A stretch of DNA of 64,000 nucleotides from Pseudolabrys sp. (GTDB taxonomy: Bacteria; Pseudomonadota; Alphaproteobacteria; Rhizobiales; Xanthobacteraceae). Of the stretch, positions 1 through 64,000 are shown in pieces. Every line of letters starts with the position of its first letter. Position 1 is the first letter of the stretch. Position numbers and translations under genes: made by a program. A model generated the notes under the pieces. That model made no database searches and was not told where the DNA came from. It worked only from the letters and a program-made list of their open reading frames with translations. Where the stretch lies: positions 1 through 64,000 of the forward strand of contig JAHCKG010000016.1 in NCBI GenBank assembly GCA_026125895.1, read 5' to 3'.

Positions 1-2444
<2,444 letters not shown>

Positions 2445-2713
2445 GATCGTGTTTCCATTCCCGGCGGGGACGACGAAATTGCGGGGGCGCTTCGTTCCGC
2501 TAAGCCATTGGCCTGAATAGGGAATTCGAGCGCCTTTGGCCGGACTGCGTAAATTTGCGTAGCGCAGCGCCGCTTCGGCTGGCTTATAAGGACTTTTCGC
2601 GCCAGACGCCATAATGACTGGGATCATTCCAGACTGAGAAGGCCCGTGATTTTGATGAGGCTGTTGTTCCGAATCGTCACAAGCGACCGCATGCGCGAGC
2701 GGCGACCGGTGCG

Positions 2714-3337
2714 ATGACAAGCGATTCGATGCAGCTCGTCTGCGAAGGTCTCGCCTGTGAACGCGGCGGGCGGCAGGTATTCGCCGACGTCAGCTTCTCG
2801 CTACCGGCCGGGCAGGCCCTGATCGTGACGGGGCGCAACGGCTCCGGCAAATCGACGCTGCTGCGGGTGATCGCCGGACTGCTGCGCGCCGCGGCGGGCC
2901 GGGTCGAACTGACGAGCGGTATCGATGAGACGGGCATCGCCGAACAGGCTCATTACCAGGGTCATCTGGACGCCATAAAACCGTCGCTGACAGTGGCCGA
3001 GAACCTGCAATTCTGGGCGCGTTTTCTCGGCGCGCCGGCGGACGCGTCCATCGAGCCCGCACTCGAGGCGGTCGAACTCGCCGCACTCGCCGACCTGCCG
3101 GCCGCCTATCTGTCGGCGGGACAGAAGCGGCGGTTGTCGATCGCCCGGCTTCTCGCGGTGAAGCGGCCGCTATGGCTGCTCGACGAGCCGACTTCCGCGC
3201 TCGATGCGCCGTCGCAAGACCGCCTCGCCGCCTTCATGCGCGAGCACCTGGCCGGCGGCGGCATGATCGTCGCCGCGACGCATGGGCCGGTTGGATTAGA
3301 GGCCCCGCGTGAGTTGAGGATGGGGGCGGTCCTATGA
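2714..3337 (+). CDS. ccmA: Cytochrome c biogenesis haem exporter ATP-binding protein CcmA
   Basis: ATPase subunit of the CcmABCD complex, which releases haem-loaded CcmE for cytochrome c maturation (system I). The protein has 207 residues, normal for CcmA. Walker A GRNGSGKST is at residues 40-48, the ABC signature LSAGQKRR at about 133, and Walker B WLLDEPTSALD at about 154-164. It is first in a ccmABCDG cluster; ccmB follows after a 112-base gap filled by a palindromic repeat. An in-frame ATG at 2729 (MQLVCEG) is an alternative start. Confidence 0.95.
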   Translation: MTSDSMQLVCEGLACERGGRQVFADVSFSLPAGQALIVTGRNGSGKSTLLRVIAGLLRAAAGRVELTSGIDETGIAEQAHYQGHLDAIKPSLTVAENLQFWARFLGAPADASIEPALEAVELAALADLPAAYLSAGQKRRLSIARLLAVKRPLWLLDEPTSALDAPSQDRLAAFMREHLAGGGMIVAATHGPVGLEAPRELRMGAVL

Positions 3338-3355
3338 CGGCCGTTGCCAAGAACT

Positions 3356-3431
3356 CCGCTCATCCCCGCGAAAGCGGGGATCCAGTCCTTCGTGAAATAG
3401 ACTGGACCCCCGCTTTCGCGGGGGTGAGCGG
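3356..3431. repeat. Palindromic intergenic repeat between ccmA and ccmB
   Basis: Two short hairpin units (cccgcg-aaag-cgggg type) face each other, with complementary ends CCGCTCA and TGAGCGG. The same type recurs at 5103, 9539, 16507, 44123, 58088 and 58598. It sits inside the ccm operon without an obvious terminator T tract. Confidence 0.85.
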
Positions 3432-3449
3432 ATCGGTAGGGGCGGACTC

Positions 3450-4118
3450 ATGACTGCCTTCACCTCCCTCCTCCTCCGCGACATGCGGCTGGCGACGCGC
3501 GTTGGCGGCGGCGCGCTGATGGGCGCGCTGTTCTATTTCGTCGTCGTCTCGATGATCCCCTTCGCCATCGGCCCCGATCTCAATCTCCTGGCGCGCATCG
3601 GCCCGGCGGTGCTGTGGATCGGCGCGCTGCTGGCGAGCTTGCTGGCGCTCGACCGCCTGTTCGCCAGCGACCACGACGACGGCTCGCTCGACCTTCTCAC
3701 CATGAGTTCGCTGCCGCTGGAATTGACAGTCGCCGCCAAGGCCATCGCGCACTGGCTCACCACGGCGTTGCCGCTGATCGTGATCACGCCGGTACTGGGC
3801 CTGATGCTCAACGTCGAGATGACGGCGATGGGTTATGTCGCGCTCACCTTGCTCGCCGGTACGCCGGCGCTCACCTTCATCGGCCTGATCGGCGCCGCTC
3901 TGTCGGTGACCTTGCGTCGCGGCGGCCTTTTGATGGCGATCCTGGTGCTGCCGCTGACCGTGCCGGTGCTGATTTTTGGCGTCGCTGCCGCCAATGCCGC
4001 GATTGTCGGCCCCGCGCCGTTCGGCCCACCTTTCACCATTCTTTGCGCGCTCTCTCTGGCGAGCTTCGTGGTCGGCCCGTTTGCCGCGGCTGCGGCCTTG
4101 CGGCAGGGTCAGGAGTGA
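3450..4118 (+). CDS. ccmB: Haem exporter membrane protein CcmB
   Basis: Membrane subunit of the CcmABCD haem-handling ABC complex. The protein has 222 residues, typical for CcmB, with the N-terminal signature LLLRDMRLATR and about six hydrophobic segments, including GGGALMGALFYFVVVSMIPF near the N-terminus and a hydrophobic C-terminal stretch. It lies between ccmA and ccmC. A palindromic repeat separates it from ccmA, so its translation is unlikely to be coupled to that gene. Confidence 0.93.
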   Translation: MTAFTSLLLRDMRLATRVGGGALMGALFYFVVVSMIPFAIGPDLNLLARIGPAVLWIGALLASLLALDRLFASDHDDGSLDLLTMSSLPLELTVAAKAIAHWLTTALPLIVITPVLGLMLNVEMTAMGYVALTLLAGTPALTFIGLIGAALSVTLRRGGLLMAILVLPLTVPVLIFGVAAANAAIVGPAPFGPPFTILCALSLASFVVGPFAAAAALRQGQE

Positions 4119-4176
4119 CGAACGCTTTGACCGACATCATTGCCCGCCCCTCGGCTGCCGACTAGAAGTCTGCCCC

Positions 4177-4914
4177 ATGGCCCTGATCGATACTTTCAAT
4201 AACCTCGCCAACCCGACGCGATTTCTGGCGCTCGCCAATCGTGTGCTGCCGTGGCTGACGGCGCTGACGGTGATCGCCTTTGCCTACGGGCTGTACCGCG
4301 TCGCCTATGCGCCGGACGACTACCAGCAGGGCGCCACGGTCAAGATCATGTTTCTGCATGTGCCCGCCGCGTGGCTCGCCATGATGGGCTGGGGCCTGAT
4401 GACCGTTGCAGCCTTCGGCACTTTGGTGTGGCGGCATCCGCTGGCCGACGTCGCCGCGCGGGCGGCCGCGCCGATCGGCGCCGCCTTCACGTTCATCTGC
4501 CTGATCACGGGTTCGCTGTGGGGGCGGCCGATGTGGGGCACCTACTGGGTATGGGATGCGCGGCTGACCTCGGTGCTGGTGCTGTTCCTTTTGTATCTCG
4601 GCATGCTGGCGCTGTACTGGACCGCCGAGGATCCGAACCGTTCGGCGCGCGCCGCCGCGATCCTCGCGCTGGTCGGCGCCATCAACATCCCGATTATCAA
4701 GTTCTCGGTCGACTGGTGGAATACCTTGCACCAGCCGGCCTCGGTGATCCGCATGGGCGGCTCGGCGATCGATCCGTCGATCCTGGTGCCTTTGCTGATC
4801 ATGGCGCTCGCCTTCACCTTGCTCTTCTTCACGCTGCATCTGGCGGCCATGCGCAACGAGATCCTGCGCCGGCGTGTTCGCAGTATGCGCATGATGCAGG
4901 CGGCCTCCGTATGA
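4177..4914 (+). CDS. ccmC: Haem exporter protein CcmC
   Basis: Multi-pass membrane protein that binds haem and delivers it to the chaperone CcmE. The tryptophan-rich haem-binding motif WGRPMWGTYWVWD is at residues 115-127, followed by LTSVLVLFLLYLGMLAL. The ATG at 4177 (MALIDTFNNLANPTRFLAL) is preferred over an in-frame start about 200 bases upstream, because that extension is arginine-rich and overlaps ccmB. The protein has 245 residues, the family's usual length. Its stop overlaps the ccmD start (ATGA at 4911-4914). Confidence 0.95.
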   Translation: MALIDTFNNLANPTRFLALANRVLPWLTALTVIAFAYGLYRVAYAPDDYQQGATVKIMFLHVPAAWLAMMGWGLMTVAAFGTLVWRHPLADVAARAAAPIGAAFTFICLITGSLWGRPMWGTYWVWDARLTSVLVLFLLYLGMLALYWTAEDPNRSARAAAILALVGAINIPIIKFSVDWWNTLHQPASVIRMGGSAIDPSILVPLLIMALAFTLLFFTLHLAAMRNEILRRRVRSMRMMQAASV

Positions 4915-5078
4915 CCTTGGGCCCGCATGCGAGCTTCATCGTCGCGGCCTACATCGTGACGATCGTCGTGGTGATCGGCATGATCGCCTGGATCCTGCGC
5001 GACTACGCGGCGCAGCGGCGCATCCTCGGTGATCTCGAGCAGCGCGGCATCAAGCGCCGCTCGCAAAAGATCGAATGA
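4911..5078 (+). CDS. ccmD: Haem exporter protein CcmD
   Basis: Small single-pass membrane protein of 55 residues that stabilises the CcmABC complex and helps release holo-CcmE. It starts MTLGPHASFIVAAYIV, runs into one transmembrane helix (about residues 9-28) and ends in a basic tail (KRRSQK), as is normal for CcmD. The ATG overlaps the ccmC stop by four bases, implying translational coupling. Confidence 0.9.
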   Translation: MTLGPHASFIVAAYIVTIVVVIGMIAWILRDYAAQRRILGDLEQRGIKRRSQKIE

Positions 5079-5102
5079 TGCCTCGCGAACATTACACCAT
5101 CC

Positions 5103-5231
5103 TCCGCTCACCCCCGCGACAGCGGGGGTCCAGACCATCATTGCCGAGCGCGGGGGCAAAGACTGGGTCCCCGCACATAGGCGTTCTGAAAGAACGCCGT
5201 CCTTTGGACGGCTATGCGCGGGGACGAGCGG
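5103..5231. repeat. Composite palindromic repeat between ccmD and ccmG
   Basis: The element begins CCGCTCACCCCCGCG and ends CGCGGGGACGAGCGG. Its right half (about 5165-5226) contains two nested hairpins, GGCGTTCT-GAA-AGAACGCC and CGTCC-TTT-GGACG. Almost the same half occurs inverted at about 58600-58661. It occupies the space where the ccmG ribosome-binding site should be. Confidence 0.85.
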
Positions 5232-5232
5232 A

Positions 5233-5826
5233 ATGTTGCTGATGTCGGAGCAGCCGAAAAAGCGGTCGCGCAATGTCATCGTGCTGCTGCCGCTCGTCAT
5301 CTTCATCGGCATCGCGGCGCTGTTCTATTTCGGCCTTGGCGCCGGAGACCCGTCGAAGCTGCCCTCGGCGCTGATCGGCAAGCCGGTGCCGGAAACCAAT
5401 CTGCCGCCGATCAAGGATCTCGCCATCAACGGCAAGCCGGTGCCCGGGCTGACGACCGATGCGCTCAAGGGCAATGTGACGCTGGTCAATGTCTGGGCGT
5501 CGTGGTGCGTGCCGTGCCGCGACGAGGCGCCGTTGCTCGAGCAACTCGCCAAGGATACGCGCTTCAAGATGGTCGGCATCAACTACAAGGATGCGACCGA
5601 CGACGCACGGCGCTTCCTCAACCGCTTCGGCAATCCGTTCAGCGCCGTCGGCGCCGACGAGAAGGGCCGCACCTCGATAGACTGGGGCGTCTATGGCGTG
5701 CCGGAGACTTTTCTGATCGATCGCGACGGCCGGATCGCCTACAAACTGGTCGGCCCGATCACACCGCAGAACATCGAGGCGGTACTGAAGCCGCAGATCG
5801 AAAAAGCGCTGCAACAGCGGCCGTAA
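5233..5826 (+). CDS. ccmG: Thiol:disulfide interchange protein CcmG/DsbE
   Basis: Membrane-anchored periplasmic thioredoxin-like protein that reduces apocytochrome c cysteines for haem attachment. An N-terminal anchor (VIVLLPLVIFIGIAALFYFGL) precedes a thioredoxin fold with WCVPC, the first Cys at residue 92 from this start. The cis-proline segment is in VPETFLIDRDG. The start is ATG 5233 (MLLMSEQPKK) or ATG 5242 (MSEQPKK). Any longer frame would run through the palindromic repeat. The protein has about 197 residues, normal for the family, and is last in ccmABCDG; ccmE, ccmF and ccmH are not in the window. Confidence 0.94.
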   Translation: MLLMSEQPKKRSRNVIVLLPLVIFIGIAALFYFGLGAGDPSKLPSALIGKPVPETNLPPIKDLAINGKPVPGLTTDALKGNVTLVNVWASWCVPCRDEAPLLEQLAKDTRFKMVGINYKDATDDARRFLNRFGNPFSAVGADEKGRTSIDWGVYGVPETFLIDRDGRIAYKLVGPITPQNIEAVLKPQIEKALQQRP

Positions 5827-5932
5827 CGGCGGCGGAAGCGGCGAAACCCGCGCCGCCCCGTAACCAATCGTTAGAACCGGAAATGGTACTTCTGGCCCAC
5901 GTCCGTCCCGTGGGCAGGAAGGAAACGGCCCC

Positions 5933-7033
5933 TTGCGCTCGACCAGCGGCCAGCATTTCTCTCGGCTCGACCATTTGCGCGCCTTCGCCGCCTATCTCGT
6001 ATTCGTCTGGCACTTCCTGCACATGACGCCGGATTACCCGGTGCCCTATGCCAGCAACCCGGTCTTCCCGCTGGCGCTGTTCGACGAGGGCCATACCGGT
6101 GTCGCGCTGTTCATGACCTTGTCGGGATACCTGTTCGCCAAACTGGTCGGCGACCAGGACATCGACTTCCCGAGCTTCCTGTGGAACCGGACGATGCGGC
6201 TGGCGCCGCTGCTGATCGTCTGCATCGCCGCCTGGGTCGTCATCGGCCAGATGACCGGCGAGCCGATCCCGCTGAGCGACCTCGTCACCGGTTTCGTGCT
6301 GCCGACCTGGCCGCGCGGCGCCTGGTCGATCGCGATCGAACTGCACTTCTATCTCATGTTCCCGCTGCTCTTGATGCTGGTGCGCCGCCACGGTCCCGGC
6401 GCGCTGATGCTGGCGATCGCCGGCGCGCTGTTCCTGCGCCTCTACTGGTGGATGACGTTCGGCGAAGCGCAGCACATCGCCTATTGGACCATCTTCGGCC
6501 GCATCGACCAGTTCGTCTTCGGCATGATGTTCGCCTATGCGACGATGTCCGGCAATTTGCGCCGGCCGGCGCTCACCATCGTCGCCGCGGTCTCGGCGCT
6601 GTCGTTCCTGATCATCTGGACGCAGTTCGACGCCATGGGCGGCTTCTACAACCGCGCCGGCGCGCCATCGCCGTCACCGATCTGGATCGTCATTCCGACC
6701 GTCGAAGCCATCACCTTCGGCGCGCTGATCGCCTGGTATGACGGCGCGACCTTCCGCATTCCCGCGGCGATCGACCGCGCGCTGACTCGCGTCGGCGAGT
6801 GGTCGTACTCGATCTATCTCCTGCACTTCTTCCTGATCATCGCCCTGCGCCACTTCATCTGGGGCCGCAGCGGCAGCGCGAGCGATTTCTATATCGCCTG
6901 GCCGGTCGCGACGCTCGCCTTCATCGCCTTCCTGCCGGTGGCGGCGCTGTCCTACATCTACTTCGAGAAGCGCTTCCTCGCCTTCCGCAAGCCCTATCTG
7001 CGCGAGCGCGCCGCGGAAACGCAGCCGGCCTAG
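5933..7033 (+). CDS. Acyltransferase family 3 (OafA/YrhL-type) membrane protein
   Basis: Predicted integral membrane acyltransferase that would modify a surface carbohydrate or lipid; the substrate is unknown. Residues 10-30 (LDHLRAFAAYLVFVWHFLH) carry the family's N-terminal helix and catalytic histidine region. About ten hydrophobic helices follow, with WSIAIELHFYLMFPLLLM and WSYSIYLLHFFLIIAL typical of acyltransferase 3. The start is a TTG at 5933 behind AGGAAGG at about 5917. The protein has 366 residues. It runs tail to tail with yciB, sharing four bases at 7030-7033. Confidence 0.88.
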   Translation: MRSTSGQHFSRLDHLRAFAAYLVFVWHFLHMTPDYPVPYASNPVFPLALFDEGHTGVALFMTLSGYLFAKLVGDQDIDFPSFLWNRTMRLAPLLIVCIAAWVVIGQMTGEPIPLSDLVTGFVLPTWPRGAWSIAIELHFYLMFPLLLMLVRRHGPGALMLAIAGALFLRLYWWMTFGEAQHIAYWTIFGRIDQFVFGMMFAYATMSGNLRRPALTIVAAVSALSFLIIWTQFDAMGGFYNRAGAPSPSPIWIVIPTVEAITFGALIAWYDGATFRIPAAIDRALTRVGEWSYSIYLLHFFLIIALRHFIWGRSGSASDFYIAWPVATLAFIAFLPVAALSYIYFEKRFLAFRKPYLRERAAETQPA

Positions 7034-7596
7034 TCTTCCTTTTCCGGCGCGGCGTATTTCATCAGCAGCGGATACTGCAGCGCGCCGAACAGCAGCGTCA
7101 GCGGCAGGACGCCGAACAGCTTGAAGCTGACCCAGAAATCGGTTGTCTGCGTGCGCCACACGATTTCGTTGAGCACGGCGAGAAACACGAAGAACAGCGC
7201 CCAGCGCCAAGTCAATTTGCGCCAGCCTTCCTCGGTGAGATGAAACACCGAGTCGAAGACGATGCCGAGCAGCGGCTTGTTGAAGAAGATGCCGAAGAAC
7301 AGCGCGCCGGCGAACAGCAGATAAATGATGGTCGGCTTGAGCTTGATGAACAGATCGTCGTGCAGCACCAGCGTCAGCCCGCCGAACACCAGCACGACCA
7401 CGGCGGTGACGACCGGCATCACCGCGACGTGCCGCGTCAGCGCATAGGACACGGCGAGCGCCGCCAGCACTGCGACCATGAAGCCGCCGGTGGCGTAGTA
7501 GATGCCGAGCTTCGAATTCATGACGAAGAACAGGATCAGCGGCCCGATATCGAGCGCCAGCTTGAGCATCGGGTTGAGTTGCTTTTTCTCGGGCAT
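7030..7596 (-). CDS. yciB: Inner membrane septation protein A (YciB/IspZ family)
   Basis: Small polytopic membrane protein linked to septum formation and envelope integrity. The protein has 188 residues with hydrophobic helices and family blocks LALDIGPLILFFVMN, IKLKPTIIYLLFA and GWRKLTWRWALFF. The start codon overlaps the ftsY stop by one base (TGATG on the minus strand), so ftsY-yciB form a coupled pair, the usual alphaproteobacterial arrangement. Its 3' end overlaps the convergent acyltransferase gene by four bases. Confidence 0.93.
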   Translation of the reverse strand: MPEKKQLNPMLKLALDIGPLILFFVMNSKLGIYYATGGFMVAVLAALAVSYALTRHVAVMPVVTAVVVLVFGGLTLVLHDDLFIKLKPTIIYLLFAGALFFGIFFNKPLLGIVFDSVFHLTEEGWRKLTWRWALFFVFLAVLNEIVWRTQTTDFWVSFKLFGVLPLTLLFGALQYPLLMKYAAPEKED

Positions 7597-8528
7597 CAGT
7601 CCTCGATCCCCACCACGGCCCGCGCGAAGTCGCGCGCGGTGAAGTCGCTCAGGTCATCGACGCCTTCGCCGACGCCGATGAAGTGCACCGGCAGCTTGAA
7701 TTTCTCGGCAATCGCCACGAGGATGCCGCCGCGGGCGGTGCCGTCGAGCTTGGTCATGACAAGACCGGTAACCCCGGCAATCTTGCCAAAGATCTCGACC
7801 TGGCTGAGCGCGTTCTGGCCGACGGTGGCGTCGAGCACCAAGAGCACGGCATGCGGCGCGGTCGGCTCCACCTTGCGGATCACGCGCACGATCTTTTCCA
7901 GTTCGCTCATCAGTTCGGCGCGGTTCTGCAGACGGCCCGCCGTGTCGATCAGCACCACTTCGGTGCCGTCGGCCTTGGCCTGGGTCACCGCGTCGAAGGC
8001 AAGACTCGCTGGATCGGAGCCGGGCGTGCGCGCGACGACCGCGGCGCCGGTGCGCTCGGCCCAGATCTTGAGCTGGTCGATGGCGGCGGCGCGGAACGTA
8101 TCGGCCGCGACCAGCATCACCTTTTTGCCCTGGGCGCGAAACCGCGCCGACATCTTGCCGATGGTGGTGGTCTTGCCCGAGCCGTTGACGCCCGACACCA
8201 GAATGACGAAAGGCCGCGTCGTGACCTCGAGGGGCCTCGCCACCGGGGCCATGACCTTCTCGATCTCGCCGGCGAGCAGCGCGCGCAGTTCGTCGGACGC
8301 GATGCCCTTCTCGTAACGGCCGCTGCCGAGCGTGTCGGTGATGCGGCTGGCGAAGCCGACGCCGAGATCGGCGCGGATCAACTCGTTTTCCAGGTCGTCG
8401 AGCGTCGCGGCGTCGAGCTTGCGCTTGGTGACGAGGTCGGTAATCGCGGTGCCGAGGGTGTTCGAAGTGCGCTTGAGCCCCCCGCTCAGCCGCTTCCACC
8501 AGCTCTGCTTTTCGGTGCTGTCGTTCAT
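7596..8528 (-). CDS. ftsY: Signal recognition particle receptor FtsY
   Basis: GTPase receptor that docks SRP-ribosome complexes at the membrane. The NG domain shows G1 GVNGSGKTT at residues 113-121, the VAADTFRAAA segment at about 140, DTAGRL at 195-200, and TKLDGTARGG. The start at 8528 (MNDSTEKQSWWKRLSGGLKR) is preferred over an upstream ATG at 8573, since it begins with the usual short basic N-terminus. The protein has 310 residues and lacks the long acidic A domain of enterobacteria. The yciB start overlaps the stop. Confidence 0.95.
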   Translation of the reverse strand: MNDSTEKQSWWKRLSGGLKRTSNTLGTAITDLVTKRKLDAATLDDLENELIRADLGVGFASRITDTLGSGRYEKGIASDELRALLAGEIEKVMAPVARPLEVTTRPFVILVSGVNGSGKTTTIGKMSARFRAQGKKVMLVAADTFRAAAIDQLKIWAERTGAAVVARTPGSDPASLAFDAVTQAKADGTEVVLIDTAGRLQNRAELMSELEKIVRVIRKVEPTAPHAVLLVLDATVGQNALSQVEIFGKIAGVTGLVMTKLDGTARGGILVAIAEKFKLPVHFIGVGEGVDDLSDFTARDFARAVVGIED

Positions 8529-8579
8529 GTCGGGGCCGTGATAGCCGTTTCCGCATGCGACTGAAAGCGGCAACCAGAC

Positions 8580-8690
8580 CCGTCATCCTGAGGCGCTCGG
8601 CCGTCAGGCCGAGCCTCGAAGGATGCACGGCCACCACGGGCCGTCGCCCTTCGAGGCGAGGGCTTTGCCCTCGCACCTCAGGGTGACGGA
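8580..8690. repeat. Palindromic repeat (cgtcatcctgagg class)
   Basis: Ends CCGTCATCCTGAGG and CCTCAGGGTGACGG are complementary. Inside are smaller hairpins such as CTCGGC-CGTCAG-GCCGAG and CGAGGGC-TTT-GCCCTCG. A second copy of this class lies at 54432-54542. The element fills the divergent gap between ftsY and the pseudouridine synthase gene. Confidence 0.85.
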
Positions 8691-8696
8691 ACAGCG

Positions 8697-9593
8697 ATGA
8701 CCCCCGACGAAATGCTCGCCCGCCTGTTGTACCGCGACGGCATGATGCTGGTCGTCGACAAGCCGGCCGGCCTGTCGGTACATCGCGGGCCGAAAGGCGG
8801 CCACAGCCTGGAGGATTATTTCGGCGCGCTGCGCTTCGGCCTGCCGCGCGATCCGGCGCTGGCGCACCGGCTCGACAAGGATACGTCCGGTTGCCTGGTG
8901 CTCGGCCGCCATCGCAAGGCGCTGGCGCTGCTCGGCAAGCTGTTCAAGCAGGGCAAGGTCGGCAAGACCTACTGGGCCGTGGTCGAAGGCGGCCCGGCCG
9001 AGGACGAAGGCCTCATCGACATGGCACTGTCGGAAATCGACAAGGGCCGCGGCTGGTGGATGAAGCCCGACCCGCACGGCAAGCCGGCGTCATCGACGTG
9101 GAAGGTGATGGGGCGCTATTCCCCTCCGCCTTGTGGGGAGGGGTTAGGGGTGGGGGTCGAATTGAAACGCGATCACACCAACGCAATTACCCCCCTCCCC
9201 AACCCTCCCCCACGAGGGGGGAGGGAGCAGGCTGCTGCAAGCAGCGATGTTGCGCGTGCAACAAACAAGGTCCTCACCTGGCTCGCTTTGGAGCCGCTCA
9301 CCGGCCGCACGCATCAGCTTCGCGTGCATTGCGCCGAGATGGGCTTTCCAATCGTCGGCGATCCGATTTACGGCAACGGCGAGCGCACAGGTGGCACGCC
9401 GCTGCATCTGCATTCGCGCGCGATCACCGTGCCGATCTCGAAGAACAAGCCGGCGGTCACCGTCGAGGCCCCGGTGCCGGAGCATATGCGAGAGTTGCTG
9501 ACGCTGTGCGGGTGGTCAGGCGAGACAATCACAGCCTCCACTCATTCCCGCGAAGGCGGGAATCCAGAAGGCCGTGAAGCAAAAACTGAATAG
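8697..9593 (+). CDS. RluA-family pseudouridine synthase with embedded palindromic repeat
   Basis: Converts uridine to pseudouridine in rRNA or tRNA; the exact target cannot be told. The catalytic motif HRLDKDTSG has its aspartate at residue 60, and the family blocks LVVDKPAGLSVH and LEPLTGRTHQLRVHC are intact. Residues about 141-184 (YSPPPCGEGLGVGV ... PPPRGGREQ) are not family sequence: they are the translation of a palindromic repeat at 9119-9229, in frame. The last residues (THSREGGNPE ...) are also encoded by a repeat, at 9539-9630, which supplies the stop codon. The protein has 298 residues because of these additions. Confidence 0.9.
   Translation: MTPDEMLARLLYRDGMMLVVDKPAGLSVHRGPKGGHSLEDYFGALRFGLPRDPALAHRLDKDTSGCLVLGRHRKALALLGKLFKQGKVGKTYWAVVEGGPAEDEGLIDMALSEIDKGRGWWMKPDPHGKPASSTWKVMGRYSPPPCGEGLGVGVELKRDHTNAITPLPNPPPRGGREQAAASSDVARATNKVLTWLALEPLTGRTHQLRVHCAEMGFPIVGDPIYGNGERTGGTPLHLHSRAITVPISKNKPAVTVEAPVPEHMRELLTLCGWSGETITASTHSREGGNPEGREAKTE
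9119..9229. repeat. Palindromic repeat inserted in frame within the RluA-family gene
   Basis: Left arm TCCCCTCCGCCTTGTGGGGA and following GGGG-TTAGGGG-TGGGGG face the right arm CCCCCCTCCCCAACCCTCCC and its hairpin CCCCCAC-GAGGGGGG. The arms are complementary over most of their length. The element lies between two conserved blocks of the pseudouridine synthase and keeps the reading frame open. Confidence 0.85.
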
Positions 9594-9630
9594 ATCGCAC
9601 TGGGTCCCCGCTTTCGCGAGGACGAGCGGG
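9539..9630. repeat. Palindromic repeat at the 3' end of the RluA-family gene
   Basis: The element starts CTCATTCCCGCG-AAGG-CGGGAATCCAG and ends CCCCGCTTTCGCGAGGACGAGCGG. Its left part codes for the last residues of the pseudouridine synthase; its right part lies between that gene and the convergent secreted-protein gene. Confidence 0.8.
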
Positions 9631-9631
9631 G

Positions 9632-10015
9632 TTATTGCCCACAACGCTGATAGCTCAGCGTGTCCCAAGTCGCGGCGTCGATGTGCAGCAGCAACTCCGG
9701 CCGCTGCTCCGTCTTCTCCAGCACGATGAGAATGACCTCGCGCGCCGACTTCGCGCCCTCGCCTTCGCACGACAGCTTGAGCCGATGCGCCGCGTTGCCG
9801 GATTTCGAAAGCCGGCGCGACGACACGACGCCGCAGGCGCTAGCGTAGTAATCGAGCTGCTTCGCCGTGAAGGTGACCTTGAGGTCGTCGTTGCCTGCGC
9901 CGCAGGCGTCGGGCCCTTCGACCGCCCATTGTCCGGCGAAGGGCGGCGCGCCTTGCGCCACCGCGCCGGTTGCAGCGCCAGCCAGCATCACTGCGGCGAA
10001 TGCAACGCGTTTCAT
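9632..10015 (-). CDS. Small secreted protein of unknown function
   Basis: I do not recognise a family. A signal peptide is clear (MKRVAFAAVMLAGAATGAVAQG, cleavage likely after AVA), followed by about 105 mature residues with cysteines in DACGAG, SACGVV, LSCEGE and the C-terminal RCGQ, so disulfides are plausible. The ATG at 10015 follows the mtaB stop closely (TGAGCATG); a GTG at 10021 overlapping that stop is an alternative. The coupling to mtaB suggests cotranscription. A periplasmic location is inferred. Confidence 0.7.
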   Translation of the reverse strand: MKRVAFAAVMLAGAATGAVAQGAPPFAGQWAVEGPDACGAGNDDLKVTFTAKQLDYYASACGVVSSRRLSKSGNAAHRLKLSCEGEGAKSAREVILIVLEKTEQRPELLLHIDAATWDTLSYQRCGQ

Positions 10016-10017
10016 GC

Positions 10018-11238
10018 TCACACCGCCAGCAATTGCCGGCCATCGTGGCCGGCGACGGCGAGATCGAGAAACAGCCCGGGCGCCAGCGGCGCGTTGAGCC
10101 GCACGGCGGTGAACTGCTCGGTGCGGCCGATGCCGCCGCGCTCGGTCAGCACGCGATGCGTCGAGCCGACCTGAGCCTCGAGATGCGCGCGCAACGCCGC
10201 CTCGCCCTTCGCGCGCAGGCGCTGCGCGCGCTCCTTGATCACGGCGCGGTCGAGTTGCGGCATGCGCGCCGCCGGCGTGCCGGGACGCGGCGAAAACGGG
10301 AACACGTGAAGCTGCGTCAGACCGCAGTCATCGACAAGATCGAGCGAACGCGCGAACATATCCTCGGTCTCGGTCGGAAAGCCGGCGATAATGTCCGCGC
10401 CGAATACTACATCGGGCCGCAGCCGCCGCACGTCGTTACAAAAAGAAATGGCGTCGGCGCGCGAATGGCGGCGCTTCATGCGCTTGAGGATCATGTCGTC
10501 GCCGGCCTGCAACGACAGATGCAGATGCGGCATCAGCCGCGGCTCATCCGCCAGCGCGTCGAGCAGATCGGCATCGGCCTCGACCGAGTCGATCGACGAT
10601 AGGCGCAGCCGCGCAATCTCAGGCACCTCGCGCAGCAGTCGCTTCACCAGCGCGCCGAGCTTGACCTCGCCGCCGCGATAGCTGGTGATATCGACGCCGG
10701 TCAACACGATCTCGCGATAGCCGTTGGCGACCAAGCGCTGCGCCTGCGCGACGATATCGGCGACCGGCAGCGAGCGCGAATTGCCGCGGCCGAACGGAAT
10801 GATGCAGAAAGTGCAGCGATGGTCGCAGCCGTTCTGCACCTGCACGAAGGCGCGGGTGTGACCGTCGATATGATCGACGCCATGCGCCTTGATCCGCGTT
10901 GACGCCATGATGTCGCCGACGGCGACACGTTCGTCGCCGCGCCATGCGGCAGCGCTCATCTTTTCGTCGTTGCCGAGCACGCGGTTCACTTCCGGCATCG
11001 CCGCGAACGGCGCCGCGTCGGCCTGCGCGGCGCAGCCGGTGACGATGATCTTCGCGTCCGGCTGTTCGCGGCGCACGCGCCGGATGCCCTGCCGCGCCTG
11101 CTTCACCGCCTCCGCCGTCACCGCGCAGGTGTTGAACACCACGGCATCGCTGACGCCGCCCGCTTGCGCCTCGCGCTTGATGACTTCGGATTCGGCAATG
11201 TTCAGCCGGCAACCGAAGGTGAGGACGGAGATGGGCAC
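10018..11238 (-). CDS. mtaB: tRNA t6A37 methylthiotransferase MtaB
   Basis: Radical SAM methylthiotransferase that converts t6A to ms2t6A at position 37 of tRNAs reading ANN codons. The N-terminal cluster domain has C10, C38 and C69; the radical SAM motif CDHRCTFC has cysteines 138, 142 and 145. The C-terminal part resembles a TRAM domain (HRVLTERGGIGRTEQFTAVRL). The protein has 406 residues, within the family range. It lies downstream of dapF, separated by a palindromic repeat. MiaB is less likely, because the sequence GCAAQADAAPFAAMPEVNRVLGN follows the MtaB pattern. Confidence 0.92.
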   Translation of the reverse strand: MPISVLTFGCRLNIAESEVIKREAQAGGVSDAVVFNTCAVTAEAVKQARQGIRRVRREQPDAKIIVTGCAAQADAAPFAAMPEVNRVLGNDEKMSAAAWRGDERVAVGDIMASTRIKAHGVDHIDGHTRAFVQVQNGCDHRCTFCIIPFGRGNSRSLPVADIVAQAQRLVANGYREIVLTGVDITSYRGGEVKLGALVKRLLREVPEIARLRLSSIDSVEADADLLDALADEPRLMPHLHLSLQAGDDMILKRMKRRHSRADAISFCNDVRRLRPDVVFGADIIAGFPTETEDMFARSLDLVDDCGLTQLHVFPFSPRPGTPAARMPQLDRAVIKERAQRLRAKGEAALRAHLEAQVGSTHRVLTERGGIGRTEQFTAVRLNAPLAPGLFLDLAVAGHDGRQLLAV

Positions 11239-11260
11239 GAAACCTCTGCCTTCTTCTTGC

Positions 11261-11366
11261 TGTCATTCCGGGACGCCACGAAGTGGCGGGCCCGGAATCC
11301 ATACTCCGCAGCACCGGGGTTATGGATTCCGGGCTCGCGGCCTTTCGGCCGCGCCCCGGAATGACA
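11261..11366. repeat. Palindromic repeat between dapF and mtaB
   Basis: Perfectly complementary ends TGTCATTCCGG and CCGGAATGACA enclose an inner repeat (GGAATCCATA ... TATGGATTCC) and a hairpin CGCGGCC-TTTC-GGCCGCG. It may form a cruciform or act as an mRNA-stabilising hairpin; no T tract is present. Confidence 0.85.
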
Positions 11367-11368
11367 AA

Positions 11369-12241
11369 TTACGTCTCAAACAGCTTCGGATCGAAGCGGC
11401 CTTCGTATTCGAACTCCACCGGCCCGGTCATCAGCACGTGATCGTCGCTGACCCGCCACTCGATGACGAGTGCACCGCCCGGCAGCGTCATGTGCACCTT
11501 GCGCTCGGTGCGCTTCAAGCGCGCCGCCGCCACCGCGGTGGCGCAGGCGGCCGAGCCGCAGGCGCGCGTCAGACCCGCGCCGCGTTCCCAGGTGCGCATG
11601 ACGATATGCTCGCGATCGACGATATGCGCGAGCGTGATGTTGGCGCGATCGGGAAAGATCGGATGGTTCTCGAGCAGCGGCCCGAACTTTTCCAGGTCGT
11701 AGGCGTAAGGATCGTCCACCCAGAAGATCGCGTGCGGGTTGCCCATGTTGACGACCGACGGCGAATGCAGCACCGGCGCGTCGATGGGGCCTATCTGCAA
11801 CTCGATCATCCGCGTGTCGCGGAATTCCTCGGCCAGCGGGATCTCGTTCCAGGCAAAGCGCGGCTTGCCCATGTCGATGGTGAACTGGCCGTTGTCGTTC
11901 TTCCAGGCGTTGAGGATGCCGGCATTGGTCTCGAAGGTCAGTGCCGACTTGCCATTGGCGCCGGACACCAGCGTGGCGACGCAACGCATGCCGTTACCAC
12001 ATGCGCCGGCTTCCGAGCCGTCGTTGTTGTAGATACGGATGAAGGCATCGGTGCCCGGCAAGCGCGGCGGATACAGCGCCATTAATTGATCATAAGGCGC
12101 GCCCGCAGGCGATGCAGCCGCGCGCGCCTCGTCGGCGCCGATCGCCGCCGCGCGCGGCGTGTCGGCGCGCAGATCGACCACGACGATCTCGTTGCCGATG
12201 CCGTTCATCTTGACGAAAGTCTTGTTGGAAAGCGCGCCCAT
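11369..12241 (-). CDS. dapF: Diaminopimelate epimerase
   Basis: Epimerises LL- to meso-diaminopimelate for lysine and peptidoglycan synthesis in the cytoplasm. Both catalytic cysteines are present: C81 in GACGNGMRC and C228 in [10 protein letters not shown]. The start at 12241 ([18 protein letters not shown]) matches the family; the frame upstream, into the divergent intergenic region, has no family character. The protein has 290 residues. mtaB lies downstream on the same strand. Confidence 0.95.
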
Positions 12242-12377
12242 TGTCCGCCAGCCAGCTTGGCAAACCGGGTCCTGCCCGGTTTCCGCCCGGTTTATATGGC
12301 CAAAGATCGCCCAAATGGCTAGGGCCATGGTAGATTAGGGGCAACCCCGAATCGTGCGCGACAGACGGAGACCCGAA

Positions 12378-13007
12378 ATGCCTGGTGTGCGCCCTTGCCT
12401 GCGCGTCGCCGCAAGCGCGCTGCTGCTGGCCTGCTGCGTGGCTCTCGGCACGCCGGCGCTGGCACAGACGCCCTCCGGCGAGCCGAAGCCGGCCCCGGCG
12501 ATGCCCGAGCCCAAGACCAGCCAGCCGGCCATGCCGCAGCCGGGCGACGCCTTCGGCGAGGAAGTCACGCTGCCCGAGCGCACCATCGTCTACATCAAGG
12601 GCCACACCAACTGGGACACGGCCTTCGACACCCTGCTCGACGCATTCAAGTCGCTCAACGACTATCTCGCCAAGCAGAACGTCAAACCGTCCGGTCCCTT
12701 CCTGACGGTCTACACAGAGACCGACGACACCGGCTTCTCGTTCCAGGCCGCGGCGACGATCGCGCAGCCGCTCGCCAATCCGCCGAAGGGCGACATCGCC
12801 ACCGACAAGGCGCCGGGCGGCAAGGCGCTGAAATTCGTGCACCGCGGTTCGTACGATTCGATGGATACGACTTACGAAGCGATCACCAATTTTCTCGATG
12901 ACCGGCAGCTCGAAGCCAAGGACCTGTTCATCGAGGAGTACACTTCAGACCCGGTGAAGAGCGATCCGAACAACCTCGTCGTCAACATCTATGTCCCGGT
13001 GAAATGA
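12378..13007 (+). CDS. Secreted GyrI-like / effector-binding domain protein
   Basis: The exported protein has 209 residues. The signal segment (LRVAASALLLACCVALGTPALAQ) could be cleaved after ALA, or processed as a lipoprotein at the LLAC cysteine. A proline-rich linker (PKPAPAMPEPK) then leads to a domain resembling the SOUL/GyrI-like effector-binding fold: EVTLPERTIVYIKGHTNW, FLTVYTETDDTGFSF, KALKFVHRGSYDSMDTTYEA and a C-terminal IYVPVK. GGAG at about 12367 supports the ATG at 12378. The next gene overlaps by four bases (ATGA), so both probably act together in the envelope. The ligand is unknown. Confidence 0.78.
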   Translation: MPGVRPCLRVAASALLLACCVALGTPALAQTPSGEPKPAPAMPEPKTSQPAMPQPGDAFGEEVTLPERTIVYIKGHTNWDTAFDTLLDAFKSLNDYLAKQNVKPSGPFLTVYTETDDTGFSFQAAATIAQPLANPPKGDIATDKAPGGKALKFVHRGSYDSMDTTYEAITNFLDDRQLEAKDLFIEEYTSDPVKSDPNNLVVNIYVPVK

Positions 13008-13711
13008 TGATGTCATTCAATCGCCGCTTCCTGAGCCTCGCCATCGTCGCCGGCGCGCTCGCCGCGCCGCTGCTGGCGAATGGCTCCGCACACGCCGCCG
13101 ACCGGCAGATCACGGTGGTTGGCGACGCCAATATCTCCGTCGCGCCGGATACCGCGATGATCCGCCTCGGCGTCACCAGCCAGGGCAAGAATGCGCGCGA
13201 GGCCAGCGACGCCAACGCCAAGCAGATGACGACCGTGCTGGCGGCCATCAAGGAAGCCGGCGTCGCCGACCGCGACGTGCAGACCTCGCGCCTGTCGCTG
13301 CAGCCGCAGTACGAGCAGGGCAAGGCCGGCGCGGCGCGGCTGCTCGGCTTCCAGGTCACCAACCAGGTGACGATCCGCATCCGCGAGATCGACAAGTTCC
13401 CCGGCATTCTCGACCGCGCCATCGCCGCCGGCGCCAACGAGATGTCCGGCATCGAGTTCATCGTCTCCGAACAGTCCAAACTGCTCGATCAGGCGCGCGA
13501 CGATGCGGTGGCCGACGCCCGCCGCAAGGCCGAGCTCTACGCCAAGGCCGCCGGGGTCAAGCTCGGCAACGTGGTCTCGATCGTCGAGGAAGGCTCGACC
13601 CCGCCGCCGCGTCCGGTGATGCAGGCGATGCGCGCCAATGCCGTGCCGGTGGCGCCGGGCGAGCAGATGTTGCGCGCCGCGGTGACCGTGACCTACGAAT
13701 TGACGCCTTGA
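13004..13711 (+). CDS. SIMPL domain-containing (DUF541) periplasmic protein
   Basis: Periplasmic SIMPL-family protein of unknown biochemical function; related proteins (BP26, YggE) are tied to stress resistance. A signal peptide (FLSLAIVAGALAAPLLANGSAHA) precedes the SIMPL domain: ITVVGDANISVAPDTAMIRLGV, LQPQYEQGK, and a region with VADARRKAELYAKAAGVKLG near the C-terminus. The protein has 235 residues. Its ATG overlaps the previous stop (ATGA), pairing it with the GyrI-like protein. Confidence 0.9.
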   Translation: MMMSFNRRFLSLAIVAGALAAPLLANGSAHAADRQITVVGDANISVAPDTAMIRLGVTSQGKNAREASDANAKQMTTVLAAIKEAGVADRDVQTSRLSLQPQYEQGKAGAARLLGFQVTNQVTIRIREIDKFPGILDRAIAAGANEMSGIEFIVSEQSKLLDQARDDAVADARRKAELYAKAAGVKLGNVVSIVEEGSTPPPRPVMQAMRANAVPVAPGEQMLRAAVTVTYELTP

Positions 13712-13792
13712 GCGGCAATAATACTGCAATATCAGATGCTTAATTGAAGATACGGCGCGTGCCCTGCTCAGCCGTCCGATAACCGACTTGCC

Positions 13793-13821
13793 TTGACTTG
13801 GCCCCTCCCGGTCCCTAGTTT
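13793..13821 (+). promoter_or_regulatory. Candidate sigma70 promoter of ffh
   Basis: TTGACT (13793-13798) and TAGTTT (13816-13821) are separated by 17 bases, about 145 bases upstream of the ffh ATG. The leader between them holds a GCCCGA ... TCGGGC stem at about 13890-13920. Confidence 0.5.
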
Positions 13822-13966
13822 CCGCGCGTTCTCGCAAGAGACTGACTTTTCCGACCCGCCGACCGGTCCCTTGAGGCTGGAGGCCACCGCCCGACAGCGC
13901 GATGCGCCCTCGGGCGTCGTCGTGTTTTGTCAGACTCTTCGGTGACGGGAACGAAAAGGATCTGGA

Positions 13967-15517
13967 ATGTTCGACAATCTGTCCGAACGACTTGGCGGAA
14001 TTCTCGACAAGCTCACCCGCCGCGGTGCGCTGCGCGAAGCCGACGTCGATGAGGCGATGCGCGAGGTTCGCCGCGCGCTGCTCGAGGCCGACGTCGCGCT
14101 CGATGTCGCGCGCGAGTTCGTGGACAGCGTCAAGAAGCAGGCGGTCGGCGTCGAGGTTCTCAAATCCGTCACGCCCGGCCAGATGGTCGTCAAGATCGTG
14201 CACGACCAGCTCGTCGCCACCTTGGGCGCCGAAGCGCAGGCGATCGATCTTCATACCGCGCCGCCGGTCGCCATCATGATGGTCGGCCTACAGGGTTCCG
14301 GCAAAACCACCACCACCGCCAAGCTCGCCAAGCGCCTCACCGAGCGCCAGAAGAAGAAAGTTCTGATGGCCTCGCTCGACGTGCGCCGTCCGGCCGCGAT
14401 GGAGCAGCTCGCGGTGCTCGGCCGCGAGACGCAAATCGATACGCTGCCCGTCGTGCAGGGCCAGCAGCCGCCGCAGATCGCCAAGCGTGCGCTGGAGGCC
14501 GGCCGCCTCGGCGGTTACGACGTCGTGCTGCTCGACACCGCCGGCCGCACCACGCTCGACGACGAGATGATGAACGAAGCGGCCGAGGTGAAGCGCTCGG
14601 CCAATCCGCATGAAGTGCTGCTGGTCGCCGACAGTCTGACCGGTCAGGACGCCGTCAACCTCGCGCGCTCGTTCAACGAGCGCGTCGGCCTCACCGGCAT
14701 CGTGCTGACCCGCGTCGACGGCGATGGCCGCGGCGGCGCCGCTTTGTCGATGCGCGCCGTGACGCAGAAGCCGATCAAGCTGATCGGCACCGGCGAAAAG
14801 ATGGATGCGCTCGAGGAGTTCGACCCCTCGCGCATCGCCGGCCGTATCCTCGGCATGGGCGACATCGTCGCGCTCGTCGAAAAGGCCGCCGCCAATATCG
14901 ACGCCGAAAAGGCGATGCGCACCGCCGAGAAGATGCGCAAGGGTCAGTTCGACCTCAACGACATGCGCGAGCAGCTTCCGCAGATGGCGTCGATGGGCGG
15001 CATCGGCGGCCTGATGGGCATGATGCCCGGCGTCGCCAAGATGAAGAACCAGATCGCCAATGCCGGGCTCGACGACAAAATCCTCAAGCGCCAGGTCGCG
15101 ATCATCGACTCGATGACGCCGCAGGAGCGGCGCAACCCCGACCTCCTCAAGAACAGCCGCAAGAAGCGCATCGCGGCGGGTTCGGGCACGTCGCCAGAGC
15201 AGATCAACAAGCTCCTGAAAATGCATCGCGGCATGGCCGACATGATGAAGGCCATGGGCAAGGGCGGCAAACGCGGTCCGCTCGCCGGCCTCGGCCAGAT
15301 CATGGGCTTCGGCGGCGGCGGTACGCCGTCGCCCGAGCAGATGGCCGAGATGGCCAAGAACATGCCGGGCGGCCAGTTGCCGCCGGGCTTCCCGGGCGGC
15401 GCCGGTGGGCTGCCGCCGACGATGCCGAAATTGCCGCCGAACATGCCGGGACTTCCCGGTCTCGGCGGGAAATTCCAGGGCCCGCAAGGATTGCCGGGCT
15501 TCGGAAAAAAGAAATAG
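13967..15517 (+). CDS. ffh: Signal recognition particle protein Ffh
   Basis: SRP54-type GTPase that binds signal sequences and 4.5S RNA to target membrane proteins. The N domain is followed by G1 GLQGSGKTT (107-115), DTAGR (190-194) and TRVDGDGRGGAAL. The M domain is methionine-rich (GGLMGMMPGVAKMKNQI, MHRGMADMMKAMGKGG). The C-terminal tail of about 70 residues is unusually rich in Gly, Pro and Met (GGLPPTMPKLPPNMPGLPG). The protein has 516 residues, slightly long for the family because of that tail. It is first in the ffh-rpsP-rimM-trmD-rplS cluster. Confidence 0.96.
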   Translation: MFDNLSERLGGILDKLTRRGALREADVDEAMREVRRALLEADVALDVAREFVDSVKKQAVGVEVLKSVTPGQMVVKIVHDQLVATLGAEAQAIDLHTAPPVAIMMVGLQGSGKTTTTAKLAKRLTERQKKKVLMASLDVRRPAAMEQLAVLGRETQIDTLPVVQGQQPPQIAKRALEAGRLGGYDVVLLDTAGRTTLDDEMMNEAAEVKRSANPHEVLLVADSLTGQDAVNLARSFNERVGLTGIVLTRVDGDGRGGAALSMRAVTQKPIKLIGTGEKMDALEEFDPSRIAGRILGMGDIVALVEKAAANIDAEKAMRTAEKMRKGQFDLNDMREQLPQMASMGGIGGLMGMMPGVAKMKNQIANAGLDDKILKRQVAIIDSMTPQERRNPDLLKNSRKKRIAAGSGTSPEQINKLLKMHRGMADMMKAMGKGGKRGPLAGLGQIMGFGGGGTPSPEQMAEMAKNMPGGQLPPGFPGGAGGLPPTMPKLPPNMPGLPGLGGKFQGPQGLPGFGKKK

Positions 15518-15580
15518 CCGACTTCAATTCACGAACTTTGCAACACACGTCAATCAAGAGATCTCGAAAGGAAAACTGAA

Positions 15581-15928
15581 ATGCTCGTCATCCGCATGGC
15601 TCGCGCCGGCACCAAGAAGCGCCCGTTCTATCACATCGTGCTCGCCGACTCGCGTTCGCCGCGCGACGGCCGCTTCATCGAACGTCTCGGCTACTTCAAT
15701 CCGCTGCTGCCGAAGGACAAGGAAGAGCGCCTCAAGCTCGACATGGACAAGGTCAAGGAGTGGATGAAGAAGGGCGCGCAGCCGTCCGACCGCGTGATGC
15801 GCTTCCTCGACAAGGCCGGCGTTGCCAAGCGCAAGCCGCGCAACAATCCGGAGAAGGCCGTGCCGCGCAAGGAGCGCAAGGCGAAGGCCGAAGAAGCCGC
15901 CAAGGCGCCCGCGGCGCCGGCGGCTTGA
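15581..15928 (+). CDS. rpsP: 30S ribosomal protein S16
   Basis: Small-subunit ribosomal protein. The N-terminus [20 protein letters not shown] and the following [20 protein letters not shown] are the S16 signature. The 115-residue length includes a lysine/alanine-rich C-terminal tail ([16 protein letters not shown]) common in alphaproteobacteria. AAAGGA at about 15566 is the ribosome-binding site. It lies between ffh and rimM as expected. Confidence 0.96.
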
Positions 15929-15940
15929 TCGCGCTAGACC

Positions 15941-16480
15941 GTGGCTCGCAACGAAAGCAAGCCACCCGCTGCCGCGGACAATAAAGTCTGCGTCGCGCGC
16001 ATCGGCGCGGCGCATGGCGTGCGCGGCGAGATGAAGTTCTGGTCCTTCACCGAGGACCCGCAAGCCGTCGCCGACTACGGCCCGTTCGAAACGCTGGACG
16101 GCAAGCGGCAGTTCGACATCGAGAGCATGCGCGCGGCGAAGGATCACTTCGTCGTTCGCCTGTCCGGCGTTGCCGATCGCACCGCCGCCGAGAAACTCAC
16201 CAACACCGATCTCTACGTCCCACGTGATCGCCTGCCCGCGATCGACGAAGACGGCACCTATTATCACGCCGATCTCATCGGTCTTGCCGCGGTGACGCCG
16301 GACGGCGTCGCGCTCGGCAAGGTGACGGGCCTGTTCAACTTCGGCGCCGGCGATCTGATCGAGATCGCGACACCACAAGGTGGCGAACCGCTGCTGCTGC
16401 CGTTCACCAACGCCGTGGTGCCGGACGTCGATATCAAGGGCGGCAAGCTCACGGTCGTGCTGCCGTCGATCATCGAGTGA
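15941..16480 (+). CDS. rimM: Ribosome maturation factor RimM
   Basis: Assists assembly of the 30S head through contact with S19. The start is GTG 15941, 13 bases after rpsP. Family blocks are [22 protein letters not shown] at the N-terminus and a PRC-barrel end ([43 protein letters not shown]). The protein has 179 residues, normal for RimM. A palindromic repeat separates it from trmD. Confidence 0.95.
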
Positions 16481-16506
16481 TTCTCTTGAGAGCCCCTCAA
16501 AAAACT

Positions 16507-16598
16507 TCGCTCATTCCCGCGAAAGCGGGAATCCAGTGCTGTACTTTAGAAGTTCGCGTATTTGGCCCCTGGCCCCCCGCTTTCGCGGGGGTGAGCGG
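16507..16598. repeat. Palindromic repeat between rimM and trmD
   Basis: TCGCTCATTCCCGCG-AAAG-CGGGAATCCAG faces CCCCCGC-TTTC-GCGGGGGTGAGCGG. It belongs to the same class as 3356-3431 and lies within a ribosomal operon, so it does not seem to block transcription. Confidence 0.85.
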
Positions 16599-16610
16599 AA
16601 GACATTGATC

Positions 16611-17306
16611 ATGTTCCGCGCCACCATCCTCACGCTCTATCCGGAGATGTTTCCCGGCCCGCTCGGCGTCAGCCTCGCCGGCAAGGCACTGGCCAACGGC
16701 TTGTGGTCGCTGGAGACGAAGCAAATCCGCGACCACGCGGCCGACAAGCACGGCACCGTTGACGACACCCCGGCCGGCGGCGGGCCGGGCATGGTGATGA
16801 AGGCCGATGTGCTCGCCCGTGCCTTGGACGCCGTCCCTGCCGATGCTCGCCCGCGTCTGATCATGAGCGCCCGCGGCAAGCCGTTGACGCAAGGCCGCGT
16901 GCGGGAACTCGCGGGCGGCCCCGGCGCCGTGATCCTGTGCGGCCGCTTCGAGGGCGTCGACGAGCGCCTGATCGAGGCTAGAGGCCTCGAGGAGGTCTGC
17001 CTCGGCGATTTCGTGCTGTCCGGCGGCGAAATGGCGGCGCTGACCCTGCTCGACGCCTGCGTGCGGCTGATCCCCGGCGTGATGGGCAAGGAGGCCTCCG
17101 GCGTCGAGGAGAGCTTCTCCGACGGGCTGCTGGAATACCCCCAGTACACCCGCCCGGCCGTATTCGAGGGCCGGCCGATCCCGGAAATCCTCACATCCGG
17201 CGACCATGGCAAGGTCGCCGCCTGGCGCCGGTCCGAGGCCGAAAGACTCACCAAGGAGCGCCGTCCCGACCTCTGGGCGGCCTATTTGACCCGTAAAAAG
17301 CCCTAA
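16611..17306 (+). CDS. trmD: tRNA (guanine-N1-)-methyltransferase TrmD
   Basis: Methylates G37 of tRNAs with SAM through a trefoil-knot fold, preventing frameshifting. The start at 16611 gives the family N-terminus [19 protein letters not shown]; any longer frame would read through the repeat. Motifs are [45 protein letters not shown] and [13 protein letters not shown]. The protein has 231 residues. It sits between rimM and rplS. Confidence 0.96.
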
Positions 17307-17426
17307 AACGAGACCAAACAGACAGGTGACAAGTGCACGGCTTTGCTCTAAAAGCCCGGCCAACCCATTCAGTTTAAGCCTGAGACCGCGCGCCGGTTGC
17401 TGGCGCTGCCGACGGAGATTTGAGCC

Positions 17427-17825
17427 ATGAACATCATCCAGCAGCTCGAAAAAGAGCAGCTCGAGAAGCTTTCCGCCAACAAGGCCATTCCGGCGTTCGC
17501 CCCGGGCGACACCGTGATCGTCAACGTCAAGGTGACCGAAGGCGACAAGACCCGCGTGCAGGCCTACGAAGGCGTCTGCATCGCGCGCTCCGGCGCCGGC
17601 CTCAACGAGAGCTTCACGGTTCGCAAGATTTCGTATGGCGAAGGCGTCGAGCGCGTGTTCCCGCTTTACGCGCCGGCGATCGATTCGCTCAAGGTCGTGC
17701 GCCGCGGCAAGGTGCGCCGCGCCAAGCTGTATTACCTGCGCAATCTGCGCGGCAAGAAGGCCCGCATCGTCGAGGCTTCCGGCGCCACCGCCGCGGAAGT
17801 CAACGCGGCCGCTGCTGCCGGTTAA
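17427..17825 (+). CDS. rplS: 50S ribosomal protein L19
   Basis: Large-subunit ribosomal protein at the subunit interface. The 132-residue sequence has the L19 pattern: [46 protein letters not shown], and [24 protein letters not shown] strong terminator follows at 17854. Confidence 0.97.
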
Positions 17826-17853
17826 AAGTTACGGCTGTTCGGGGGAACGCCGG

Positions 17854-17885
17854 AAAAGGGCCGCCTTGCGCGGCCCTTTTCTTTT
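17854..17885 (+). terminator. Rho-independent terminator of the rplS operon
   Basis: GGGCCG-CCTTG-CGGCCC-type stem (AAAAGGGCCGC ... GCGGCCCTTTT) followed by CTTTT. Confidence 0.85.
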
Positions 17886-17922
17886 GCTCACCGAGCCGAC
17901 GTCTTCACAGGTTGCAGACGAT

Positions 17923-17951
17923 TTGTCGCCGCCCGCGCGAGCGGATATCAT
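17923..17951 (+). promoter_or_regulatory. Candidate sigma70 promoter upstream of the isochorismatase-like gene
   Basis: TTGTCG (17923-17928), 17-base spacer, TATCAT (17946-17951). The -35, the start of the spacer (cgcccg) and the surroundings (CAGA.GATTTGTCG) are near-copies of the promoter at 18683. A terminator-like hairpin follows after about 30 bases. Confidence 0.55.
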
Positions 17952-17981
17952 TTTCAATCGCCCGCTTATGCGCGAGGCAGC

Positions 17982-18006
17982 AGGCCCGCATCGACGGGCC
18001 TTTTTT
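17982..18006 (+). terminator. Intrinsic terminator or attenuator before the isochorismatase-like gene
   Basis: GGCCCG-CATCGA-CGGGCC stem directly followed by TTTTTT. It lies between the promoter at 17923 and the gene at 18022, so it would end a transcript of about 45 bases or attenuate the gene. Confidence 0.7.
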
Positions 18007-18021
18007 GTGAGAGATCGTTCG

Positions 18022-18666
18022 ATGAAGCAGATTTTCGGCGTCACTGTTCCGGAGACACTCATTGAAGCAGCCCGGCCGGACGCTACCGCCCTGATTGTTT
18101 ACGACATGCAGGTCGGCATCTTGCGGCAATTGCCGCATGGTCAGACGGTGCTGGAGAAAGTTCTGCGGCTGCTCGATTTGGCCCGCGCCGCCGGGCTGCG
18201 CATCGTGTTCTTGCGCCACATGTCGCTGCCCAAGCGGCTCGCCGGAACCTTCCAGCTTCGCCAGATGATGGTCTGGCAACGCACGAACGACCTCGAGAAG
18301 CTCGAGCCGTGGTTTCTGCGCGACAGCCCCGGCTTCGCCCTGGCGCCTGAACTGAACGTCCGTGCCGACGAAGCCATCCTGGACAAGATCACGATGTCGG
18401 CTTTCGAGGGCACGCCTCTGGGCATCGCGCTGCGCGATTGCGGGCTCAAGAGCTTCATCATCTGTGGCGTTGCGACCGAGATCGGCATTGAGCCCACGGT
18501 GCGGCAGGGCGCCGATCTTGGCTTCATCCCGATCGTGGCCGAGGACGCCTGTGGCGCCGGCCACGCCGAAGCGGGCGAACGGGCCCTGGCTAGCATCCGC
18601 TTCATGGGCGACGCCATGGTCTGCAAGATCGATGATCTGGCGAGGTCCTGGAAGCCGTCGCTCTAG
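18022..18666 (+). CDS. Isochorismatase-like (cysteine hydrolase family) protein lacking the usual cysteine
   Basis: Member of the isochorismatase-like fold of amidases and hydrolases; substrate unknown. D28 in LIVYDMQVGI and K122 in LDKITMSAFEGTPL match two members of the catalytic triad. The nucleophile position, normally Cys in GVxTxxCV, reads GVATEIGIEPTVR, with glycine at 155. The protein may therefore be a non-hydrolytic or altered member. It has 214 residues from ATG 18022 (MKQIFGV). An in-frame ATG at 17968 would place the terminator hairpin inside the gene and is less likely. It lies alone between rplS and leuC. Confidence 0.8.
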   Translation: MKQIFGVTVPETLIEAARPDATALIVYDMQVGILRQLPHGQTVLEKVLRLLDLARAAGLRIVFLRHMSLPKRLAGTFQLRQMMVWQRTNDLEKLEPWFLRDSPGFALAPELNVRADEAILDKITMSAFEGTPLGIALRDCGLKSFIICGVATEIGIEPTVRQGADLGFIPIVAEDACGAGHAEAGERALASIRFMGDAMVCKIDDLARSWKPSL

Positions 18667-18682
18667 ACCGGCGACAGAGGAT

Positions 18683-18711
18683 TTGTCGTCGCCCGACCGA
18701 GGGGCTATATA
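18683..18711 (+). promoter_or_regulatory. Candidate sigma70 promoter upstream of leuC
   Basis: TTGTCG (18683-18688), 17-base spacer, TATATA (18706-18711). The expected start point (about 18717-18719) coincides with the A of an ATG at 18719, suggesting a leaderless transcript for the small ORF there. Confidence 0.6.
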
Positions 18712-18718
18712 CCCTGTC

Positions 18719-18817
18719 ATGGTTCTAAAGGTTCAGCGCATCATTCTTGCCGACCATACCCGCCTGCCCTGGCGGTTTTTCGGCCGGCTGACCGCGGCCG
18801 TGCAAGCCGGGCTTTGA
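18719..18817 (+). CDS. Possible 32-residue leader peptide upstream of leuC
   Basis: Short open frame [18 protein letters not shown] ... AVQAGL starting exactly at the predicted transcription start and ending 82 bases before leuC. It has five leucine codons, including one CTA, but no leucine run. Its stop codon lies inside the hairpin 18805-18848, so translation could alter that structure. It may be a leader peptide or a chance frame. Confidence 0.35.
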
Positions 18818-18848
18818 GCGGCGCCCGCGCGATTCCGCGCGCCCGGCT
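18805..18848 (+). promoter_or_regulatory. Large hairpin in the leuC 5' leader
   Basis: AGCCGGGC (18805-18812) pairs with GCCCGGCT (18841-18848); an inner CGCGCG-ATTC-CGCGCG stem extends it. The stem overlaps the stop codon of the short upstream frame. No T tract follows directly (CTTTT is 11 bases on), so termination is uncertain. Confidence 0.45.
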
Positions 18849-18899
18849 GACCTCGGCTTTTCGCGAACCTCACCATTCCTTCATAAGGCAAACAACGTC

Positions 18900-20303
18900 A
18901 TGAAACCGCGCACCCTGTACGACAAGATCTGGGACGACCACGTCGTCGACATTCAAGAAGACGGCACCGCGCTGCTCTACATCGATCGCCACCTCGTACA
19001 TGAGGTGACGAGCCCGCAAGCCTTCGAAGGCCTGCGCAATGCCGGCCGCAAGGTGCACGCCCCGGACAAGACGCTCGCCGTCGTCGATCACAACGTGCCG
19101 ACCTCCGACCGCTCGCTGCCGAACCCCGATCCGGAAAGCGCCGAACAGATCGCGGTGCTGGCCGAGAACGCCAAGGACTTCGGCATCACCTACTTCAACG
19201 AATTCGACAAGCGTCAGGGCATCGTCCACATCATCGGCCCCGAGCAGGGCTTCACGCTGCCCGGCACCACGATCGTGTGCGGCGACAGCCACACCGCGAC
19301 GCATGGCGCCTTCGGTGCGGTCGCTTACGGCATCGGCACCTCCGAAGTCGAACACGTGCTGGCGACGCAGACATTGTTGCAGCGCAAGTCGAAGAACATG
19401 CGCGCCATCGTCGACGGCAAGCTGCCGCACGGCGTCACCGCCAAGGACATCATCCTCGCCATCATCGGCGAGATCGGCACCGCCGGCGGTACCGGCTATG
19501 CGCTGGAATATGCCGGCGAAGCCATCCGCGACCTGTCGATGGAAGGCCGCATGACCATCTGCAACATGTCGGTCGAAGGCGGCGCCAAGGCCGGCTTCAT
19601 GGCGCCCGACCAGAAGGTGTTCGATTATCTCAAGGGCCGGCCGATGGCGCCCAAGGGCGAGGCCTGGGATCAGGCGATGCGCTATTGGGAGACGCTGCAA
19701 TCGGAGGACGGCGCGCATTTCGACTGGGAGATCAAGCTCGACGCTGCCAAGCTGCCACCGATCGTCACCTGGGGCACCAGCCCGGAGCAGGTCGCATCCA
19801 TCGCCGGCCGCGTGCCGGTGCCGTCCGAGATCGCCGACGAGAAGAAGCGCATCGCCGCCGAGCGCTCGCTCGGTTACATGGGCCTCAAGGGCGGCGAGAA
19901 GATCACCGACATCAAGCTCGACCGCGTCTTCATCGGCTCCTGCACCAATGGCCGCATCGAGGACCTGCGCGAAGTCGCGCGCGTCGCGGAAGGCAAGAAG
20001 GTCAACGCCGCGGTGTCGGCGATGATCGTGCCGGGCTCGGGCCTCGTGAAGGAGCAGGCCGAAGCCGAGGGTCTCGACAAGATCTTCAAGGCGGCCGGCT
20101 TCGACTGGCGCGAGCCGGGATGCTCGATGTGCCTCGCCATGAATCCGGACAAACTTGCGCCGGGCGAGCGCTGCGCCTCGACCTCGAACCGTAACTTCGA
20201 GGGCCGTCAGGGCCACAAGGGCCGCACCCATTTGGTGTCGCCGGCCATGGCCGCCGCCGCCGCGATCGCCGGCCATTTCGTTGACGTGCGCGAGTGGCGC
20301 TGA
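18900..20303 (+). CDS. leuC: 3-isopropylmalate dehydratase large subunit
   Basis: Isomerises 2- to 3-isopropylmalate with LeuD in leucine synthesis, using a [4Fe-4S] cluster. The N-terminus is [16 protein letters not shown]; cluster cysteines are in [14 protein letters not shown] and in [44 protein letters not shown] is strongly conserved. The protein has 467 residues, the family length. leuD lies 1.6 kb downstream, separated by small secreted-protein genes and a zincin; leuB is about 20 kb away. Confidence 0.97.
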
Positions 20304-20323
20304 GCGATCAGCATCCCAAAATG

Positions 20324-20353
20324 AAAACGCCGCCCGATGAGGGCGGCGTTTTT
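20324..20353 (+). terminator. Rho-independent terminator of leuC
   Basis: AAAACGCCGCCC-GATGA-GGGCGGCGTTTTTA, a perfect stem with a T tract. Confidence 0.9.
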
Positions 20354-20377
20354 ATTTGTTCGATCGCCGGCTTGCGC

Positions 20378-20701
20378 TCAGTAGCAGCGGCGCACGCTGC
20401 GCCAGTGCCAGCGGCCATGACGCCAGAAGCGCACGCGCTCCCACCGGCACGGCGGACCGTAACCGTAGTAAGCAGGTCCACCGTAGTAATAGGGCCTCGG
20501 ATAAGCGTAAGGCGCGCCGAAGCCGAAATAGAAACCGCCGCCGTGATGGCGATAGCCATGATGGCCCCAGCCGCCGTGGCGGTGATGCCATTGCGCCGCC
20601 GCCGGCGTCGCCGTGGCGATCATTGCCGTGGCGGCGATGGCCGTCGCGGCACAGAGAACTTTGAAAGGCTTAGCCAGAACAGGCTTACTTAGAACCGACA
20701 T
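20378..20701 (-). CDS. Small secreted His/Gly/Tyr-rich protein
   Basis: I know no function. The ATG at 20701 gives MSVLSKPVLAKPFKVLCAAT and a signal peptide ending near TPAAAQ. The mature part is low-complexity, rich in His, Gly, Tyr and Trp (WHHRHGGWGHHGYRHHGGG, PRPYYYGGPAYYGYG) and ends in an arginine/tryptophan region with two cysteines. The length is 107 residues. Such proteins are common in Bradyrhizobium relatives; metal binding through the histidines is possible but unproven. Confidence 0.75.
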   Translation of the reverse strand: MSVLSKPVLAKPFKVLCAATAIAATAMIATATPAAAQWHHRHGGWGHHGYRHHGGGFYFGFGAPYAYPRPYYYGGPAYYGYGPPCRWERVRFWRHGRWHWRSVRRCY

Positions 20702-20763
20702 GGCGATGCTCCCGCGTCCAACGAATGTCGCCGTGGACATAACGTCGCACTGTGGCGGAAGTT

Positions 20764-21000
20764 TCACTGCCACCAGCAGTGCATCACCGGCACTATCACC
20801 GTGCCGCTCGGCCGGTGCTGCTCGACCAGGCGGGCCTGGCATTCGCGCTTGGCGTTCGGGCCGGGCTCGCGTCGCGGCGAAATGATGATGCGCTGGCGCG
20901 GCGTTTGCTGCGCGAGCTCGGTGCGCTGCTGCGATTGCGCCGAAGCCGGGGCGGCGGCCGCGATCAGGCCGGCGAGGGTAATGACGGCAAGGCGGCGCAC
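20764..21000 (-). CDS. Small secreted protein
   Basis: Unknown function. From GTG 21000 it reads VRRLAVITLAGLIAAAAPASAQS, a signal peptide with cleavage after ASA, then a basic region (TPRQRIIISPRREPGPNAKRE) and a short C-terminal part with two cysteines ending HCWWQ. It starts seven bases after the stop of the next gene upstream (21008), so the two form a small operon. The frame is open upstream to 21093, but that part overlaps the neighbour. Confidence 0.6.
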   Translation of the reverse strand: MRRLAVITLAGLIAAAAPASAQSQQRTELAQQTPRQRIIISPRREPGPNAKRECQARLVEQHRPSGTVIVPVMHCWWQ

Positions 21001-21007
21001 CGGGGCC

Positions 21008-21256
21008 CTACCAGCGCTGGCCGGATGAACGCGAAGCCGGGGCGAACAGACCGGCATGGTGGGCCCGGCGCGGCGCATAGGCGTAATGACCATGGCTCGC
21101 GGAATAACGAGTGAAGGCCTGCCGCGACGACGACGAGGAGTAGCTCACCTTGGTGTGCGGCTCCTTGCAGCCGAAGAACTCGGCCGAGGCCGGCGTGACC
21201 AGCGCGGCGCACAGCGCCCCTGCGGCGATGCTCAATCCGATGGTTTTCAGCGCCAT
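21008..21256 (-). CDS. Small secreted protein
   Basis: Unknown function. The 82 residues begin with a signal peptide (MALKTIGLSIAAGALCAALVTPASAEFF). The mature part has one cysteine (FGCKEPH), a serine run (SYSSSSSRQ) and a His/Tyr/Ala-rich tail. It is upstream of and close to the gene at 20764-21000; both may be envelope proteins. Confidence 0.65.
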   Translation of the reverse strand: MALKTIGLSIAAGALCAALVTPASAEFFGCKEPHTKVSYSSSSSRQAFTRYSASHGHYAYAPRRAHHAGLFAPASRSSGQRW

Positions 21257-21429
21257 GGCCCTATCCTCCGCGCGGCGATGCCGCGCCCCTCAGTCTGGCC
21301 ATAATAGTTAACGGGGCGCTAATCGGCAAGTCCGGGCAAAGGCTTGGCGGAAGGCCCGGGCCGGGGCACGGCGGGAGTGCGCCGCCACGGCGGCTTGGTT
21401 CGGCTGGGCCACTGGCCTAGAAGGGCGGC

Positions 21430-21855
21430 ATGGCAGGCTCTTCCGACGATCCGCAGGCCCTCCGGGGCGCGCTGGCACCCTCTCTCGACGAGATCGAGGC
21501 CTTGGCCCAGGAAGCCTATGCGCGCCTGCCCGAGACCTTCCGGGCCCTCTGCGAGGGGGTGGTGCTCAGGGTCGAGGACTTCCCGACCGAGGAGGTTCTC
21601 GACACCATGGGCGCCGAGAGCGAATTCGACCTGCTCGGCCTGTTTCAGGGCGTCGGCCTGCCGTTCCAGTCGACCCAGGTGAGCGGGCAAATGCCGAATA
21701 TGGTCTGGCTGTATCGCCGCCCTATCCTCGATTACTGGGCCGAGCACGAGGAGACCCTGGGCGCCATTGTCACCCACGTCCTGGTGCACGAGATCGGCCA
21801 CCATTTCGGCCTGTCCGACGACGACATGGCAGCCATCGAGCAGGCTGCGGACTGA
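21430..21855 (+). CDS. Zincin-like metallopeptidase family protein (DUF1025 type)
   Basis: Minimal metallopeptidase of 141 residues with HEIGHHFGLSDDDM near the C-terminus: H, H and D are the metal ligands and E the catalytic base. Other family blocks are LPETFRALCEGVVLRVEDFP and IVTHVLVHEIGHHFG. There is no signal peptide, so it is cytosolic. The substrate is unknown. It lies immediately upstream of leuD on the same strand. Confidence 0.87.
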   Translation: MAGSSDDPQALRGALAPSLDEIEALAQEAYARLPETFRALCEGVVLRVEDFPTEEVLDTMGAESEFDLLGLFQGVGLPFQSTQVSGQMPNMVWLYRRPILDYWAEHEETLGAIVTHVLVHEIGHHFGLSDDDMAAIEQAAD

Positions 21856-21933
21856 ATCCTTCCCTTGATCTTCCCTTGGCCCGGCAGGCGGGCTAAATCC
21901 TTTGCGCTGAGAACAGTCGGGAAAACTGAGCCC

Positions 21934-22539
21934 ATGGAAAAATTCGACCACCTCGAAGGCGTCGCCGCGCCGCTGCGGATCATCAATGTCGACACCGACA
22001 TGATCATTCCCAAGCAGTACCTGAAGACGATCAAGCGCACCGGGCTCGGCAAGGGCCTGTTCTCGGAGCAGCGCTATCTCGACGACGGCGCCGAGAACCC
22101 GGACTTCGTGCTCAACAAGCCCGCCTATCGCAAAGCCAAGATCCTGGTCGCCGGCGACAACTTCGGCTGCGGCTCTTCGCGCGAGCACGCGCCGTGGGCA
22201 CTGATGGACTACGGCATCCGCTGCGTGATCTCGACCTCGTTCGGCGACATTTTCTACAACAACTGCTTCAAGAACGGCATCTTGCCGATCCGCGTCTCGC
22301 CGGAAGATCTCGAGAAGCTGTTCGATGACGCTGACCGCGGTTCGAATGCGACCTTGTCGGTCGATCTCGAGAGCCAAGAAATCCGCGGGCCGGACGGCGG
22401 CGTCGTCAAGTTCGACATCGATCCGTTCCGCAAGCACTGCCTGCTGAACGGCCTCGACGACATCGGCCTGACCAAGCAGAAGCAGAGCAAGATCGAGAGC
22501 TACGAGCAGAAGGCGCAGGCCGCGCGACCCTGGGCGTAA
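21934..22539 (+). CDS. leuD: 3-isopropylmalate dehydratase small subunit
   Basis: Swivel-domain subunit that completes the LeuCD isomerase. The start ATG 21934 gives [26 protein letters not shown]. Active-site loop [16 protein letters not shown] and [17 protein letters not shown] are present. The protein has 201 residues. A longer frame upstream (from 21865) overlaps intergenic sequence and lacks similarity. A terminator follows. Confidence 0.97.
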
Positions 22540-22558
22540 GCTTCACGCACCGAAATAA

Positions 22559-22595
22559 AGAAGCCGCGGCCGATCAAATTCGGGCGCGGCTTTTT
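22559..22595 (+). terminator. Rho-independent terminator of leuD
   Basis: AGCCGCG ... CGCGGCT stem followed by TTTTT. Confidence 0.8.
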
Positions 22596-22659
22596 CTCGA
22601 GCGCGAAGACAGCCGTTCGAGGATTCCCTCCAGCCATCGCGCTCGCAACCGCCTTGCCA

Positions 22660-23055
22660 TTAGGCCGATGTGGCCTGGTGGATCTCGATCATATTGCCTT
22701 CGGGATCGCGCAGCGTCGCCGCTCGTCCGAATGGCACAGGCTCGATCGCGCTGATTGCCATACCATCCTTGTGTATTCGCTCCCGGACCGGGACGATGTC
22801 GTCGGTCTCGATGACGATGAACCAGTGCTGGTCATGGCCGTCGCCCCGGCCATGCGAAAGCGACGCAGTCAGCGCAATTTGCGGATAGCGCTGCCCGGGC
22901 AAGGCCAGGAAGACGCTCGCGCCTTTGTCCCGATAGAGCACCTCGAAGCCCAGGACGCCGGTGTAAAATGCCGTCATCGCCGGCAGGTCATTTACCGCGA
23001 TGAAGATATGGCTGATCCGCGCCCCCGGGATGCGAACGGGCCCCTGATCCGTCAT
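22660..23055 (-). CDS. VOC (glyoxalase/bleomycin-resistance) family protein
   Basis: Metal-dependent VOC-fold protein of 131 residues. RISHIFIAVNDLPAMTAFYTGVLGFEVL is the classic N-terminal beta-alpha-beta unit with the first metal-ligand histidine; GHDQHWFIVIETDD and LRDPEGNMIEIHQ hold the other ligands (His and Glu). The substrate cannot be told. It lies just upstream of an unknown gene on the same strand and may be cotranscribed with it. Confidence 0.88.
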   Translation of the reverse strand: MTDQGPVRIPGARISHIFIAVNDLPAMTAFYTGVLGFEVLYRDKGASVFLALPGQRYPQIALTASLSHGRGDGHDQHWFIVIETDDIVPVRERIHKDGMAISAIEPVPFGRAATLRDPEGNMIEIHQATSA

Positions 23056-23062
23056 GACGGCG

Positions 23063-23863
23063 CTACTTCACCGGTTTGAAAATGATCTCCGTGCGCAGGC
23101 CGATCGGGAAATCCGTGCGCAAGCCGCCGGTGCCGACGACCGCACCGGACAGACAGAAATCGTGGCTCGTGGCCCGGCGCGTGATGCCGGCGGCCGGAAC
23201 GCGTTCGAGCCGCGTCTCGACCGCGCTGCCGGGCAGCAGGGACAACCCGAAATTGATCGTGCCGGCGCGGACCCAGGGCGGCATCGCCGTCAGCACGCCG
23301 ATGTCGTCGCTGGGAAAGAACGCTTCCCAGAAGTCCTCAGGCTTGCCGACCCCGACATACCAATGCGGTTCGCCCTTCGTCAGCGCCGCCCAGCCGTCGG
23401 CCGGCGCATCGCCCCGCCGCTCGAGGCTGTAGCTGGTATCCGCGTCGAGGAAGCTGGCGATCATGGTGCCTTTGGGAATGCGCCGGCCATCGAGCTTCGC
23501 CGCGCCATTCGAGACCCTGGCGGCGAGTTCGGCGAACTCGCCTGGCTCCAGCGGCGCGAAACCGAATTGATAGCCGTCGGACGTCCTGGTCTTCGACACC
23601 GCCTGGAAAGCGCGCGCCGCCGCCTTCGTGGGGCGGTTGATGCGGTTGGTGGCGTGGAAGGAATCCGGCCCCGGCGTCCGGCTCATCGATTCGATCGTGT
23701 GCGTGATGCCGACCCCGATCAGCCGGTCGCCGATATCGATGCGGGTCGCTGGATTGCGTTCGTTGCCCGAACCCTTGACCAGGACTTCGCCGCCCGAACC
23801 CGAGAAGCGATTGACTTCACCGAAGAAGAACTTCTCTTCGAAACTGTCCGACAGCCGCGACAT
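23063..23863 (-). CDS. Hypothetical protein
   Basis: I do not recognise the family. From ATG 23863 (MSRLSDSFEEKFFFGEVNRF) it has 266 residues with no signal peptide and no clear membrane helix. The sequence is mixed alpha/beta, with a Gly/Ser turn (FSGSGGEVLVKGSG) and several Trp-containing segments (DGWAALTKGEPHWYVG, FWEAFFPSDD). An earlier in-frame ATG at 23917 is possible. The next gene downstream is the VOC protein, seven bases away. Confidence 0.75.
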   Translation of the reverse strand: MSRLSDSFEEKFFFGEVNRFSGSGGEVLVKGSGNERNPATRIDIGDRLIGVGITHTIESMSRTPGPDSFHATNRINRPTKAAARAFQAVSKTRTSDGYQFGFAPLEPGEFAELAARVSNGAAKLDGRRIPKGTMIASFLDADTSYSLERRGDAPADGWAALTKGEPHWYVGVGKPEDFWEAFFPSDDIGVLTAMPPWVRAGTINFGLSLLPGSAVETRLERVPAAGITRRATSHDFCLSGAVVGTGGLRTDFPIGLRTEIIFKPVK

Positions 23864-24033
23864 GATCGTCTCCGCCTTGTCCGCGTGAATGAAACACGCC
23901 GACACTAAAGACGACACCGCGCAGTCCTGCTTCTCCGAACTTGCTCGAATGGCGCGATCGAGAGCAGCGCGTCTCTTGCAAACGGTACTTGGATGTCACC
24001 ACGGGCCGCTGACGGCGCACTCACAGAGCGCGA

Positions 24034-24240
24034 TCAGAGATCGATCTGGCCGTAGACCGTGACGTTGAGGCCGATCTTGTCGCAGGTCAGCGCCACCGCC
24101 GTTTCGACGTTGCCCTGCCGGCCGAGCTTGCCATTGGCCATCGCCGCGCGCACGGCCTGGGCAATTTCCATCTGGGCCTGGGCGCGAACCGCATCGAGAT
24201 AGCGGTCGACCGACGCCCGCAATTCCTTGTCGCCGATCAT
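24034..24240 (-). CDS. Small protein, possibly DUF6494-like
   Basis: The 68 residues from ATG 24240 (MIGDKELRASVDRYLDAV) comprise an amphipathic helix region, then QMEIAQAVRAAMANGKLG and a C-terminal beta part (IGLNVTVYGQIDL). The layout recalls small DUF6494 proteins; this is from memory and tentative. No signal peptide. It is monocistronic and divergent from the bactofilin gene. Confidence 0.6.
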   Translation of the reverse strand: MIGDKELRASVDRYLDAVRAQAQMEIAQAVRAAMANGKLGRQGNVETAVALTCDKIGLNVTVYGQIDL

Positions 24241-24505
24241 GATCTTTCTCACCCGGCCGCAGGGGCGGGCCAACGTTGTTTGTTTATTTTATCCGCCCCG
24301 GACGGATTAAACAGCCGCCGAAAAGTTAATATGCGGGGCTGGTTAACGCCGGCGAGCCATGGGCGCCGCCCGCGTTATCGATAAATTCATGTTGTTCTGT
24401 CGCCCGACAGGTCAGCCGCTAGACTATGAAACATCGCTCGGCTTCGGGGCGCCCGCCGCCTTCCGTCGCGTGCATCTGGCCATGGACGACAGGAGTTTTT
24501 CAGCC

Positions 24506-25069
24506 GTGAGTTATTTCTCCCCTACAAAAAACGAAGCGCGCCCGGCCAAGCCGGTGGAAGCCGCCGCATCGCAACCCCGGCCCTCGTCGCAGCCCGCCGT
24601 GAGCGCTCCGGTCCGGCTCGGCGAAAAGGAAATCGTCTCCACCTTCGGCGCCGGACTGATGATCACCGGTAACGTCGTTTCGACCGGCGGCGTGCAGGTG
24701 TTCGGCCGCGTCGACGGCGACATCCACGCCGCGCATCTGGTGGTCGGCAAGGGCGCCAATATCAACGGCAATGCCCGCGCCCAGGATGTCGTCATCGACG
24801 GCACCTTCAAGGGCACCATTCACGGCAACAACGTGAAACTGCAGGCGACCGCGGCGGTGGAAGGCGAGATCTACAACCGCTCGCTCGCCATCGACCAGAA
24901 CGCCCAGTTCGAAGGCGTGGCGCGCCGCCTGGTGCAACCGGTCGAACCGCCGACGGACGATCAGGTCAACGGCCGCAGACAGCAGCCGGCTTTGGTGCCG
25001 GAGCAGCCGGTGGCGCAAGCCTATCCCGCCAACGATGCGGGCGGCTTTCGTCCGGTGACGACCTACTGA
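24506..25069 (+). CDS. Bactofilin (polymer-forming cytoskeletal protein)
   Basis: Bactofilins form nucleotide-free filaments that organise cell-wall or polar functions. The central region IVSTFGAGLMITGNVVSTGGVQVFGRVDGDIH ... VEGEIYNRSLAIDQNAQFEG is the right-handed beta-helix signature. Proline- and alanine-rich tails flank it. AGGAG at 24491 lies ten bases before GTG 24506 (VSYFSPTKNEARPAK), so I use that start; ATG 24482 is an alternative. The protein has about 187 residues. Confidence 0.88.
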   Translation: MSYFSPTKNEARPAKPVEAAASQPRPSSQPAVSAPVRLGEKEIVSTFGAGLMITGNVVSTGGVQVFGRVDGDIHAAHLVVGKGANINGNARAQDVVIDGTFKGTIHGNNVKLQATAAVEGEIYNRSLAIDQNAQFEGVARRLVQPVEPPTDDQVNGRRQQPALVPEQPVAQAYPANDAGGFRPVTTY

Positions 25070-25136
25070 TTCCGGCTATTCGGCCGCCAATGACGAGGCG
25101 CGGGATTGCATCCCGCGCCTTTCTGTTGCGCGGAAT

Positions 25137-26015
25137 TCAGCCCCGCACCGCGATCGCCTCGGCGATCGCCACCGTGCGCCGCGCCATGTCGGCATGCAGG
25201 CGCTCGACCATGCGCCCGTCAATCGACACCACGCCCTTCGACTTGTTCTCCGGCAGGTCGAAAGCGGCGATCATCTTGCGCGCCCAGGCGACCTCGGCCT
25301 CGCTCGGCGAGAACGCCGTGTTGCACGGCTCGATCTGGTTCGGGTGGATCAGTGTCTTGCCGTCCATGCCGAGCTCGACGCCCTGCTGGCATTCCGCGGC
25401 GAAGCCCTCGGCATTGCTCAAATCGTTATAGACGCCGTCGAGCACCTCGACGCCGTGAATGCGCGCCGCGGCGATTACCGTGGTCAGCCACGGCAGCATC
25501 GGCGCGCGGCCCGGCACCAGCCGCGCGCGCGTGTCCTTGGCGAGGTCGTTGGTGCCAAGCACGAAGCACGACAGCCGGGCCTCGGAATCGCGCGCTTCGG
25601 CGGCGATCGACAGGATGTTGAAGATGGCGAGCGGCGTCTCGATCATCGCCCAGACCCGCGTCTTGAGCGGCGCATGCATGTCCATCAGCCGCCGCCCGAT
25701 CAGCTCCAGCGTCTCCGCCGATTGCACCTTGGGGATGAGGATGGCGTCCGGCCCGGCCTGCGCCGCGGCGGCGAGGTCCTCGGCATGCCACGGCGTGTCG
25801 ACCGCATTGGTGCGGATGATGACCTCGCGGGCGCCGAAGCCGCCGGCCTTCACCGCATCCACCACTTGCTGGCGCGCCGACGCCTTGGCGTCCGGCGCCA
25901 CCGAATCCTCGAGGTCGAGGATCACGCCGTCGGCCGGCAGTGTCTTCGCCTTCTCCAGCGCGCGGGCATTCGACCCGGGCATATAGAGGACACTGCGGCG
26001 CGGACGGATGGTCAT
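25137..26015 (-). CDS. HpcH/HpaI aldolase / CoA ester lyase family protein (Mcl2-like)
   Basis: Member of the citrate-lyase-beta / malyl-CoA lyase superfamily. RPRRSVLYMPGSNARALEKA, GVILDLEDSVAP, AILIPKVQSAETL, FVLGTNDLAKDTRA and DGKTLIHPNQIE are typical; E and D residues for Mg binding are in these blocks. It resembles the (3S)-malyl-CoA thioesterase Mcl2 of the ethylmalonyl-CoA pathway, which fits the mesaconyl-CoA hydratase at 43062. The start at 26015 (MTIRPRRS) is chosen; ATG 26027 is possible. The protein has 292 residues. Confidence 0.85.
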   Translation of the reverse strand: MTIRPRRSVLYMPGSNARALEKAKTLPADGVILDLEDSVAPDAKASARQQVVDAVKAGGFGAREVIIRTNAVDTPWHAEDLAAAAQAGPDAILIPKVQSAETLELIGRRLMDMHAPLKTRVWAMIETPLAIFNILSIAAEARDSEARLSCFVLGTNDLAKDTRARLVPGRAPMLPWLTTVIAAARIHGVEVLDGVYNDLSNAEGFAAECQQGVELGMDGKTLIHPNQIEPCNTAFSPSEAEVAWARKMIAAFDLPENKSKGVVSIDGRMVERLHADMARRTVAIAEAIAVRG

Positions 26016-26077
26016 GTGGAGCCCCATGGCAAATGAACGGCCAACCCTACCGTCCACGCGCCGTGCATGCCACTGTC

Positions 26078-26857
26078 ATGGCGATGACACGTGCCGATAA
26101 CGATATCTGGCTGGCCGGCGTTGACGGCTGCCCGGGCGGCTGGCTGGTCGCGTTCGGACGGCCAGACGGCGAGATCACTGCGCCGCGCATCGTCACACGC
26201 TTTGCCGATATCGCCTTTGCCGACGAACGGCCGGCGATCATCGCCATCGACGTTCCGATCGGATTACCGAAGCAGAGTCCGGCGGGTGGCCGCGCGGCGG
26301 AGCGCGAGACGCGGGCGCTGCTCGGGATGCGCAAGTCGAGCGTGTTCCGCATTCCGTCGCGTCCCGCCGTCGAGGCCAGTGTGGCGGCCGAGCCTGCCGA
26401 TGCGCGCGAGCGCTTCTTTGCCGCTTGCGCCATCGCGCGCGAGACCTCGGACGACCGCAAGGGTTTCGCCAAGCAGGGCTTCTATATTCTCGACAAGGTG
26501 GCCGAGGTCGATGCCTTCCTGCGTGCACACAAGGACGATGCAGGCCGCGTGTTCGAGACGCACCCCGAACTCGCCTTCGTGATGATGAATGGCGGCGCGC
26601 CGCTGCCGCTGGCCAAGAAAGTGAAGAGCCGCGTCAACCCGCCGGGCCTCGACCTGCGGCGTGACCTGCTCACGCGCGCCGGCATTCCCAATGACATCGC
26701 AGCGATGAAGGCGCCGAGAGGCGCCGGCGATGACGACCTGATCGATGCGCTCGCCTGTCTGGTAACCGCGCGGCGGATTTATCGGAAGGAAGCGCGGTCG
26801 CATCCCGCCGACCCGCCGTGTGACGAGCACGGCTTGCCGATGGCGATCTGGGCTTAG
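26078..26857 (+). CDS. DUF429 domain-containing protein
   Basis: DUF429 proteins have an RNase H-like fold of unknown role. WLAGVDGCPGGWLVAF at the N-terminus, IIAIDVPIGLP, a central helical part (AACAIARETSDDRKGFAKQG) and GAGDDDLIDALACLVTA near the C-terminus match the family, with acidic residues in the expected places. The start is ATG 26078 (MAMTRADND) or ATG 26084. The protein has 259 residues and is divergent from the CoA ester lyase gene. Confidence 0.82.
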   Translation: MAMTRADNDIWLAGVDGCPGGWLVAFGRPDGEITAPRIVTRFADIAFADERPAIIAIDVPIGLPKQSPAGGRAAERETRALLGMRKSSVFRIPSRPAVEASVAAEPADARERFFAACAIARETSDDRKGFAKQGFYILDKVAEVDAFLRAHKDDAGRVFETHPELAFVMMNGGAPLPLAKKVKSRVNPPGLDLRRDLLTRAGIPNDIAAMKAPRGAGDDDLIDALACLVTARRIYRKEARSHPADPPCDEHGLPMAIWA

Positions 26858-26884
26858 GCAGGAACGCGCGGCGAACTCCGCGAG

Positions 26885-26996
26885 CTCCCTCTCCCCTTTG
26901 GGGAGAGGGTGGGGGTGAGGGGGCAAGTGAGCCCGATAGTTTGTAACCCCTCACCCGGCTCGCTTCGCGAGCCGACCTCTCCCTATGGGAGAGGTG
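26885..26996. repeat. Palindromic repeat between the DUF429 and membrane-protein genes
   Basis: CTCCCTCTCCCC-TTTG-GGGAGAGGG and ACCTCTCCC-TAT-GGGAGAGGT flank GGCTCG-CTTCG-CGAGCC; a further GGGGTGAGGGG / CCCCTCACCC pairing joins the halves. It resembles the element embedded in the RluA gene (9119). Confidence 0.8.
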
Positions 26997-27006
26997 AAAC
27001 GCAAAC

Positions 27007-28641
27007 CTACCGCTCTCCCACCGTGAAGCGGCCCGGATATTGCGGCGCGCTGTCGGTGGTCTCGCCCGACTTGATGATCTTGTAGAGCTGGAAGCGGTCG
27101 CCGTCGGCGACGAGCTTCAGGTGCGACGGATAGGGATTGGGCGCGTCGTCTTCGGTGAACAGCACGTACAGATAATCGAACTTGGTCCAGTTCAGCCAGA
27201 AGGCCGGCGTGTTCGGCTGCGGCTGCTCGGCGGCGACGATGAGTTGCGCCACCGACGGCGGCGTGCCGTCATGGATGTCGGCAAAATCTTCGTATTTTGG
27301 TTTGACGTGCACGATCTGCTTGCCCGGCACGGTGAACAAGGTTGTGACCAGCGCCGAGCGCTCGATCGTGGCGATGCAGGCGGCGTGGACGAGGCCGAGA
27401 TCGCGGACATCGTCGCCCATCGAACGGTCGGAATAGGCGACGAATACCTTGGAGCCCGGCGCGATGCGCTTCACCGACGAGCGGAACTGGCTGGTCGAGT
27501 CCGACAGTTGCGACCAGTTGTAGTCGATCTCGATGAGGCGGCCGGCGATCAGCACGATGAGCACGATCATGAAGCCGCGTCGCACCAGGCGCCGGCGCAA
27601 TTCGAGATCGCCGCAGGCCAGCACCATGAAGGCGATGCCGATCGGCACGCGCTGATCGGTCATATAGGTGTCGAACATCACGCGCGGCAGCGCCAGATAG
27701 ATCAGGCCGCCGACGATCAGCAGCACCGCGACCAGCGGGTGGAAGCGCAGCACGCGGTGCCGCACGGCCCAGACGGTCGCCGCGCCGAGCACAGTAACGA
27801 TCAGGAACGCGGTGATGTCCGAATAGTCGGCGATGATGTAGATCAGGCCGTCGATCTTGCCGCGCTGCTCCCAATAGACGCTCGAGGCCAGACTCATGGT
27901 CGGCGACAGCGCGAGCAGCGGCGTCACCGCCAGGAACGGCAGGCCGCCGCAGACGAATTCGGCGATGCGCGACGGCCACGGCTGGCGGCGCTGCTCGTAA
28001 AGCCGCAACAATTCGTACGAGAGAATGCCGACGCCATAAATACCCAGCGCCGAGAGGTGACAGAAGAACAGCACGAGCGCGCAGGCCGACGACAGCAGAT
28101 AGCGCCACGGCCAAGCGCGCTCGCGCAGCGCAACCCAGCCGGCCATCGCCCACAGCGCGACGCCGATGCCGAAAAGATAGTTCATAAGGCCGACGAGGAA
28201 GACGTAATTGTAAAGCAGCGGGTAGCCGAACAGCGGCGTCGTCGACCAGCGGCCGATCAGCGCGCGGTTGAGCGCCAGCGCGCCCGACATGATGAGCGCG
28301 AACATCGTCACCATGTAGATCTGGCCGGCGACGTAGATGTTGACGCCCATGCGCGCCACCCAGGGCACGATGACGTCCATGGTCAGGTTGGGAATGACCT
28401 GCCAGTTGACGGTGTAGAACTCGGCCAGCTTGGGGTTGTGGTCCAGCGTCGCCAGCACCTTCATGCGCGCCAGGTGATTGACGTAGTCCGACAGCGGCGG
28501 CAGCGGGTGCGTCCAGATCGGGATCGAGATCAGCAGCGTGAAGGCCGCGAACAGGATGGCGATCTGCCCGCCGGAAAAGCCATGCGAGCGAAGGCGCACG
28601 GCGGTCGGTTCCGCGTAGAGCGGTTTGGCGGGTGACAGCAT
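27007..28641 (-). CDS. Polytopic membrane protein of unknown function
   Basis: I do not recognise a specific family; the layout (many helices, then a soluble C-terminal domain) recalls membrane glycosyltransferase-like proteins. From ATG 28641 (MLSPAKPLYAEPTAV) it has 544 residues with ten or more hydrophobic helices, for example IAILFAAFTLLISIPIW, YMVTMFALIMSGALALN and GFMIVLIVLIAGRLIEI. The last 150 residues are soluble. An upstream extension to 28860 overlaps the carbonic anhydrase gene and is not credible. Confidence 0.8.
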   Translation of the reverse strand: MLSPAKPLYAEPTAVRLRSHGFSGGQIAILFAAFTLLISIPIWTHPLPPLSDYVNHLARMKVLATLDHNPKLAEFYTVNWQVIPNLTMDVIVPWVARMGVNIYVAGQIYMVTMFALIMSGALALNRALIGRWSTTPLFGYPLLYNYVFLVGLMNYLFGIGVALWAMAGWVALRERAWPWRYLLSSACALVLFFCHLSALGIYGVGILSYELLRLYEQRRQPWPSRIAEFVCGGLPFLAVTPLLALSPTMSLASSVYWEQRGKIDGLIYIIADYSDITAFLIVTVLGAATVWAVRHRVLRFHPLVAVLLIVGGLIYLALPRVMFDTYMTDQRVPIGIAFMVLACGDLELRRRLVRRGFMIVLIVLIAGRLIEIDYNWSQLSDSTSQFRSSVKRIAPGSKVFVAYSDRSMGDDVRDLGLVHAACIATIERSALVTTLFTVPGKQIVHVKPKYEDFADIHDGTPPSVAQLIVAAEQPQPNTPAFWLNWTKFDYLYVLFTEDDAPNPYPSHLKLVADGDRFQLYKIIKSGETTDSAPQYPGRFTVGER

Positions 28642-28837
28642 GAGAAAACGGACCTGATGGTCGACTATCAGTCGGCTATAAGACCTGAACACGGGATGAA
28701 TGGACGACCTTAGTGCGGCAGGGTTAAGAAGCCGGTCAGTTTCCAATGGAAACGCGGCCGGCGACGGCTCCACCGAGGCTTGCGAGCGCCGCTTTCGTAT
28801 GGAAAAGCAGGATCGGAACATTCGAGGAGCTAGGCCA

Positions 28838-29503
28838 ATGGACTTCCCGCAGCGTCTCATCGACGGTTATGGCGCCTTTGCCGGCGGCCGGCTCAAAGCC
28901 GAGCAGGACCGTTTCAGGGAACTCGCGGAGGTCGGCCAGGCGCCGGAAATCATGGTGATCGGCTGCTGCGACTCGCGGGTGGCCCCGGAAGCCATCTTCG
29001 ACGCCGGTCCGGGCGAACTGTTCGTCGCGCGCAACATCGCCAATCTGGTGCCGCCCTACACGCCGGACGGCGCTCAACGCGCGGTTTCGGCGGCGCTGGA
29101 ATTCGCGGTGCAGGCGCTCAAGGTCAAGCACATCGTCGTGCTCGCCCATGCGCAGTGCGGCGGCATCCGCGCCTTTGCCGAGGAGGCGGCGCCCTTGTCG
29201 CCCGGCGATTTCATCGGCCGCTGGATCGAACTGCTCGGCCCGGCCGCCAAGGCGGTGGGGCCGCGCGGCGACCGCAGCATGACCGAGTATCTGACGGCGC
29301 TGGAGCAGCAGGCGGCGGTGTCCACCCTCGACAACCTGATGACGTTCCCGTGCATCAAGATCCTGGTCGAGCGCGGCAAGCTTCATCTGCACGCCGCCTA
29401 TTTCGGCGTCGCCACGGGCGACCTCTGGGTCCACGACCCGGCACAGAAGAAATACGTGCGCGTAATGCCGGCGAAGGCGGCGCTCAAGAGCCCGGCGTTT
29501 TGA
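28838..29503 (+). CDS. Beta-carbonic anhydrase
   Basis: Zinc enzyme that interconverts CO2 and bicarbonate. Zinc ligands are C43 in GCCDSRV, H104 and C107 in HAQCGG; the D45-R47 dyad is present. Other blocks are ARNIANLVPPY and SAALEFAVQALKVKHIVVL. The start ATG 28838 (MDFPQRLIDGYGAF) follows GAGGAG at about 28824. The protein has 221 residues. It is convergent with asd across a palindromic repeat. Confidence 0.94.
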   Translation: MDFPQRLIDGYGAFAGGRLKAEQDRFRELAEVGQAPEIMVIGCCDSRVAPEAIFDAGPGELFVARNIANLVPPYTPDGAQRAVSAALEFAVQALKVKHIVVLAHAQCGGIRAFAEEAAPLSPGDFIGRWIELLGPAAKAVGPRGDRSMTEYLTALEQQAAVSTLDNLMTFPCIKILVERGKLHLHAAYFGVATGDLWVHDPAQKKYVRVMPAKAALKSPAF

Positions 29504-29512
29504 GCCGCTTCT

Positions 29513-29546
29513 TATCCCTCCCCGGCTACGGGGAGGGATAAGGAAG
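29513..29546. repeat. Perfect hairpin between convergent genes
   Basis: CTTATCCCTCCCC-GGCTAC-GGGGAGGGATAAG. No T tract on either strand; it may still act as a barrier between the carbonic anhydrase and asd transcripts. Confidence 0.7.
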
Positions 29547-29551
29547 GAAGA

Positions 29552-30586
29552 TCACGCCGCCTTCTTCTTCGCCTGCAGCAGTTTGCGGTTGATCAGGCTC
29601 TCGGCGATCTGGATCGCGTTGAGCGCCGCGCCCTTGCGCAGATTGTCCGACACCACCCACATTTCGAGGCCGTTATCGACCGTCGGGTCGGTGCGGATGC
29701 GGCTGATATAGGTCGCATCCTCGCCGGCCGCTTCATACGGCGTGGCGTAGCCGCCCGGCTCGCGCTTGTCGATAACGAGACAGCCCGGCGCCGAACGCAA
29801 GATGTCGCGCGCCTCGTCGTCCGTGATCGGGTTCTCGAACTCGATGTTCACGGCTTCCGAATGCGACACGAACACCGGCACGCGCACGCAGGTGGCGGTG
29901 AGCTTGATCTTCGGATCGAGGATCTTCTTGGTCTCGGCCACCATCTTCCACTCTTCCTTGGTGTAGCCGTCTTCCATGAAGACATCGATCTGCGGAATGA
30001 GATTGAAGGCGATGCGCTTGGGGAATTTCTTGTTCTGCACTTCGTCGAGCGTGAACACCGACTTGGTCTGCGAGAACAGTTCGTCCATCGCATCCTTGCC
30101 GGCGCCCGACACCGATTGATAGGTCGCGACGACGACGCGCTTGATCGTCGCCTTGTCGTGCAGCGGCTTGAGCGCGACGACGAGCTGCGCCGTCGAGCAG
30201 TTCGGGTTGGCGATGATGTTCTTCTTGGCAAAGCCGTCGAGCGCGTGCGCGTTCACTTCCGGCACGATCAGCGGCACGTCCGGATCCATGCGCCAGGTCG
30301 ACGAGTTGTCGATCACCACGGCGCCCTGCGCCGCGATCTTCGGCGACCATTCCTTCGACACGGCGCCGCCGGCCGACATCAAGCAGATATCGACGTCGGA
30401 GAAGTCGTAGTGATCGAGCGCTTTCACTTTCAGGGTCTTGTCGCCGTACGAGCATTCCTGCCCCACGCTCTTGCGCGAGGCGAGCGCGACGACTTCGTCG
30501 GCGGGAAATTTGCGCTCATCCAGAATGTTGAGCATTTCGCGCCCCACATTGCCGGTGGCGCCGACCACGGCGACCTTGTAACCCAT
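29552..30586 (-). CDS. asd: Aspartate-semialdehyde dehydrogenase
   Basis: Reduces aspartyl phosphate to aspartate semialdehyde for lysine, threonine and methionine synthesis. NADP-binding GATGNVG at residues 9-15; catalytic C130 in IIANPNCSTAQ; substrate-binding HSEAVNIEFE near residue 240. The protein has 344 residues, the normal length. It feeds the diaminopimelate route that DapF (11369) completes. Confidence 0.96.
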   Translation of the reverse strand: MGYKVAVVGATGNVGREMLNILDERKFPADEVVALASRKSVGQECSYGDKTLKVKALDHYDFSDVDICLMSAGGAVSKEWSPKIAAQGAVVIDNSSTWRMDPDVPLIVPEVNAHALDGFAKKNIIANPNCSTAQLVVALKPLHDKATIKRVVVATYQSVSGAGKDAMDELFSQTKSVFTLDEVQNKKFPKRIAFNLIPQIDVFMEDGYTKEEWKMVAETKKILDPKIKLTATCVRVPVFVSHSEAVNIEFENPITDDEARDILRSAPGCLVIDKREPGGYATPYEAAGEDATYISRIRTDPTVDNGLEMWVVSDNLRKGAALNAIQIAESLINRKLLQAKKKAA

Positions 30587-30725
30587 TGTTTACTCTCCGA
30601 AAAAATTCCCCGGTCTGGTTTGATTTGAAACAACCGGATGGCAGGGCTTCTAAGCGAAGATGACGCTTCTGACAACGGCACCAGAGGCTTTAAGCGCGAT
30701 CCGACGCCCTGCGAGGCTCGTACCC

Positions 30726-31499
30726 ATGCATCCGGCCCTGCATTCCTGGCGCGAGGAACTGCCCGCCAACGTCGTGCGGCTGCTGGCTTATGTGGGTGCC
30801 CTGGTCGTCCTGTCCATGGCGGCGGCGCAATTCTTTCAATCGAAGTCGTTGAAGCCACCCATCGCGCCCGGTGATCGGTCGGACTGGATCACGATCGAAA
30901 AGCCGTTCCCGGCCTTTACCCTCGCCATTCCCGAGGCCGCCGGCCAGCCCGAAAGCTATGTCATCCGCCGCCATGCCACCGGTAACGGCCGCAAGGACAT
31001 CCTGGGCCTCGGCGCGCCCGACGGCGCGACGCCCTATCTTCACGTCGAGATCTATCGGGCCGGCAAGGAAATCACGCAATTCGCCACGCCCGAGGAAACC
31101 ATCGCCGCCGATGCCGTGGCGCTCGCCCCCGTCAAGATCGCGGCGGCCGGGCCGGTCGCCAGCAAATTCGGGCCGCTGACCCTCCTTACGTTCGAAACGG
31201 TGCGGGACCCGCCACGTTACTGCCTCGCCTTCACCCGCACCTATGACGATCCGCTGCTGCAAATCTCCGGCTGGTTCTGTCAGGGCGGCACATTCGTCCA
31301 GGACTCGACGCTCGCCTGCGCGCTCGACCGGCTGACGCTGATCTACTCCGGCAGCGACCCCAAGGTCGGCGCGCTATTCGCCCAGGCCGAGCTCAACCGC
31401 AGCTACTGCGGCCAGCGCGATCCGCTGCTGGCGGCGACGCCGAAATACCATGCGCTGTGGAAGGCGCTGGAGGGTCAGCCGCCGCGCCGCGCCCGCTGA
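30726..31499 (+). CDS. Membrane-anchored protein of unknown function
   Basis: No family recognised. From ATG 30726 (MHPALHSWREELPANVV) it has 257 residues: one N-terminal transmembrane helix (LLAYVGALVVLSMAAAQFF) and a probably periplasmic remainder with several cysteines (PPRYCLAFTRTY, WFCQGGTF, TLACALD, RSYCGQ). An earlier in-frame ATG at 30660 would add 22 residues. It is divergent from asd and convergent with the cytochrome gene at 31512. Confidence 0.75.
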   Translation: MHPALHSWREELPANVVRLLAYVGALVVLSMAAAQFFQSKSLKPPIAPGDRSDWITIEKPFPAFTLAIPEAAGQPESYVIRRHATGNGRKDILGLGAPDGATPYLHVEIYRAGKEITQFATPEETIAADAVALAPVKIAAAGPVASKFGPLTLLTFETVRDPPRYCLAFTRTYDDPLLQISGWFCQGGTFVQDSTLACALDRLTLIYSGSDPKVGALFAQAELNRSYCGQRDPLLAATPKYHALWKALEGQPPRRAR

Positions 31500-31511
31500 C
31501 GGCAGCGGCGT

Positions 31512-31871
31512 TCACTGGTTGGCGAACGGATTCTGCCAGCCGCGCGCTGCCGGCTCGGTCTGCGGATAATGCGTCGAGAGATAATCGAGGATCAGCTCGC
31601 GATCCGCGCCTTCGATCGCCGGCATGCCCTGACGTTCCGTCATCCAGGTGAGCGTGTCGTTCCAGCGCTGCCGGCTCATGCCCTGCTGCGCCACCAGCTT
31701 GAAATTGTGGCAGGCGGTGCAGGTGTAAAACGTCTCCTCACGGCCCGGGCCCGCCGGCAGCTCTTCGATATTCTCCTCGCGCGGCGTGAATGTCTTCGGC
31801 TGCGCCGCAACGTAGCCGGCACTGACCGCGATGAACCCGGCGGCGGCGATGAGCGATAGCAGTCTGCGCAT
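31512..31871 (-). CDS. c-type cytochrome associated with sulfite oxidase
   Basis: Small periplasmic monohaem cytochrome of 119 residues. A signal peptide (MRRLLSLIAAAGFIAVSAGYVAAQ) precedes the haem motif CTACH with C51, C54 and H55; a methionine in QGMSRQRW or RQGMPAI could be the axial ligand. It lies 92 bases downstream of the molybdenum enzyme at 31964 on the same strand and is probably its electron acceptor, like SorB. Confidence 0.85.
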   Translation of the reverse strand: MRRLLSLIAAAGFIAVSAGYVAAQPKTFTPREENIEELPAGPGREETFYTCTACHNFKLVAQQGMSRQRWNDTLTWMTERQGMPAIEGADRELILDYLSTHYPQTEPAARGWQNPFANQ

Positions 31872-31963
31872 GGGCGAAAGCGATCCGTCGGTTCGCGATT
31901 GAGATTTGAAAACGCCGGACAGGTCGTCCCTGCCCGGCGCTGCGTCTGTGCGTCGTTGAGCGA

Positions 31964-33310
31964 TCAGCCGATCAGCACCGCCACGCGGTGCATCGGATTG
32001 CCGCCGTAGCCCGACGGATTCCAATTCGGCGCGACATGCGGTTGCATGCGGCCGTTGGTGTCCATGGCCCGCGCCCAGATTTCGTAATAGCCGTCGCGCG
32101 GCAATTTCACCGAGGCCGTCCAGCGCTGCCAGTCGTAACGGTTCTTGCCTTTTTCCAGCTTGGTCGGTTGCCACGTCACGCCGTAGTCGGTCGAAACATC
32201 GACGCGGCGCACGGTGAGATCGCCGGCCCACGAAGCGCCGCGCAGCTTCACCTCGCGCGTGCCGGCGGCAAGCTTGGCGCCGTTGGCCGGGCTGGTGATG
32301 ATCGAGCGCACCGGCATCGATTCGAGAATCTTGAAGTTCTTGGGATCGGCCTTGCCGCCCGGCACCATCGGATTGATGGTGAGCCGATAGGACGTGCCGG
32401 TCATGCCCGGCCCGTCATGCTCCTTGTCGCGGATGACGATCTTGGTCAGCCATTTCTGCGACGCCGATCCGGGCCAGCCCGGAATGAGCAACCGCACCGG
32501 GCCGCCATGGATATTCGGCAGCGGCTGGCCGTTCATCGCCCAGACGATCATCGACTCGGGATCCATCGCCTTGGCGATGCGCACGCCGCGCGACAAGGTC
32601 GGCTTGCTGGCGTCGCCCGACAGATGCAGGTCCGACGAATAATGCGCGGTGTAGATGCCGGCCGGCTTAACACCGGCCGTCTTCAGCACGTCGGCGAGAC
32701 GCACGCCGGTCCATTCGGCGCAGCCGGCGCCGCCATTGGTCCACTGATTGCCGCTGGCGGTCGGCGAGTAGAACGAGCGCCCATTGCCGCCGCATTCGAG
32801 AACCATGCGGCGGGTCTGCGCCTTGTATTTCGACTTGAGCTCGCCGAGCGTGAGCGTCAGCGGGTTGTTGACCTCGCCCTCGACCGTGAAACTCCACTTC
32901 TCCGGCTCCTTGGCTTCGTCCGGAATCTGCCCGTTGTTGCGGATGAAAAACTTCTCATACGGCGTCGTGTCGTCATCGAGCAGGTTCTCCGGCGTCTCCG
33001 CCACCAGCGGGCGCTCGCCGATAACGACCAGCCCTTTGTTCTTGCCGGGGAAGTCGAGATTGATCGGCCCTTTCTTGGCCGGCGCCGGCGGCGCGGAGCC
33101 TTGGGCCATCGCTGCCGGGATCAGGCCGCCCGGCATGTTGTCGGCAAAGGGAATGGCGCCGCCGACCGCAGCGCCCATCGCGGCGAGCCCCGCGCCGTTG
33201 AGGAAGCCGCGGCGGCTTGGACCGGTCTGGCGTCCGAACGCGACGGCATCGGCGCGTTCCGGGTCGTCCCGATAAAGCTCCTCGATCGAACGTTCGGTCT
33301 TCGACGACAT
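31964..33310 (-). CDS. Sulfite oxidase-family molybdenum enzyme (Tat-exported)
   Basis: Periplasmic molybdopterin oxidoreductase of the sulfite oxidase family. A Tat signal is present (SRRGFLNG at residues 32-39, then a hydrophobic stretch). The molybdenum-ligand cysteine is C173 in VLECGGNGRS. MNGQPLPNIHGGPVRLLIPGW and the C-terminal dimerisation domain (VRRVDVSTDYGVTWQ, WARAMDTNGRMQP) complete the fold. From ATG 33310 it has 448 residues. The cytochrome c at 31512 is downstream. The divergent ECF sigma gene may respond to its substrate. Confidence 0.92.
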   Translation of the reverse strand: MSSKTERSIEELYRDDPERADAVAFGRQTGPSRRGFLNGAGLAAMGAAVGGAIPFADNMPGGLIPAAMAQGSAPPAPAKKGPINLDFPGKNKGLVVIGERPLVAETPENLLDDDTTPYEKFFIRNNGQIPDEAKEPEKWSFTVEGEVNNPLTLTLGELKSKYKAQTRRMVLECGGNGRSFYSPTASGNQWTNGGAGCAEWTGVRLADVLKTAGVKPAGIYTAHYSSDLHLSGDASKPTLSRGVRIAKAMDPESMIVWAMNGQPLPNIHGGPVRLLIPGWPGSASQKWLTKIVIRDKEHDGPGMTGTSYRLTINPMVPGGKADPKNFKILESMPVRSIITSPANGAKLAAGTREVKLRGASWAGDLTVRRVDVSTDYGVTWQPTKLEKGKNRYDWQRWTASVKLPRDGYYEIWARAMDTNGRMQPHVAPNWNPSGYGGNPMHRVAVLIG

Positions 33311-33412
33311 GGCGTTCCCCCGTGTTTTGGCCCGGCAAGGAGCCTTTTTCACCGCAAAGGCTACTGAGGCGAAAAAAATTGCTCAATGCGACCGAATGCC
33401 ATGCGTTGTGAT

Positions 33413-33438
33413 GGAATAATTTCGTGGCGTTGCGCGTT
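33413..33438 (+). promoter_or_regulatory. Candidate ECF-type promoter of the ECF sigma gene
   Basis: GGAATAAT (-35, from 33413) and CGTT (-10, 33435-33438) with 17 bases between GGAAT and CGTT. The same element is found at 34781 before the sorA-like gene. It lies about 40 bases before the sigma gene start, as expected for an autoregulated ECF sigma. Confidence 0.55.
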
Positions 33439-33476
33439 GCCTGCCGCGCCATTGAAATCGTTGCTTTAATGCCGCC

Positions 33477-34028
33477 GTGGACGAATACTGCCCGCGCCAT
33501 CTCATCGGCGCGGGACGAAACGGCGTGCCCCACGATCCTCACCAGGCTTTGACCGGCTTGCTGCCGCGGCTTTATGCCTTCGCGCGCACCATGCTGGCGG
33601 ATGCCGATGCCGCGCGTGATCTGGTGCAGGAAGCGGTGACGCGCGCGCTCGCCGCGCGCCGGGTGCCCGACGACGCACCGGCCTATCGCGCCTGGATGTT
33701 TCGCATCGTCCGCAACGCCGCGCTTGACGAGATTCGCCGTCTGAAGCGGCCCGCGCCCGACGCCGGCACCGGTAACGATGTCTGGACTTATGACGACGCC
33801 AGCATCGCCAAGATCACGGTCGAACAGGGACTCGCGACGCTACCGGCGGCGCATCGCGAAATTATCTCCTTGATCGATATTGCCGGTTTCAGCTACGGCG
33901 AGGCCGCCGATTTGCTGCATGTGCCGGTCGGCACGGTAATGAGCCGCATCGCAAGGGCGCGCAGCGCGCTGCTGGCGGCGATCGAGACGAGCAGCGTCAG
34001 GCCGCTCAAGGTGAACCAACGCATCTGA
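33477..34028 (+). CDS. ECF-type RNA polymerase sigma factor
   Basis: Group 4 sigma factor. Region 2 is in LPRLYAFARTMLADADAARDLVQEAVTRAL and YRAWMFRIVRNAALDEIRR; region 4 helix-turn-helix is in LPAAHREIISLIDIAGFSYGEAADLLHVPVGTVMSRIARARSAL. The start GTG 33477 gives 183 residues; an internal GTG before PHDPHQALTGLLPR is possible. The next gene encodes its likely anti-sigma factor. In Sinorhizobium meliloti, as I recall, ECF factors RpoE1 and RpoE4 respond to sulfite and control a periplasmic sulfite dehydrogenase operon, which fits this neighbourhood. Confidence 0.9.
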   Translation: MDEYCPRHLIGAGRNGVPHDPHQALTGLLPRLYAFARTMLADADAARDLVQEAVTRALAARRVPDDAPAYRAWMFRIVRNAALDEIRRLKRPAPDAGTGNDVWTYDDASIAKITVEQGLATLPAAHREIISLIDIAGFSYGEAADLLHVPVGTVMSRIARARSALLAAIETSSVRPLKVNQRI

Positions 34029-34044
34029 TCATCGGACTTGAAGC

Positions 34045-34764
34045 TTGGAACGCGATCAACAGCAGCAGCAGGACCTGGAGAAGCTGAACGCTCTCGTCGA
34101 TGGCGAATTGCCGCCGGACGAACGTGCGGCCCTGGCCGGCAGGCTGGCGAACGAGCGCGATCTGGCGCGCGCCTACGCGACGTTGGCGCGGCTCAAGGCG
34201 ACCATCGGCGAAGTTGCCGATGCGCCAATCGACGCGCCGGTCTTCGACCTGCCGCGGCGCCGGCCGGCGCGGCTCGTTCGCGAGCTCGCGATCGGCGCCG
34301 GTCTCGCCGCCATGGTGGCGGCCGGCATTCTCGTCGCACTGCCGCGCACGCCCGAACCCGAAGCGCCGCTCGGCGAAGGCCCGACGGCGATCACGCTGGC
34401 GTCACTGCCGGCCGGCACCACCGTGCCGCGACTTGAGACGGCGGGCCTCAAGCTTACCGGGCTGGTCATCGATCCGGGCAAGGTGCCGCTGGTGTCGGCG
34501 ACCTATCGTGGCCCGCATGGCTGCCGGCTGGAGCTGCGCGCCTGGCCGATCGACGTGGCAGCGCCGGAAACGGCGAACGCCGAGCGCCACCGCTGGGTCG
34601 CCGGCAACCTGGTCTATGAACTGATCGCTCATGGCATGCCGGCGACACGCTTCGCGTTGATTGCCGGCGCCGCCGAAGGCCAGACGGCCGCCAATGCCGA
34701 TCACGACCGCATCGGCCGCCAGCTCCGGCAGGCCAGCCACGGCGCGCCGCCCTGCGCCGGCTGA
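34045..34764 (+). CDS. Anti-sigma factor, single-pass membrane protein
   Basis: Probable anti-sigma factor for the ECF factor next to it. The start TTG 34045 gives ERDQQQQQDLEKLNALVDGELPPDERAAL; LVDGELPPDERAALAGRLANE is the typical N-terminal anti-sigma helix set. A transmembrane helix follows at about residues 79-97 (ELAIGAGLAAMVAAGILVAL), leaving a periplasmic domain of about 140 residues that could sense stress. No zinc-binding HxxxCxxC is visible. The protein has 239 residues. Confidence 0.85.
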   Translation: MERDQQQQQDLEKLNALVDGELPPDERAALAGRLANERDLARAYATLARLKATIGEVADAPIDAPVFDLPRRRPARLVRELAIGAGLAAMVAAGILVALPRTPEPEAPLGEGPTAITLASLPAGTTVPRLETAGLKLTGLVIDPGKVPLVSATYRGPHGCRLELRAWPIDVAAPETANAERHRWVAGNLVYELIAHGMPATRFALIAGAAEGQTAANADHDRIGRQLRQASHGAPPCAG

Positions 34765-34780
34765 ATTGCAATCCGGTAGC

Positions 34781-34806
34781 GGAATAATCCGGCGACCCTC
34801 TCCGTT
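34781..34806 (+). promoter_or_regulatory. Candidate ECF-type promoter of sorAB
   Basis: GGAATAAT (from 34781) and CGTT (34803-34806), with 17 bases between GGAAT and CGTT, matching the element at 33413. The sorA ATG is 76 bases further on. Confidence 0.6.
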
Positions 34807-34824
34807 TCTTCCCTGTTCCCGAAT

Positions 34825-34842
34825 GCGTGACGTGGGTCACGC
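34825..34842. promoter_or_regulatory. Palindrome in the sorA leader (CRP/FNR-like spacing or hairpin)
   Basis: GCGTGAC-GTGG-GTCACGC, a perfect 7-base dyad (8 with the next T/A). Its core GTGA-N6-TCAC matches CRP/FNR family sites. It lies downstream of the candidate ECF promoter, so it could be an operator or an RNA hairpin. Confidence 0.4.
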
Positions 34843-34881
34843 AGGTCGAGGGCCGCCGTAAGCGGCAACAAGGAGGAAACG

Positions 34882-36111
34882 ATGCTACCCATCAGTCGCC
34901 GGGGATTCCTCGGCACGACGGCCGCTGCCGGCGCGGCCCTTATCGGAGGATTTGGCCGGTTCACCGAAGCGCAGGCGGCGTCGGCCGCGTCGCAGTTGAG
35001 CCCCGGAGTGCCGGACGGCATCGCCGGCTATGTGCAGATGGGCACGCTGCCCGGCAAGCAGCCGCTGATCCAGCTCGCCGATCGGCCGCCGAATTATGAA
35101 TCGCCGCTCGAATATTTGCAGACGCCGATCACGCCGAACGACAAATTCTTCGTGCGCTATCACCTCGCAGACATCCCCGAGATCAAGGTCACGGATTACA
35201 GGATCAAGGTCGACGGCGACGGCGCGGCGACGCCGATGGAGCTCACGCTCGACGACCTGAAGAAGATGCCGGCGATCGAGATCGCCGCGGTCAACCAGTG
35301 CTCGGGCAACCGCCGCGGCCTGTCGAAGCCACATGTGCCGGGCGTCGAATGGGGCTACGGCGCCATGGGCTGCGCCAAATGGAAGGGTCCGCGGCTCAAG
35401 GACGTGCTCGCCAAAGCCGGCATCAAGAAGGAAGCGATCGAGGTCGCCTTCAACGGCGCCGACGGCCCAGTGGTCGACAAGACGCCGGATTTCATCAAGA
35501 GCATTCCGGCGTGGAAGGCGATGGATGAGAACACCATCATCGCCTACGAGATGAACGGCCAGCCGCTGCCGCACTTCAACGGCTTTCCGGCGCGTCTCAT
35601 CGTGCCCGGATGGACCGGCACCTACTGGATGAAGCATCTCGTGCACATCGATGTGCGCACGACACCGCAAGGCGGCTTCTGGATGAAGCCCGCTTATCGC
35701 GTGCCGGTCGGCCTGTTCCCGTTGCGAGACCGCTTCGTCTCGCAGGAGGACGCCACATCGACGCCGATCACCGAGATGGTGGTCAATTCGTTGATCACCA
35801 GCCACCGCGACGGCGCCAAGGTGAAAGCTGGCAAGGTCACCGTCTCCGGACTCGCCTGGGATGGCGGCTACGGCATCGGCAAGGTCGAGGTCTCCACCGA
35901 CGGCGGCAAGACCTGGTCCTCGGCCAAGCTCGGTGAGGATCTCGGCAAGTTCGCCTTCCGTCCGTGGAGCTTCGACGTGCAGGTGAAGGGCAAGGCCACG
36001 GTGATGGTCAACGCCACCAACGCCATTGGCCAGACGCAGGTCACCAAGCTGCTGTTCAACGGCGCCGGCTACCACAACAACGTGATGCAAAGCATCACGT
36101 TGTCCGCTTAA
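34882..36111 (+). CDS. sorA: Sulfite:cytochrome c oxidoreductase, molybdenum subunit (SorA-like)
   Basis: Oxidises sulfite to sulfate in the periplasm and passes electrons to a small cytochrome c. A Tat signal (ISRRGFLGTT) opens the protein; the molybdenum-ligand cysteine is C140 in AAVNQCSGNRRG, the SorA-type motif. EMNGQPLPHFNGFPARLIVPGWTGTYWMKHL and the C-terminal domain (VEVSTDGGKTWSSA, LLFNGAGYHNNVMQ) follow. The protein has 409 residues. AAGGAGG at about 34870 is a strong ribosome-binding site. The partner cytochrome gene starts 14 bases downstream. Confidence 0.93.
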   Translation: MLPISRRGFLGTTAAAGAALIGGFGRFTEAQAASAASQLSPGVPDGIAGYVQMGTLPGKQPLIQLADRPPNYESPLEYLQTPITPNDKFFVRYHLADIPEIKVTDYRIKVDGDGAATPMELTLDDLKKMPAIEIAAVNQCSGNRRGLSKPHVPGVEWGYGAMGCAKWKGPRLKDVLAKAGIKKEAIEVAFNGADGPVVDKTPDFIKSIPAWKAMDENTIIAYEMNGQPLPHFNGFPARLIVPGWTGTYWMKHLVHIDVRTTPQGGFWMKPAYRVPVGLFPLRDRFVSQEDATSTPITEMVVNSLITSHRDGAKVKAGKVTVSGLAWDGGYGIGKVEVSTDGGKTWSSAKLGEDLGKFAFRPWSFDVQVKGKATVMVNATNAIGQTQVTKLLFNGAGYHNNVMQSITLSA

Positions 36112-36125
36112 GGGAGGCACCGCAC

Positions 36126-36407
36126 ATGCGCATCATCATTGCCGCCATTGCGGCCATCTTCCTCGCCGGCCCGGCCTTCGCCGACGAGCAGGTCATCAAG
36201 CTCAAGCAGGCGCCGGGCGTCGACAAGGTCGAAAACAACTGCCAGGCCTGTCACACGCTGGCCTACATCCCGATGAACTCGGTCTATCTCAACGGCGCTG
36301 GCTGGGACGCCGAGGTCACCAAGATGATCAATGCCTACGGCGCCCCGGTGGACGCCGAGGACGCCAAGGCGATCGCCGAATACCTCAAGAAAAACTACGG
36401 CAGCTGA
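36126..36407 (+). CDS. sorB: Sulfite:cytochrome c oxidoreductase, cytochrome subunit (SorB-like)
   Basis: Monohaem cytochrome c of 93 residues: a signal peptide (MRIIIAAIAAIFLAGPAFADE), then the haem motif CQACH with C39, C42, H43; the methionine in YIPMNSVYL or VTKMINAY may be the axial ligand. It follows sorA by 14 bases, so it is cotranscribed. A terminator follows at 36434. Confidence 0.9.
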   Translation: MRIIIAAIAAIFLAGPAFADEQVIKLKQAPGVDKVENNCQACHTLAYIPMNSVYLNGAGWDAEVTKMINAYGAPVDAEDAKAIAEYLKKNYGS

Positions 36408-36433
36408 TACCGCCACGAGCGGCGCAACAAATC

Positions 36434-36476
36434 GGACCGGCCACTTTCCATCACAGGAACGTGGTCGGTCCTTTTT
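36434..36476 (+). terminator. Rho-independent terminator of sorAB
   Basis: GGACCGGCCAC ... GTGGTCGGTCC stem followed by TTTTT. Confidence 0.85.
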
Positions 36477-36571
36477 GCAACTCTGGCTGTGGCTTTTTCG
36501 CCCTATCAAGCCGAACCGAACGCGGCTAGAATGCGTTTTGGTTGAGGGAATCGGTTGAGGACTTGACGAAA

Positions 36572-36925
36572 ATGCGCCTGAAATTCGTTGCGACGAGCTG
36601 CGCCGCGCTCTGCGCGCTGGCCGTTCTGGCCGTGCCGGCCGATGCCCAAACGACCCGCAAACGGGTCTACGCCAACCGCGACCAGACCGTGGTCGTGACC
36701 CGTGGCGAGGACGGTAAAACCCGCACTCGCGTCATCATTCAGAAGCGCTCCTTCCTCGATCCGGGGCCGGAACTGCTGCCGGGCAGCCGCCACGACCTCG
36801 ACTACGCGCAGCAGCCCAACCACCGCGCCGACGGCATCCTCAACAACACCGTCGCCGGCGGCAACCAGACCGCCCTCCCGGGTCCGTGGGATCTGGGCCC
36901 GCGCGGTCCGTGGCTGAAGTTCTGA
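36572..36925 (+). CDS. Small secreted protein
   Basis: No function known to me. From ATG 36572 (MRLKFVATSCAALCALAVLAVPADAQTT) it has a signal peptide and a mature part of about 92 residues that is basic at first (RKRVYANRDQTVVV) and then Gly/Pro/Asn-rich (RHDLDYAQQPNHRADGILNN, GPWDLGPRGPWLKF). An in-frame ATG at 36542 is less likely. A terminator follows. Confidence 0.72.
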   Translation: MRLKFVATSCAALCALAVLAVPADAQTTRKRVYANRDQTVVVTRGEDGKTRTRVIIQKRSFLDPGPELLPGSRHDLDYAQQPNHRADGILNNTVAGGNQTALPGPWDLGPRGPWLKF

Positions 36926-36949
36926 GAGCCTTGGCTTCGCAGAGATAGA

Positions 36950-36980
36950 AAACGCGGCCCACCGGGCCGCGTTTTTGTTT
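36950..36980 (+). terminator. Rho-independent terminator
   Basis: AACGCGGCCC-ACC-GGGCCGCGTTTTTGTTT. It lies at the convergent end with nrdB and could serve both strands. Confidence 0.85.
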
Positions 36981-36996
36981 GAGCCCGCGGGCCGAC

Positions 36997-38079
36997 TCAG
37001 CTTTTCACCGTGTCGAACTGCGCCCAGACCCCGCTGTCGCCGTCCCACGATCCGCGGCTAGCGCCCTTGGAATATTCCGTGGCGCGCTGCTCGAAGAAAT
37101 TGGCGTGCTCGACGCCGTTGAGAATTTCGACCAGCCAAGGCAGCGGATGTGGCTTGAGCTGGGTGTAGCCGCCCTCTGTCTGTTCGAAATAGCCGAAGGT
37201 GGTCGGCAGCCGAAGCTGCGTCAGTCGCCAATCGGCGACGTAGCGCACATAGGCGTGGATGTCCGCCGGCGTCATGCCGCCGATATCGCCGAGGCCGAAA
37301 GCGAGATCGACGAAGCTCTCCTCCAGCTTCACCATCGTCTTTGCCACATCGACGATGTCGTCGCGCACCGCCGGCGTCAGCGCGCCGGTCTCGCGATTCC
37401 ATTCGTGGAACAGCTTGATGATGCCCTCGCAATGCAGACTCTCGTCGCGCACCGACCAGCTCACGATCTGACCCATGCCGTTCATCTTGTTGTGGCGCGG
37501 GAAATTGAGCAGCATGGCGAAGCTGGCGAACAGCGCCATGCCTTCGGTGAAGGCGCCGAACATGGCGAGCGTGCGCGACACGTCGGCCACCGTATCGACG
37601 CCAAACTCGTGCATGTAGTCGGCCTTGGCGCGCATTTCCGAATAGTCGCGGAACGCCTCGAACTCCGTCTTCGGCATGCCGAGCGTCTTGAGCAGCAGCG
37701 CATAGGCGTCGATATGCACGGTCTCCATGTTGGTGAAGGCGGCCATCATCATCTGCACCGCGAGCGGCTGGAAGATCGGGATGTAGCGCTTGAGGTAGTT
37801 GTCGCCGACCTCGATGTCCGACTGCGTGAAGAAGCGGAAGATCTGCGTCAGCAGCGCCCGCTCGTTCGGCGTCACGCGCTCCGACGCCCAGTCCTTGAGG
37901 TCGCCGCCGAGCGGCACCTCTTCGCCCATCCAGTGCGTCTGCTGCTGGCGCTTCCAGAACTCATAGGCCCAGCCGTAGCGATCGACGTCGTAGGTGCCGG
38001 TCGATTCAAGGAGGCCGATCTTGCCCGTGCCGATGAGAACCCGGGGATCGAAGGCTCCGAACGCTTCGCTTACTGACAT
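36997..38079 (-). CDS. nrdB: Ribonucleotide reductase, class Ia beta subunit
   Basis: Small R2 subunit holding the diiron-tyrosyl radical cofactor. Iron-ligand regions are QSDIEVGDNYLK, FTNMETVHIDAY (E..H) and RDESLHCEG (E..H). From ATG 38079 (MSVSEAFGAFDPRVL) it has 360 residues. Its start overlaps the end of nrdA (stop at 38070-38072), so the two are coupled. The pair lies under a cobalamin riboswitch. Confidence 0.95.
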   Translation of the reverse strand: MSVSEAFGAFDPRVLIGTGKIGLLESTGTYDVDRYGWAYEFWKRQQQTHWMGEEVPLGGDLKDWASERVTPNERALLTQIFRFFTQSDIEVGDNYLKRYIPIFQPLAVQMMMAAFTNMETVHIDAYALLLKTLGMPKTEFEAFRDYSEMRAKADYMHEFGVDTVADVSRTLAMFGAFTEGMALFASFAMLLNFPRHNKMNGMGQIVSWSVRDESLHCEGIIKLFHEWNRETGALTPAVRDDIVDVAKTMVKLEESFVDLAFGLGDIGGMTPADIHAYVRYVADWRLTQLRLPTTFGYFEQTEGGYTQLKPHPLPWLVEILNGVEHANFFEQRATEYSKGASRGSWDGDSGVWAQFDTVKS

Positions 38080-40010
38080 GCGAGGCACTCCTCGTAGTCG
38101 GCGCGAATAGGCGTCGTAAGCGCGTCGGCCGCGGCCTTCTCGCCCTGCTGGCCGACGAAGGCGGCGCGCGAGATCGACTTGGAGCGACAGTAATAGAGGC
38201 TCTTCAGCCCCTTCTTCCATGCCGTCCAGTGCAGCATGTGCAGGTCCCATTTATCGATGTCGGCCGGCAGATAGACGTTGATCGACTGGCTCTGGCAGAT
38301 GAACGGCGTGCGGTCGGCGGCGAGCTCGATGACCCAGCGCTGATCGATCTCGAAAGCGGTGCGATAGATCGCCTTCTCGTGCTCGCTCAGGCAATCGAGA
38401 TGCGCCACGGAGCCCTCGTGCTCGATGATCGATTGCCACACCTCCGGCGTATCGGCGCTCTTCGACGCCAGCAGCCGCGCCAGGTGCCGGTTGCGCACCG
38501 AGATCGCGCCCGACAAGGTCTTGTGCGTGTAGATGTTGGCCGGGATCGGCTCGACGCAGGCGCTGGCGCCGCCGCAAATGATGCTGATCGAGGCGGTGGG
38601 CGCGATCGCGAGCTTGTGCGAGAAGCGCGCCATGACGCCGCGCTCCAGAGCGTCGGGACAGGGCCCGCGCTCCTTGGCCAGGGCCACCGAGGCGGCGTCG
38701 GCATCGCGGCGGATCTTGCGGAACATCTTCATGTTCCACGATTTGGCCATCGCGCTTTCGAACGGCACGCCCTTCGACTGCAGGAAGGAGTGGAAGCCCA
38801 TGATGCCGAGGCCGACCGAGCGCTCGCGCAGCGCCGCGTAGCGCGCCCGCTTCATGCCGTCCGGCGCGACATTGATGAAGTGCGTCAGCACATTGTCGAG
38901 GAAACGCATGACGTCCTCGACGAAGCCCGGCGCTTCGGCCCACTGATCCCAGGTCTCGACATTGAGCGACGACAGGCAGCACACCGCGGTGCGCTCCTCG
39001 CCGCGATGATCGACGCCGGTCGGCAGCGTGATCTCGCTGCACAGGTTGGACGTCGAGACCTTGAGGCCGAGTTCGCGCTGATGCTTGGGCAGCGCGCCGT
39101 TCACCGCGTCGATGAACAACAGATACGGCTCGCCTGTCTGCAGCCGGGTCTCGAGGATTCGCTGCCAGAGCTGGCGCGCGTTGACCTCGCGCACCGTCTC
39201 GCCGGACTTCGGGCTGCGCAGCGCGAACATGGCGTTGTCCTTCACCGCCTGCATGAAAGCATCGGTGATGTTGATGCCGTGATGCAGGTTCAGCCCCTTG
39301 CGGTTGAAGTCGCCGGAGGCTTTGCGGATCTCGAGGAATTCCTCGATCTCCGGATGATGGATGTCGAGATAGACCGCCGCCGAGCCGCGGCGCAGCGAGC
39401 CCTGGCTGATCGCCAGCGTCAGGCCGTCCATGACGTGGATGAACGGTATGATACCGGAGGTGACGCCGCCTTTGACCTTCTCGCCGATCGAACGGACCTT
39501 GCCCCAATAAGTGCCGATGCCGCCGCCATTGGACGCGAGCCAGACATTCTCGTTCCAGGTCGTGACGATGCCGTCGAGCGAATCCGGCACGGCGTTGAGG
39601 AAGCAGGAGATCGGCAGGCCGCGCGTGGTGCCGCCGTTCGACAGCACCGGTGTCGCAGGCATGAACCACAGCTTCGACATCGCATCGTACAGGCGCTGCG
39701 CGTGCGCGATGTCGTCGGCGAAGGCGCAGGCGACGCGCGCGAACATGTCCTGATAGCTCTCGCCGGCGAGCAGATAGCGATCGTTCAGCGTCAGCTTGCC
39801 GAAGGCGGTCAGGAGATCGTCGCGCGAGCGGTCGAGCTTGAGATCGGACGGCTGCGGCGCCGGCGCCAGAGGCTGCGGAAGCGGCGCGCGCTGCGGTGTC
39901 GCAACGAGCGTGAGCTCAGGCTCGGCCAGGGCCGGCCGCGGCGGTTTGGTGGAGATGATTGTCGGCGGAACAAGTTGACCGTTGCGGTCGAAGTCGTAGG
40001 CGAAGGCCAT
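38070..40010 (-). CDS. nrdA: Ribonucleotide reductase, class Ia alpha subunit
   Basis: Catalytic R1 subunit, reducing ribonucleoside diphosphates. The active-site cysteine region STSNLCSEITLP, PISCFLNAVPDS, and the loop blocks APTASISIICGGASACVEP and QSQSINVYLP are present. The C-terminal tail ends ECLACQ, the CxxC that transfers electrons. From ATG 40010 (MAFAYDFDRNGQLVPP) it has 646 residues. The N-terminus carries a proline-rich stretch instead of a clear ATP-cone. nrdB overlaps its 3' end. Confidence 0.95.
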   Translation of the reverse strand: MAFAYDFDRNGQLVPPTIISTKPPRPALAEPELTLVATPQRAPLPQPLAPAPQPSDLKLDRSRDDLLTAFGKLTLNDRYLLAGESYQDMFARVACAFADDIAHAQRLYDAMSKLWFMPATPVLSNGGTTRGLPISCFLNAVPDSLDGIVTTWNENVWLASNGGGIGTYWGKVRSIGEKVKGGVTSGIIPFIHVMDGLTLAISQGSLRRGSAAVYLDIHHPEIEEFLEIRKASGDFNRKGLNLHHGINITDAFMQAVKDNAMFALRSPKSGETVREVNARQLWQRILETRLQTGEPYLLFIDAVNGALPKHQRELGLKVSTSNLCSEITLPTGVDHRGEERTAVCCLSSLNVETWDQWAEAPGFVEDVMRFLDNVLTHFINVAPDGMKRARYAALRERSVGLGIMGFHSFLQSKGVPFESAMAKSWNMKMFRKIRRDADAASVALAKERGPCPDALERGVMARFSHKLAIAPTASISIICGGASACVEPIPANIYTHKTLSGAISVRNRHLARLLASKSADTPEVWQSIIEHEGSVAHLDCLSEHEKAIYRTAFEIDQRWVIELAADRTPFICQSQSINVYLPADIDKWDLHMLHWTAWKKGLKSLYYCRSKSISRAAFVGQQGEKAAADALTTPIRADYEECLACQ

Positions 40011-40121
40011 CAGCAACCCCGTGATGTGGGGGCAGGAGACCGATGGATGCTTGTGAGACGCATGTCCGGGCGGACGTGCACAAGCGACCCGCCGGGGCAC
40101 CCCGCCCGTGGACGATTTCAG

Positions 40122-40365
40122 CGGTCACGGCAGGTCTCCTGGCTCGCGGGTCGCTGTTGTCATCAAGCCTTCCCGATACCAATCGGCATCAGTGGCATTG
40201 CCAAAGCGTGACCGGTCTCGACCGGACGCCGTGCTGGCATTGCAGATGACAACTCGCCGCTTACAGTTGCGGGGGCAGCTCCGGTTTAGTCCGCAAGGAC
40301 GCACCGGATTCCCTCTTAGCCTTTCACTCCACAAGATGTGGAAACGAAAAGACCGTGACGCCTAG
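40122..40365 (-). promoter_or_regulatory. Cobalamin (B12) riboswitch upstream of nrdAB
   Basis: Read on the minus strand, the region holds the B12 box AGCCAGGAGACCTGCC (40129-40144), the core GCAACTGTAAGCGG, and the GAATCCGGTGCG ... AACCGGAGCTGCCCCC segments of cobalamin riboswitches. It lies about 110 bases from the nrdA ATG. The remaining leader (40011-40121) contains CCCC-ACATCAC-GGGG just before the start, which could hide the ribosome-binding GGGG. With B12 bound, nrdAB should be turned down. Confidence 0.93.
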
Positions 40366-40382
40366 ATTTAGCGTCACGGCCC
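40350..40382 (-). terminator. Terminator of leuB or operator palindrome
   Basis: On the minus strand CCGTGACGC-TAAATCTAG-GCGTCACGG is followed by TCTTTTC. It suits a terminator for leuB but overlaps the -10 region of the candidate nrdA promoter, so an operator role is also possible. Confidence 0.6.
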
Positions 40383-40396
40383 CTCGATTCGTCAAG
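40366..40396 (-). promoter_or_regulatory. Candidate promoter of the nrdAB transcript
   Basis: On the minus strand TTGACG (40391-40396) and CTAAAT (40366-40371) are 19 bases apart, or 18 with the frame GCTAAA. The start would fall near 40358, at the beginning of the riboswitch. Confidence 0.4.
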
Positions 40397-40448
40397 CTGC
40401 AATTCGGAATGTCGCGTCCCGCCGCGAACAGCGGGGACAACGTCAGGC

Positions 40449-41555
40449 CTACATCGCTTCCAGTTCGGCGAGGATCGCCGAGCCCATCTCCGACGTGCTC
40501 ACGGTCTTCTCGCCGGCGGTGGCGATGTCCGCGGTGCGCACGCCCTTGTCGAGCGTGGCGGCAATCGCCTTGTCGATCATGTCGGCCTCCTTGCCCATGT
40601 CGAACGAGTAGCGCAGCGCCATGCCGAACGAGGCGATCATCGCGATCGGATTGGCGAGGCCCTTGCCGGCGATATCCGGCGCCGAGCCGTGCACCGGCTC
40701 ATACATCGCCTTGCGCCGCTTGGTCTTGGGATCGACTTCGCCGAGCGAGGCCGACGCCAGCATGCCGAGCGAGCCGGTGAGCATCGCCGCGATATCCGAC
40801 AGCATGTCGCCGAACAGGTTGTCACAGACGATGACGTCGAACTGCTTCGGATTGCGCACGAGCTGCATGCCGCCGGAATCGGCGAGCTGATGCTCCAGCT
40901 TTACGTCCTTGAATTCGCGGTCGTGCGTCTGCTGCACGACTTCCTTCCAGAGTACGCCGCTCTTCATGACGTTGTTCTTTTCCATCGACGTCACCTTGTT
41001 CTTGCGCTTGCGCGCCAGTTCGAAGGCGACGCGCGAAATGCGCTCGATCTCGTAGGTGTCGTAGACCTGCGTATCGACCGCGCGCTTCTGGCCGTTGCCG
41101 AGATCGGTGATGGTCTTCGGCTCGCCGAAATACACGCCGCCGGTCAGCTCGCGCAGGATCATGATGTCGAGGCCCTCGACCAGCTCGCGCTTGAGCGAGG
41201 AGGCATCGGCCAGCGCCGGATAGGTCACGGCAGGGCGCAGGTTGGCGTAGAGGTCGAGCTCCTTGCGCAGACGCAGGAGGCCCGCTTCGGGCCGCGCCTC
41301 ATACGGCACGTTGGCCCACTGCGGGCCGCCGACAGCGCCGAAGATGATGGCGTCGGCGGCCTTGGCCTTGGCCATCGTGGCGTCCGAGATCGAGGTCTTG
41401 TCGGCATCGTAGGAGGCGCCGCCCACCAGCCCTTCCTCATAGGCGAACTTGTCCGGGCCCTTCTTGTTGAAGAATTCGATGAGCCGCTTCACCTCGTTCA
41501 TCACTTCGGGACCGATGCCGTCGCCCGGCAGCAGGAGCAAATTGTGGGTCGCCAT
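40449..41555 (-). CDS. leuB: 3-isopropylmalate dehydrogenase
   Basis: Oxidatively decarboxylates 3-isopropylmalate with NAD in leucine synthesis. [19 protein letters not shown] at the N-terminus, [14 protein letters not shown], the Mg-binding [20 protein letters not shown] and NAD-binding [18 protein letters not shown] are all present. The protein has 368 residues. It is separate from leuC and leuD in this genome. Confidence 0.96.
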
Positions 41556-41706
41556 TGACGCCTCTTTTCTACGTTTCGCCCGTTTCCTCGCCCTGGGGGA
41601 CCGGCCCGCACGGCAAAAACTGGCGGATTGCTAAAGCCTCGCCCGCCCCTTGGCAACCGCGCGGGAGAGGCCCAGCTTTTCCCTGGGCGCAGGGCCGGAG
41701 ACTGAA

Positions 41707-42969
41707 ATGAGCGTGCAAATCCCTCGAATTATCGTCGTCGGCGCCGGCTTCGGCGGGCTGGAGACCGTCCGGGCGCTGCGCCGCGCCCCGGCCGACATCA
41801 CCGTCATCGACCGGCAGAACCACCACTGCTTCCAGCCGCTGCTCTATCAGGTCGCGACCGCGGCCCTGTCGCCGGCCGAGATCGCCTGGCCGATCCGCCA
41901 CATCCTGCGCACGCAGAAGAACGCCACCGTTCTGATGGAGGACGTGCTCGGCGTCGATCCGGCGCGCAAGGTGCTCATCACCAATTTCGGCGAGATGCCG
42001 TTCGATTACCTCGTCCTGGCGACGGGCGCGATGCACTCCTATTTCGGCCACGACCAGTGGGCGCCTTTCGCGCCGGGCCTCAAGCGCATCGACGACGGCA
42101 CGCGCATCCGCCGCCAGATCCTCATCGCCTTCGAGAAGGCCGAGATCGCCACGGACACCGAGGCGCAGCGGCGCCTGCTCACCTTCGTCATCGTCGGCGG
42201 CGGAGCCACCGGCGTCGAGATGGCCGGCGCCATCGCCGAGATCGCGCGGCAGACGCTGGCGATGGACTTCCGCCGCATCGATCCGCGCAATGCGCGCATC
42301 GTGCTGGTCGAAGCCGGGCCGCGCCTGCTGCCGGCCTTTCCGCCGGAGCAATCCGATTACGTCCGCACCGTGCTGACCAAGGCCGGCGTCACGGTGATGA
42401 CGGATACCATGGTGACGAAATGCGACGCCGGCGGCGTCGAGCTCGGCAGTCAGCGCCTGCCCGCCGCCACCGTCATCTGGGCCGCCGGCGTCATGTCGTC
42501 ACCGGCGGCGAAGTGGCTCGGCGCCGAGGCCGACCGCGCCGGCCGCACCAAGGTCAATGCCGATCTGTCGGTGCCCGGCCATCCCGACATCTTCGTCATC
42601 GGCGACGCCGCGGCGGTTATGGATGCGAACGGCAAGCCGGTGCCGGGCATCGCGCCGGCCGCCAAGCAGATGGGCCACTATGTCGGGAGCCTCATCGCCG
42701 CGCGCATAGCCGGCCGCGATAACGGCAAGCCGTTCCGCTACATGCATCTCGGCGATCTTGCCACCATCGGCCGCCGCGCCGCCGTGGTGCAACTCGGCCG
42801 CTTCCGCCTGCGCGGCTATTTCGGCTGGTGGTTCTGGGGCATCGCCCATATCTATTTTCTGATCGGCATCCGCAACCGCTTCATCGTCGCCTTCAGCTGG
42901 TTGTGGAGCTACCTCACCTTCCAGCGTGGCGCGCGCCTGATAACGCGCGCGCATGACGACAATCCCTGA
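41707..42969 (+). CDS. ndh: Type II NADH dehydrogenase (NDH-2)
   Basis: Single-subunit FAD enzyme that passes electrons from NADH to quinone without proton pumping. FAD motif VVGAGFGGLE is near residues 9-18; the NADH-binding VIVGGGATGVEMAGAIAEIA is near residue 163; HPDIFVIGDAAAV is the second FAD block. The C-terminal part (YFGWWFWGIAHIYFLIGIR) is hydrophobic and basic, the usual membrane anchor. From ATG 41707 (MSVQIPRIIVV) it has 420 residues. Confidence 0.92.
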   Translation: MSVQIPRIIVVGAGFGGLETVRALRRAPADITVIDRQNHHCFQPLLYQVATAALSPAEIAWPIRHILRTQKNATVLMEDVLGVDPARKVLITNFGEMPFDYLVLATGAMHSYFGHDQWAPFAPGLKRIDDGTRIRRQILIAFEKAEIATDTEAQRRLLTFVIVGGGATGVEMAGAIAEIARQTLAMDFRRIDPRNARIVLVEAGPRLLPAFPPEQSDYVRTVLTKAGVTVMTDTMVTKCDAGGVELGSQRLPAATVIWAAGVMSSPAAKWLGAEADRAGRTKVNADLSVPGHPDIFVIGDAAAVMDANGKPVPGIAPAAKQMGHYVGSLIAARIAGRDNGKPFRYMHLGDLATIGRRAAVVQLGRFRLRGYFGWWFWGIAHIYFLIGIRNRFIVAFSWLWSYLTFQRGARLITRAHDDNP

Positions 42970-43061
42970 AGACGACGGGTCGATTGTCATACGCCTTTGC
43001 GACAATGGGCAGGCTCGCCGATCGCTGCTAGGGTCGCGGCGGGCAAGGTCAGGAGTATTTC

Positions 43062-44114
43062 GTGAGCGCCAAAACCAGTTCCGGTAATTTCTTCGAGGAT
43101 TTCAAACTCGGCCAGCACATCCGCCACGCCACGCCGCGCACCGTCACCACCGGCGACGTCGCGCTTTACAACGGCCTGTTCGGCGGCCGTTTCGCCGTGC
43201 AGTCGGCCGATACCTTTGCCGAGAAGATCGGTTACCCGCGCGCGCCGCTCGACGACCTGCTCGTCTTCCACATGGTGTTCGGCAAGACGGTGCCCGACAT
43301 CTCGCTCAATGCCGTCGCCAATCTCGGCTATGCCGATTGCCGCTTCCTCAAGCCGGTCTATCCCGGCGCCACCTTGACCGCGACCTCGGAAGTCATCGGG
43401 CTTAAGGAAAACTCCAACCGCAAAACGGGCATCGTCTATGTGCGCTCGCGCGGGCTCGATCAGGACGGCGCCACCGTGCTCGAATATGTGCGCTGGGTGA
43501 TGGTGAAGAAGCGCGACGAGAACGCGCCGGCGCCGAAAGAAGTCGTGCCGCAGACGCCGTCCTGCGTCGATGTCGGCGCGCTCGGCAATGGCTGCCCGAT
43601 CATCGCCAAGGACCTCTACGACACCGAACTTGCCGGCAGCACGCACCGCTACGGCGATTACGCCAAGGGCGACAGGATCGATCATGTCGCCGGCATCACC
43701 GTCGAAGACGCCGAGCACATGATGGCAACGCGGCTCTATCAGAACACCGCGCGCATCCACTTCGATCATTTCACCGAGAGCAAGGGCCGCTTCGGCCAGC
43801 GCCTGATTTACGGCGGTCACGCCATCTCGCTGGCGCGTGCGCTGTCGTTCAACGGGCTGGCCAACGCCTTCCACGTGACCGCGATCAATGGCGGCCGCCA
43901 CGTCGCGCCGTTGTTTGCCGGGCTCACCGTGTTCGCCTGGAGCGAGGTGCTCGACAAGGCCGAGCTGCTCGGCCGCGAAGACGTCGGCGCGCTGCGCCTG
44001 CGCACCGTCGCCACCAAAGACAAGCCGTGCGGCGATTTCCCGTACAAGGTCGGCAATGAGTACGACCCGGCGGTTATTCTTGATCTCGATTACTGGGTGC
44101 TGATGCCGCGGTAG
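43062..44114 (+). CDS. mch: Mesaconyl-CoA hydratase (beta-methylmalyl-CoA dehydratase), MaoC family
   Basis: Double hot-dog enzyme that interconverts mesaconyl-CoA and beta-methylmalyl-CoA in the ethylmalonyl-CoA pathway for acetate assimilation. GNFFEDFKLGQHIRHATPRTVT, LLVFHMVFGKTVPDISLNAVANLGYA, SEVIGLKENSNRKTGIVYV and FGQRLIYGGHAISLARALSFNGL agree closely with the Mch family. The start is GTG 43062; 350 residues. The CoA ester lyase at 25137 would act in the same pathway. Confidence 0.92.
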   Translation: MSAKTSSGNFFEDFKLGQHIRHATPRTVTTGDVALYNGLFGGRFAVQSADTFAEKIGYPRAPLDDLLVFHMVFGKTVPDISLNAVANLGYADCRFLKPVYPGATLTATSEVIGLKENSNRKTGIVYVRSRGLDQDGATVLEYVRWVMVKKRDENAPAPKEVVPQTPSCVDVGALGNGCPIIAKDLYDTELAGSTHRYGDYAKGDRIDHVAGITVEDAEHMMATRLYQNTARIHFDHFTESKGRFGQRLIYGGHAISLARALSFNGLANAFHVTAINGGRHVAPLFAGLTVFAWSEVLDKAELLGREDVGALRLRTVATKDKPCGDFPYKVGNEYDPAVILDLDYWVLMPR

Positions 44115-44122
44115 TAAAGACT

Positions 44123-44211
44123 CCGCTCACCCCCGCGAAGGCGGGGAGCCAGTTCCTTCTTTCTGAATGTGCGGCTTAAGACTGGGTCCCCGCTTCCGCG
44201 GGGACGAGCGG
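44123..44211. repeat. Palindromic repeat after mch
   Basis: CCGCTCACCCCCGCG-AAGG-CGGGGAGCCAG faces ACTGGGTCCCCGC-TTCC-GCGGGGACGAGCGG; the gene ends on each side (mch and lysR) converge on it. Confidence 0.85.
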
Positions 44212-44217
44212 TTGATG

Positions 44218-45117
44218 TCACGTACTCTCCCTTCTCGCCTCTCGCAGGTGATCCACCAATTGCCGCGCATAAGGCGGCAGCGCCTTGTAGTCGCGCAGGC
44301 AGATCGAGAGGTTGCGTAGCGCCCACGGGTCGGTGAGATCGACCACCTGGATCGCCATGGTCTTGGCCGCCCAGCGCGCCGTGGTCTGCGGCACGACGCC
44401 GACGCCGACATGATTCTCCACCATGCGGCACACCGCATCGAACGAGCGCAGTTGCACGCGCAGCCGCAAGGTGCGGCCGGACTGGCTGGCCTTGCTGGCG
44501 AGAAAGCGCTGGATGGCGCTGGCGCGGTCGATGCCGACGAAATTGTAATCCAGCGTCTCGGCGAAGCTGATGCGGCTGCGCTTGGCGAGCTCATGGCCGC
44601 GCGCCACCACCAGCACGAAGCGATCACTGCGGAACGGGTACGTGGTGAGCGCGCCGGCATCGACGGTGCCGGCGACAATGCCGATGTCGCCGACGCCCTC
44701 GGCGATCAGGCCGACGATCTCGTCGGACAGCCGCTCTTCGATATCGACGCTGACGTTGGGATGCGCGGCCAGGAAGCTGCCGAGCGCCTCGGGAAGGAAC
44801 TCGGTGAGCGAGTTGGTGTTCGACAGCACCCGCACCTGCCCGGCATGGCCGCCGGCATAGACGCCGAGATCCTCCTGCAGCCGCTCCGACTGCTCGAGGA
44901 TGGCGCGGGCATGCTGCAGCAAAGTCCGCCCGGCCTGGGTCGGCGCCACGCCCTGGCGGCCGCGCACCAGGAGCTCAGCGCCGAAGGCCTCCTCGAGCTT
45001 GCGGATGCGGGTCGAGGCCGCGGCCAGCGCCAGATTCATGCGCTCCGCGCCGTGCGTGATGCTGCCAGCCTCGACGATGTGGCGGAACAGGCTGAGATCG
45101 GTCAGGTCGTAGCGCAT
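44218..45117 (-). CDS. LysR-family transcriptional regulator
   Basis: The N-terminal winged helix (LTDLSLFRHIVEAGSITHGAERMNLALAAASTRIRKLEEAFGAELLVRG) is the LTTR signature; residues about 90-299 are the effector-binding domain (VRVLSNTNSLTEFLPEALGSFL, VLVVARGHELAKRS). The protein has 299 residues. It is divergent from sdhCDAB, with a T-N11-A dyad 31 bases before its start codon, so it may control itself and sdh. The inducer is unknown. Confidence 0.92.
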   Translation of the reverse strand: MRYDLTDLSLFRHIVEAGSITHGAERMNLALAAASTRIRKLEEAFGAELLVRGRQGVAPTQAGRTLLQHARAILEQSERLQEDLGVYAGGHAGQVRVLSNTNSLTEFLPEALGSFLAAHPNVSVDIEERLSDEIVGLIAEGVGDIGIVAGTVDAGALTTYPFRSDRFVLVVARGHELAKRSRISFAETLDYNFVGIDRASAIQRFLASKASQSGRTLRLRVQLRSFDAVCRMVENHVGVGVVPQTTARWAAKTMAIQVVDLTDPWALRNLSICLRDYKALPPYARQLVDHLREARREST

Positions 45118-45147
45118 GGAGGGCCGTCCGGGGGCGGAGCCTTCTTA

Positions 45148-45172
45148 TTTTACGAAGGCAGACTACGTAAAA
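45148..45172. promoter_or_regulatory. LysR-type operator dyad between lysR and sdhC
   Basis: TTTTACG (45148-45154), 11 bases, CGTAAAA (45166-45172): a perfect T-N11-A dyad. It ends six bases before the -35 of the candidate sdh promoter. Confidence 0.6.
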
Positions 45173-45178
45173 CACGGA

Positions 45179-45207
45179 TTGATCCGGGCAATTTACCCGG
45201 TTTAGTT
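45179..45207 (+). promoter_or_regulatory. Candidate sdhCDAB promoter
   Basis: TTGATC (45179-45184), 17 bases, TTAGTT (45202-45207). The spacer forms the dyad CCGGGCAATTTACCCGG. Confidence 0.35.
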
Positions 45208-45349
45208 TCGCGTTTGAAGAAGTTTAACTTGGTCAAGCTCCAAACTGCGAGGGACCGGACGCCGGCGCGCGTTGCGGTATTTTTGTGGTTTGGCTACCAA
45301 CCGTCCGCGATCGCCGACAGGGCTCCGGTGGTGCGAGGAGACTAGAACA

Positions 45350-45775
45350 ATGGCCGATTCCAAAGCGGGCACCGCGGCATCGCGGCGGCCACGACCGCTT
45401 TCCCCCCATCTGCAAATCTACCGGCCGATGCTGACGATGATCATGTCGATCGTCCATCGCATCACCGGCGGCGCGCTGTATTTCGGCACGCTGCTGCTGG
45501 CCTGGTGGCTGATCTCGGCCGCGTCCGGCCCGAACGCCTACGCGACCTTCGAGGCCTTCGTCGGCTCCTTCATCGGCCGCGTCATCCTGTTCGGGTACAC
45601 CTGGGCGCTGCTGCACCACATGCTCGGCGGCATCCGCCACCTGATCTGGGACACGCTGCACGGCTTCCAGCCCGCCGAACGCGAATGGCTGACCGTCGCG
45701 ACCCTGGTCGGCTCGATCGCGTTGACCCTGGTGGTCTGGGTGATCGGCTATATCGCTCTGGGAGGCCCGCGGTGA
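45350..45775 (+). CDS. sdhC: Succinate dehydrogenase cytochrome b556 subunit
   Basis: Membrane anchor of complex II that binds haem b and quinone. [26 protein letters not shown] is the SdhC signature; three hydrophobic helices follow, and the haem-ligand histidine is in [21 protein letters not shown] at about 45335 precedes ATG 45350 ([13 protein letters not shown]). The protein has 141 residues. Its stop overlaps the sdhD start (GTGA). Confidence 0.94.
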
Positions 45776-46164
45776 AAGCACACAACGACATGCGCACGCC
45801 GGCCCGCCGCGTCCGCGGCCTCGGCCCGGCGCATTCCGGCACCACCGACTTCTGGCATCAGCGCCTGACCAGCTTCGCCGGCGTCTTCCTGACGATCGCG
45901 CTGTTCGTCGTCATCATCTCGATGCTCGGCCGCAGCCACGCCGCCGCGGTGCAGATCCTCGGCTCGCCGATCGTCGCCGTCATCATGCTGCTCTTCATCC
46001 TCAACAGCGCCTATCACATGTGGATCGGCATGCAGGAGATCATCCTGGATTACGTCCACGACGACAAATACAAGTTCCTGAGCCTGATGCTGAACACCTT
46101 CTTCTGCGTGGCCATCGGCCTCGCCTCGGCGTTCGCCATTCTCAAACTGTCTTTCGGAGTCTGA
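45772..46164 (+). CDS. sdhD: Succinate dehydrogenase hydrophobic membrane anchor subunit
   Basis: Second membrane anchor of complex II. The start GTG 45772 overlaps the sdhC stop by four bases; an ATG at 45790 ([12 protein letters not shown]) is an alternative. [51 protein letters not shown] and a last helix ([14 protein letters not shown]) are typical. The protein has 130 residues. sdhA starts two bases after its stop. Confidence 0.92.
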
Positions 46165-46166
46165 CG

Positions 46167-48008
46167 ATGGCCGACGCCAACGGAAACATGAACGGCAAGA
46201 GCGGCCCCGGCATCAACGGCCGCGCGTATCCCATCGAAGACCACAAGTACGACGTCGTGGTCGTCGGCGCCGGCGGCGCCGGTCTGCGTGCCGTCGTCGG
46301 CTGCTCGGAAGCCGGCCTGCGCACCGCTTGCATCTCCAAGGTTTTCCCGACGCGCTCGCACACCGTCGCGGCGCAGGGCGGCATCGCCGCCTCGCTCGGC
46401 AACATGAGCGAGGACGACTGGCGCTGGCACATGTACGACACGGTGAAGGGCGCCGACTGGCTCGGCGACCAGGACACCATCGAATACATGTGCAAGAATG
46501 CGCCGGCCGCGGTCTATGAACTCGAACATTGGGGCATGCCGTTCTCGCGCCGCGAGGAAGACGGCAAGATCTACCAGCGCCCGTTCGGCGGCATGACCAC
46601 GCATTTCGGCAAGGGCACCGCGCAGCGCACCTGCGCCGCCGCCGACCGCACCGGCCACGCCATGCTGCACACGATGTACGGCCAGTCGCTCAAGCACGCG
46701 GCCGAGTTCTACATCGAGTATTTCGCCCTCGACCTGATCATGGACGACGAAGGCCGCTGCCGCGGCGTCATCGCCCTGAACATGGACGACGGCACCCTGC
46801 ACCGCTTCACCGCCAGCCAGACCATCCTGGCGACCGGCGGCTACGGCCGCGCTTACTTCTCCTGCACCTCGGCGCATATCTGCACCGGTGACGGCAACGC
46901 CATGGTGCTCCGCGCCGGCTTGCCGCTGCAGGACATGGAGTTCGTGCAGTTCCACCCAACCGGCATCTATCCGGCGGGCTGCCTGATCACCGAGGGTTCA
47001 CGCGGCGAAGGCGGCTATCTCGTCAACTCCGAAGGCGAGCGCTTCATGGAGCGCTACGCGCCGTCGGCGAAGGATCTGGCCTCGCGTGACGTCGTCTCGC
47101 GCGCCATGACCATCGAAATCCGCGAAGGCCGCGGCGTCGGCAAGGAGAAGGACCATATTTTCCTTCACCTCGACCATCTCGACCCGGCCGTGTTGCATGA
47201 GCGCCTGCCCGGCATCTCCGAGACCGCGCGTATCTTTGCCGGCGTCGATGTGACCCGCGAGCCGATCCCGGTGCTGCCGACCGTGCATTACAACATGGGC
47301 GGCATCGCCACGAACTATCATGGCGAAGCGCTGACCAAGAAGGACGGCAACAACGACTTCGTCATCCCCGGCCTGATGGCCATCGGCGAAGCGGCCTGCG
47401 TGTCGGTGCACGGCGCCAACCGTCTCGGCTCGAACTCGCTGATCGACCTTGTCGTGTTCGGCCGCGCCGCGGCGCAGCGTTGCGCCGATACGCTCACGCC
47501 GGGCGAAAAGCAGCCGGACTTGCCGAAGGATTCGGCCGACAAGGCGCTCGCCCGCCTCGATCACTTCCGTTACGCCTCCGGCGGCACGCCGACCGCGCAG
47601 CTTCGCCTCAAGATGCAGCGCGTGATGCAGAACAACTGCGCGGTGTTCCGCACCGGCGAGGTGCTCGAGGAAGGCCACAACCTGATCCATCAGGTCTATG
47701 GCGGCATGAGCGACATCAGCGTCGCCGACCGCTCGCTGGTCTGGAACTCGGACCTCATCGAGACGCTCGAGCTCGACAACCTGATCTCGCAGGCCTGCGT
47801 CACCATGGACTCGGCCAAGAACCGCACGGAAAGCCGCGGCGCTCACGCCCGCGAGGATTTCCCGGATCGCGACGACCAGAACTGGATGAAGCACACGCTG
47901 GCGTGGATCGATGCCAAGGGCAATGTCTCCATCGACTATCGCCCGGTGCACACCTACACGCTGACGAACGAGATCGCGTACATCGAACCCAAAGCGCGAG
48001 TTTACTGA
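46167..48008 (+). CDS. sdhA: Succinate dehydrogenase flavoprotein subunit
   Basis: Covalent-FAD subunit that oxidises succinate. FAD-binding [13 protein letters not shown], the FAD-attachment segment [15 protein letters not shown] (His), active-site blocks [26 protein letters not shown] and [13 protein letters not shown] are present. From ATG 46167 it has 613 residues, with an N-terminal extension of about 25 residues ([15 protein letters not shown]). It is followed one base later by sdhB. Confidence 0.97.
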
Positions 48009-48009
48009 C

Positions 48010-48789
48010 ATGGTCGAAATTACGCTGCCGAAGAACTCGAAAGTCGAAGAAGGCAAGACCTGGCCGCGCACGTCGCACGCCACGCACCTGACCGAGTTCA
48101 AGATCTATCGCTGGAACCCCGACGCCAACGAGAACCCGCACGTCGACACCTATTACGTCGATCGCGACAACTGCGGTCCGATGATTCTCGACGCGCTGAT
48201 CTGGATCAAGAACAACATCGATCCGACGCTGACTTTCCGCCGCTCGTGCCGCGAAGGCGTGTGCGGCTCCTGCGCCATGAACATCGACGGCACCAATACG
48301 CTCGCGTGCACCAAGGCGATGGACGAGGTCAAAACGCCGATCAAGATCTACCCGCTGCCGCATCAGCCGGTGGTCAAGGACCTGGTGCCCGACCTGAAGA
48401 ACTTCTACGCGCAATACGCCTCGATCGAGCCGTGGCTGCACACGGTGACGCCGGCGCCGGAAAAGGAATGGCGGCAGAGCCATGAGGAACGCGCCAAGCT
48501 CGACGGCATGTACGAGTGCATCCTGTGCGCCTGCTGCTCGACCTCGTGCCCGAGCTACTGGTGGAATTCGGACCGCTATCTCGGCCCCGCGGCGCTGCTG
48601 CAGGCCAACCGCTGGGTGCAGGATTCGCGCGATGAAGCGACCGGCGACCGCCTCGACAATCTCGAGGACCCGTTCCGCATCTATCGCTGCCACACCATCC
48701 TGAACTGCTCGAAGGCGTGCCCGAAGGGCCTCAACCCGGCCAAGGAAATCGCCACGCTGAAGAAGGCGCTGGTCGATCGTCAGGTGTGA
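48010..48789 (+). CDS. sdhB: Succinate dehydrogenase iron-sulfur subunit
   Basis: Electron-transfer subunit with [2Fe-2S], [4Fe-4S] and [3Fe-4S] clusters. [15 protein letters not shown] holds the first; [17 protein letters not shown] and [17 protein letters not shown] hold the others. The protein has 259 residues. A strong terminator ends the sdhCDAB operon at 48815. Confidence 0.97.
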
Positions 48790-48814
48790 CGGCCCGCCAA
48801 ATTCCGATCTCTCG

Positions 48815-48845
48815 AAAAGGCGCCGGCAACGGCGCCTTTTTTGTT
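48815..48845 (+). terminator. Rho-independent terminator of sdhCDAB
   Basis: AAAAGGCGCC-GGCAAC-GGCGCCTTTTTTG. Confidence 0.9.
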
Positions 48846-48896
48846 CCGCCGGAACGTTGTCCATGCTGCGCCGTTGGCACGGCAAAGGAGAATGTC

Positions 48897-49385
48897 ATGG
48901 CCGACAACAATGCGGACCGCGTCTGGGACCTGATGGAGAAGATTTCCATCTGCATGCTCACGACCTGGGACGGCAACAACCTGCACAGCCGCCCGATGGA
49001 CGCGCGCCTTCGCCCCAAGGAAAACACCATTTATTTCCTTACCGATGCGCGCCACCACAAGGACGAGGAGATCGCGCGCTACCCGAAGCTGGTCCTCGCC
49101 TTCGCCGACACCGGCGGTCAGAAGTACGCGTCGGTGTCCGGCGAAGCCGTCGTCTCGAACGACCGCGCCAAGATCGAGGAATTGTGGGAGCCGACGGCCA
49201 AGGCCTGGTGGGATACGCCGGAGAACCCGAACATCCGCGTGCTCAAGGTAACGCCGACCGAAGCCGAGTTCTGGGACGGCTCCGGCACCGTCGTCAGCAT
49301 GGTCAAGATGATGATGGCCGCGGCGACCGGCACGCGGCCGGACATGGGTGACAACAAGAAGGTGGCGATGAGCGGCAGCCGCTGA
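48897..49385 (+). CDS. Pyridoxamine 5'-phosphate oxidase-family / general stress protein
   Basis: Flavin-binding split-barrel protein of the general stress 26 type. WDLMEKISICMLTTWDGNNLHSRPMDARLR, IYFLTDARHHKDEEIARYPKLVLAFAD and YASVSGEAVVSNDRAKIEELWEP are the family blocks; WWDTPENPNIRVLKVTPTEAEFWDG is the C-terminal part. AAAGGAG at about 48885 precedes ATG 48897. The protein has 162 residues. The substrate is unknown. Confidence 0.88.
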   Translation: MADNNADRVWDLMEKISICMLTTWDGNNLHSRPMDARLRPKENTIYFLTDARHHKDEEIARYPKLVLAFADTGGQKYASVSGEAVVSNDRAKIEELWEPTAKAWWDTPENPNIRVLKVTPTEAEFWDGSGTVVSMVKMMMAAATGTRPDMGDNKKVAMSGSR

Positions 49386-49471
49386 ACCCTCATTACAACC
49401 CGACCACAACTTATGCTTGATTTCCGGATTTCGGCGACGCTACCCTCGGCCATGAAGGCGGGGGTGGCGTT

Positions 49472-50593
49472 GTGCGTTGGGTCCGGCCGTTCAGCGTGGC
49501 GATGGCGGTGCTGTGCGCCGCCTGCGCCATGCCGGAGAGCCGGTTGCCCGATCTGCCGCGAGATGCCGTAGCCGCCGAGCAGCGCGCCCAGCAGATCGCG
49601 CAGCTGCGCCAATATTACGCCGAGCTGCGCCGCGTCGATGCCGTCGCATTCCGACTGCGCACTGCCAATGTCGCCGACTGCAAGGACTGGGTGTCGGCGC
49701 AGATCGGCCTCTACGCGGTAACGCCGCGCAGCCTGCCGCGGCGCTACCAGTCCTACACCGCCGAGGCGCTCGGCATCGGCTGGACGCGGCCGACCGCGAT
49801 TTCCGTCGCCGGGGATTCGCCTGCGGCCAAGGCCGGCATCCGCACCGGCGACGAGATCACCGCGCTCAACGGCGAGCTCATTCCGGTCTGGGGCACCGCG
49901 GGCTGGATGCGCCGCTGGCTCAAGGCCAACGGCACCAAGCCCGTCGCCGTCAATGTCCGCCGCGACGGTGACGATCGCGTCATCACGGTGACCCCGGTGA
50001 TGGCCTGCGCCATTCCGATCACCTACGTCGTCGAGGCGGAGGCCAATGCCTCGGCCAGCGATACCAAGATCACGATCAACTCAGGCATGGCTGCGCTGGC
50101 CTACACCGACGCCCAGCTCGCGCTGATCATCGGTCACGAGATGGCGCACGCCAATCTCGGTCATCTCGGCAAGCAACGCTGGAACCAGCTTGTCGGCACC
50201 GCCGGCGGCGCGCTGATCGACGTCGGCATTCTCGCCGGCGGCGTCTCGACCAGCGGCGCTTTCGCCCGGCAGTTCGGCAAGTTTGGCGCGCGCGCCTACA
50301 GCGTCAATTTCGAACGCGAGGCCGATTACGTCGGCGCCTATTACGCCGCGCGCGCCGGCTACGACCTCGCCGGCGCCGAAGAGGTGTGGCGGCGGATGGG
50401 CATGGCGTCGCCGGCCAATATCCTGCCGAACTACAGCCACCCCGTCACCGCGGCGCGCTTCGTGCAGCTCCAGAAGGTAACCGCCGAAATCGCGGAGAAG
50501 AAACGGCGGCACCAGCCGCTGGTGCCGGAGCTGAAATACGTCACGGTCGAGCACGACCCGGCGCCGGAGGAAGCGACGTCGATGAAATTCTGA
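49472..50593 (+). CDS. M48-family metalloprotease with PDZ domain, probable lipoprotein
   Basis: Envelope protease of 373 residues. The N-terminus (VLCAACAMPES) has a lipobox-like AAC, so it is probably lipid-anchored. A PDZ-like segment at about residues 95-170 (SVAGDSPAAKAGIRTGDEITALNGE) precedes the M48 domain with HEMAH at 222-226 and a downstream EREADYVGAYYAARAGYD, the third zinc ligand. This PDZ-before-M48 order recalls BepA/LoiP relatives only loosely. The start is GTG 49472. Confidence 0.87.
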   Translation: MRWVRPFSVAMAVLCAACAMPESRLPDLPRDAVAAEQRAQQIAQLRQYYAELRRVDAVAFRLRTANVADCKDWVSAQIGLYAVTPRSLPRRYQSYTAEALGIGWTRPTAISVAGDSPAAKAGIRTGDEITALNGELIPVWGTAGWMRRWLKANGTKPVAVNVRRDGDDRVITVTPVMACAIPITYVVEAEANASASDTKITINSGMAALAYTDAQLALIIGHEMAHANLGHLGKQRWNQLVGTAGGALIDVGILAGGVSTSGAFARQFGKFGARAYSVNFEREADYVGAYYAARAGYDLAGAEEVWRRMGMASPANILPNYSHPVTAARFVQLQKVTAEIAEKKRRHQPLVPELKYVTVEHDPAPEEATSMKF

Positions 50594-50602
50594 AAGGGGC
50601 GG

Positions 50603-51031
50603 TTACTTGCAGCCTTTTTCGCTGAAGCAAATCTTCGTCAATTCCGGCCAAGGCTTGTAGGCGACCTTGCCGCACTGTTCCGGCGTCGCGGCGATGAGCT
50701 GATTGAGATGGCCCGCATAGAAATAGCCAATGCGGTCCTTGATGCCGGTGTATTCACGATTGATGTTACGCGAATTGCTGCGCACGCACACCGCGTAACG
50801 CTGCTCGCGGCTGGCCTGGGTCAGGAACGGCTCGCTGATGAAGGCATCGCGGATGTTGGTCGGATCCTCGAGCTCCTTCTGCAGCGTGTACATGATCTCG
50901 GTCTTGTAGTCCTTGGGCAATATATTGGCGTCCGGTTCGGCATTCTTGGAGCTGGATGAGCAGGCCGCAAGCCCCAGCGCCAACAGGCCGGCTGCAAAGC
51001 CGGCGAGTATGCGTGAATGTCCCGAACCCAT
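50603..51031 (-). CDS. Lipoprotein of unknown function
   Basis: A lipoprotein signal (ILAGFAAGLLALGLAACSSSSKN, lipobox LAAC) is clear; the mature part of about 117 residues has DYKTEIMYTLQKELEDPTNIRDAFISEP and several cysteines (AVCVRS, EQCGKV, KICFSEKGCK). I know no function. The gene is convergent with the M48 protease gene. Confidence 0.8.
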   Translation of the reverse strand: MGSGHSRILAGFAAGLLALGLAACSSSSKNAEPDANILPKDYKTEIMYTLQKELEDPTNIRDAFISEPFLTQASREQRYAVCVRSNSRNINREYTGIKDRIGYFYAGHLNQLIAATPEQCGKVAYKPWPELTKICFSEKGCK

Positions 51032-51102
51032 CCTGATCTCCCGTTGTCACGACCGGCCGGCTTGCTCGAGATCGCGTAGAGCAGCCGGCTGCCTCGGCTG
51101 AC

Positions 51103-52347
<1,245 letters not shown>

Positions 52348-52392
52348 TTGTGCTCTTTCGTTCGATACCGGCGGGGCCGGCCGCAGGGCCCG

Positions 52393-52421
52393 TTTGAAGC
52401 CAAGCTGACGCCCGGGGTCAA
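52393..52421 (-). promoter_or_regulatory. Candidate argG promoter
   Basis: On the minus strand TTGACC (52416-52421), 17 bases, TTCAAA (52393-52398), about 45 bases before the argG ATG. Confidence 0.4.
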
Positions 52422-52450
52422 GGGGCAGGGCAACACGCGCCGCCCGCCTT

Positions 52451-52479
52451 CTTACCCTCCCCCTCCAGGGGAGGGTAAA
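52451..52479. repeat. Perfect hairpin between argG and the gene at 52487
   Basis: TTACCCTCCCC-CTCCA-GGGGAGGGTAA. It lies downstream of the minus-strand gene at 52487 and may end its transcript, though no T tract follows. Confidence 0.7.
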
Positions 52480-52486
52480 GAGAGCC

Positions 52487-52807
52487 CTACTTGCTGACGT
52501 CCTGATAGACGTCCATCTCGGCGGCGCCGGCCAGCAGGGTCTTCCAGCCCTGCAGGAAGGTGCGCACCATCGGGTCGCTGGAGATCTTCTGCCGGTTGAT
52601 CTCGAGCGCGGCGTTGGCCTCGTATTCGACCTCGATGACGAACTGGGCCGGATCGTCGACATTTTGCAGGAAGCGGACCTGGGTGCCGCCGAGCGCGCGA
52701 TAGAACGGCGCTGTACTCTGCACCAGCGCCAGCACCTGGGCCGGCTCGCCGAGCGCGCGGATCTTCATTTGCAGGACGCGGTGCAGGGTCTGCGGTTCGT
52801 CAGCCAT
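52487..52807 (-). CDS. Hypothetical small protein
   Basis: The 106-residue cytosolic protein has no signal peptide. [41 protein letters not shown] and [24 protein letters not shown] suggest a ferredoxin-like (dimeric alpha-beta barrel, NIPSNAP/ABM-type) fold; this is only a guess. It is upstream of argG on the same strand and separated from it by a hairpin. Confidence 0.65.
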
Positions 52808-52890
52808 GATGGGTCTCCTGCACCACGCGTATCGTCACGATCGGTCACTTTAGTCCAATCGCGCAGCAACGCCAGAGCAGGAAAGGCCGG

Positions 52891-53724
52891 CTACCACCAG
52901 CCGAAACGGCGCTTGACCTTCGGGTCGCCCGGCTGATCGCCGTCGGGCCCGGCGATCTCGGAGGCGACGCGCCAGCCGAACCATCCGGCCATGCGCCGGA
53001 AGCGCGCCGAGAAGCGCTCGAGCCGCCGCTCGGATGCCTCTTCGCTCAATCGCGTCGACGGCCAGCGATAGATCAGGGCGTAGACCAGCCAGATCACCAG
53101 AAACGTAAAGACGCCGGCGAAGATCACGTCGCTTGCGGCGTGTCCGCCGGCCATCACCCGCACTACCGCCATGCCGGTGCCGAGCGCCAGCGCGCCCGTA
53201 ACGGCGACGGCGCGCCACGGCGGCGGCAGCAACACCGCCGGCGCGATGGTCCAGAACGCGCCGGAGACGTCGCCGGAGACGAAGGCGCAGTTGTTCGGGC
53301 AATCGCCGCGCGGATCCCACCAGGCGCGGAAGTGCTCGTTGCCGCCGAACTGCACGACATCGATCGGCCGTGGCCGGTGCCAGTAATCCTTGAGCGCGAC
53401 GTTGACCAGCAGACCGGGGCCGAGCGCCATGGTCGCGGTCAGAAAAAGCACGGCGCGGCCGGACAGGAGCGAGCGGCGGCGCGGAAACACCAGTTTGTAG
53501 AGCAGCGCCAGCAGCACCGGGATGATGATCAGCGTGCCGACCCACAGGCCGGCATCTCGCGCAATCATCAGCGGCGGATAAATGCGCCAGCCGAAATGAT
53601 TGCTGCCGATCATGTAATCGTAGAACGGCCGTGAGATGGTCAGGTCGAGCTCGGGAAAGATGCCGAACACCAGCCCGGTGACGAGGCCGATGCCGAGCGC
53701 GATATAAAGTCCGGTGCGGCCCAT
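52891..53724 (-). CDS. PAP2-family phosphatase (lipid A / LpxE-type lineage)
   Basis: Membrane phosphatase acting on a lipid or its diphosphate. KX6RP (KDYWHRPRP) and RX5HX3D (RVMAGGHAASD) are intact; the middle motif, usually PSGH, reads VSGDVSG. Six hydrophobic helices flank these. From ATG 53724 (MGRTGLYIALGIGLVTG) it has 277 residues; earlier ATGs at 53787 and 53808 overlap the divergent gene at 53807. Lipid A dephosphorylation is possible but not shown. Confidence 0.85.
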   Translation of the reverse strand: MGRTGLYIALGIGLVTGLVFGIFPELDLTISRPFYDYMIGSNHFGWRIYPPLMIARDAGLWVGTLIIIPVLLALLYKLVFPRRRSLLSGRAVLFLTATMALGPGLLVNVALKDYWHRPRPIDVVQFGGNEHFRAWWDPRGDCPNNCAFVSGDVSGAFWTIAPAVLLPPPWRAVAVTGALALGTGMAVVRVMAGGHAASDVIFAGVFTFLVIWLVYALIYRWPSTRLSEEASERRLERFSARFRRMAGWFGWRVASEIAGPDGDQPGDPKVKRRFGWW

Positions 53725-53806
53725 GAAGTGTCCAAGCTCCGGGGCTCGTCTAGCCGAGGGCACCGGAAATGGAAAGTCGCCTTCCATTGCCCTATAATGG
53801 GCCATC

Positions 53807-54412
53807 ATGACGCAGCAGCCCTCGCTCGACTTCTGGTTCGAATTCGCCTCGACCTATTCCTACCCCGCCGCCGTCCGCATCGGCGCGCTGGCCGCGCAGC
53901 GCGGCGTGACGTTGCGCTGGCGACCGTTCCTGCTCGGCCCGGTGTTCAAGCAGAACGGCTGGACCAGCTCGCCATTCAACATGTACCCGGTCAAGGGCCG
54001 TTACATGTGGCGCGACGTGGCGCGCATCTGCAACGCCATGGGCCTGCCCTTCGCCGAGCCGCCGGCCTTTCCGCAGAACACCATCCTGGCCGCGCGGGTC
54101 GCGCTCATCGCCTTCAATGAGGGCTGGGGTGAGGACTACACCAAAGCGGTGTATCGCGCGCAATTCGGCGAGCAGAAGAATATCGGCGAGCCCGAGGTGG
54201 TGGCGGCGATCGTGCGCGCGCTCGGCAAGGATGCGGACGATGTCATGAGCCGCGCGCAATCCGACGCCAACAAGCTGCGCCTGCGTGAGCAGACCGAGGA
54301 AGCGATCCGGCTCGGCATCTTCGGCGCGCCGAGCTTCGTCACCGCCGATGGCGAATTGTTCTGGGGCAACGACCGATTGGAAAGCGCGCTGGACTGGGCG
54401 CTAAGGCGTTAA
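53807..54412 (+). CDS. 2-hydroxychromene-2-carboxylate isomerase family / DsbA-like protein
   Basis: Thioredoxin-fold protein of the kappa-GST / HCCA isomerase family. LDFWFEFASTYSYPAAVRI is the N-terminal block (no CxxC); MYPVKGRYMWRDVARICNAMGLPF and GIFGAPSFVTADGELFWGNDRLE are typical. The protein has 201 residues from ATG 53807. The natural substrate is unknown; glutathione use is the family norm. It is divergent from the PAP2 phosphatase gene. Confidence 0.88.
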   Translation: MTQQPSLDFWFEFASTYSYPAAVRIGALAAQRGVTLRWRPFLLGPVFKQNGWTSSPFNMYPVKGRYMWRDVARICNAMGLPFAEPPAFPQNTILAARVALIAFNEGWGEDYTKAVYRAQFGEQKNIGEPEVVAAIVRALGKDADDVMSRAQSDANKLRLREQTEEAIRLGIFGAPSFVTADGELFWGNDRLESALDWALRR

Positions 54413-54431
54413 TCAAGTGAAAGCCTCAATC

Positions 54432-54542
54432 CGTCATCCTGAGGTGGCCGCCGAAGGCGGCCCTCGAAGGACGACGGGCAATCAATCCGGGGCCGTCGAT
54501 CCTTCGAGGCTCGCGCTCCGCGCTCGCACCTCAGGATGACGG
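54432..54542. repeat. Palindromic repeat (cgtcatcctgagg class)
   Basis: CCGTCATCCTGAGG and CCTCAGGATGACGG are exactly complementary; the inside holds further hairpins such as GGCCGCC-GAAG-GGCGGCC and CGAGCGCG-like stems. Second copy of the 8580 class; the genes on both sides converge on it. Confidence 0.87.
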
Positions 54543-54543
54543 A

Positions 54544-54993
54544 TCACGGCCCCCGCCACCGCCCGGCATTGCGGCCGGCGATCAGCCAGTACACCAGTCC
54601 GAACACCGCGCCGGCGGCGGCCGCAATCTCGAGATCGTGCGACACGATCGGCGGCGCATGATCGATCGATTCTTCGTAGGACGGCGGCGCGAAGCCCGCG
54701 CCGTAATAGCTGAGCAGCAGCATCGCCACGCCGCCCAGCATGTTGAGTGCCAGCGAGCGCACTTTAAAAGTTTCGGCGAGCGCAATGAGGATAATCATCG
54801 GCAGAATGCCGAGCGCGCCGGTGCCGGTGGCGCCGACGAAGGCCGTGCCCCAGAAGAACACGCGCTCCACCGGGTCGCCGGACATCGAGTGCCATTGCGG
54901 CCCGAGAATGCCGATCGCGATGGCGATGCCCGCCGCCAGGCTGGCGAGGATCACGGCAAAGACGATGACGAAGATGCGGCCGATGAGACTCAT
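54544..54993 (-). CDS. Four-helix membrane protein of unknown function
   Basis: The 149 residues from ATG 54993 ([28 protein letters not shown]) have about four transmembrane helices and short loops ([53 protein letters not shown]). The start codon overlaps the rlmN stop (ATGA), so it is cotranscribed with rlmN. The function is unknown. Confidence 0.75.
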
Positions 54994-56225
54994 TCGTCGG
55001 TCATGGCCATGGCGCGCAGCGCCATGCGCTCGCGCGCGGAGAGTTTCTCGGTCGCGCTCTTGAGCTGACCGCAGGCGGCGAGGATGTCGCGGCCGCGCGG
55101 CGTACGCACAGGCGAGGCATAGCCGGCGTCGAACACGACCTGCGAGAATTTCTCGATCTGTTCCCAGTCCGAGCATTCGTATTTGGTGCCCGGCCACGGA
55201 TTGAACGGAATGAGATTGATCTTGGCCGGGATGCCCTTGAGCAGCTTGATCAGCGCCTTGGCGTCCTCGATCGAATCGTTGACGCCCTTAAGCATCACGT
55301 ATTCGAAGGTGATGCGCTTGGCGTTCGACGCGCCGGGATAGTTGCGGCACGCCTCCATCAGTTCGGCGATCTTGTATTTGCGATTGAGCGGCACGAGCAC
55401 GTCGCGCAGATCGTCGCGCACCGCATGCAGCGAGATCGCCAGCATGCAGCCGATCTCGGCGCCGGCGCGCACGATGTTCGGCACGACGCCGGACGTCGAG
55501 AGCGTGATGCGGCGCTTGGAGATGCCGATGCCATCGCCATCCGACATGATCAGCAGCGCGTCGCGCACGGCGTCGAAATTATAGAGCGGCTCGCCCATAC
55601 CCATCATGACGATGTTGGTGATGCAGCGGTCACCCGACGGGATGACGCCGTCGGTCGGCCGCGTGCCGCCCGGCCAGTCGCCGAGCCGGTCGCGCGCCGC
55701 CAGCACCTGGCCGACGATCTCGCCGGCGGTGAGGTTGCGCACCAGGCGCTGCGTGCCGGTGTGGCAGAAGGCGCAGGTGAGCGTGCAGCCGACCTGGCTG
55801 GAGACGCACAAGGTGCCGCGCTCGGTGTCGGGGATATAGACGCACTCGACGTCGTGCGGCAGCTTGGAATCCTTGTCGCCCGGCAACCGCAGCAGCCATT
55901 TGCGCGTGCCGTCGACCGAGACCTGCTCGGCGACGACTTCGGGACGATCGACGGTGTAGCGCGTCGCGAGCAGCGCGCGCAGTTCCTTCGAGATCGTCGT
56001 CATGGTCTCGAACGAGGTCGCGCCGCGGAAATAGGTCCAGTGCCAGAGCTGCTGCACCCGCATCTTGCGCTGCGCGGCGGGGATGCCGAGTTCGCCGAGC
56101 ACATCCGACAGCTCCGGCCGCGACAGGCCGACGAGCGACGGCTTGTCGGGCGCGACATAGGCCTCGAGCGCCGTCTTTTCGACGAAGCCCGGGATGGCGC
56201 TGTTCTGGTCGGCGGCGAAGGTCAT
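54990..56225 (-). CDS. rlmN: Dual-specificity 23S rRNA/tRNA adenine-C2 methyltransferase RlmN
   Basis: Radical SAM enzyme that methylates A2503 of 23S rRNA and A37 of tRNAs. CxxxCxxC is CTLTCAFC at residues 147-154; the second catalytic cysteine is near the C-terminus in ILAACGQLK. The blocks [44 protein letters not shown] and [11 protein letters not shown] fit. From ATG 56225 ([14 protein letters not shown]) it has 411 residues. The gene for a membrane protein overlaps its 3' end. Confidence 0.96.
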
Positions 56226-56249
56226 CGGAGCTAATCTACCACGGGCCTG

Positions 56250-56287
56250 AAAAAACCTTGACCCTCTCCAACCGGAGAGGGTCAAGG
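56250..56287 (-). terminator. Rho-independent terminator of the IalB-like gene
   Basis: On the minus strand CCTTGACCCTCTCC-GGTT-GGAGAGGGTCAAGG, a perfect 14-base stem, is followed by TTTTTT. Confidence 0.88.
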
Positions 56288-56317
56288 GGAACCCTGCCTA
56301 TGTAGGCGGTCGCGGGC

Positions 56318-56875
56318 CTATTTACACTCCGCGGCGACCTTGTCGAGCGCGTCGGAAACGCCCTTGAGCGAGTAGGTATCCGTGGTCTTGGTGCCGCGGC
56401 CGGATTCGCTCTTGATCACCAGGTCGGAACCCTTGCGCATGGACTCGACCATCTGCGCTTCCTCATTGGCGTTTTTCACCCAGGCGCCGTCGTTCTGGGT
56501 GTACAGGACATATGTCTTGCCATCGACCGCCGCACTCGCGTCGAAATTCGGCTTCTGCGGATAGCCGACGATCACCGACACCTCGTTCTTCACTTTTTCG
56601 GCGGGGCGGGTCGAGACAAATGCATAGGACTGGTCACGGTTGCGGCCCGGCGGGTCGGTGGTCGCCGAGGTCGGCTTGGACAGCACGAAGCAGACCTTCT
56701 TGCCGCCGGGGGTCGCCGTATAGGCGCCCCAGTCGCCGAACTGGCCGAGCAGCACGGCCTGGTCGGCCGGATTCTTAGACTGCGCGTGAGCCGGCTGAAG
56801 GGAAAAAGCGATCAGAACCGCCGCACCGGCGGTTACCAGAGCAATCGCGGGGCTTAGGCAATGTTTCATTCTCAT
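56318..56875 (-). CDS. Invasion-associated locus B (IalB) family protein
   Basis: Exported protein of 185 residues with a signal peptide (LVTAGAAVLIAFSLQPAHAQ). FGDWGAYTATPGGKKVCFVLSKPTSA is the IalB-family signature; DQSYAFVSTRPAEKVKNEVSVIVGYP and DKVAAECK with matched cysteines continue it. IalB was named in Bartonella invasion, but the family is widespread in free-living Hyphomicrobiales, so no virulence role follows. A strong terminator lies downstream. Confidence 0.88.
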   Translation of the reverse strand: MRMKHCLSPAIALVTAGAAVLIAFSLQPAHAQSKNPADQAVLLGQFGDWGAYTATPGGKKVCFVLSKPTSATTDPPGRNRDQSYAFVSTRPAEKVKNEVSVIVGYPQKPNFDASAAVDGKTYVLYTQNDGAWVKNANEEAQMVESMRKGSDLVIKSESGRGTKTTDTYSLKGVSDALDKVAAECK

Positions 56876-57091
56876 CGGGACCTACCGGTTGAATGGAACG
56901 ACGCGTGGCACGCCGCCTGAGTTTCAGGGAGACACCAGTCCACTAACGGACCAATATCGGCATAGTGAAGGCACAATTCGGCTTTCCCGGCCACCTTAGC
57001 GGCGAAAAGTTAATGGCACCATGCCGCAGTTCATGGCCATGCCGCCCCGCCATGTTACAAGCCGCAAATCCCACGCCTCATCAGGACGTCC

Positions 57092-58066
57092 ATGAAAGCC
57101 CTGCTTTGCACGCATTACGGCCCGCCCGACGAGCTCGAACTGACCGAGATCGGCGACCCGGTGCCGGGACCCGGCGAGGTCGTCGTCCGAATCAAGGCGG
57201 CGGCGCTGAACTTCTTCGACACGCTGATCATCCAGGGCAAGTACCAGACGAAGCCGGCCTTCCCCTTCTCGCCATCGGCGGAATTCGCCGGCGTGGTCGC
57301 GAGCGTCGGCCCGGGCGTTAAGGACTTCAGAGCGGGCGATCGCGTGCTTGGTTTCACGGGCTACGGCGCGGCGCGGGAGATGATCGCGGTGCCGGAGAAC
57401 GCGCTGACGCCGATCCCGGACGGCCTCGACTTCGACCGCGCCGCCGGCCTCTGCGTCACCTACGGCACGACGCTCTATGCGCTGAAGGACCGCGCGCATC
57501 TTAAAGAGGGCGAGGTGCTCGCCGTGCTCGGCGCTTCCGGCGGCGTCGGCGTCGCCGCCGTCGAGATCGGCAAGATCATGGGCGCGCGCGTCATCGCCTG
57601 CGCCTCGTCGCCGGAGAAGGTCGCGTTCTGCAAGGCGCGCGGCGCCGATGACGGCATCGATTACGCCGCGGAAGACCTGAAGGACGCGCTGCGCCGCGCC
57701 ACCGACGGCAAGGGCGCCGATGTCATCTACGACCCGGTCGGCGGCGCCTACGCCGAAGCCGCGCTGCGCGCGATCGCCTGGGAAGGCCGCTTCCTCGTCG
57801 TCGGCTTCGCAGCCGGCGAGATTCCGAAAGTGCCGTTCAATCTGTTTCTGCTCAAGAGCGCCAATGTGCTCGGCGTGTTCTGGGGCGCGTGGACCGAGCG
57901 CGATCCGGACGGCCACCGCGCCAATATCGCGCAGCTTCTGCGCTGGGCGGCGGAAGGCAAGTTGTCGTCACACGTGCACGCGACCTATCCGCTGAGCGAA
58001 GCCGCCACGGCGCTCAAGGCGCTCGCCGAGCGCAAGGTGATGGGGAAGGTGATACTGCGGCCGTAG
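57092..58066 (+). CDS. NADPH:quinone oxidoreductase family protein
   Basis: MDR-superfamily enzyme of 324 residues without zinc ligands. MKALLCTHYGPPDELELTEIGDPVPGPGEVVV is the GroES-like N-terminus; the Rossmann motif is LAVLGASGGVGVAAVEIGKIMGARVIACASS at about residues 141-170. DVIYDPVGG and SEAATALKALAERKVMGKVI follow. It reduces quinones or similar carbonyls with NADPH; the precise substrate is unknown. Confidence 0.92.
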   Translation: MKALLCTHYGPPDELELTEIGDPVPGPGEVVVRIKAAALNFFDTLIIQGKYQTKPAFPFSPSAEFAGVVASVGPGVKDFRAGDRVLGFTGYGAAREMIAVPENALTPIPDGLDFDRAAGLCVTYGTTLYALKDRAHLKEGEVLAVLGASGGVGVAAVEIGKIMGARVIACASSPEKVAFCKARGADDGIDYAAEDLKDALRRATDGKGADVIYDPVGGAYAEAALRAIAWEGRFLVVGFAAGEIPKVPFNLFLLKSANVLGVFWGAWTERDPDGHRANIAQLLRWAAEGKLSSHVHATYPLSEAATALKALAERKVMGKVILRP

Positions 58067-58087
58067 CCTCGGCAGCCAAACAAACGC

Positions 58088-58192
58088 CGGTCATCCCCGC
58101 GAAGGCGGGGATCCATAATCACCGACATCGCAATTCGGAGGGGCCGGTGGCTATGGGTCCCGGGTCTCGCTAACGCTCGCCCGGGACGACGG
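58088..58192. repeat. Palindromic repeat after the quinone oxidoreductase gene
   Basis: CCGGTCATCCCCGCG-AAGG-CGGGGATCCAT at the left; CCCGGGTCTCG-CTAA-CGCTCGCCCGGG and GACGACGG at the right. The two genes beside it converge on it. Confidence 0.75.
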
Positions 58193-58198
58193 CGAGAA

Positions 58199-58558
58199 TC
58201 ACGCTGCCTTCAACTGCTCCAGCTTCTCCCGCGCCGCCTCGCGATGTTCGGGCCGCATGTGGCTCGACACCAGCTTGAGCGCGGTCATCAGCACCGCGGC
58301 GTCGTCGGTAAAGCCGAGCACCGGCAGCATGTCCGGCACGACATCGAAGGGCAGCACGAAATAGGCAATCGCCGCGACCAGCGTGCCCTTCACCTGCACC
58401 GGCGTGGCGCGGTCGAAGGCGCAGTAATAGGCCGCCAGCAAATCCTCGGCGAACGGGACCTGCGCGAGCGCCGCGCCGAGCTTGCGCCAAAACTGACGCT
58501 GCAACGACGGATCGTCGCCGGCCGGTGAAGTTCCGAACATGGTGCGGGCAGTACGCAT
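58199..58558 (-). CDS. YkvA family (DUF1232) protein
   Basis: Small protein of 119 residues from ATG 58558 (MRTARTMFGTSPAG); ATG 58540 is another possible start. The DUF1232 core is VKGTLVAAIAYFVLPFDVVPDMLPVLGFTDDAAVLMTALKLV, a membrane-inserting helical hairpin with the conserved P-D-D-P pattern. The C-terminal HMRPEHREAAREKLEQL is helical. The function is unknown. Confidence 0.85.
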   Translation of the reverse strand: MRTARTMFGTSPAGDDPSLQRQFWRKLGAALAQVPFAEDLLAAYYCAFDRATPVQVKGTLVAAIAYFVLPFDVVPDMLPVLGFTDDAAVLMTALKLVSSHMRPEHREAAREKLEQLKAA

Positions 58559-58597
58559 GTTTGTTATTTGGGGGCCGAAAGAGCCGAGTTCAAGGAC

Positions 58598-58768
58598 GTC
58601 GTCCCCGCGCATAGCCGTCCGAAGGACGGCGTTCTTTCAGAACGCCTATGGGCGGGGACCCATACGCCGTGACTTCTCGATGGCACGGTGGGTATGGGTC
58701 CCGGGTCTCGCGGAGCCTGTCATCGGGCCGCGCTTCGCGCGGACCCGTTGGCTCGCCCGGGACGACAG
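58598..58768. repeat. Composite palindromic repeat with inverted copy of the 5165-5226 unit
   Basis: CGTCCCCGCGCATAGCCGTC, then CGAAGGACGG / CGTTCTTTC-AGAACG hairpins and GCCTATGGGCGGGGAC repeat, inverted, the right half of the element at 5103. It continues with CCCGGGTCTCG ... CGCGCTTCGCGCG ... CTCGCCCGGGACGAC. Confidence 0.85.
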
Positions 58769-58770
58769 AT

Positions 58771-59064
58771 TTAGGAGCCCGCCAAGCTCTCCATCGCCTC
58801 CGCCAGCGCGATGTCGAGCTCCGTGACGCCGCCGGCGTCGTGGGTGGAAAGGGTCACCTCGACGGTCTTGTAGACGTTGAACCACTCCGGATGGTGGTCC
58901 ATCTTTTCCGCCACCAGCGCCACGCGGGTCATGAAGCCGAAGGCCTGGTTGAAATCCTTGAACACGAACTTCTTGTCGATGGCATCCCGGTCCGACGCGT
59001 CGGCCCAGCCCGGCAGACGGGCGAGCGCGGCCTTGCGCGCCTCGGCGGTCAGTTTTTGCGCCAT
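58771..59064 (-). CDS. phhB: 4a-hydroxytetrahydrobiopterin dehydratase (pterin-4a-carbinolamine dehydratase family)
   Basis: PCD/DCoH-fold protein of 97 residues. [47 protein letters not shown] carries the active-site histidines (DHHPEW, STHDAGG). It regenerates tetrahydrobiopterin for aromatic amino acid hydroxylases; no such hydroxylase is in the window. The start ATG 59064 ([14 protein letters not shown]) is preferred over ATG 59094. Confidence 0.93.
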
Positions 59065-59189
59065 ATCACGTCCCCTCGCTTCCGATCGCGGCATGATGTC
59101 TTAGTCAGCCTTTTTGGCAACGCCCCGGCCTCGCAATGGGTTCGGAACAGGCCTATTTTCATGGCGCGCGGGGTTTCAGCGAGGTCCTC

Positions 59190-60305
59190 ATGTCCTGGTC
59201 ACTGAGCATCGGCAAGGTCGCCGGCACCGTCGTCCGCATTCACATCACCTTCCTGCTGTTCCTGGCCTGGATCTTCGCCGCCAGCTACGCCAAGGGCGGC
59301 GGCGCCGAGGCCTGGTCCAGCGTCATCTTCATGATCCTGCTGTTTGCCTGCGTGCTGCTGCACGAATTCGGCCACATCTTCACCGCGCGTTACTTCGGCG
59401 TCGCTACGCCGTATGTGACGTTGCTGCCGATCGGCGGCGTCGCCCAGCTCGAGCGCATCCCCGAGCAGCCGGGCCAGGAATTCCTCATCGCCATCGCCGG
59501 GCCCCTGGTCAACGTCGCCATCGCGATTCTGCTCATCGCGTTCGGCGGCGCACACATCACGCAGGACGCCGCGGCATCGATCGATAACAGCCAGATCTCG
59601 ATGGTCGATCGGCTGGCCGCCGTGAACCTGTTTCTGGCGCTGTTCAATCTCATTCCCGCCTTCCCCATGGACGGCGGCCGCGTGCTGCGCGCCGCGCTGG
59701 CGACACGGCTCGGCTATGTGCGCGCCACCGAAGTCGCGGCCGCGATCGGCCAGTTCGTCGCCTTTGCGCTCGGCTTCTTCGGCCTGCTGTACAATCCGAT
59801 CCTGATCTTCATCGCCATCTTCGTCTATCTCGCGGCGTCGTCGGAAGCGCACATGGTGGCGCTGCGGGCGGTATCGCGCGGCGTGCCGGTGAGCCACGCC
59901 ATGATGACGCAGTTCGCCACGCTCAAACCCGACGCCCATGTCGATGAAGCGGTGCAGACCTTGCTGGCGACCAGCCAGGGCGAATTCCCGGTGGTCGATG
60001 CCGCCGGCAAGCCGGTCGGCCTGCTGGCGCGCGACGACATCATCAAGGCGATCAAGACGCTCGGCCCCGACGCACGGGTCGCCGACGCCATGAGCCCGGA
60101 GATTCCGACCATCGGCCACCGCGCCTCGCTCGACGACGCCTTCAAGCTCTTGCAGGAGAAGGAAGCCGTGGCTGTGGGCATTACCGACAACGCCGGCACG
60201 CTGGTCGGCCTGATCACCTCGGAAACCATTGCCGAGATGGTGATGCTCGGCGATGCGCTGCCGAAGGACACGCGCGGACCGTGGGGTCGGACCGCCGGCG
60301 CCTAA
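59190..60305 (+). CDS. Site-2 protease (M50) with tandem CBS domains
   Basis: Intramembrane zinc metalloprotease. HEFGH has H58, E59 and H62; the second ligand block is NLIPAFPMDGGRVLRA. Six hydrophobic helices precede two CBS domains (VSHAMMTQFATLKPDAHVDEAVQTL and VADAMSPEIPTIGHRASLDDAFKLL), which usually bind adenine nucleotides and may gate the protease. From ATG 59190 (MSWSLSIGKVAG) it has 371 residues. The substrate is unknown. Confidence 0.92.
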   Translation: MSWSLSIGKVAGTVVRIHITFLLFLAWIFAASYAKGGGAEAWSSVIFMILLFACVLLHEFGHIFTARYFGVATPYVTLLPIGGVAQLERIPEQPGQEFLIAIAGPLVNVAIAILLIAFGGAHITQDAAASIDNSQISMVDRLAAVNLFLALFNLIPAFPMDGGRVLRAALATRLGYVRATEVAAAIGQFVAFALGFFGLLYNPILIFIAIFVYLAASSEAHMVALRAVSRGVPVSHAMMTQFATLKPDAHVDEAVQTLLATSQGEFPVVDAAGKPVGLLARDDIIKAIKTLGPDARVADAMSPEIPTIGHRASLDDAFKLLQEKEAVAVGITDNAGTLVGLITSETIAEMVMLGDALPKDTRGPWGRTAGA

Positions 60306-60429
60306 GCGCGGCGGTATCGACTGCACCGCGCCTGACGTTCCACCGAGACGCCGATACCGACGGTTGATCTGTCTCAACGCGCGCGCAAGTGCGCATTTTA
60401 GCGTCGCACCAACCGGATGAGGTGCGATC

Positions 60430-62365
60430 ATGATCACCCCGCGTTCCAAGCGACCTTTCAATTCGAAGATAGCCAAATCGCTGCTCGCCGCGGCGATGCT
60501 GCTGGCCGTACCGGCCGCGCAAGCCGGTGACGTTCGCCTCTACGTGCTGGCGCCGCAGCCACCGTCTTCGCTGCAGACGGTGGAGACGCAAGGTTCGGAC
60601 AAGCCGGCCTATGCGCACTCCTACAACATTCCCTACGCTTCGGTGGAACAGCAGATCCGCAACGAGATCAAGAAAAAGGCCGACATCAGCGTCGGCGGCA
60701 CTGCCGATTGCGATGTCTGCCTGGAAGTGACCTGGCACGTCAGCGTCACCAACGACTTTTCCTTCACGGAGAAAAACCAGCCGGTGGTGACGGCGTTCGG
60801 CAATGCGCAGGAAAACGGCGTCGACGTGTCGTTGCAAACTCAGTTCAGGCTGCAGACCAACATTCATGCCGAGGCTTCGACCAAGCTCGGCGGCACCAGC
60901 GTCGACGTCCCCGTCAACCTCGTCATCGCGGCGAAAGTGAACTCAAAGCTTAGTCTCTGGCCCGATATCAAATCGATTCCGTTCTATTGCGAGCCCACCA
61001 AGCAGAACGAGAGCGTCTGCGTCGACTTGACGGTCGTCAGCTCCAATATCGATCTATCGGATGCGCATGGCGCGGTGGTCAAACTCGGGGCCGCGCTCGG
61101 CGGATTGATCGGCGCATCGCCGCTCGCCGGCGATCCGCTCAGCGGCCTGGTGGCCGGCGCGCTGCTTTCGAATGCGGCCGCAAAAGTTGCCGAGCAGAGG
61201 GTGAAGGACGAGGCCAACAAGGCACTTGGCCAGGCAATTGAAGTCGCCAACATTCGCGCTACCTGGCTCGCCAGCACCTATGTCGACGCCAAGGCAACGC
61301 AGGCCAACGCGGTGAAGAGCAAATTGCTCGATACCCCGCTGCCGGGCGTCAATAAATCGCTGCAGGAACTGTCAGCCGCGTTCGGCCTGACGCTCGATGT
61401 GCAGACGAGAACCTCGAGCGGCGACGTCTATGTGATCGTCACGCCGCGCTTTGCCGCCAATCCTTCCGGCAACACTCTGGTCGGCAAGCTGCGCATGCCG
61501 AAGGAGGCCTGCGTCTACGGAAAGTGGACCATGGGCACCATTCCGTTGGGACTGCAGACGGTCCCGGCCAATACCGATCTTCCCGGCAAGGTCGGCAAGC
61601 CGTGCAGCGAGATCATGCCGGCCTCCGACATCAAGCTCGCCGGCTATCTCGGCGCCGATCCGAAGATCCTCAAGGTCGGCGCCAATCCGCTGCCGAACTG
61701 GAAGCCGACCGGTAGTATCAAGCTCACCGGCAACATGACGGAGGTCAAGCACGGCAACGTGTTGTCGACGCAGTTGCGGCAAAGAGGCACCACCCGGCGC
61801 ACCGCGACCGGCTATTTCGAATGCAGCTTTGAAATCTCCGGCCTGCCGAATGCCGATATCATCGATCAAGGGCAAGGCGGCCGAGCGGATGGCCGGCTTC
61901 CAGCAGGACCCGCATCGCTATGTCGAGGTCTCGGCCGTCGGCGTCTCCGCCGCGCTCGACGACATCTGGAGCAAGGCCGGGCCGCCGGTCGTCATCGGCG
62001 GCGACGGCAAATGCGGCCCCGGCACGGTGAAGGCGCCGCACTACGAGCCCGAGGGCTGGCTCGATCGCATCGGCGATTTGCTGGACATGGACAAGTGCGC
62101 CGTCTGCGGCGTCAAGCTCGAGGAGGGCATGCTCAAGGCCTCGAACATGAAGCCGGTTCTGGAAAACCCGGCGCTGAAGCCGCTGTTCGACGCGCTGGCG
62201 GCCGGCCGGGCGCTGCCGGCGGCAACACGGACGCCGGCCACCCAGGCACCGGTCACCCAAACGCCCGGCGCCCAACAGGCCCCCGGCGCCGTGCAGCATG
62301 CGCCGGCGCTGCGTCCGCAGTTGCAGCGGCCGGGAATGCAGAAAGGCGTCGAGACGCCGAAATGA
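60430..62365 (+). CDS. Secreted protein of unknown function (frameshifted)
   Basis: Not a family I recognise. ATG 60430 opens with a signal peptide (SLLAAAMLLAVPAAQAGD). A cysteine pair CDVC is near residue 95 and a glycine-rich hydrophobic stretch (AALGGLIGASPLAGDPLSGLVAGALLS) lies at about 217-248. Family-like sequence breaks after LPNADII (about 61860) and continues one frame over as IKGKAAERMAGFQQDPHRYVEV ... CAVCGVKLEEGM, then a proline/threonine-rich tail ending VETPK at 62365. A one-base insertion near 61860-61868 would explain it. The next gene overlaps the corrected stop by four bases (ATGA), supporting this reading. Confidence 0.75.
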
Positions 62366-62652
62366 AGCAAAAGACGCGGGGCTCATGGCCGCTCACCGCC
62401 CTGCTGCTCGCTGCGCTCCTCGCGCAGCGAGCCATCCCGACCGACGTCATCCGGGTCGAGGACCCGGAACCCCTGCCTGATATTCCCAAAACACGGATGG
62501 CGCCGAGCACCCTGCCGGATTTGACCAGCCCCGTCGTGCGACAACCGCCGTCTCCGGCGCCGGACGGCGGCACCGTGCTGCCATCGGCTCCGGCCTTGCC
62601 CCCTGAACGCACGATGCCGCCGGAGAAAGGGCCCATCAACGCCCCGAAATGA
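62362..62652 (+). CDS. Small membrane or secreted proline-rich protein
   Basis: The ATG at 62362 overlaps the stop of the gene before (ATGA). The 96 residues have a signal or anchor segment (SWPLTALLLAALLAQRA) and a proline-rich remainder (EDPEPLPDIPKTRMAPS, PPSPAPDGGTVLPSAPALPPE). I know no function. It is probably cotranscribed with the large secreted protein and may belong to the same envelope complex. Confidence 0.65.
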   Translation: MKQKTRGSWPLTALLLAALLAQRAIPTDVIRVEDPEPLPDIPKTRMAPSTLPDLTSPVVRQPPSPAPDGGTVLPSAPALPPERTMPPEKGPINAPK

Positions 62653-62730
62653 CGCGTGCGAGCGTCAGCGCGCGGCTTATTTACCTTTAAGGCTGCGGCG
62701 CGAAAGGCCTTCCAAAGGCCATCGGAGCGG

Positions 62731-62758
62731 TTGCTTCCGGCCATTTCCTCACTATATT
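62731..62758 (+). promoter_or_regulatory. Candidate typA promoter
   Basis: TTGCTT (62731-62736), 16 bases, TATATT (62753-62758). A terminator-like hairpin follows about 20 bases further on. Confidence 0.5.
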
Positions 62759-62779
62759 GCGCCGCAAAAGCGATGCGTC

Positions 62780-62813
62780 GCGGGCCCTGATTGCGGCCCG
62801 CGCTTTGGTTTTT
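62780..62813 (+). terminator. Terminator-like hairpin in the typA leader
   Basis: GCGGGCC-CTGATTGC-GGCCCGC followed by GCTTTGGTTTTT. It lies between the promoter and the gene, so it is a possible attenuator. Confidence 0.65.
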
Positions 62814-62872
62814 AGAACAGCGCGCCGCCCCGGAAACTGCTTCGGCTCAGGCCCCGCGCAAAAGGTAATCTT

Positions 62873-64000
62873 ATGGATCTCCGCAATATCGCGATCATCG
62901 CGCACGTCGACCATGGCAAAACGACCCTGGTGGACAAGCTGCTGCAACAGTCGGGCGTCTACCGCGCCAATGAGCGCCAGGTCGAGCGCGCCATGGACTC
63001 CAACGACCTCGAGCGTGAGCGCGGCATCACCATTCTCGCCAAGGCCGCGTCCGTCGAGTGGAAGGGCACGCGCATCAACATCGTCGATACGCCGGGCCAC
63101 GCCGACTTCGGCGGCGAAGTCGAGCGCATCCTCAACATGGTCGACGGCGCGCTGGTGCTGGTCGATGCCGCGGAAGGCCCGCTGCCGCAGACCAAGTTCG
63201 TGGTCTCCAAGGCGCTGAAGATGGGCCTCAAGCCCATCGTCGTCATCAACAAAGTCGACCGTCCCGACGCGCGCGCCAACGAAGTGCTCAATGAGGTGTT
63301 CGATCTGTTCGCGGCGCTCGATGCCACCGACGAGCAACTCGACTTCCCGATCCTGTTCGGTTCCGCCAAGCAGGGCTGGATGGCGACCTCGCTCGACGGT
63401 TCGCATGACGACGGCATGATGCCGCTGTTCGATCTCGTGCTCAAGCACGTCAAGGCGCCGGCCGTCGATACCGGACCGTTCCGGATGCTTGGCACCATCA
63501 TCGAATCGAACCCCTATCTCGGCCGCATCATTACCGGCCGCATCACCTCCGGCAGCGTGAAGCCGAACCAGGCGGTCAAGGTGCTCGATCGCGACGGCAA
63601 GCTGGTCGAAAGCGGCCGCATCACCAAGGTGCTGGCCTTCCGCGGTCTCGAGCGCGTGCCGCTGGACGAAGCCGAGGCCGGCGATATCGTCGCTTTGGCC
63701 GGTCTGCCGAACGCCACTGTCGCGCACACGATCTGCGACCCGTCGGTTGAAGAGGCGATTCCCGCACAGCCGATCGACCCGCCGACTTTGTCGATGACCT
63801 TCCGCGTCAACGACAGCCCGCTTGCCGGCACCGAGGGCTCCAAGGTCACCGGCCGCATGATCCGCGACCGCCTGATGGCCGAAGCCGAAGGCAACGTGGC
63901 GCTGCGCGTGCGCGAATCGGACGACAGGGACGCCATGGAAGTGTCCGGCCGCGGCGAATTGCAGCTCGGCATTCTGATCGAAACGATGCGCCGCGAAGGC
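62873..64000 (+). CDS. typA: Translational GTPase TypA/BipA (3' end outside window)
   Basis: Ribosome-associated GTPase of the EF-G family, important under stress and low temperature. G1 AHVDHGKTT at residues 10-18; the switch regions carry ERERGITI and [15 protein letters not shown]4 is NKVDRPDAR. 376 codons are in the window, open to the edge. The ATG 62873 ([12 protein letters not shown]) is the normal start. Domain II and part of the third domain are visible ([38 protein letters not shown]). Confidence 0.97.

Follow-up and report, generated by a model that had tools for sequence, protein, structure and literature searches.

An ECF sigma factor module, probably of the sulfite-responsive RpoE4/SigE type, between two sulfite-oxidase-family enzymes of Pseudolabrys, with a conserved cysteine pair in its anti-sigma factor

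In the 64,000-nucleotide stretch of Pseudolabrys sp. DNA analysed here (the window), gene and profile reading placed an ECF sigma factor gene and a membrane anti-sigma factor gene between two Tat-exported enzymes of the sulfite-oxidase family. This arrangement raises two questions: which of the enzymes the sigma factor controls, and how the anti-sigma factor might perceive sulfite. We consider it likely that the locus is a sulfite switch of the RpoE4/SigE kind, by which sorAB is induced while the divergent enzyme is not a target.

Layout of the locus and relationship of the two enzymes

The sigma factor gene was located at 33,525-34,028 on the forward strand, with Sigma70_r2 and r4_2 both over their Pfam cut-offs. 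A GTG start at 33,477 was rejected because the aligned start of the relatives corresponds to GTG 33,525, which is probably the true one. The anti-sigma factor gene (34,045-34,764, forward) encodes 239 aa with one hydrophobic helix, at residues 77-97 in a model that has low confidence there. On the same strand lie a SorA-like sulfite dehydrogenase with a Tat leader (34,882-36,111) and a SorB-like monohaem cytochrome c with the motif CQACH (36,126-36,407). The reverse strand carries the second, divergent enzyme, here called SorA2, with a twin-arginine leader (31,964-33,310), and behind it another small monohaem cytochrome c with the motif CTACH (31,512-31,871). Both enzymes consist of Oxidored_molyb and Mo-co_dimer domains with twin-arginine leaders, and both small proteins have one CxxCH each, leaders and haem motifs being read from the sequence. 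These domains, leaders and motifs confirmed the earlier sequence-only reading of a sigma/anti-sigma pair between two Tat-exported molybdenum enzymes, each with its own small cytochrome c.

That reading had also described a duplicated sulfite-oxidation system, which proved wrong. The two enzymes are only about 33% identical and are mostly alternatives in relatives, so a recent duplication was rejected; SorA2 is a distant paralogue, found elsewhere with its own sigma factor or with none. The SorA equivalog profile (NF052245, cut-off 600 bits) gave 433 bits for the gene at 34,882 and 247 bits for that at 31,964, the SorB equivalog (NF052246, cut-off 93 bits) gave 75 and 35 bits, and SoxC (TIGR04555, cut-off 420 bits) gave 177 and 169 bits, none of which reached its cut-off. 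Both enzymes are sulfite-oxidase-family proteins though they fall below the curated SorA cut-off.

In Pseudolabrys and near genera, the same slot held a sigma factor with one enzyme, a sigma factor with the other enzyme, or the second enzyme without a sigma factor; loci with a cis sigma are referred to as types A and B, and sigma-less loci as type C. A SorAB-type sigma joined to the second enzyme was found only in the window among 43 genomes of the genus. None of the three closest type A relatives had a collinear counterpart of the stretch 31,495-33,460, which comprises SorA2, its cytochrome and the ECF-type element at 33,413. The locus lies in a slot in which relatives mostly hold the two enzymes as alternatives.

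Promoter elements and proposed regulation of the two enzymes

Two ECF-type elements of the form GGAAT-N17-CGTT were found on the forward strand exactly where they had been claimed, at 33,413-33,438 before the sigma gene (GGAATAATTTCGTGGCGTTGCGCGTT) and at 34,781-34,806 before sorA (GGAATAATCCGGCGACCCTCTCCGTT), with 17 bases from GGAAT to CGTT in both. They show the -35 GGAATA and the -10 with GT that are promoter traits of the ECF26 / RpoE4-SigE sulfite-oxidase group. The chance expectation for the window was 0.01, and none of 100 shuffles held two elements. In the searched genome of 4,522,234 bases, which is 82% complete, the pattern GGAATAATN{13,15}CGTT matched solely at the two window places; however, the reversed-pattern control likewise gave 2 matches, so that the number of matches is not significant by itself. 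The broader pattern GGAATAWN{15}CGTY matched at three genome places, two of them in the window, with 1 match for the control. The third match, on another contig, had no same-strand gene start within 1.5 kb after it by a crude ORF reading, and no larger regulon was found. What is remarkable is the placing of the two sites, 1.4 kb apart, one before the sigma gene and one before sorA. That only 2 useful ECF sites exist in an 82% complete genome counts against our explanation.

As had been noted from the sequence, the element was absent before the divergent enzyme, and a looser pattern, GGAA[TC]-N15-18-[CT]GT, was also not found within 330 nt before that gene. The promoter-like sequence of SorA2 is TTGAGC-N17-TAGCCT (33,358-33,386, reverse), common to sigma-less relatives (5 of 9 type C loci, 0 of 12 type B loci); the underlying TTGA/TAGGCT pattern was drawn by eye from the alignment and set after the fact, and all promoter-like sequences described here are consensus matches. 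We then compared the slot across relatives. The ECF element preceded the enzyme gene in 20/20 loci with a cis sigma (8/8 of type A and 12/12 of type B) and in 0/9 sigma-less loci of Pseudolabrys and near genera, while in class-level loci further out it preceded the enzyme in 20/20. In a set chosen by the enzyme, for which 16 named plasmid loci were fetched out of 240 matching records, the element stood before the enzyme gene in all three loci with an ECF sigma and in none of the 13 without. Against this pattern, in two loci with this kind of sigma (L072 and L308) the GGAATAA-N before the enzyme leads into CGAT or CGTG, not CGT[TC]. The elements are conserved and co-inherited with the sigma gene, and the promoter type in the slot changes with the presence of the sigma. 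The contrast of 20/20 with 0/9 loci, together with the sigma-less type of promoter-like sequence before SorA2, supports the proposal that the sigma controls sorAB and not the divergent enzyme, and split regulation of the two enzymes is well supported.

In our explanation, the membrane anti-sigma would keep the sigma bound until sulfite is present, and the released sigma would direct transcription at GGAAT-N17-CGTT before sorAB. In the lineage of the window it might also act on its own gene through the element at 33,413, with a housekeeping-type promoter providing the basal supply; the candidate for the latter is TTGCTT-N17-AATACT (33,461-33,489, forward), at the position of TTGC..-N17-GATAGT in type A relatives. 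The divergent enzyme and its own cytochrome would be read from a housekeeping-type promoter. With sorAB under the sigma and the divergent enzyme outside its control, the window would therefore hold, around a single sigma, a sulfite oxidase that is induced and another that is probably standing, a natural contrast. That sulfite is the signal and that the sigma recognises the element is inferred from experimental work on S. meliloti and St. novella. In two species, both induction by sulfite and dependence on the sigma were seen (PMC6527743). Sulfite itself gave immediate strong induction in two species with this sigma type in Tan 2019 (PMC6527743), whereas externally added sulfite gave no induction in Bastiat 2012 (PMC3511301).

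Two other readings of this regulation have to be weighed. Sulfite might induce both enzymes, with a different regulator or ECF sigma acting on the divergent one, given two further genome matches to the sigma (34 and 37% identity) and the cross-talk of RpoE1 and RpoE4 in S. meliloti (PMC6527743). We consider this improbable, since no ECF-like element precedes the divergent gene, which has the promoter-like sequence seen in sigma-less relatives. Autoregulation of the sigma, which had been predicted along with control of sorAB, stands on weaker ground. The element at 33,413 matches perfectly and shares its N17 spacing with the sorA promoters, and autoregulation of rpoE4 was shown in S. meliloti (PMC6180224, PMC6527743). 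However, an ECF element before the sigma gene was absent in all Pseudolabrys relatives compared and is a minority feature in the wider pair-bearing set, where it was clear only in L022, L277, L353, L356, L359 and L366. In addition, 6 of 8 type A relatives retain the housekeeping-type promoter-like sequence, and sigE of St. novella is not autoregulated (PMC6527743). These points would fit an inactive 33,413 element, with the sigma made only from TTGCTT-N17-AATACT as in relatives, a possibility that we regard as doubtful. Matches of the GGAATATT type near the sigma in class-level loci were rejected as autoregulatory promoters, as most lie inside the sigma gene once its start is mapped.

The cysteine pair of the anti-sigma factor

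The anti-sigma has only two cysteines, C160 (34,522-34,524, forward) and C237 (34,753-34,755, forward), both behind the helix. Zinc-binding anti-sigma factors (ZAS) carry the motif HxxxCxxC. This class was rejected for the window protein, in which only cysteines 160 and 237 occur, HxxxCxxC is absent and zf-HC2 scored below its cut-off. No Pfam family exceeded its cut-off on the anti-sigma, two lectin matches from a sequence comparison with solved structures (E 1.6e-6 over 31 positions; another at 0.09) were judged to be chance, and a fold search gave nothing convincing, the best PDB match (E 0.12) being the anti-sigma ChrR.

Within their C-terminal 120 residues, 79/79 distinct anti-sigmas of the window's type have exactly two cysteines, and 0/72 related anti-sigmas outside the pair clade do. 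W184 and R202 were also invariant in the first 41 sequences; the truncated sequence L052 was excluded from the alignment. The pair-bearing anti-sigmas mark one sigma clade, and the pair needs only one change on the sigma tree, so its link with sulfite genes does not represent independent events. Moreover, the wider searches used a profile made from pair-bearing anti-sigmas and therefore lean towards the pair; the low-scoring rows examined were 36 of 109 at class level and 14 of 21 at the Rhizobiaceae family level, mostly the best-scoring. Two other sets are free of this bias. In the one chosen by sigma similarity, 16 loci had the pair and an oxidase, 76 had neither (some being spurious frames), and none was mixed; in the one chosen by the enzyme, the pair was present in 3/3 plasmid loci with a sigma. 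Three of the 79 had no visible sulfite oxidase: contigs end at L306 and L364/L381, and in L305/L385 the pair is kept and a YeiH-type transporter gene follows, not an oxidase. Four pairless low-scoring sister loci have a sulfite-oxidase relative on the opposite strand; its distance is 1.3 kb in L290, and in L336, L338 and L339 it lies where the fetched stretch ends. A search of 398 genomes at phylum level found nothing high-scoring beyond the class, so that the pair counts do not extend to the group 3 systems that Tan 2019 describes in betaproteobacteria. Plasmid records searched with the window anti-sigma protein (E up to 1e-5) gave no match, though relatives of it are present in the three plasmid loci that the enzyme led to.

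Sensing of sulfite by such anti-sigmas was stated as unknown (PMC6527743, Discussion; PMC6180224). What is new here is the cysteine pair, which we propose, tentatively and from its conservation, as the sulfite sensor. A periplasmic C160/C237 disulfide would anchor the C-terminal tail to the domain, and its sulfitolysis by sulfite would leave S-sulfocysteine and a free tail. Exposure of the freed tail to proteolysis, or a change of shape, could then release the sigma. If true, the pair would mark the whole sulfite-responsive subfamily.

It is a serious possibility, if short of an even chance, that the pair is merely a structural disulfide tying the C-terminal tail to the sheet, with sulfite sensed by another part, such as a W184/R202 site, or by a partner, and the sigma released by regulated proteolysis. 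Invariance of both cysteines is expected of a structural bond, other residues are invariant too, and a pair that marks a single clade makes the link with sulfite genes one event, not many; on the other hand, the related anti-sigmas outside the clade do without it, and it is kept in L305 beside the transporter gene. We think it unlikely that the anti-sigma senses another thiol-reactive signal accompanying sulfur oxidation (persulfide, tetrathionate, a metal or an oxidant). SnRpoE1 was linked to tetrathionate (PMC6527743), and thiol-based sensing has been proposed for Caulobacter NrsF, whose response to chromate and cadmium involves its two periplasmic cysteines (PMC3511200). However, NrsF belongs to a different, six-helix family, and the immediate strong induction in two species was given by sulfite itself.

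Comparison with known sulfite-responsive systems

The system belongs to a sulfite-responsive type, RpoE4/SigE, that has been described before (Bastiat 2012, Tan 2019). In the sigma tree, the window sigma falls on one side of a single branch with 42 rows (99/82), apart from 49 other ECF rows. The RpoE4 type stands in this tree through L356 and L359, genomes whose sorT promoter is equal or nearly equal to the published S. meliloti one; in L356 (G1626) it is identical, and its anti-sigma has the cysteine pair. In the ECF26 group, the gene downstream of the sigma encodes an anti-sigma with an N-terminal anti-sigma domain, one helix and a periplasmic domain. Gene position and the hydrophobic helix of the window protein fit this layout, but the helix has low confidence in the model and no Pfam anti-sigma domain is over its cut-off.

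Caulobacter SigF-NrsF resembles the window in an anti-sigma with two conserved periplasmic cysteines and in a regulon that includes a YedY-type molybdenum enzyme, but NrsF is a DUF1109 protein of other architecture that answers to other signals (PMC3511200). The link to S. meliloti RpoE1/RpoE4, named in the sequence-only reading, was right according to the literature. In Sinorhizobium meliloti RpoE4-EcfR4 (ECF26), sigma and anti-sigma likewise lie beside a sulfite dehydrogenase; the genes under its control are those of SorT, SorU and pseudoazurin (sorT-sorU-azu2), and the operons as described in these sources are without a divergent second enzyme (PMC3511301, PMC6180224). Its mapped promoters are GGAAT-N16/17-CGTC (Table 1, PMC6180224), with CGTC at -10 in place of CGTT in the window. 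Closer still is Starkeya novella SigE, in which the account in PMC6527743 gives no ECF promoter before sigE and mentions no second enzyme, but which shares with the window the order sigma, anti-sigma, sorA and sorB and the ECF promoter before sorA, and in which the heterodimeric SorAB is sulfite-induced (PMC6527743).

Layout of the two-enzyme locus and its ECF elements

The locus lies in a 4.52 Mb genome (50 contigs, 82% complete), in a slot bordered on one side by genes for carbonic anhydrase and aspartate-semialdehyde dehydrogenase and on the other by nrdB/nrdA, as assigned by reading the translations. On the plus strand, the ECF sigma gene is followed by the anti-sigma gene and then by the genes for a SorA-like enzyme (34882-36111, +) and a SorB-like cytochrome (36126-36407, +). 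The minus strand carries SorA2 (31964-33310, -), which belongs to the sulfite oxidase family and has a twin-arginine leader, and its monohaem cytochrome (31512-31871, -). Named relatives place the genome in Pseudolabrys; among the best matches to the sigma was Pseudolabrys sp. Root1462, at 88% identity. The nearest solved structure for both enzymes was 2blf, the SorA subunit of St. novella (333 bits for the SorA-like enzyme, 186 bits for SorA2). Since neither enzyme nor cytochrome reached the curated SorA, SorB or SoxC cut-offs, 'SorA-like' is the limit of naming. Elsewhere in the genome, four more Oxidored_molyb genes were seen on contigs C12, C16, C14 and C1, the C12 gene (L228) sharing about 31% identity with SorA. 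Two genes lacking a Pfam match flank the slot (30660-31499 and 36572-36925); they were present in most relatives read, and mark the slot as a fixed gene-exchange site.

The sequence-only reading had placed ECF elements before the sigma gene and before sorA, and GGAAT-N17-CGTT was found at both positions (33413 and 34781), confirming the elements and the two-enzyme locus. In the genome-wide search that it had proposed, GGAATAATN{13,15}CGTT matched only these two elements. The reversed pattern, used as a control, also gave two genome matches, so the number is unremarkable; the remarkable point is their place. The pattern GGAATAWN{15}CGTY gave three genome matches versus one for its control, with no visible same-strand gene start after the third. 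The same build is found in mapped S. meliloti promoters, those of rpoE4 (GGAATAAGCGAGGCAGCTCGCTCGTC) and sorT (GGAATTTTCCGGGGCGTCAGTCGTC), in Table 1 of PMC6180224. As had also been claimed, SorA2 in the window lacks the ECF element; a promoter-like TTGAGC-N17-TAGCCT lies at -76.

The slot and its promoters in relatives

We fetched the locus from genus and family relatives and sorted it by gene order. Type A (8 loci; L211, L212, L213, L216-L220) carries sigma, anti-sigma, SorA and SorB. Type B (12 loci; L197-L200, L214, L215, L221, L222, L224-L227) carries sigma, anti-sigma, SorA2 and cytochrome, L199 lying at a contig edge with only the anti-sigma end present. Type C (9 loci; L201-L209) carries SorA2 and cytochrome without the sigma/anti-sigma pair at the slot, with SorA and SorB additionally present in L205 and L206. 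Outside the count stand L210, which has neither sigma nor element and whose enzyme is more distant (57%), and L223, a fragment. In L198, L201, L214, L215 and L223, the slot also holds a further SorA2-like gene (about 60% identity), adjoining the cytochrome of SorA2.

The ECF element preceded the enzyme gene in 8/8 type A and 12/12 type B loci, and in 0/9 of type C. In type B it lies at -97 to -104 of SorA2; in its place, five of the nine type C loci and none of the 12 type B loci carry a TTGA..-TAGG/CT-like sequence (hexamer spacing 16-17), a pattern drawn from the alignment of these loci and thus a description, not a blind test. The promoter region of these nine sigma-less Pseudolabrys loci with SorA2 (L201-L209) differs. 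Beyond these relatives, the element was found before the enzyme gene in all 20 class-level loci (L265-L284), and two other loci with the same kind of sigma deviate at the -10 (CGAT in L072, CGTG in L308). In several loci (e.g. L020-L022, L357, L358, L361-L363) the enzyme start fell outside the fetched stretch. Sampling was also done from the enzyme side: a search with SorA2 found matches in 240 plasmid records, and 16 of these were fetched, picked for variety. Three had an ECF sigma nearby (Nitratireductor kimnyeongensis, Bradyrhizobium betae and a Sulfitobacter), and the element preceded the enzyme in 3/3 of these versus 0/13 without the sigma. At another sigma locus, L382, three GGAATAAT-type elements lie at 4530, 8928 and 8965, two of them back to back on opposite strands and one of these before a sulfite oxidase, possibly a larger local regulon.

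Autoregulation of the sigma, predicted from the sequence-only reading, fared less evenly: the element stands before the window sigma, but was found before none of the sigma genes scanned among Pseudolabrys relatives, and in the wider set before a minority (L022, L277 and the Sinorhizobium-like L353, L356, L359 and L366). This patchiness indicates that autoregulation comes and goes in the subfamily, and the window would be one case with it. A promoter-like TTGC..-N17-GATAGT lies before the sigma gene in six of eight type A relatives at -61 to -66 and in a seventh at -89, with none in L218; the window has TTGCTT-N17-AATACT at -64.

Across 43 genus genomes, a sigma at at least 65% was found in 16 and SorA2 at at least 74% in 18, and SorA2 occurred together with a type A sigma in the window alone. 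Compared with the three closest type A loci, the window's flanks match at 81-86% as far as 31493/31494, and the match resumes at 33461, 33523 or 33559; for the intervening 2 kb those loci have nothing collinear. The window SorA2 shares 91% identity with SorA2 of G430, a type B genome. Taken together, the flank matches, the break and this likeness indicate that the window locus is a mosaic: a type A locus to which SorA2 and its cytochrome were added, or which was alone in keeping them.

A cysteine pair in the anti-sigma factor

The window anti-sigma contains only two cysteines, which both follow the hydrophobic helix: C160, within Y-R-G-P-H-G-C-R-L, and C237, two residues short of the C-terminus. 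Both were found in 41/41 anti-sigmas of a first set, whose identity to the window protein falls as low as 25%, together with invariant D19, L22, Y154, G156, W184 and R202 (Y154 can be F in the wider set). A profile built from 31 of these and run on 385 class-level genomes gave two score groups. In the high group, the 20 loci above 100 bits besides the window all had the pair and a sulfite-oxidase gene within 0.8 kb, and the pair was in 0/36 examined of the 109 lower rows. Low-group L290 has a sulfite-oxidase relative 1.3 kb off on the other strand, behind a putative LysR regulator gene, and three sister loci resemble it. Among the 394 genomes of G023's family, Rhizobiaceae by their content, all 16 high-scoring loci had the pair, one with a variant motif; a sulfite oxidase was nearby in 15 (at 2.3 kb in one, where it has a separate element), and one locus lay at a contig edge. 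Neither pair nor oxidase was found in the 14 of 21 low-group loci examined there. The sorT promoter of high-group L356 is identical to the one published for S. meliloti.

With identical C-termini removed, the last 120 residues contained exactly two cysteines in 79/79 high-group proteins, with a spacing of 76-93 (measured in 78), and two in 0/72 other anti-sigmas. A set chosen by sigma similarity held 16 loci with oxidase and pair, 76 with neither and none mixed.

Clade history and comparison with known systems

When 91 sigma factors were placed on a tree, those with a pair-bearing anti-sigma formed one side of a single branch (99/82), so the tie between pair and sulfite oxidase is consistent with a single ancient event followed by inheritance. 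The functional case for the pair rests on its strict invariance in a fast-changing protein. Inside this clade, L305 (1727-3304) has a pair anti-sigma followed by a YeiH-family gene (PF03601; TIGR00698 'putative sulfate export', below cut-off), and GGAAC-N17-CGTT lies between the two, about 340 nt upstream of the YeiH-family reading frame; the surrounding 18 kb (L385) contained no sulfite oxidase. A plasmid of Methylobacterium radiotolerans also has a gene with the annotation 'putative sulfate exporter' beside a sulfite oxidase, with no ECF sigma found at that locus. This fits a signal that was kept while the target changed, though in a single case.

The regulatory reading made from sequence was largely right and mostly already known: earlier publications describe the promoter type, sulfite as the signal and the control of sorT and sorA by the sigma (PMC3511301, PMC6527743, PMC6180224). 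The locus itself is an unusual two-enzyme variant. The Discussion of PMC6527743 calls the sulfite-sensing mechanism unknown; 'cysteine', 'disulfide' and 'Cys' are absent from its main text, and searches of the open-licence literature turned up no paper on cysteines in these anti-sigmas. The cysteine pair is the wider result, and makes the sulfite-sensing question testable. A precedent comes from another family, Caulobacter NrsF, in which two periplasmic cysteines are important for the release of sigma (PMC3511200).
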